Positions 1 to 64,000 of a stretch of 64,000 nucleotides of DNA are shown piece after piece. Below the pieces are notes generated by a model. That model was not told the origin of the DNA. It saw only the letters and a list, made by a program, of their open reading frames with translations, and ran no database searches. The stretch lies in the NCBI RefSeq assembly GCF_047663525.1, contig NC_092612.1, positions 405,501 to 469,500 on the forward strand. The letters are read 5' to 3'. Position 1 is the first letter of the stretch, and the number at the start of each line of letters is the position of its first letter. A program made the position numbers and the translations under genes. Source of the stretch: Anas platyrhynchos. Taxonomy: Eukaryota; Chordata; Aves; Anseriformes; Anatidae.

Positions 1-234
1 TGAGCAAAGCTAAGCCCCTGGAAGCAGACCAGTAGCAAGATGAAAGAAACCCTTGTGTCCCAGGCTTCAGTCCCACCTTCCAGCAGCGCAGCAGAGCAAC
101 AAAGCTGCCAGTCCACAAGTGGGACTCGGCTTCAAGGTGGGATGTCTGCAGCCCCAGGCAGAGGCTGGAGCCAGGGCCAGGACGGAGCGAGAGGGCATGG
201 AGCTGCTGTGGGGAGGCTGCAGAGCGTTTCTTAC

Positions 235-238
235 CCAT
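235..238 (-). CDS. SELENBP1: SELENBP1-like copy A, coding part of exon 1 only (partial gene, rest off left edge)
   Basis: On the minus strand an ATG at 238-236 plus one G (235) is followed at once by a consensus donor (gtaagaaac). The same four-base coding exon starts copy B at 14333-14336, and the sequence from 1 to 1836 is identical to 14099-15934, so this is the first exon and promoter of a further SELENBP1 paralogue whose exons 2-12 would lie to the left of base 1. A TATA box is at 354-361, so the exon probably runs from about 331 to 235. Bases 1-234 are its intron 1. What is seen is only the promoter, start codon and donor. Whether the rest of the gene is intact, and whether it is as cysteine-rich as copy B, cannot be told from this window. 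Confidence 0.75.
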
Positions 239-353
239 GCTGAAGGCCTTCTGGTTCACTGTCCTCAAGAGCAGAGGTGCTGGGGCTGGAGGAGCAGCTT
301 GCTGTCTGCCTTGCTGGAGTGGGTCGTGTAGTGCCAGGGCTGCTCGGAGGGCC

Positions 354-361
354 CTTATATA
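354..361 (-). promoter_or_regulatory. TATA box of SELENBP1 copy A
   Basis: The minus strand reads TATATAAG here, 116-123 bases upstream of the start codon of copy A. Transcription would be expected to start about 30 bases further on, near 331. The same box lies at the same distance from the ATG in copy B. Confidence 0.7.
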
Positions 362-3300
362 CACGACTAAGGGGTGGGGGGCAGAAAGCAAGCTGCCAAG
401 GGAGGAGCGAATGTTCCCAAGCGTTTGGGAGGTGCCAGACCAGCGCTGTGGCTTGTTTCCGCCTTGCTAACCACCAATCTAGAGGAAAAATCTGCTAGTC
501 CATGCAGGTCCTTTCCTGAAGCACAAGCCACCCCTATCTGATCCTGGGGCCCTGCTCATCTCCACTGGGACTTCTTCGGGCTCTGGAGGCCTCCATGGCC
601 CAGCCAAGACACAGGCTAATTAAAGCCATCCCCAGTGCCCAGCTTCTTGCAATAGAAATGTGCAGCGATTGCAAATTCCAGACGAGGGATGAGAAGCCCA
701 GCTAGATAATTGGCCCCACCAGCAGCCTCCTGGAAATTACGAGGCTTGAACTCATGGAGGCCACCAAAGGCACCTCCAAAATCTGGACCCTGACACAAGG
801 CACGTCTCTGTTTGAGGGCTCAGAGGAAGACACGGGCTCCCTGCCACCAGCTCAGAAAGCCAGGCCCACAGGTTCCGCAACCCGTGAAGAAGACTTCCTG
901 AGCTCGGAAGAACGGGGATCCAGGGATTCCGAGAGGCAGGGGCTCCACCAGTACTGAGCTCACAGGAGCCCTGAGGAGTTGCCGCCAGCTCCCAAGCACT
1001 CAGAAGATAACTATGGCCAGGGACAGATGCCTCAGGATGTACACTCTGTGCCAGTCTTGACCCAGCACGTCTGAGGATCAAGGCATGCCAGCTGCCTCTC
1101 AGGCTTGCACCTGCACACGGGAGAGTCAGTCAACCTGTGTAAAATAGGGACCTCAAGGTTTTGGGGCAGGTCGGCATCACAACACGGCACTGCAGCAGTG
1201 GCCACATCCTCTCCGCACCTCCCTGAAGCAGAACGATGCCAAGGAAAACTGATGCTGGAGGTGTCTCCATGTCCACCTGCTTGGACACCCCACTGCACAG
1301 CTCCATGGGTTCTTGGGACAGGGCCCTGCTGGGTGGCACAAAGCCCTACAATCCACCAAGCGCCATGGAACGTGAACGAGTACCATATCTCGCGGAAGAA
1401 CTCCTCAATCAGCGGGCAAATTACATCGGGTAAGTAATTGCTCCACGTAGGAATGCAGAAACATCTGACAGAGCCACTAAAGAAGCCCTCGGGAGATCCC
1501 TATCAGAAGAGAGGACATCTCGCCCAGGCTCTAATTAATGGCTCTGGCTTCAGCACAGCTCTCTAAACAGGTGACGGGGGGGACACGGGAGCAGCCAAAC
1601 TCTTGGTCTTTTCTGTGAGAGAGGAGCATCAAGCTGACACCATTGCCAAAGGATTCTTACAAGAACTCGTGTGATCTGTTCAGCACAAATGCGCCTCATC
1701 ATTTTCACTGCCAAGGGCAAAGGCAGGCTGGAGAGGGGTTGTTACCTGCCACAGCTGGACCCTTCCACACAAACCATCAATGGACAGTTCGTGCTGCCAC
1801 TGTTGCTGCCCAGCTACGCCAAGTTTCTCTGTAAGATGAGAAGAAGTTGGTAAAAGACCATCACGGAGGAGAGCAGAAAGCACGCAAAGCAGTGGCACAA
1901 AACCTTGTTTGATTAGCTGCCAGAGAAGTGGAGTCCTAGTCAAGGCAAGAGCGGCTCCTGTGAAAGAAATTACATCCTCTGCCAACACCAGGAGGGGTCA
2001 AGAAATGCCATCAAGATCCAAGCCCAGGACTGCCCTTCTGCCTCGATGACCTGCGAGTAACACGTAGGAGTGGGGGGAAATACATGCACGGCAGTGAAAC
2101 GCACTGGAATCACCTTCCGTGTGATTGGGCTTGCCAAACGCTTTTGGGTCAGGTGGCAGCAAAGGCAAAATGACTGGCACACAGGCTCACGCTCATTTTT
2201 TCCACAGGATTTGCCTTTCAGGCTGGCACAGCCTGAAGATGTGCTCCAGAAAATGGGCACCAGGGGATGCTGCCCACTGAAGGACACTCAGGCCTGATGG
2301 CAGGGTGCAGCTGCAGCGGCTGCTCCATCAGAGGCAACGTCAGGGGCTTGGCTGCTGCCCCTGACAGAGTGCTTTTGCAGTCACCATGTGCATGTCTCAA
2401 TGCACCTTCTTGTACCCGTACACCTGCTAATTAAAAACTTCATTAGTCTGCTGCTCATTAACAGTGTGCTGGTCATCCTAGTTGGCTTTCCTCGGTGACG
2501 TCTTTGGCATCCCTCACAAAACCAAGCTGTGGGGCGTAGAGTTTTCTAATTAAAGCTGATAGGAAGAAGGATAAGAGCAGGCTCAGCAACACCAACAGGA
2601 ACGCAAGCAATGGTTGGTGGGGAACAACATCGCTACAGCCTGCTCCCAGCCCAAGAAGAGCTCCCTGTGGCAGGCACGGGTAGGAAGCTGTGACATGGAA
2701 AAGCAACTGGGGGCTTCCCGGTGCAGCCCAGACCGTGGTGGCAGCTCCGTCCCTCCTCCTGCCCATCACTTCCAACCCTGATAGGGACGAACATGCTGTC
2801 ATTGTGATCATGGGCATGATGGAGTGAAGCATTCTGGCATGGACTGGCACTGCACACCGAATGCGCTGGGAGAAGACCCTGCTTCACTGAGGACACTGAG
2901 GCTTCTCTTAGCACCCAAGCAACAACTCCCCCAATGATGGGACCGTCCTGTGACCTTTCCCCAGCTCTCCAGGGTGGAGACCCTGTCCCTTCCCACCTGA
3001 TCCTCGAATATAACCCTGGAGGTGCCCTGGTGTATCTCAGCGTTGCTCACGATCCTGCATTCTGAAATCCCCTTTTCCTGTCCTTTTGGCCTGCCCCCTT
3101 ACTCTTCTTACAGCCTTCTACCAGATTCAGATAGTTCAGGTAGGTGCTGTGCATGAAAGGAGCAGCAGAGTGTGGAAGGACTCTCATTATCACCAGTGCC
3201 CCAGCAAAAAATGCCAGCAGAGCTATGTTATCTAAGACCTCACCATGCTGCAGGTCTCTGTTGCAGTCCCTTTCCCCCTTCAGGAAGGGAAGAACACCAT

Positions 3301-4402
3301 CCACTGCTTGTGTTAAAACAACCATGATTTTCCCTTCAAACAGCAGGGGCAACACAGGTGTTGGTGGTTAATTTGCAACCTGTTTATGTGGCACAGGAAG
3401 CTTAACAAAGTTCACTGTTAACTTCTTCAAGATGTGGCTTAGAGTGTGTCAGCTTGGAGCTCTCACAGCTCCACACATCAGTGTTTACTGACTAATGATC
3501 CTAACCCACAGGGAGTCTGATTATAAGCAGCTGCCAGTCTGTCTTGCTGATGTTATGAAGCAGATCTTGGCTGGCCAATTTATACTCACAGAGTGAGGCC
3601 CAATTCGTTTTTGTCTTTTCTACCTGAACTTCAGTGGGGCCTGACATTTCACCAGCAGCAAGGTACACAGAAATCGCAGCCAATGTGTGGAATGAGTGGT
3701 CCCCATGTTCCAACTCTACCAGCAGCAGTGAACATGAAATAGAGAGGATAAAGAAGACGATTTTTGAAGCAGATTGATATATGCTCACCTGAAACCTTCC
3801 TGTGCATGAGGAAAAATGTATAGCAAATGTGAAACTGCACTGCTGATGGAAAGGAAGGTGACAACAGGAGGTCACCTCACTGGCACTTGCCTGTTATTTG
3901 CAGATATAAGCCAATGGAGGAACAATATATTTTAAGCTACAGTGGTTCAAGTTGTTGGATAAAGTCTCTGCTGAAAAAAGACACTTTATGTCCTTCTCTA
4001 ACCTGAGAACGCAGAAATAAATATGTGCTTTTCCTTGAATTGCTACAACCTGATATCAGATGTGCTGTCTTCAGGAGAGAAGCTCCTATCATGAGCGTGC
4101 AAGGCTCATTGAGTTCCTTCTAAAATCCAACCATCTACTCTGAAAAAGAAAAAAAAAGCTGGTATTATGGACAAAGGAACTGTGTTCTAATATAAGTGTC
4201 TCTCACATTTTGCAATTCTTTCTGTATCTAGGTTAAGATCTCGTTTTTAATGACTTGCATTTTAAGTGACTAGGGATGGGTCCCAGTTCCATATTTGCCT
4301 ACACAAGCATTGAGGGGTAATCCAAAAATCCTTTTCCTTGTATCTTCTTCCAAAAGCTCCAGATCCCATCTACTTCCCAGAAGCATGCCACCTCAGGCAT
4401 AG

Positions 4403-4587
4403 TGTGCACAGCTTGGAGCCCATAAGTTTGTTCTCATATCCGTGACATAAAATCAGGAAAAAAGATTAAACTCAGAAGTATCAGTTTGTTCTTTTTCCCT
4501 GATGACACATCATCAAAACATGTGATGCTTCCATTCCATCCTGAAGTGATGACGCTCATCTTTCAGGTTGGACAGGCAGTGGATCAC
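4403..4587 (-). pseudogene. SELENBP1 exon 4 relic (decayed paralogue)
   Basis: On the minus strand the segment aligns with exon 4 of copy B (11967-12152) and with intron sequence on both sides (for example 4380-4402 with 11940-11966, and 4588-4830 with 12153-12400). The reading frame begins V-I-H-C-L, retains N-L-K-D-E, then carries small indels and an in-frame stop 25 codons in. The acceptor is broken (ctat instead of ctag before GTGATC) and the donor GT is gone (actatg for ggtatg). I could not recognise the neighbouring exons 3 or 5 at the expected distances. It is a dead fragment of an older tandem copy, more diverged from copy B than the copy A/B repeat. Confidence 0.75.
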
Positions 4588-4929
4588 ATAGCCAAAGGCA
4601 AAAATATTTCACTCAGAGAAGCAGAGAAAAAAAGGGACCTTAATGCAAGCAGTCACTTAGGCCTTGCTGCTGCTGGGACTGCCTATAGGGATGCCGTGAG
4701 GGTAGTACTGGCCTTGATGCTGCTTTTTGGTAGCACATCTCTGGCTGGGACAGGTGGAGAGATCAAAGCTGAAGTCCGACATTCTTTCAGGAACTGGATT
4801 ACACAGCCCATGCCAATGAATGCCTTAAAAACATTTACCTAAAAAAAATAAGATAGCTGAAAATGTTCCTTTTGAAGACAGAGATAAGAGTCTGCTAGTG
4901 CTCTCAAGACTGCATTGACACTGGATCTA

Positions 4930-5012
4930 GGCCAGGTTGATGGTTGGACTTGACGATCTTGAAAGTCTTTTCCAACATAATGATTCTACGAGTCTGAATC
5001 TATGATTCTATG
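4930..5012 (+). mobile_element. CR1 LINE 3' end fragment
   Basis: The stretch reads TTGGACTTGACGATCTTGAA, then the CR1 'cttttccaac' block, and ends in repeats of the octamer-like terminus (gattctacga, gattctatga), typical of the 3' end of chicken repeat 1. It is severely 5'-truncated. It sits inside the old SELENBP1 relic's intron-3 homologue. Confidence 0.85.
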
Positions 5013-6688
5013 AAAAGTTCATCATGCTTTGAAGCATGTCAGGCACAAAGTCTGTGAGGCAAAAGAAATCAGGAGATGATTTTTCTGGCTCTCATTCATC
5101 TGACCTGTTTGAAATGGCCAACTCTGAGTGACTTGAAACACCCTGCCAGTATGCCATTTTCCCTCTCCATGGGCATAAAGGCAATGAAGGCAACTACGCA
5201 CGTGTCCTCCTCCAGAATGTCCTGCTGTAAGGCTGGGCGAGATGGATCGCACCACAAACACAGGGGTTCACAGAACACCCTTTGCAAGAGCAGGCTGACC
5301 AGACTAGTTGTTTCAGAAGATAAACTGGATTTACAGCCTCATGAAGGAGATCAAATCTGATTCCTCGTGTACTGTGGGAGTGGGTTGTGAGCAGAGTGCA
5401 CAACACAACAGCTTGGCTCTTATGGGGCATGCTCTGCTCTGCCAAAGCTGCTGGGTGCCCTGTGCAGCCAAGCCATCGGGCTTCATGAACCTCGCTCAGT
5501 GGATGCTTCCCCCAGTCTCAGCTACGGAGAGGCTGGAGGCTCAGCCCAGCCCAGAGCAAAGTCAGCCGAGCTCACCTCCTGCAGAGGGACAGCACTGCAG
5601 CATAGCAAGACTGCGTTTCTCCTCCCTCAAGGCACCTGACTCTTTTTTCCATTATTACCCCAGCCACCCTTTCCCCTACAAATCAGCTGTTTGCTTTTGG
5701 AGCAAGAGTCACAGGAGAGGGGGCAGAAATATCTGACCAGAAGCATGGGAAGAGTGGGCTCACTCCTCCCCACTATGTCCCACAGCTATGACAGGATAAA
5801 CCCATCTGAAACCCACATCCTTAGGTTGTGATTTCAGGCACCAGCTAATGAGCAGCCACTTCAGGCTGCCATCGAACAGCCCTGCCACGTGCAGCCACAG
5901 GGAAATTGTCCACACCAATGGACAGTGAGTCACGTTTCTGGTGGCTCAGGTTTCTGCCGGATCAGGTTGTTGAACTGACTTCTCCCACAGCCCCACAATC
6001 ACTCCACCTGGCACCAGAGGAGTGGCAGCACCATGCAGCTGGGGAGCACGGACAAGCAGCACCTGCCTTTTTTCCTGGCATCCAAGCTACACGACAGCAG
6101 TGGATGCATTGCGAGCCCCGTGTCTTCCGTGTCTCTACCTGAAGACAGGCATTAGCAACTCGGCTAATATATGCAACTCAACTCATATACTGAGCAATTT
6201 ACTTAAACATTTCAGGTTTCACTCCAAGGAACCATTTTATACTTCTTCATATGAGTTTCTGGTGAGTGTCTACGTATCGTGGTAGCAAACATGAAGGCAG
6301 AAAACAGGTTAGTGTCTTCTATTAGAGATTATTTTTATGTATAGTAAAATGACCTAATCAATCCACTTTTCCGTCCTCTGCAATATCCATGGTTCCTGTG
6401 CAAAATTCTTTGAGAAACATTTAATCATAATAGAAGTCATAAAGTTACACTAGCATCCTTATGTCCCTGGCAACATCCCTTAAAGAAAGGTTCGTCTGAA
6501 AAGAAGACCAAGGGCAGAATGGAGCATTCACAATGGCTGCATGGTCAACAGGATTTTTCGGGACACTAGTTTTCAGTCCTGTATCTACAAGCTTTGTCTT
6601 AACCTTGTGCGTGAATGAATTGTGCAGTCCGAAAGTATCCTCAGCTACACATGCAACTCCATCCACCCTTGAAGCTTGTGCCCAAGGG

Positions 6689-6717
6689 AAAAAAAAAAAA
6701 AAAAAAAAAAAAAAAAA
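6689..6717. repeat. Poly(A) tract, 29 A
   Basis: An uninterrupted run of 29 A. It might be the tail of a retroposed sequence lying to its left (about 6440-6688), but I recognise no gene there and see no target-site duplication, so it is listed only as a mononucleotide repeat. Confidence 0.8.
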
Positions 6718-6844
6718 GCATTTTGGAGCTACCAAAACACGAGGATGACTTGACAGGCACAGGCAGCAGGGCGAAGCGTATCTTCCGAACCACCACTAGA
6801 GGGAACAAACAAAGCATCCAGCTTCAGATTAAGGGAGCGAAGCA

Positions 6845-7257
6845 TCTTCCTTAAGAGGAAAGGCTGAGGGAGCAGGGTCTCTTTAGCTTGGGGAAGAGGA
6901 GACCGAGGGGTGACCTTATTAATGCTTATAAATATGTAAAGGGGGAGTGTCAGGAGGACGGGGCCAGGCTCTTCTCGGTGACACCCCATGACAGGACAAG
7001 GAGCAATGGGTACAAGCTGGAACATAGGAGGTTCTGCTTAAATGCGAGGCAAAACTTTTTTTTTAGAGTGAGGTCGACAGAACATGGAACAGGCTGCCCA
7101 GGGTTTGTGTGGAGTCTCCTTCTCTGGAGATATTTGAGACCTGTTTGGATGCCTACCTGGGCAACCAGTTCTAGGGAATGTGCTTTGGCAGGAGGGTTGG
7201 ACCTGATGATCTCTTGAGGTCCCTTCCAACCCCTCTCCAATTCTGTGATTCTGCGAA
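6845..7257 (+). mobile_element. CR1 LINE fragment with intact 3' end
   Basis: The sequence follows the CR1 3' region: 'ggctgagggagcagggtctc', 'acaggctgcccag', 'ttggacctgatgatctcttg', 'cccttccaacccctctcc', and a terminal 'attctgtgattctgcg'. About 410 bases remain of the element, 5'-truncated as usual for CR1. No intact reading frame is present. Confidence 0.92.
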
Positions 7258-8044
7258 TGGGGATGGGGCCTGGCCCGTCCCAAGGGCAGGTCTCCAGAGC
7301 AGATTCACCTCACCTGGCCTGCAGCCTGGCACAGGGTGCCTGCTGCCCAGACCCTCCCTGCAGCCGATGGAGAGGAGGCGGCGCCTCTGGAGAGACCCGG
7401 GCTTGGCAGGGGTCTGAAGGAAGGGGAGAGCTCATTCCAGAGCCACCCCACCAGCAGGGACATCACCTGAAAGGCTCCTCTGATAGGGAAGCTCTGCAGG
7501 ACCTCAGCAAGGGGTCACGCACTCACAAGCGATTGTGGGGCTGAAGAGCAGTACCCCAGGGATGCTTCCCACCCAAGGTTCACCACTGCAACTTGGGCCC
7601 TCATCTAGCCTCATCCTCTCTGCTCCGTGGGGAGAGGAAACCCCCTATCCCTTCCACAAAGGGCAATTCCTTCCAGACTTCTTGGACACCTCATTCAGGA
7701 AGCTATGGAAGCAATCTCCAGAAAGGCTGGATTTTCTCTAGGACCAATAAGGGTGCACAGAAGAACCCAGCAATAAGTTTGCTGATGGAAGGGGTGAAGG
7801 AAGGAAATGAAGTTACTCTTCCAATGTAGATAAGTAAAAAGCTAAAATTTGTAATGATCCACAATATATTGACATTTTTGCAACCTTTGCATCTCACAGA
7901 GACAAACAGGCACTCTTGCACTATCGGTGACTATGTAGAGGTGATTTCCCAAACATCAACCTTATCATTAGCCACTGCTGAAAACATTATAGAAAGGTTC
8001 AATGAAATAAGACACGTGAAGATCTAGGTGATGCAAAGAACAAT

Positions 8045-8050
8045 TTTATT
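8045..8050 (-). other. Polyadenylation signal of SELENBP1 copy B
   Basis: AATAAA on the minus strand, 709 bases after the stop codon of copy B. The flanking bases (agaacaattttatt on the plus strand) are matched at the poly(A) site of copy C (17601), which supports a shared ancestral 3' end. The 3' UTR would then run from 8758 to roughly 8025. Confidence 0.65.
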
Positions 8051-8758
8051 TGTGTTTAAAGCAGAACACAAGAGCAGACCAGTGTCAGGAAACAGGCACC
8101 TCTTTTCAGATTAAAGCACTACTCGCTCCTTTGGCTGTAATACAATACTGACCCAAGCATGCCACAAGCAAGCCTCAAGTGCTCTTGCACCAGGGAAAGA
8201 CTGTCCAGGAATGACCTGGATGAAGAACAGCAATTCGGACAAAATGGATGGTTTGCCTTCTTTGCCCTTCATTTCCAAGTGTGAATGAGCTCTGAATCAT
8301 AACAGAGTTCAACAACTTCCCACCAGGCCCTGCTACGCCACAGCAATTGCTATCAGGCTAGGGCCAGCAAGAAAGGTGCCCAACAGGTCCTCAGCAATGA
8401 CAAACAGCACGGTGGGTATGCAGACATCTGTGAAATGGTGCTGTGCATACTGCAAATCTCTACACGATAAGTAGCAAGCACCCTTAACCCTGCTCTGTGA
8501 AGCGTGCCCAGGGGTTTCTTTGCACTGAAACCAAAGGCAGACACACGGTGCCACAAGGTGAATGCCATGCCATGTGTCTGTGCTCACCACTGGTGTGCCC
8601 GAACCAAAGCCTCCAACAGGACAGCTGAGCTGTAGCTCACATTAGCAGAAACCTAGATTCCAGCAATGAATGGGGACCCCCAGACCCAATTACCCTACAC
8701 TCTGTTTTAACAGCTGCACCGAAGACTAGAGAGAAGAAGGGAGTCTAGGCAATGGCGT

Positions 8759-11700
8759 CTAGGCCAAGATGTCGGAGGTGGAATCTCCACAAGGGAAGCG
8801 GATAGAATGGGCAAGGCAAGGCCCATTGGGTTCCTTTCCGAAATCCACCAGGAAGTTCTTGTTCACCGTCAGGCCTCCTTTCTCAGTGTCCACATCAATC
8901 TGCAGCATGACAGAGCCTTCCCTGCAGGGGGGCGAGAGAGCAGGCATTACAGACAAGCACGCGGGGCCCTTCCTGCCCTTCATGAGGTGGAGGCATTCTC
9001 CCTGACATCTTGTCTTCTCCACAGAGAAGACAGCAGAGGCCCACTCCTAGCAGTGGCTAACACCAGCACCCATGGCTCCGTGCTGAATTCTCACCGGAGG
9101 CGAGTAAACCACCAGGCATGATGTGACAGACAGGCTGGAGCTTGCCTTTGTGTTGGAGGTCATCGTTACTGAACGAAAACGCCTCTGGTGGAGCAGAGCC
9201 GTGGCCTGGCTCTGAGAGACCCACAGATGGACTCACTCCACCTGCAAGGCCGATCAACGTACGCGCTCCCAAGCCAAGCCCTGCCACTGCAGCTCCACAC
9301 AGGGAGCAGGTTCAGAGGTGCACGGGAGACAATTGCGTGTGCAATTCAACAAGAGCAAGCACAGCAACCGCAAGGGATTCCTCGCAGTCCCCTGGGTGAG
9401 GCACCTTCCCCACTTCTAGCACTGAGGCCTTGCAAAAGAGGCCCCTTTCCTCCCCCAGATTTCTTACCTGACCACGTTCGGGTAGAACTGCTTGTCCCAC
9501 GTGCTGTAGAAGGAGTTGGTGACGTACAGCCTCTTGCCATCCAAGCTGAGCTGCATCTTACAAGGGCCACCGTACACCCTCTTGCACTGGAGGCACAACA
9601 GAGAGCAGGGATGTCAGGGCCTCTTTCTCTCAGCAGACAAGCAAAAGCAGAGGCAGCAGAGCAGAGAAGCAGAGCACAATGGCTGCCTCCCCTCCTAACA
9701 CAGCTCACCTTGATCACCAAGGGCTCCGGCTGGCACTTCAGCTCTTCATCTCTACACACAGTCACGGGCCCGCCTCTGAGGATGCTGCCTCCCACAAACA
9801 CCTGGAAGCAAGGCAGTGGGAGATGTGTGGCTTGTCTTGTAACCACCACCAGGTACTGATAAGGAAGCAACGCTGCAAGCCCCTCTGCCCGTCCTTACCT
9901 GTCCCACCAGCCTGGGCTTGCAGGTTTTGGAGATGTCATACTGGCGGATGTCTCCGTGCAGCCAGTTGCTGAGATACAGGTATTTGTCATCCAAGGAGAT
10001 GACCATGTCGGCTGTGAAGGCTAGGGCACAGAAAAAAGAACTCTGGAGGAGGCGGCGTCAGCAGAAAACTCAGCCCCTCTGGCATGGCATGCATTGGGTT
10101 TACAGGGCACGGCCGCTGGGCTTTGCCAGGCTGCACAACGCAGCGCTCCGAGAGGAAAAGGGCAACTCCACCTCAGGGCTCACCAACCTGGCATCTTGCA
10201 GAGAATCCATCCCGACACCTCCTTGGCTGGTATCTGAATCGCCTCCTCTACTGACCAGGTATCTCTCTGCAAAGGAGCACAAACACCGTGCCGTGGGCAT
10301 TCCTGGCTGCTCAGGACAGAGCCCTCCCCTGCGCTCGCCCGCTTGCACAGCCAGGCAAATCATAGAATCATAGGATATCTCGAGCTGGAAGGGACCCCTA
10401 AGGATCACTGAGTCCAACTCCTGGCACCGCACAGCTCTCCCCAAACTTTTAGAGCATGTGCCTAAGCGCACAGTCCAATCGCTTCTTAAATTCAGAGAGT
10501 CTGTGTGCAGTGCCTGGGTTTCTGGTGGCTGCGGGCAGAATACTTGCCTCACAACAAGCCTTGTAGAAGCGGTAGATGATGCCACTCAGGGCACAGCTGA
10601 CATAGCCCTCAGCAGCATCGGGGTTGTGGAGGAACTTAACGCTCAAGGGCAACGAGTCCTCCCCCAGGTCAAAGCACTGGGTCAGGGTGCGGCAGGACAA
10701 GTTCCACACGTTCAGGCGGCGCCCAAAGACCCCTGAGGAAGAGGAAAGGCGAGAGTCAGGAGAGGGCAGGGGAGCTACGGAGATCGCTCACACCTAAAGA
10801 CGCTCCCTGGCAGGGACAGCCACGGCAGCGGCTACCCAGGATTAGCAGCAGCAAAATGCAGTGACTTTGGGAACAGAGGGAGAGAACAGGAACCAGCCTG
10901 TCTTGAGGAGAGACGATGAGCGTCCTGGGGCAGTGCCCGTAAAATGGGCCATTTTGGGACAACTCCGCCTGCCCCCTCTCCCCGGTTCTGGACCGTTCAG
11001 CAACCGCATCAACATCCTCCCATGAGCCTGGTCAGTTCTGGCTCAGTGCTTGCATCCCCATTCTCACCTTTCTTCAAATCATCAGGATTAAATCCACGCC
11101 CCGCACGTTTTGGAACCAGTCCGGCAGAGCTGATGAGAACGTTGTGGCGGGGCTGGTACCAGAAGTCATAGCCAGTTGGGGGGGCCTCGCACTCGTTTTC
11201 CCAGTTACCTTTCAGCTCAAAGGTCTCTCCATCCAGCACAATAAATCCTCCTGTGATGCAAGAGGGCATGCACAACAGATCGAATACTCATCTTTCCAAC
11301 CAGTCATGTTGTTCATGGTCTTATTGTAGGGAAAAATACCTTTTCCATTGCCAGCTGGATCTCCCATGTTGGCAATCAGTATATCACCATTAGGCAGGCT
11401 ATGAGGTACACTGAGGTATCCCTTGTTGCACTTCCAGAAGACATCCACTGGCTCAATCATCTGAAAGAAGTGTATACACGAGTAAGTCTGACTGATCTGC
11501 TCATTTCACACTACATGGCAGAGCAGAGTCTTTGCCATCTGAGGTTTCTGGTGTTCACAGGAGTTTTCTTTCGAAGAAATCACACCTGCTAGGCCTTGCT
11601 CATCCTTGGAAAGAAGCGAAGAAGCCACTGAGCTCTCCTTTACAAGGACAACATGAATGCAGCAACTCGCAAGAGCTTGTTTGCCCACCTTACTCTTTGG

Positions 11701-14336
11701 GATGGGGGCCAGGCATGGGGTGCTACATGGCTTCCAGTTATTAGACACTCCCTGAATGCAACAGGCACAGGGAAGGCAAGAAAATGGGGGTGGAAGCCTC
11801 CCCTCAGCCTGAGAAGGAGAAAGCCGAGGGGGAAGCATGACCCAGGTCTCTAAAATCAGGGGGAAGAAAAGAAGAGGAGGAGAACCTTCTTCCCTGTGCA
11901 TTATTCCAGAAGCACCAGTTCCCAAGTCCTTCCCAGAAAGTTGCCTTTGAATCAGCTCAGGCATACCTTACAGAGCTTGGGAGCCCGGCACTGTGAACCC
12001 ACATCCACCACGTAAATACGGGAAGAAATCAAACAGGGGAGAATCAGCTTGTTCCTTTTTGTTGTGATATTGTCAAAGCAGACGCAGCCGGCGCCCCACC
12101 CTGAGGAATGCAGCTCGTCTTTGAGGTTGGGCATGGGCAGGCGGTGGATCACCTAGGCAGTCAAAGGCAAAGTTAGGGTTCAGTCAGGGAGGCAGGGACA
12201 AAAGGGGACATTAATACAGGCAGATACTTCTATCTTTGTAGCCTCCATGTGACTAGAGCTGGGAATGCCTCTAGAGACGCAGAAAGGAGAACATTGCTCC
12301 TTACACTAGCCATTGCCCTTTGACAGGTGACTGTGTGCAGCTGGGAAATGTGGAGATATCAAAGATTCATTCAAGAATTCCTCACCCCATGCCACTAAAA
12401 TTCAGAAAATTACATATGAAGAAATGATGATTATCATCTTGACATGTCAGGTGATTCACTCTGGAAGCTTCTCCGAACACTGGACTCTCAGAAGTCTGTA
12501 TTTTCTTTAAAGTGCATTTGCTCCTAATCTCTTGCACTAACGGAGTAATCAGGTAATATATATACAACCCTGATGTAGACAATATGCCTAGTATTTACTT
12601 GTTTCTGAAGGATTTCGCGTTTAGGATGACAGCAGACAGGTTGGTTCAGAGCATTCTGAAATTGCAGTACAGTAGAAAAAAGATGAAATCTGCAAAAGTG
12701 CAGGATACCCTAAACCATCTGGGTTACTAGTGAACATATTCCCTGCTGAGCAGCCACTGGCAGGGTGATTCAGAGCATGTGCTCAAAAGTTCACTAGTAG
12801 CACCAAGATGCTATGGAAATGAGTTGGGAAGTGAATCCCTACTGGCTTGTCCCCTGAGACAAAGAGATGCTGATGATTCAACTGGAGCCAGGTACACAGG
12901 GGACAGCAGAAAAGCAGCAGGGAGTTAACATTCATAGCAGACAACATCCCAGGCTGGTGTGTATCACCAGTGGAGAAGCAAGAAATAGGCCTGTCATGGC
13001 AAAATTATTGGTTGCCCAGACAGTCATGAAGAGGACATGAAAAACAAATAGGAAGCAGGATAAAAGAATCAACCAAGAGACAGAAATGAAAATGTGGAAA
13101 GACAAGAAGGTGCAAGGCATAAAAAAAAAACAACAAGCATGACAGAGTGGCTGGAAAGCACTCTGAATTTCCATAGCAGAAAAGAGTAAACGGCATGAAT
13201 CAGGAAGCACAAAGACAGCAGCTAGTCATCAGCTCAGTAGAAACAGTCTAGGCACAGGTACCTGGCCGTAATACGGAGATCTGGGGTTGAGATCAACAGT
13301 GGCCAAGAAGTCAGGTTGGTCGATGCAAGTTTCTCGGTAAGTACAGGTCACATAAGCAACCTCTTCCCTAGGAGCTTCAAATAAAGAAAACTTGTGTTAC
13401 AAAGAGACATAAAATGTCCATAAAAGAAAAAAAAAGTTTCAGCAGACTCAGATAAGACTAAGCTACGCTTTCTGCAGCTACAACCTTCCTCCTTGGTCAA
13501 TGACAACTGCCCAGCCCTGGCTCACTCCTGGCCCAGAGCTGAGAACACAACACAAGCAGATCACTGCACAGCTCCAGTTTTCTCCCACCAAGGGAAGGGA
13601 CTCAGCACATGCAATTAATTAACGGTGGTCTCTAAAAGACTCAGGCTTTGTCATCATCCAGTCTGAAGCTAACACCCCCCTTTCACAAATGCCCCCCTTT
13701 CCAAACATTCCCGAGAGGACTTGCCTTTCACAACGTCCGGGCAGACGGGGTAGTCGTAGCACTGAAGTTTGCATCTGTCTGAATTGAGAAGGAGAGAAGA
13801 ATGAAAGGAGAAACGTCCACGTCCTTAAATGGTGCCAGTTCAAAAGGCTCCATCCCACCCAGTGGACCTTCGCCCACCCTCGTCATCAGTGGGGACCTCT
13901 GACCAGCATCTACTTGCGTAGATTTAGACTAGATATAAGGCAGAAATTCTTCACTATGAGGGCTGTGAGGCACTGGCACAGGTTGCCCAGAGCAGCTGTG
14001 GATGCCCCATCCCTGAAGCGCTCAAGGCCAGGTTGGATGAAGCCTTGAGCAAGCTGGTGTGGTGGGAGGTGTCCCTGCCCAAGGCAGGGGGGCTGGGATG
14101 AGCAAAGCTAAGCCCCTGGAAGCAGACCAGTAGCAAGATGAAAGAAACCCTTGTGTCCCAGGCTTCAGTCCCACCTTCCAGCAGCGCAGCAGAGCAACAA
14201 AGCTGCCAGTCCACAAGTGGGACTCGGCTTCAAGGTGGGATGTCTGCAGCCCCAGGCAGAGGCTGGAGCCAGGGCCAGGACGGAGCGAGAGGGCATGGAG
14301 CTGCTGTGGGGAGGCTGCAGAGCGTTTCTTACCCAT
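8759..14336 (-). CDS. SELENBP1-like copy B: cysteine-rich selenium-binding protein 1 paralogue, 12 exons, 473 aa
   Basis: Exons in transcript order: 14336-14333, 13778-13725, 13374-13262, 12152-11967, 11460-11340, 11250-11068, 10732-10548, 10266-10188, 10020-9899, 9801-9709, 9586-9468, 8921-8759. The sum is 1422 bases with no internal stop. SELENBP1 is a cytosolic copper-dependent methanethiol oxidase with a seven-bladed propeller-type fold; family signatures [49 protein letters not shown] and FLVDFGKEP are all present. Length matches human (472). Unusual points: 25 cysteines against 10 in copy C; the residue aligned with human Cys57 is Gly (SPYYGQ); HH after KDEL is HS; the N-terminal CxxC is CxxxC; the protein ends ILA rather than IWI. 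Introns 2 and 7 have GC donors. Exon 7 carries two extra codons. Intact frame and splice sites argue for a functional gene. Whether it keeps oxidase activity is unknown. Confidence 0.92.
10361..10525 (-). mobile_element. CR1 LINE 3' fragment in intron 7 of copy B
   Basis: On the plus strand the stretch opens 'aatcatagaatcata', then 'ctggaagggacccctaagga', 'gagtccaactcctgg' and 'gtgcctaagcgcacagtcca', which is the reverse complement of a CR1 3' end. Its inner end lies only about 25 bases from the GC donor of exon 7 (10547-10546). Confidence 0.9.
13915..14098 (+). mobile_element. CR1 LINE fragment in intron 1 of copy B
   Basis: The text 'ttagactagatataaggcag', 'gaggcactggcacaggttgc', 'ggatgccccatccctgaagc' and 'caaggccaggttggatgaag' is CR1 consensus-like. 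It breaks off at 'ggggggctggga' without the usual ATTCTATG end, exactly where the 2.8-kb direct repeat begins (14099). Confidence 0.9.
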
Positions 14337-16913
14337 GCTGAAGGCCTTCTGGTTCACTGTCCTCAAGAGCAGAGGTGCTGGGGCTGGAGGAGCAGCTTGC
14401 TGTCTGCCTTGCTGGAGTGGGTCGTGTAGTGCCAGGGCTGCTCGGAGGGCCCTTATATACACGACTAAGGGGTGGGGGGCAGAAAGCAAGCTGCCAAGGG
14501 AGGAGCGAATGTTCCCAAGCGTTTGGGAGGTGCCAGACCAGCGCTGTGGCTTGTTTCCGCCTTGCTAACCACCAATCTAGAGGAAAAATCTGCTAGTCCA
14601 TGCAGGTCCTTTCCTGAAGCACAAGCCACCCCTATCTGATCCTGGGGCCCTGCTCATCTCCACTGGGACTTCTTCGGGCTCTGGAGGCCTCCATGGCCCA
14701 GCCAAGACACAGGCTAATTAAAGCCATCCCCAGTGCCCAGCTTCTTGCAATAGAAATGTGCAGCGATTGCAAATTCCAGACGAGGGATGAGAAGCCCAGC
14801 TAGATAATTGGCCCCACCAGCAGCCTCCTGGAAATTACGAGGCTTGAACTCATGGAGGCCACCAAAGGCACCTCCAAAATCTGGACCCTGACACAAGGCA
14901 CGTCTCTGTTTGAGGGCTCAGAGGAAGACACGGGCTCCCTGCCACCAGCTCAGAAAGCCAGGCCCACAGGTTCCGCAACCCGTGAAGAAGACTTCCTGAG
15001 CTCGGAAGAACGGGGATCCAGGGATTCCGAGAGGCAGGGGCTCCACCAGTACTGAGCTCACAGGAGCCCTGAGGAGTTGCCGCCAGCTCCCAAGCACTCA
15101 GAAGATAACTATGGCCAGGGACAGATGCCTCAGGATGTACACTCTGTGCCAGTCTTGACCCAGCACGTCTGAGGATCAAGGCATGCCAGCTGCCTCTCAG
15201 GCTTGCACCTGCACACGGGAGAGTCAGTCAACCTGTGTAAAATAGGGACCTCAAGGTTTTGGGGCAGGTCGGCATCACAACACGGCACTGCAGCAGTGGC
15301 CACATCCTCTCCGCACCTCCCTGAAGCAGAACGATGCCAAGGAAAACTGATGCTGGAGGTGTCTCCATGTCCACCTGCTTGGACACCCCACTGCACAGCT
15401 CCATGGGTTCTTGGGACAGGGCCCTGCTGGGTGGCACAAAGCCCTACAATCCACCAAGCGCCATGGAACGTGAACGAGTACCATATCTCGCGGAAGAACT
15501 CCTCAATCAGCGGGCAAATTACATCGGGTAAGTAATTGCTCCACGTAGGAATGCAGAAACATCTGACAGAGCCACTAAAGAAGCCCTCGGGAGATCCCTA
15601 TCAGAAGAGAGGACATCTCGCCCAGGCTCTAATTAATGGCTCTGGCTTCAGCACAGCTCTCTAAACAGGTGACGGGGGGGACACGGGAGCAGCCAAACTC
15701 TTGGTCTTTTCTGTGAGAGAGGAGCATCAAGCTGACACCATTGCCAAAGGATTCTTACAAGAACTCGTGTGATCTGTTCAGCACAAATGCGCCTCATCAT
15801 TTTCACTGCCAAGGGCAAAGGCAGGCTGGAGAGGGGTTGTTACCTGCCACAGCTGGACCCTTCCACACAAACCATCAATGGACAGTTCGTGCTGCCACTG
15901 TTGCTGCCCAGCTACGCCAAGTTTCTCTGTAAGACAAGAAGAAGTTGGTAAAAGACCATCACGGAGGAGAGCAGAAAGCATGCATAGCAGTGGCACAAAA
16001 CCTTGTTTGATTAGCTGCCAGAGAAGTGGAGTCCTACTCAAGGCAAGAGCGGCTCCTGTGAAAGAAATTACGTCCTCTGCCAACACCAGGAGGGGTCAAG
16101 AAATGCCATCAAGATCCAAGCCCAGGACTGCCCTTCTGCCTCGATGACCTGCGAGTAACACGTAGGAGTGGGGGGAAATACATGCACGGCAGTGAAACGC
16201 ACTGGAATCACCTTCCGTGTGATTGGGCTTGCCAAACGCTTTTGGGTCAGGTGGCAGCAAAGGCAAAATGACTGGCACACAGGCTCACGCTCATTTTTTC
16301 CACAGGATTTGCCTTTCAGGCTGGCATGGCCTGAAGATGTGCTCCAGAAAATGGGCACCAGGGGATGCTGCCCACTGAAGGACACTCAGGCCTGATGGCA
16401 GGGTGCAGCTGCAGCGGCTGCTCCATCAGAGGCAACGTCAGGGGCTTGGCTGCTGCCCCTGACAGAGTGCTTTTGCAGTCACCATGTGCATGTCTCAATG
16501 CACCTTCTTGTACCCGTACACCTGCTAATTAAAAACTTCATTAGTCTGCTGCTCATTAACAGTGTGCTGGTCATCCTAGTTGGCTTTCCTCGGTGACGTC
16601 TTTGGCATCCCTCACAAAACCAAGCTGTGGGGCGTAGAGTTTTCTAATTAAAGCTGATAGGAAGAAGGATAAGAGCAGGCTCAGCAACACCAACAGGAAC
16701 GCAAGCAATGGTTGGTGGGGAACAACATCGCTACAGCCTGCTCCCAGCCCAAGAAGAGCTCCCTGTGGCAGGCACGGGTAGGAAGCTGTGACATGGAAAA
16801 GCAACCGGGGACAGCCCAGACCATGGTGGCAGCTCCGTCCCTCCTCCTGCCCATCACTTCCAACCCTGATAGGGACGAACATGCTGTCATTGTGATCATG
16901 GGCATGACGGGGT
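14099..16913. repeat. Large direct repeat, right copy (SELENBP1 copy B 5' region; partner 1-2815)
   Basis: This is the second copy of the 2.8-kb block. It starts directly after a CR1 fragment (13915-14098) inside intron 1 of copy B and ends in the flank between copies B and C. Apart from copy B's exon 1 and TATA box I see no coding exon in it; the short open frames in it are present in both copies and resemble no protein I know. Confidence 0.95.
14452..14459 (-). promoter_or_regulatory. TATA box of SELENBP1 copy B
   Basis: TATATAAG on the minus strand, identical in sequence and position to that of copy A. Transcription would start near 14429, giving a first exon of about 97 bases with only ATGG coding. 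A CCAAT-type box (ATTGG on the minus strand) lies about 110 bases further upstream at 14571-14575. Confidence 0.7.
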
Positions 16914-17590
16914 TATGCAACGTGTTGTGGACTTGTATTGCACACTGAACACGCTGGGTAAAGACCTTTTATATATATAGGTATTTATTTGTCTTATATG
17001 TGACTTGGCTGCAAAAACGTAAATGAATCTGTAACCTTAAATTAACAATGAATGAGAGAAAAACAGAAAATATTGTTAGCAAGGAATAGGAAAGCTGCAC
17101 CATGCCCTCCTGTGGCCATCTAGAAGATTACTTACTTTAACTTCCAGCAAACGAAGTCATGCTGAGGATACTCAGCAGTTTGGAAGTACCATCAGCTCCA
17201 CGAGCCTAGGTCACACTAGCTGGTTTCTTCACATTCCTACCTGCTTCCCAAGAGATGATGATTTCAACAAACAACATCAAATACTGTATGCAGACCAAGA
17301 GTTTTATGTGCATGTGAGTAAGGATGGGTTTTAGCCAGTGGGTAAATCTTCTGCAACAGTATTAAATGAACATTTGAGTATCTCTTTCTCCAGTTGTACA
17401 AAATGGAAGAGAAGCTCTGCTTGTAATAATGGGAACAAAAGTGACTTCAGCAAAAATAAATTCCTCACCTAAGAATTTCTAAACAAATGTCATTGCTACT
17501 TTCTGAGATGATGTTACATTTTATGTTCTCTGAAACAGAAAAAGATGAAATACTAAAGAGAAGAAAAAAAAGTGAAGCTCCATCTGACTC
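16914..17590. other. Flank between copy B promoter block and copy C poly(A) site
   Basis: No gene is seen. Bases 17020-17350 resemble intron 11 of copy C (18490-18830), for example the shared 'atgccctcctgtgg' and 'ggtttcttc' blocks, and are listed separately as an old duplication. Confidence 0.5.
17020..17350. repeat. Old diverged direct repeat of SELENBP1-C intron 11 (partner 18490-18830)
   Basis: Collinear matches run through both segments: 'aatgaatgag...ttaacaaggaa', 'gctgcac.atgccctcctgtgg', 'agtcatgctga', 'cagtttggaagta', 'ctggtttcttc' and 'agacc.agagtttt.tg'. Identity is clearly lower than for the 1-2815 repeat, so the duplication is older. No exon of SELENBP1 is recognisable next to the outer copy. 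Confidence 0.6.
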
Positions 17591-17600
17591 GAAGAACAAT

Positions 17601-17606
17601 TTTATT
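17601..17606 (-). other. Polyadenylation signal of SELENBP1 copy C
   Basis: AATAAA on the minus strand, 582 bases after the stop codon of copy C, in the same local context as the signal of copy B. The 3' UTR would be about 600 bases. Confidence 0.65.
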
Positions 17607-18124
17607 GCTGATGTTTTATAATATCACATACATACATAGATGTTAAAATATAACCCAGCTCTGGAAACACATGGCTTCAGATTAGATACGCATTATTTTT
17701 ATGCTGTGTCTGCTGTATAACACCGATCAATTTATGAGTAAATTAAGCTTTGCAGGGAAAGGACACTTGTGCTCTGGGACAAGCCCATGAAATGTACACT
17801 TCTTAACAGCTTCACCACCACCACCTGGCAAACAATCCTTAAAAGATCAATGTGCTTGGCCTCAAAACCTGCAGTCAATAGTGATTACACAGGACTTAAG
17901 GCAAAGATTAGAGAAATAAATGAGATGTATATCATGTTTCAGAAAGATTCACTTGGCTGCCTCAGAGAATGAGAAGAAAATGGAGCTTCTGTGGCTCACC
18001 CTAATGGAATTCTAAATTTAGACAGCGGACAAAGTCCTGGCTGAACTGATTCACCTATATAAAATCAGAAGTGGGGGTAGGGAGGAGAGAGAGGGAGAAA
18101 CAATCAAACAAAACAAACATGGTG

Positions 18125-18173
18125 AAAAAAAAAAAAAAGAAAGAAAGAAAGAAAGAAAGAAAAAAAGAAAAAA
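18125..18173. repeat. Poly(A)/(GAAA)n microsatellite in SELENBP1-C 3' UTR
   Basis: A run of A followed by six or more GAAA units. On the transcript strand this is a C/U-only tract beginning about 14 bases after the TAA stop codon. Confidence 0.9.
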
Positions 18174-18187
18174 GCTCCATACAACAG

Positions 18188-21100
18188 TTAAATCCAGATG
18201 TCGGAGGTATTGTCTCCTCCAGGATAACGAATCTCATGAGCTAGAACAGGCCCATCAGGCTCCTTCCCAAAATCCACTAGGAAGTTTTTGTTCACTTTCA
18301 ATCCACCTCTTTCAGTATCCACATCAACCTGCAGCATAACAGAGCCTTCCCTGAAAAAAGGGACAAGAAAACAGACATTGGGAAAAGAACTCATATTTGC
18401 TGGGCAGGATTTGTCTTTGTTTAATATAGAAAGAAATTAAATTCCAGATTCAAACTAGGCCTTAGCAGGCCTAAAAAGTGAGTTACACTGCCTCAGTGAA
18501 ATCTGCAACCTCATATTAGCAATTAATGAGTGAAATAGTTCATTCATAGCAGTGAATGAGTGAATTGTTGTTAATTAACAAGGAAAAGGCAAGCTGCACT
18601 ATGCCCTCCTGTGGACACCTGGAAGATCATCTTTTCCACTCTTGATTAACAAAAAAATATAGTCATGCTGATGTGCTTAAAGGTAGTTTGGAAGTAATAC
18701 AGAAGGCTAGGCTATGTTTACTGGTTTCTTCCTATTGTTATTTACCAGTGTGTACAGACCCAGAGTTTTGTGCCTGTTAAGGAGGGGGATGGATTCTGGC
18801 TTGTGAGTGAAATACCCAGATTGGAGATCTGTGCGTAAAAAGTTACTGTATTCCGTCTCCTTGCCTGTGTAGACCAGCTGGTATAGGCACACTATTATTT
18901 AAGTAATAGTAGTAAAATCTTGAACACGGGCCTGTACAGTCATCCCTTTCACTGAGGTGTACTTACTTGACAAGATCTGGGTAGAACTGCTTGTCCCATC
19001 CACTGTAGAGAGAGCTGGTGACATACAATCTCTTCCCATCCAAACTAAGCTGAATCATCTGAGGTCCACCTTGCACTCTCTTCCCCTAAAATTGTAACAG
19101 AGAACAAGGCGGTCAAGACAAGCAGCCAGAGAGGCTGAGCAAAAGAAATGCAACAGCAAGGAGAAACAAAACGTGACAGGCCTGCTACTTAGAGAACCAT
19201 CCAGCATTCTGAAATCCCTGACACTGGAGTAACAAATCTTCCTGTTTTGGAGAGAGAACAGTTTTTATTGGGAGCCTTATTTCTTATTAAGAGGTAGCCT
19301 CAAAGCCAACTCAGATGGGTCTTGCTTACTTCACAGAACTAGCAATGTAAGAAAGTAAGGGCTGAATGGATCATGATGCTGTGCTTAGATGAAAGCATAA
19401 AAAAATCAAGCAAGAGATGGGTGGCATAACACAGTTGCAAATAAGAACATGCCTATACAGCAGCTAGGTTACAAACTGCACTATGAATAAAAGGAGTATG
19501 TGGAGCTTCCTCAAACCATCTTCAGTAGACAACAGATCCAGTCATGAGTACGTTCAGATCTTGCACATCCAATAACACTTTGCATACATGGCTGCCTTGG
19601 CAGTGATAATATTAATGCACACTAATCATGGCCAGAGACAGTTAATATTTTTTCATTTTTATATCACATTGACTAGTTTTATAAAACTCTTTATCTGAAA
19701 ACTTATATATACACACACACACACAAGGGATGCTGAGGAATACTACATGACCTGGTTTAGTTTTTCAGTTGTTGAATGATTATCAGAAGGAATGGTAGCA
19801 GTGTGATGTATACACATTGAATTAGCTTTAAATTAGCTAGCTAACAACAGCAGGGAAGATGTAATTACACAGCCTTTGGTACAGTCAAACAACTTGTACC
19901 ATTCCATCGGGGACCCAGAACACTTACCAGGATTTACTAGCTCCAGCCCATGCTGAAATGTGATACCTGCAACCCAGGCTGTAAGCCAGGATATAAACTT
20001 GCTCAGATACTGCTTTATATGTTGCACCTTTGACTGCAGTGTAGGGATATTTCAAAACAGATTATAATTAGCAGCGCGCTGACAAATTACAACATGCATG
20101 TTAAGAAAAAGAAAACCTACTTTGATCACAAATGGCTCTGGCTGACACTGCAGCTCCTTGTCTTCCACTACAGTTACAGGTCCACCTTTTATGATACTGC
20201 CTCCCAGAAATACCTGTAACCAAGGGAGGGTGTGAGAACAGGTGCTGGATATCAAAGGAACATGAAAGCAATATAGTGATCATTCTCAAGCAAGGGTAAA
20301 TTGCCATTTCCTCCTTTCTGAAAAGGAGGAAATAAGGTTGTACTGCCCTTGTATGTGACAGATTTTCTGAGGCTGGCTTACCTGACCCACCAGCTTGGGT
20401 TTGCGAGTGTTGGAGATATCATACTGACGGATGTCTCCGTGCAGCCAGTTGCTGAAATACAGGAACCTGTCATCCAGTGAGATGAGGACATCGGTAATAA
20501 GACCTTCAAGAAAAGATGCAGTAGCAGTCACAAAATGGACTAGACGAGCAACAATCAAAACCACAAGCCTATGATCTTTTGAAATTCCAGTCATATTAGC
20601 CTCAGAAAAATATGTTAAGAAATGGGCTGAACAAACACAACCATCCTTGGAAACTCTGTGCTTACTCAAATGGAGGTTTAGACCCTACCAGCATTTCCAG
20701 GACTATTCTGTAATTCTGTTGTGGAACTACTGTGAGTTCATATACAAGACCCAAACACAAAGTATTTTTCTATAGAATCTAACCTCAATCATTGAGCAAT
20801 GTGAGAGCAGAGGCCTGACAAGATCTCCCACTTGGTGGCTCATAAACAAAGCTAAATTGGTTACATCGTGTTATACAAAGAATCCAAGCAGAAACTTAGT
20901 ATTTTACAAGGAAAGTGTTTGAACACTTAAAGATTTCCCAAAAAGCTACACTGCAGAAGGGAAGAACACCCCATTGCTTCTCCAAACATGCTCATACTAA
21001 CCAGGCATGTCAGGGAGAAGCCATCCTTGCACCTTCTTGCTGGGTACTTCAATCACCTTCTCTGCTGCCCAGTTTCCTTTCTGCAAAAGGCACAGGAGAA

Positions 21101-24100
21101 AACACAGCATTATTAGTGCCTTGATGTTAGCCAAGAAGCTTGCATGACAGAGGGAGGAAAAGCAAACGGTACTTTTTATTTAACAGGTCCTGTACGGAGG
21201 TGATACACACGCTGCAGTGAAGTGTTACCAAGGGGTGAGAACAGTAAGTACACCACCACCACTGAGGATGAGCTGTGTTAGTAATGCAACAACATCTCCG
21301 ACTGCTCTAACAGCAGCAGACTGCTAACGTCCTATAGACTGTCATCCTATCTCCTCCAGCTTGCCCTCCAAAATGACAATAGTTCTGCTCCCCTGTTCAT
21401 GACACCGTCCTAGCTCTAACTTCAGGTCTTCCCTGTGCTCCCAAATAGTGGCTGAGCAGTAGGCAGCACAGGCTGTCACTGGCGACAAGTCACACGTCAG
21501 CTGCAGAGATACTCAGAAAGTCTGCCAACTGCAACTGCTCAGCCACGAAGGACCTGAATGGTAACTTCATGAAACCCGTGGTACTGCTTTTATCCTCACC
21601 ATCATTAGATGGTTTTCTCTCTGACATGATGGTATTGCTTGGCTAGAATTGGACTGGAATTAGGAGCTCTCTCTCTTTTTAATCAAATTCCACTATTTCC
21701 TAAGTGATTGGTGGATTTCTGAAGCAGATAGGTTTGCCATGGCTTCTTCGATTGCTTACCTCCGTCTTGTAAAACCGATGTACTGTACTATTCAGAGCAC
21801 ATCCAACAAACCCTTCTGCAGCATCCGGATTGTGGAGGAATCGGATTTCCAGAGGAATGGAGTCCTTCCCCAAGTCAATTTTCTGAATGTAAGTATGAGA
21901 GTTCCAGTCCCACACATTAATATGACGGCCATAATGCCCTAAGGGATCAGGTCAGACAAAAAGAAGCACAGAAGAGATTATTTTAACTTTAATGAAAAAC
22001 CACTTTTACTTTTGAGAGTTTAAACACACGATCCCTCACCTTTCTCTACATCAGCGGGGTTAAACCCATTTGCCAAGACTTTTGGGGCTCCCCACTCAGT
22101 GCTCATCAGGACATTATGCCGTGGCTGATACCAGAAGTCATAACCAAAGGGGGGGACCTTCTCCCCTTTCTCCCAGTTTCCTTTCACTTCAAAGGTCTCT
22201 CCATCGAGCAAAAGAAAGCCACCTGATACAAAATGGAAGAAGACACAAAGTGTTAAAAAAGATAAATAATATATTAATACTTAAATATCTATTTGCTAAG
22301 CACTCTGTAAATGTGATCTTATGCTTAACAAAAATATTGTGATTCCATTCCATAAAATAACAAAGGGGATTAATACCTTTTCCATTGCCAGAAGGATCTC
22401 CCAAACAGCTGATTAATATGTCACCATTGCCCAGACAGTGAGAGGTGTGAGGATTAGCCACATTACCCTTCCAGAACAGCTCCACCGGTTCCACAACCTA
22501 AAATGAGTATACATATAACCAGACCTTCACTAAGATTATGGAATACCAATTTTACCAGTAAGAGCAGAAGTTTCAGAGTGGGAATGGTGTGTGCCTCAGG
22601 GCAGCAGTTTCTTTTGCTACTTTGCTTTTTGAGTACTTGACACCTCTTGCTTTCTACTCTAGCCAATAATACACTACCATCCATGACATTATAGATATGT
22701 TTGTTCTTTTCAAAAACATAAACAGCAACAGTCTAATTCATGCACCACTGAGACACGTGCATCTGAATTTGTTTTAATTAGTATTAGTGGCAGAAACACC
22801 ACTGTGCGATTTTCAGATGTCAGCTCTCATTTGGAGTTCAGAGGAAAGAAAATCTTTGAGACTTGCCAGACACAGTTTGAAACAAAATCCACTGTATAGG
22901 AAAAGACCCTTGGGATGTTTTATTCCACTGTATTAACACTTAAACTCTGGCAATGTTCTAAAGATCTCAAAATGGTAAGATTATGAATGAGAGCATTTGT
23001 AGGATCACTTAACATTTTCCTTCATTACACATTATGACCTGTCTTCAAAAGCCATGTTTGATAAGTACACTAAATTTGTCTCTGGCACTCTGTACTGAAG
23101 TTTTACCCATTGGTGTAGGATTCACCCAAATTAATGCTATCCCAGCTGAAGCCAGGACACAAGTATCGATTCTGACAGTGTACATATTTACATCAAAGCT
23201 AGTCCTCTATGCTTATTTTATAATCAATAGAGATATAGACACTTTCAGGACATAATTCCCTTATCCTAATACAGTTGTCTAAACTAGGTTAGACAAATCT
23301 GACTCCAGCAATGTGTATTTTTCCACTGTCAGAGAAGGGAATCTGAACAGGTGTGTACAAAGTAAAAAGCCTGTATCCAAACCAAACCTAAGCCAAATGA
23401 GTTCTATTGAAGTGGAAGCTTTAAAAATAAAAATAAAAATAAAAAAACGATTTGTTTCAAATAACAAGAGATAACAAAAAATGTTATTTTCTCCATACTA
23501 AATAATTTACTAGATTTTTCTTTTTAAAAATCTATATATTGTAAGTTTAGGAACAAGGATTATAAATCAAGGAGGAGGTGTCCTTTATGGAGAAGATCTG
23601 GTTTTGCTCAGTAGAAATCCCATCAAATTTGAACTCATCAGGATCTCTGAAAAACATATGCTCAGTTGAATGTGTTGACTGTGTCAGATATGAATTTGCC
23701 TTGTGATCTGCTAGTCAGAAACGATATTACAGCGTGCAAACACATTGACTGAAATTAGTATTGCAGAGGCAGGCTGAATTCTGAAACTTCCTAACTTCTG
23801 AGTGTTTGACATTGTATACACATGTACTTGCAAGATTTTTGTGTGCAATTTATCAATAAACTGTAGGAGTTTCAGAACCCCCACAAGTTCCTAATATTTG
23901 GCAAAAGCATCTAAATCTGTTCTGACTCCACTATTCTAATTTTAAGTTGGGATCCATAAAATTACCATCTCTTGGTCAAAAAATAATAATAATAAATAAA
24001 TAAATATATATATATATATATAAAAGAAATAACCAAAATATACCTTATGGATTCTAGGAGCCTTCGGGTCCGTTCCCACATCCACCACATAAATGCGAGA

Positions 24101-27100
24101 CGAGATCAGACTTGGTAGAATGAGACGATTTCTTCTCTTTGAAGCATCCCCATAGCAGCTGCTACAGGCGTTCCACCCTGAATGATGGAGCTCATCTTTA
24201 AGATTGGGCATGGGCAGGCGGTGGATGACCTACAAAGTCAGAGACATACTTAAGATTCAGTCTAGGATAGTTTTTCCCCTAGGCAAAGAAATGGGTCTTT
24301 ATGTCAAAGCATAAATTAATAAAGAGCAGAAGAAAACTGCTATTTGTTATTCAGGAAGCAGATTCAGTGCGAGATATGCAGAGCTGAAACAGTAAAGCAG
24401 GAGAAGAAAGTTGGACATCACAATTGCATAGCATTTGTTAAATGTTGTATGCTATTAAATTCATCCCAGTCTTTTAAAGGTTCCAGCTAATTAAGGAGAC
24501 GTGGAATAATAATATGGAAAAAAAAAAAAAAAGACAAAATAAAAAACAAACCATCAATTGTCTATGTGCTGCAAGTCTTACACTTTACAAGATTTACCTG
24601 ATTACAGCTGGGGCTGACTGTTGCAAACTGACTTGTTAATTTGCACTCTTGCTTCTGTTTTTTACCTTTCCCCTGTATAACTGAGAAAAGTTGAAGATAA
24701 TAGCTAAGTCTGTCAAATGTTCAGGCTATTTGTTTCCTCCACTCCTCTACAATAAAAACCTAAGCAGTAGTTATAAAAAAAAAAAAAAAAAAAGAAAAAA
24801 GAACAAATTATGAAAATCTACATTGTAAAACTAGATTCACTGCTCCTTCAAGATATGGAGATCAGAGTCCAAACATCTTTGGTAATTTCAGTCATATGAG
24901 CACTGAATGTTTAAATACAGTTTAGAGCATACTGTTTGCAGCAACAAACTAATCAGTCTTAACAATAATTGGGATCTGGTAGTGCTGGTAGATGGCTACC
25001 TACAGCTTTCCATTCACAAAGCAGATGGATTAGATTTCTAATGTGTACAATTTCCCATGATATCAGGGATCCTATACTATAAACTCTGTCCACGCTATTG
25101 GCACCCCCCAGGGAAATAAGACCTTCTAGAGTTTAATGCTTATGCTCAGTATAAATCAGCAACAGTGCTACAAAGAGGACTATTACAACACTTAGCACAA
25201 AAGCATTGCTCTGAACATGTCATGAGACTAGCAAGGTAAATGTTATTTTGACTAACCTAGTAAGAAAAACAGCAGAGGATTTAATTGATTCTCAACGCAA
25301 ATACCTATTTGAAAGTTATGAAAAAAGAGAAACAAAACATGAAGTCAGTTACAGAGCAGAGAAGGAAAGTTCACAAATCATATAAGAAGTAAGAAGTAAG
25401 ACTAGAAGCAGTGAATGCAAACCCAACTATTCATCACCCTAGAAAACGGAGCACTAGAGCCGTTCTACACATGGGTACCTGACAGTAGTGGGGAGATTTG
25501 GGGTCAACATCCACAGTGGCCAGGTAGTCAGGCTTCTCTATCCCAGTGTTTCGGTAGATGCAGGGCAGGTACAAGATCTCCTCCCGGGGACCTTTCAAGG
25601 TAGAAGTCTTGTTTAATGTGTTGGAACAAATCACTTTATAAAAAATGAGGTTAATATTGAAATACTCTTTTTTTTTTTTTTTTAATCTCCAAGTCTATGA
25701 ACTGTGATTCTCCCTCACTGGTAACTAGGAAGCCAGACCTCAGCATTTCCGTTGTATGGAGGTAACATTTCCATTGTATGGAGGCTACAGCAAAATGCTT
25801 CAAGGGCTTTGGTAAGGTTCAGGATTTAACCCAGCAGTGCTGGGAAGATCAGAACATGACTTTAGTACAGCTACGAGTGGATGAGAAGCTTCCCATTGAA
25901 CTATGTCACACAGTCCCTCCTCCAGTTTTCCTTGTCTTCTCTCATAGAAAAATCACTTGCTTTTATGAGAGAGTCTGAGTGCAGTCTGTAAAGCTCTCCA
26001 CCCAAAAATATAGAAGAATCATTTTTGTAAGCTAAATTATGGTAACTTGCACCTCATATTCTTATGGATAAGCTCTATTTTGCAGCATATTAGCATCCTA
26101 TATCCTATATCTGCACACTTATCTAAACCCTGATCTGCTTTGTTTCAGCACTATGATTCAGTGAACTCATGGTAACAGAGCTTGCATGCTTTGTGCAGCT
26201 GGGTCCAAAATGAAATCAAATCTCTTCTGATATTTGAAGTCTACTTGGCCTTGCTAATTAGCCACTCTGGAAGGCATCTAACTAATCTTCACTGAATTTG
26301 AAATCAATTCCTTTACTGATGGCTTGGATTTAAGAAAAGATCCCACTACTTGCCTTTCATGGCATCCAGAGGAGTTGCGTATCCTGGACCACATGCTCCA
26401 CATTTTGCTGATTAGAGGAAAACAAAGAAGTTTAAGTCTCTAAATTATTTTAAAATTTACCTATAAAATAATATTGGCTTTGAATTCAAAGATTGATGAA
26501 TCTTAGATTGATTTTTACATTACCAAACACCTGTAAGTCTCACTGACTCCAGTTAGTGGTGAAGTTACTTCAGTTTCTGAAAATATACTGAATATGACAC
26601 TCCACACTCAAAAATGATGGCAAATTTTGGCCTTCATTTCAAAGAGTTCAACCTCACTATTTTAAACCACATTCATATATGACAATGGTCTATGGATTTA
26701 AAGAAAATTGTGTTAAATGTTTTAGAGATAGCTGCTGAATCACTGCCAGATGAGTAAGTAGCCAGATTGCCCAGTTTGAACAACCCATTTTATTATTATT
26801 GGAAAGCCTCCAGTCTTCCTCTGCATATAAATGCTGAAGAAGTGGTGACTTTTAAGGATTTATGACCTGGGTAAGAGGTGATACTGCAGGCAACCAGAAA
26901 GGAGAAGAGAAAGGGGAATTATAAACCCTTACACATTTTCTCTATTTGAAACTCAGCTCCCCACCTCTGTTCCTTGAACTGGCAATTCCATATTTACCCT
27001 TTCTAGCTCCTCATCTACAGCATGAATCAGCAGAAGGAAAACAGCTTAGTGGGGAAACCATAACTTTAGAAGAACCCCACAAAAGCAGACAAAAAGACCG

Positions 27101-30100
27101 AGTCTGGTGGAAAGCTGGGCTCTGTGTCAGGAGGGAAGACAACGTTTTATAGAAGCTGAGCATGTAAGACTGAGAAGCAATGCTCCTGTTTTCTGACAGT
27201 CAAAACCAATGATAAACCCTCAAAACTTCAATGGGGAATGGGACTGCAGCAGTTGTCACAGATTCTCTATCTGGAAAGTGATGCGTTCACTGTCAAAAAG
27301 ACACGACTCCTGTTTTAGGCTCATTCAGAATTAAGAGCTTGATCTTGATGAAGCACTGCTCGCTGCTTACATGTAACATTTCATAACTGTTCCAGCTTAT
27401 TTCTAACTTCCTTATTTCCCTTTGTACAAGCTTGGATCCATATCAACATCTAAAATAATATTCAAACAGCTTCATACACAGCAATTTCTACTCAAGCACA
27501 GTCACTAGAACATGTATGCTGAGGACTGTATCAATAAACTGTTGGCTAGAATTAAGAAAATATTACCCTGAAGTATTCTCAGGTTATTCCCCCTCTGCTC
27601 TCATGAGACCCCACCTTATAAAAATAACCAGCTAATTGTTTGCCATTCTCTGACACCGCCACATTTAAATACAAAAGTGTTTTTGTTTTTGTTTTTGTTT
27701 TGTCCTGAATGCTGCAGGCCTAAGAGAGGCAAAATGCTTCAAGCAATCCACTCATTGCATTTGGAGGCTCATAATTTTAAAAACAAGATCTTCTCAAAAA
27801 GAGCTATTTAGTACTTTAGGTTTAATTTCACATTCTTTGTGAAACATTTTTATCTGAAAACGCAAAATAGAAAGTTTGCTTTGTTCCACTTATGTCTAAG
27901 TTTTACAAAAAGCCATAATTTAAACTTTATTCCAATTTTCTCAATCACCTAAATTAGCAGGCACTCAGTATGCATTAGACCACAGTGTAATTAGCATTGC
28001 AAATGCAGCGTTCTGCAGATTACTTTGAGAAAAAAGATTTGTGCAAAATTGTTTTCCAGAGAAAACATACAGCAAGATGAGGAACATTTCCTCTTACATT
28101 TGTTTGTTTCTGCTTTCCCTCTGATCTTGTTCAAACACTCTTTTATTCTAAACCATTGTATCTAACTGCCTCAAGATATCTGAGGATGATGCAAGTCTTT
28201 CTGTTATATGATGCCAAGCTCAAAGTCTTTCTGTTATATGATGCCAAGCTCATTTGTGAGTACAAAATAAGGTTTTTGTCATGAGACTGATTTGTACCAT
28301 CTTGTAGCAACATGCTATGTACAGTAACTGCGGATATTTACACAGCAAACAAATTAATATAAATCATTACATTCCGGAGCCCCCATCAATCTGGCAGCTG
28401 GCTAAGTATTTTGAACACCAGGAAGTGGGACATCGTTATCACATACATGTGGTTTGCATGCTCCAGCTACGACAAAAACACTTTTTTTTTTTTCCTGTAT
28501 CTTACACCTTTGCAGACAAATTCCCTTATGGATAGCTCCTCATTCACAAAGCCCACCTTCCTCGTCTTCCTAATAAAACAACATTTCTCTACCACCAATT
28601 GCTCACGCTAATTTAATAGGAAGAACACACGCATTTAACTTTAATTGCTTCATTGTACAATTTTCCTTTTTTTCCTCACAAATGGAGGTACTATGAGTCC
28701 AGCTTCTCCTCATTCCTATGCAGCTTTTTGTGTATATGCACTAAGAGCTGATAAAAATGCAATTTTTATTTATTTTTTTTACCATTGTTTACAGCAATTC
28801 TCACTTCTGGAGAGCAAAGAGAACTGAGGAATCCAATCTAGTTTCCATTTGCTCTGTATTTTTTCATGTCTTTCTACCTGTCCTGTTCCTCTCGCTGGAG
28901 ACCAAGTGGACCAGTAAACTCAACAAAACTGGGATCCTTCGTGGACCACCACCACAAATCCACAAGCCACTCTGGAAAACTCTGTGCTAATTAACCACAA
29001 GGATTGGGGATATTTTGCTACACTTCAAACAACTAAAAGGCCAATCTGTTTATACTTATGTAACGTGTGTTAATGTTCCTAGGTGACATGCAAAGCCTCT
29101 GAGGAAGCCACAGGTGCGCTATACCCAGATTAACCTGGAGTTACTTGTAGTCTTGTATAATGACGTTTATAGATATACAACAAGAGGTAATAGTGTTGTA
29201 AAAAATATCCTACCTGATAAAGCACAGTTTCATAGTAAGCCGGGCAACTATTTACACAAGGAAGAAGTACTTTCTTTCACAGTTTGGGTTTAACAGCTTG
29301 AAATGAAGGAAGGGAGCATCAAAGACTTTGCCTTTTTATTCGTATTATTTTATGGCAACAGAGTTCTTCAGCCCACTTAAGACAAACTGTAAAGGTGCCT
29401 ATGTGAAAGAGGGAGTTTAGGAGAAACATGGCAATAGATTAGGCAACTCTGTGGAGAGCTTAAAGTTAGGTAGAATAAATCTAGGCCAAACTGCGCTTTT
29501 CACAGAGCCTGAGGAAATAGAAACTTCACTCAGCCTCAGTGTGTGCATTGATTAAATGCTGACATTAAAAAACAAAGGTAGGCAAATCTGGTGCATGGTA
29601 TGACTGTGCCAGGTTACGCTGCTGAAATAAACACCCAAGTGGCAAAAAAAGAAATGAGTTTATCAGCTATAGTATGTGCATGCCAAGAAACAGGCCTTAC
29701 AGAACTTACAAAAGAAGCACATTCTTTCTAGAATCCGAATCTTTTTCCAAGTAACAAATTACGCAAGGAGACTTTAATGATCTGTTAAATTTTTGAAGAG
29801 CAGTCTAAGACTTCATCTTATACACTGCCAAGTGCATACTTTTCCAAACCTTGTAACCAATTAATCACCACCAGGCTGCTTTAAGCTTCACAGTACAGCA
29901 TTTAACTTACACTTTATATGCTGCCTGGTTACTTCTTACAGGCTGCCACTGCCATTTAGACAAAACCGTCATTATCATGGGTTGCAAATTGAAACTTGCA
30001 GTTTTTAGGAACTGAAGTAAAACGAACACAGTTTACTTTGTGCTATTAGTACTTACAAAAGCACAAAAAGATAAGCATTCACCGCAGGGAGATAACTGAT

Positions 30101-30189
30101 AACCCAAACCAGTCTCTTTTGCTGAGTCAGAAGCATTGTTTTTGTCTGTGCAGTTATGGGTGTTTTTCTAAGTTCTACAACTTTTTTTT

Positions 30190-30225
<36 letters not shown>

Positions 30226-30713
30226 TGAAATCACAAGGTAACAGTGTCCACTTTGTAAATTATACAACAATATATCCACATACAAAGTAACTTTTCTACT
30301 TCAGTCCTCTTCATTTCCTGGCATCCAGAAATAAAAGTAAAAATTATATAACCAGAAAGGGAGTTCGGGTCCTCAGTTTACCATCTTCCTGAAAGGGGCA
30401 CTCACATCCACATTCAACTACGGCAGTAAATCCAGATACTTATTTCAGTTTCTAAACGCTGAGGTACTAGGACACACAATTAATGACAGCGTAAAGAGCA
30501 GCCACTGATAGCATTACAGCTGTTTATTTACAACCACGGGAGCTTTCAGTAGCTTAAAGAAGTAAACCCTTTAATAGATGAAACGCACGCCCGTGCTGTG
30601 CCTCTCCTTACCAGTCCACCCCACTAACAAACACGCTCACAAACTTCACACGGTGCAGAACTGCAGAAAAAAGCAGCAGACCCCCCTGCAGGTCCCAGGG
30701 GTCTCTTACCCAT
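18188..30713 (-). CDS. SELENBP1: SELENBP1 copy C: selenium-binding protein 1 / methanethiol oxidase, 12 exons, 471 aa
   Basis: Exons in transcript order: 30713-30710, 26407-26354, 25591-25479, 24229-24044, 22497-22377, 22222-22040, 21938-21760, 21080-21002, 20503-20382, 20213-20121, 19085-18967, 18350-18188; total 1416 bases, stop TAA. The product is very close to human SELENBP1 (472 aa): it begins [11 protein letters not shown] and retains the residue aligned with the reported selenium-binding Cys57 (SPHYCQ), ELHHSGW, the propeller signatures [30 protein letters not shown], and the C-terminus SDIWI. SELENBP1 oxidises methanethiol to H2S, formaldehyde and H2O2 in the cytosol. Exon 1 carries only ATGG, chosen because its G completes Ala with exon 2 and is followed by gtaaga. 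Intron 2 has a GC donor, as in copy B; exon 11 ends in AA so the junction codon is Lys. Introns are long and AT-rich (intron 1 is 4.3 kb) unlike copy B. This is the likely direct orthologue. Confidence 0.96.
19704..19725. repeat. (TA)n(CA)n microsatellite
   Basis: Compound TA/CA dinucleotide run within intron 10 of SELENBP1 copy C. Confidence 0.85.
23977..24022. repeat. A/T-rich (AAT)n-(AAAT)n-(TA)n microsatellite
   Basis: AAT, AAAT and TA units in tandem, lying only about 20 bases from the donor of exon 4 of SELENBP1 copy C (24044), inside intron 4. Confidence 0.85.
28193..28252. repeat. Perfect 30-bp tandem duplication
   Basis: A 30-base unit containing GTCTTTCTGTTATATGATGC occurs twice back to back without mismatch. 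Confidence 0.95.
30182..30224. repeat. Long T tract (9 T, C, 33 T)
   Basis: Nearly pure thymine run of 43 bases. Possibly the tail of an old minus-strand retroposed insertion, but no body is recognised. Confidence 0.9.
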
Positions 30714-31015
30714 GCTGGACCAGGCGATCCCAAGTGCTCGGTGTGCACAGCAGGAAGTGCAGCCGCCTGGACGGGATTTTTGTGAAGCAGAAGCTGCACC
30801 TAGAAGGCAATAAATGCAAGCCTGACGGGGTGGGCAGGACGAGAGAGAAGCTGCCCAGGGGAGGACCCAGTGCGGCAGAACACAGAGGTGAGGAACAGAA
30901 ACCCAGCACCTACCTCCTGGGAAGCAGAGGAGGAAGCTTTTGGAGCCCACTGCCCGACGTAGCAGAGCTGTACCTGGAGCTGCAGCTGGCTCTGGTTGCC
31001 TTTCCACTTGCTCCT

Positions 31016-31022
31016 CTTTATA
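31016..31022 (-). promoter_or_regulatory. Candidate TATA box of SELENBP1 copy C
   Basis: TATAAAG on the minus strand, about 300 bases upstream of the start codon. If used, the 5' leader would be some 280 bases, longer than in copies A and B. A promoter closer to the ATG cannot be excluded. Confidence 0.4.
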
Positions 31023-31999
31023 TTCCAGATGTATTTATCTGTGTGCCTTGTGCCCAAGTAGCTGCCCTTGCACAGAGAAAGCCTGTACGCTTTCTAACAG
31101 CAAAGGGGGAAGCAGTTGTGCTCCAAAGCTCCTGGCTGTGGGCAGCGTTTCAAGTTCTCCAGGAGCAGACGCATGTGAGACCAGAGCGCAGCTCTGAACC
31201 GCGTCCAGCTTGGCTCGCAGCAGCTGTGTTTTTAACACTTCACGGCCCTTCGGTCCCTGAAACAACGCAACCACAAAGAGGGACCTGGCCTGCTGAAAAC
31301 TTCACAGCATCACTGCTCAGAGCAGCTTCTTTCAGGACTGACAGCTGCCCTGAGCATGTGAAAATCTCGGTTTCACTCGTTAGCCTACCTGGGATTCTGC
31401 TAACTGCCCCTGCTGAGAAGCAGTCTATCGTTTTCCTGTTCTTTTAAAGGTCAGTAGTTTTCTCAGGCCACTGAGAATGAAGTGGGATCTGCAGCACACC
31501 TCGGGGTGTGTCTACGACAACCACAAAAGTAGAGAAAGGCCAAGAAAACTCTGAACACGAATGGAGACTTTGGAACAGCACTCAGAGGCAGCCTGAAGCA
31601 GGGAAGTTGTAGAAGAGGCACTTGAGATTAGAAGAACTGCATGCCAGAGGGAGCAGTCAGGAACAGCGTGGTGAAAATGCTACAAACAGCTCATGAGATA
31701 AAGCCCATTAAGTGAAGTAAGACTGTATTATAAACAGACCCACAAGGGTAGCCACAAACACTTTCGACTCTTCCTTCCCAGCCCATTACGACGCAGCTCC
31801 TCCGCAGCTTCTGAACAGCCCTTACTACTTCCATACCCACAGCCTCTGCAGCGCTTCTGGCAAACACACGCATCATTTTTCCATCCTACATCAATCCACA
31901 AATGACACTCATTGAAGTGTCAGAACTGAGGTTCGCAGACACACTTGTACCAAGGCACAACACTCGATCAGCACATCTGCACGCCGTGTCTCGAGAGAT

Positions 32000-32260
32000 G
32001 GTTGCAGCACATCATCACACATCCAGTCCAACTGCCCGACCACTTCAGGGCTAACCAGAAGTTAAAGATTATTGAGGACATTGTCCAAATGCCCCTTGAA
32101 CACTGACGAGCAAGGGGCATCAACCGCCTTGCTAGGAAGCCTGCCCCGGTGTTCGTCCACCCTCACCGTTAAGCAGTTTTTCCTAAGGTTTAGTCTGACC
32201 CCCCCCGGCACAGCTGTGTGCTGTTCCCTTGCGTGATTCTTTCCTTCACTGCCCTGGACA
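32000..32260 (-). mobile_element. CR1 LINE fragment
   Basis: Plus-strand text such as 'tccagtccaactgcccgacc', 'gacattgtccaaatgcccct', 'cgtccaccctcaccgttaag' and 'tttttcctaaggtttagtct' is the reverse complement of the CR1 3' region. The terminal octamer repeats are missing. Confidence 0.75.
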
Positions 32261-33039
32261 AGATTCAGATTGCTCAACCCCTTTGTCTACCTTATTACTG
32301 ATGACTTTTTGAACTCAGTAATGTGTGTACAGAATTAGGCAACCAGAAGTTATGTGTTTTGTTTGTGCAGTGTGTCCCACAATCATACAAAGTACAAAAG
32401 CTCTTCAGGAGTGGAGCCGTTGCACTCATAGCTTCACTCTAGTCATGTAACTTCTAATACAAACAACATGTTTTGACTCCCCTCTCTAAAACAGGAATAT
32501 GAGAGCAAAAACATTTAACGTCATTGTCACAGTACAGCAACGAAGAGTTCCCTGTGGTGCGTTTGGCTTGGTTGACAGCTGAATACCAGGGTTTCATCCA
32601 CTTAATGTTTACGAAAACACTATGTCAATTTAAGTGAATCTTTACAAAACAGGCAAAATCTTGCAAAGCTCAGGCAAAACCATCATAGAGAATGCTGCTC
32701 GAGTGAGGACTATTGCATTTCGATGAGCAATGTTATTTCTTTCTCCTCTTGATTGTGTAGTGTATTAGAGAAAAGAACAAAAGGAAAGAAATACAGACAG
32801 ATACAACATAAAAAAAAAAAATCCAAATCAAAAGCTCAGCAAAGCAGAGCAACCCACCGGAGACAGTTTCATTCACTTCTAAAGAGGATGAGAAAGAAGA
32901 AAAACACACATGGCAAACAACAGCCAGATCGTTCAATGGTCAGCTGGCAAAACCTACAGAGAGGAAGGCAGAGTAAGACCCTGTACAGAATTATGATATT
33001 AAGAGAGTATCGTGTTTGCAAAGTCATACATTCTTTACT

Positions 33040-33190
33040 AAATGCTGCCTTTCCATCATCTATCCACCCCGCTATATCCTCATAGAAGGCTGACAGGTTG
33101 GTCAAGCACGACTTCCCCTTGCTGAAGCCGTGTTGACTGCCCCTAATGACCCTTTTGTCCTTGATATGCCTGGAGACAACGCCAAGGTTA
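33040..33190 (-). mobile_element. CR1 reverse-transcriptase (ORF2) fragment
   Basis: Translating the minus strand gives residues reading D-K-R-V-I-R-G-S-Q-H-G-F-S-K-G-K-S-C-L-T-N-L-S-A-F, the signature CR1 RT block preceding the catalytic palm. The catalytic part itself is not present. It may belong to the same old insertion as 32000-32260, since the order 5' to 3' on the minus strand fits. Confidence 0.75.
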
Positions 33191-34327
33191 AGTTGTTATA
33201 ATTAGCCTGGAAGGTAGAAATGTCTAATAAATGTTTATTTATTTGAATACGTGTTCCCACCTCTACCTGAATTTAGAGGAAGGCTGAAAAGCATTAGTGT
33301 AAATTTGGCTTAAAGCAGCGTGGACGCAGGCCTCTGTGCGGTAACTGAAGACAAACTGGCAAAGCCATCGTCTGCAGCACAAATGCTGGCAGCCTTCTTC
33401 AGACTTCGTTCACATTTGCAAACCCCATCATCGTTCTTTGTTGTATAAAACACTGCATCTATATGGCAATTCCACTGGCAACCAGAGTCAAAATAAATAT
33501 CTACACATGTATTAATAAATGATGCTTCTGACAACTTTTGATTTTATCACAAAGCTTACAATCAAGATTTCTGTTAAGCCCCACAGTCAAACTGTTTGAA
33601 GGAATCACTATTTCTAGGAAGCAACATTCTAAGCCTCATGCTTTCAGAGAGCTCATGGCTTGAATATGAACCGAATGAAAGCTTGGAAATGAAAAGCTGA
33701 GACTAGTACGAAACTCCACATATTTATTACTGTTAAATAATTTCATAATGTTTAAAGAAATTGCATAATCTTGGAGAGTCTGATCTTTTACTTCAAGGTT
33801 GGTAATAATGAAATGACAACAACCAGATGTTTAGAGAGGCTGCAAAGGGAAATCTCAGCTGGGACTTGAGAAGACAAACAAACCCAATGATTAAAAGGAC
33901 AGACATTTTTATAGCCACAACAGCTTCCTGCAGAGAAGTATCTTGATCCTGGGCCAACTCCCAGAGTCCTGTAGGCTACAGGCCTCCAACTCTATTTTTA
34001 TTAAGCCCTCTCTTGAGTAGGTTCCTTCTGCACTGGTAGGTTATTTGCCTGAGTAATTAGCTTTCCTTTTTGTGGAAAATACTGCCGTTCTTTCAGGACT
34101 AGTAATATCAGTTGCCAGTAAAAAATTGCTGTGTCTTAGCAGCTTCTAACAAAAGGAACGTCTCTTACTTACCTTTATTGCTCAGCCAGGCTCTCTCAAG
34201 AACAGAGACCTGTCGTAGCTGGAGAGCTGGACCGTAACACACTTCAGTTAACCTGTTTGATAGAGTTCAGTATTTGGTGCCTTTTTAAGAGAAACATTTA
34301 GGTTCAGACAGTTTATTAGGACAGGTA

Positions 34328-34405
34328 AATAATAATAACAATAATAATAACAACAACAACAATAATAATAACAATAATGATGCTAATAGTACTACTACTA
34401 ATAAT
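34328..34405. repeat. (AAT)n/(AAC)n/(ACT)n compound microsatellite
   Basis: About 78 bases of AAT and AAC units grading into ACT units. Confidence 0.9.
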
Positions 34406-36395
34406 GTGTACAAACAAGCGATGCACAATGCAATTGCTCACCACCTGCTGACCGATGCCCAGCCTAACCCCGAGCAGTCCGCCCCCCCACCTCGGCTACC
34501 CACCCCTATCTACTGCTCAGCATGACCCCAGATGGGCTGGAATACCCCTTTGGGCAGTTGGGGTCAGCTGTCCTGGCTCTGTCCCCTCCCAGCTCCTGCT
34601 GCACCCCCAGCCTGCCTGTTGGCAGGGCAGGGTGAAGCAGAAACATCCTTGGCTTGGTGTAAGCACTGCTCTGCAGCAATTAAAACACCAGCGTGTTATC
34701 AGCACTCTGCTCATCCTAAGCCACAACATAGCACCCTACCAGCTGCTAGGAAGAAAATCAACTCTGTCCTAACTGAAACCAGGACAAGGAGTAGCTACAA
34801 TCATTAGTCATCAGTCAGTAATACAGAAATCTATTGGAAATCCTTCCTGCTACAGACATCCCAATTCCATTTGTAAACTTTTAACTTTTCCCATCACTTG
34901 CAGTGCCAGTGTGAGAGCCCATTTTCCTTGCCATTTAAGGAAAAAAAATCATATTTACTCATAGCTTCTGTTTCCAGACTATATTTTTGAAAAAAAAAAA
35001 AAAGTGAAACTTGCTGGTATTACCTTAAATAATTAAATAAAAGTGCCTCTAAGGCAGCAGCTGTGAAGCACAATCAGGAATACAAGCGCGGAGCTAGTGA
35101 TAATGTTGTTCTTTATTAGTATCAGCGGCATAACCACAGCAGAAAGCGCAGCCCTTTGTATTGCACATCTACATGATTTATAGGTGACAGACCGACAGTA
35201 AGTGAAAACACTTCCCTCCAGTATGAGGTGGAGTAGTCTGGTGCATTGTGCAAACTAGGAAGAATGACTGGTAACTCATGAAGACCATCAGAAGAAAATT
35301 AATGTGCTTGTTTAATGAACCACAGAATAATAAATCACATTTCAGCATCACATGGGCATCACAGCAAGGGGGTCCATTTGGGAAGCATGCTACTTATCGA
35401 ATTGTGCGAGTGTTTTCAAGAATAAATAAAATAACATTTCAAAGTGGGCTGAAGATACGTTAGCAGCTATAAAGCGTGTACTTATACAAGTGTCAAATAC
35501 GTTAACTGCCAGTAAAAACACGTTTTATCAGTTTTCGCTGTACTGTCTTCAGAGTTTGGTGTGTACTGCGTGCAGCTCGAAGCCACGTGGCCCATCCTTA
35601 CTACATTATCCACAATAATAACCCTATTATTAAAGATATAAACCATTTGGATTTATGCTAGGGAGAAACGTAGGCACTGATGAGATCTGTCGGCCTGACA
35701 GCACAGGAAACTTTGATGGCACGGAGCCAGCGGTGTCCTTCAGCAAACCCGCAGCGTCCCACGGCTGCTTGGATGGCGTTCGGCCTGTCCGCACCCCCCG
35801 GGCCCGGCTCCGCGGACAGCTCCCGGGGCCGCTCGGTGCCGGTTCCCCTGCCCCGTCCCGACCCCGGGGCACCGGGGGCCGCTGGGGGCCGTTTAACCCG
35901 CAGCCCGCCCCCGGGGGTGCGATTCGTGCCCGCGGCTGCGGCAGAGGGAGGCGGCAGAGGGAGGAGGAGGCTGCTCCCGCTCTGAGCCTCCAGGAGCCCC
36001 CCCGAGCCCCCTCCCGCACCGCCTCCCCCTCCCCCCGTGCGGTTTGGGGGCCCCGGGGCCGCGTCACGGCCCTGCTGCCGGGCCCCGCGGCGCCCGTGGG
36101 TGGCGGCTTCGGTCCTGGAGCCCCAAACCACGGCGGGGGGGGGGGAGGGGACCAGGCCGAGACCCCCCCCCCCCCCGGCCTCAGGGCCCGGCTGCCGCCG
36201 CCCCGCGGGCGCTGCCCGTGACCGCCCCGAGGGCCCGGTGGGGCCGCGGGCGAGGCTCCGGGAGGCCACGCTGAGGGGGGGGGGGTGGGATCCGGGGGTG
36301 CAGCCCCGGGGCCGCCCCCACGGAGCCCGGCGCGGCCCCGGCCCCGGCCCCGCCGCCGACCTCGGCCGGGCCCGGCGAGGAGGCGGTGGCGGCGG

Positions 36396-36403
36396 TGACG
36401 TCA
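36396..36403 (+). promoter_or_regulatory. CRE site 1 (TGACGTCA)
   Basis: Perfect palindromic CREB/ATF site upstream of POGZ exon 1. A second identical site lies 55 bases further on. Confidence 0.7.
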
Positions 36404-36415
36404 CCTCGCGGGGCG

Positions 36416-36420
36416 CCAAT
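36416..36420 (+). promoter_or_regulatory. CCAAT box between the two CREs
   Basis: CCAAT followed by CGG, an NF-Y-type site, placed between the twin CRE sites. There is no TATA box, as expected for a CpG-island housekeeping promoter. Confidence 0.6.
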
Positions 36421-36450
36421 CGGCGCGGCGCCTCGCGGCCCAGGAGGAAA

Positions 36451-36458
36451 TGACGTCA
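36451..36458 (+). promoter_or_regulatory. CRE site 2 (TGACGTCA)
   Basis: Second perfect CREB/ATF site; transcription start is expected within the following few hundred bases. Confidence 0.7.
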
Positions 36459-36779
36459 CCGTATCCCTCCGCCGGCCAGGTCCCCTTTTTGTGTGTGTGT
36501 GCTCGCGGCGCGCTGTGTCCATCCGCCCGCCGGGTGCCCGCCCGCCGCGCGGGCTCCGTGACGAGCCCCGGGGGGGGGGGGGAGGGGAGTGGGAGAGGGG
36601 TGGGGGGGGGGCGCCAGGCGCGGAGCCGCCCCCTGCGCGCGCACGGCGAGAGGCCGGGGCCAGCGGCAGCGCCGCCCGCTCCCGCTCCTCCTCCTCCTCC
36701 TCCTCCCCCTCAGCATCGCGCCCCGGGCCCGCCGCCCATGCCACCTGCCCTCCGCTGCCGCTCCCGGGGCCGGGCCGGC

Positions 36780-36859
36780 GGCGCAGCGCGGGGGGGCCGC
36801 GGGCCGCTCTAGGAGCCAGGCGGCGGCGGCGGCGGCTGAGCGCGGAGCGGGCGCGGAAG
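36780..36859 (+). other. POGZ: Presumed non-coding exon 1 of POGZ (3' part)
   Basis: A GCGGCGGCGG-rich leader ends at a strong donor, GCGCGGAAG followed by gtgagg (intron begins 36860). It lies at the centre of the CpG island, downstream of the CRE pair. The 5' end of the exon is not determined; the start given is only a marker. The start codon is in the next exon. Confidence 0.5.
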
Positions 36860-63921
<27,062 letters not shown>

Positions 63922-64000
63922 TAACAGCAGGCATCGATCCTGGTTTCTCAGGAAATACCCACAGCATCTTCACTGACATGTTTTTACTGAGTGATGCAAA

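Follow-up and report, generated by a model that had tools for sequence, protein, structure and literature searches.

In human SELENBP1 (methanethiol oxidase), which has ten cysteines, changes at H73, H74, H137, H140, D189 and E252 (His to Phe, Asp to Asn, Glu to Gln) are reported to nearly abolish activity; for H74F, H137F and E252Q the reported loss of methanethiol oxidase (MTO) activity is about 90% or greater in each case (PMC10362175, Table 1). The available portion of that report describes lower copper content in the H137, H140, D189 and E252 mutants, not in those at H73 or H74, and no single mutant in which copper binding was lost completely. The same excerpts attribute most selenium binding to a Cys5-X-X-Cys8 motif and suggest that C80 and C141 may be joined by a disulfide; mutants at these two positions kept selenium binding, with the exception of C80S, and their activity was not reduced. 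A second described system is CRUOX, a urate oxidase found in birds and reptiles that is rich in cysteine, is expressed in skin and forms disulfide aggregates upon oxidation (PMC10517255, in part). Other cysteine-rich proteins of bird skin appendages, such as EDCRP and EDDM of the epidermal differentiation complex and the corneous beta-proteins, are described as thought to be disulfide-cross-linked. No title or abstract opening among the matches listed from a partial literature names a cysteine-rich SELENBP1, a scope too narrow for the gene to be called undescribed, and the main texts of PMC11816140, PMC10801484, PMC12821399 and PMC8742010 mention neither SELENBP1 nor methanethiol, the last referring only to selenoprotein P.

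Here we compare these systems with a SELENBP1 locus of the duck Anas platyrhynchos, centred on a window of 64,000 nucleotides (GCF_047663525.1, contig NC_092612.1, hereafter C26, positions 405,501 to 469,500). The gene of interest, copy B, and its close relatives (the B family) share with conventional SELENBP1 a full-length SBP56 match and the exon plan, but carry 25-26 cysteines rather than the 10-13 of the conventional copies C and D, and are replaced at H74, H137, E252, C8, C80 and C141. The B family resembles CRUOX in being a cysteine-enriched member of an enzyme family; however, the change in CRUOX is described as one among orthologues, with slow activity retained, whereas the B genes are paralogues standing beside C and D that have lost activity residues. 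In contrast to EDCRP, EDDM and the corneous beta-proteins, the B family descends from a full-length enzyme family, and it lies on a contig that also carries a keratin cluster, the nearest listed keratin match being 1.7 Mb away.

A tandem SELENBP1 family

Searched in six frames with SBP56, the 1.26 Gb genome yielded 35 matches, which are confined to C26 at 0.379-0.431 Mb. They resolve into a cluster (0.379-0.432 Mb) of five SELENBP1 genes in tandem on one strand in the order D, B3, B2, B and C, their models holding 13, 26, 25, 25 and 10 cysteines, respectively. Three of these genes, B, B2 and B3, constitute the B family, and none of the three contains a stop or frameshift. Rebuilt from the minus strand, copy B is a continuous reading frame from ATG to TAG with 12 exons, 473 residues and 25 cysteines, reproducing the intact gene of a preliminary description of this DNA, and the ten cysteines given there for copy C were confirmed in a model whose exon 1 was not located and was taken as ATGG. 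The spread of cysteines reported earlier over exons 2, 4, 7 (including a CC pair), 10, 11 and 12 was recovered without change, and the rest of them fall in exons 3, 5, 6, 8 and 9 (Table 1). The exon plan of copy B is that of C and D, to which it is 63-66% identical, and its match to the SBP56 profile (Pfam PF05694; 579.8 bits) covers residues 11-471 of 473.

Table 1. Features of the SELENBP1 cluster (window positions unless prefixed C26)
Feature	Position	Strand	Basis or remark
Copy D, conventional SELENBP1 gene	C26:378983-384050		13 Cys; 6/6 activity residues
B2 upstream region and exon 1 (235-238)	1..2878	-	Remaining B2 exons left of window
Relic SELENBP1 exon 4 in B2-B spacer	4464..4571	-	In-frame stop
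Copy B, cysteine-rich SELENBP1 paralogue lacking 3/6 activity residues	8759..14336	-	Gene model and SBP56 match
TATATAAG element, ~115-125 bases 5' of ATG	14452..14459	-	Also upstream of B2 and B3
Copy B exon 1	14333..14336	-	ATGG; gene model
Copy B exon 2	13725..13778	-	3 Cys; CxxxC in place of CxxC of C/D; GC donor
Copy B exon 3	13262..13374	-	2 Cys; C57 equivalent Gly in B and B2, Cys in B3
Copy B exon 4	11967..12152	-	5 Cys; H74 equivalent Ser; C80 equivalent lost
Copy B exon 5	11340..11460	-	1 Cys; H137 equivalent Ser; C141 equivalent lost
Copy B exon 6	11068..11250	-	1 Cys; D189 equivalent retained; alternative model starts 11247
Copy B exon 7	10548..10732	-	5 Cys, including inserted CC; E252 equivalent Ser
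Copy B exon 8	10188..10266	-	1 Cys; alternative model starts 10262
Copy B exon 9	9899..10020	-	1 Cys; H329 equivalent retained
Copy B exon 10	9709..9801	-	2 Cys
Copy B exon 11	9468..9586	-	2 Cys
Copy B exon 12	8759..8921	-	2 Cys and stop codon
Copy C, conventional SELENBP1 paralogue, 471 aa	18188..26407	-	Exons 2-12; 10 Cys; 6/6 activity residues

A splice search on copy B returned six possible models (469-473 residues, 24 or 25 cysteines) that diverge at the exon 6 acceptor and at the exon 7/8 junction, from which we adopted the 473-residue model with the exon 7/8 boundary as in C and D. Introns 2 and 7 of this model are GC-AG (donors at 13725 and 10548) and the remaining introns GT-AG; ending exon 7 at 10544 provides a GT donor, and the resulting alternative with a GT-AG intron 7 likewise encodes 473 residues and 25 cysteines. 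Intron 2 has GC-AG ends in every one of the five paralogue models, whereas intron 7 has them in the B-family models used and is GT-AG in C and D. A further exon 8 donor, which would add one cysteine, shifts the frame, and the splice search allowing it yielded no such model. The possibility that copy B is a pseudogene or a mis-spliced model was ruled out by the existence of three intact copies.

Over the 5578 bases of the gene body, B and B2 (C26 400161-405738) do not differ at all, and the 17.8-kb alignment around them has an identity of 99.46%; window positions 1-2878 and 14099-16966 are 98.6% identical. The pair could reflect recent conversion, or the assembly may contain a duplication that is false or haplotypic. 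The B family does not depend on B2, however, since B3 is clearly distinct from B, with 192 differences across the gene body. Compared in blocks of 250 bases, B3 and B mostly differ by 0-3% within the gene, with one block at 6.9% and those from 13586 to 12087 (exon 3 included) at 9-30%, where the alignment is poor in places, and their similarity stops downstream of the gene. This mosaic suggests gene conversion along an older duplication. An exon 4 relic similar to that in the B2-B spacer is present in the spacer between B3 and B2. The TATATAAG element is a putative part of the promoter of B-family genes, in a comparison that comprised B, B2 and B3 and left out C and D, whose exon 1 was not located.

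Cysteine gain and maintenance of the B family

The B family has 17 cysteines of its own, all of them identical across B, B2 and B3, the C57 equivalent being the single cysteine difference among the three copies. None of the 17 columns contains a cysteine in any of 80 bacterial SBP56 homologues (kept from 301 found, mostly Alphaproteobacteria by title), and two of the columns belong to an insertion that none of the 80 has. At positions with the same residue in C and D, 12 of the 101 changes on the B3 lineage were to cysteine; of the 61 changes found in C alone (37) or in D alone (24), none was (Fisher p = 0.0027). This test omits columns in which all three differ and in which D has three cysteines beyond the count of C. 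Cysteine gains number 16 relative to D and 18 relative to C; all but one of the former, which is common with C, are B-specific, and 7 of these 15 lie at least two base changes from the C codon and the D codon alike. Random codon drift to equal divergence produced 5.8 +/- 2.3 gains and at most 13 (300 runs from D and 300 from C). Simulations under the LG, JTT and WAG models gave mean gains of 2.35, 3.04 and 2.64 (maxima 9, 10 and 9), and none of 3000 runs reached 16, using D as a stand-in for the ancestor and a branch length from a tree made under a different model, and finishing at 60% identity, that is, at more divergence than the 66% observed. Five D cysteines are missing from B3, a point against the reading favoured below; this number is close to the simulated means for loss (4.0-5.4). 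The cysteine enrichment of the B family far exceeds that of its relatives and model expectation.

The position of the gained cysteines was judged from a fold prediction for a bacterial homologue (mean pLDDT 73.9), in which 15 of the 17 would lie outside strands (p = 0.04), or 13 of 15 once the two columns of the insert are taken out (p = 0.06), a borderline and weak indication of a loop bias.

Comparison of B3 with B gives a dN of 0.0091 and a dS of 0.036, hence a dN/dS of 0.26 by NG86 (0.32 by YN00 from its own dN and dS), showing purifying selection between the two genes; exons 3-5, which take in part of the most diverged tract, have a dN of 0.028 and a dS of 0.088. The stem of the B family is less clear, a rough three-way subtraction yielding a dN/dS between 0.38 (YN00) and 0.95 (NG86), against 0.06-0.08 for C and D, and as this estimate is saturated at synonymous sites and method-dependent we claim no positive selection from it. 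In a tree built from four bird sequences and 15 of the 80 bacterial ones, B groups with D (support only 92/95) and sits on a branch of length 1.01, the branches of D and C measuring 0.12 and 0.16, respectively. Such a long branch, and a stem ratio as high as the NG86 value with dS saturated, would be in keeping with a redundant duplicate that gained its cysteines by chance under relaxed drift. We nevertheless consider this highly improbable, given three copies free of inactivating changes, the low ratio between B3 and B, and a number of gains well above that under free codon drift and reached in none of the model runs. The argument of the preliminary description that cysteine was gained in a directed way in a maintained gene is supported by the same simulations, by the bacterial columns and by the B3-B ratio; a dN/dS near 1, which it had named as part of what would count against its reading, was not found between B3 and B, although the older stem is uncertain in this respect.

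Activity residues and predicted function

Three of the six methanethiol oxidase activity residues are replaced in B, B2 and B3 (H74S, H137S and E252S), whereas C, D and 80/80 bacterial homologues retain all six, the conservation of D189 in the bacterial set being biased because this residue falls within a search pattern. The residue numbering is supported by cysteine positions 5, 8, 57, 80, 83 and 141 of the human protein, as given in PMC10362175, which correspond to cysteines in C and D once the count is shifted by one. The earlier statement that the propeller signatures stay is borne out by the family match but does not extend to the active site. With serine at three residues needed in the human protein, the B family is predicted to consist of inactive pseudoenzymes, an extrapolation from human mutants that carry substitutions other than serine. 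At the level of sequence, we regard it as firm that the locus holds a tandem SELENBP1 family which is maintained, is loaded with cysteine and lacks the full set of activity residues.

The B family does retain H73, H140, D189, G225 and H329, and its proteins may still bind some metal, as H73, H140, D189 and H329 remain in place and none of the human single mutants lost its copper binding entirely. Together with the precedent of CRUOX, which is reported to retain activity at a 100-fold lower efficiency (PMC10517255, in part), this retention would accommodate B proteins that are still redox enzymes, retuned by surface thiols and an altered metal site towards slow thiol oxidation or the handling of peroxide or H2S in skin. 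We think this unlikely with half of the activity residues missing, each of them required in the human protein.

The N-terminus of copy B reads C4-K-L-Q-C8 (a CxxxC in which human C8 corresponds to Q) in place of the CGAC of C and D, and the equivalents of C8, C80 and C141, which are cysteine in 80/80 bacterial homologues, are all replaced in the B family. A selenium store operating through the known site is less favoured because the CXXC motif is altered, although the new thiols could bind selenium. More generally, B proteins might store metal or selenium, their many thiols and close pairs (C80-C82 and C280-C281) binding copper, zinc or selenite, but the altered motif is the one behind most human selenium binding and the cysteines are scattered across exons 2-12 rather than clustered, making this an improbable function. 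Among the thiol-rich roles suggested in the preliminary description, disulfide cross-linking would fit best, with selenium buffering and redox function of the enzyme type less favoured, the former by the change to CxxxC and the latter by serine at H74, H137 and E252.

The explanation we prefer, with a probability of roughly 0.6, is that the B family represents a neofunctionalised SELENBP1 lineage whose proteins are probably inactive and become disulfide-cross-linked in cornifying feather or skin cells. An enzyme copy would have kept the SBP56 fold while the B lineage lost three of its six activity residues, and with them probably its thiol-oxidase activity, and would have been loaded with ~17 extra cysteines. 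The protein would be produced as keratinocytes of feather or skin undergo terminal differentiation, and disulfides would tie it into the mass of keratin and corneous beta-protein while the cells oxidise and die, resembling what has been suggested for CRUOX. The broader proposal, that a bird SELENBP1 has become a tandem-amplified, enzymatically dead, disulfide-cross-linking feather or skin protein and that it forms with CRUOX a repeatable route of enzyme co-option, is more tentative, and we would place it slightly below even odds. If true, sauropsid skin would repeatedly recruit structural proteins by cysteine-loading metabolic enzymes, and a second case, found beside conventional paralogues of the enzyme, would turn cysteine-loading into a mode of co-option that is general and can be tested. 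The B family would also point feather biology to a cross-linker that is a folded protein, and supply natural variants at the SELENBP1 active site.

Tissue leads and chromosomal neighbourhood

The assignment to feather or skin draws on the putative orthology of chicken LOC425662, annotated with 'similarity to methanethiol oxidase', which in embryonic skin is reported to fall into one cluster with CRUOX and the feather keratins (PMC10517255, in part). LOC425662 could instead be a gene of the C or D type; it is listed among feather genes under regulation of transcription in the excerpted text of a 2015 paper (PMC4594745). Methanethiol oxidase has been identified in a polar bear fur sample, according to excerpts of PMC11166976, indicating that ordinary SELENBP1 without extra cysteines can occur in keratinised tissue. 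Keratin (PF02422) matches, scored for 150 of 275 candidates, are present on C26 at 2.157-2.357 Mb, 1.7 Mb from the SELENBP cluster, and also on C1, C2 and C28; as those on C28 and C2 form clusters too, linkage on C26 is weak evidence. Uricase-like stretches with four cysteines in 67 residues and three in 48 residues were observed on contig C8 (C8:24.98-25.00 Mb), possibly the CRUOX locus of Anas platyrhynchos.

On the plus strand of the window, positions 57968-59841 contain reading frames that we take to resemble POGZ, although a Pfam scan of two of these putative POGZ frames gave no match. SELENBP1 and POGZ are linked in mammals, a linkage that would hold here if the POGZ identity is right. 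Between the SELENBP1 cluster and these frames, window positions 36001-38000 form a block of 81% G+C that is perhaps the CpG island of a plus-strand gene.
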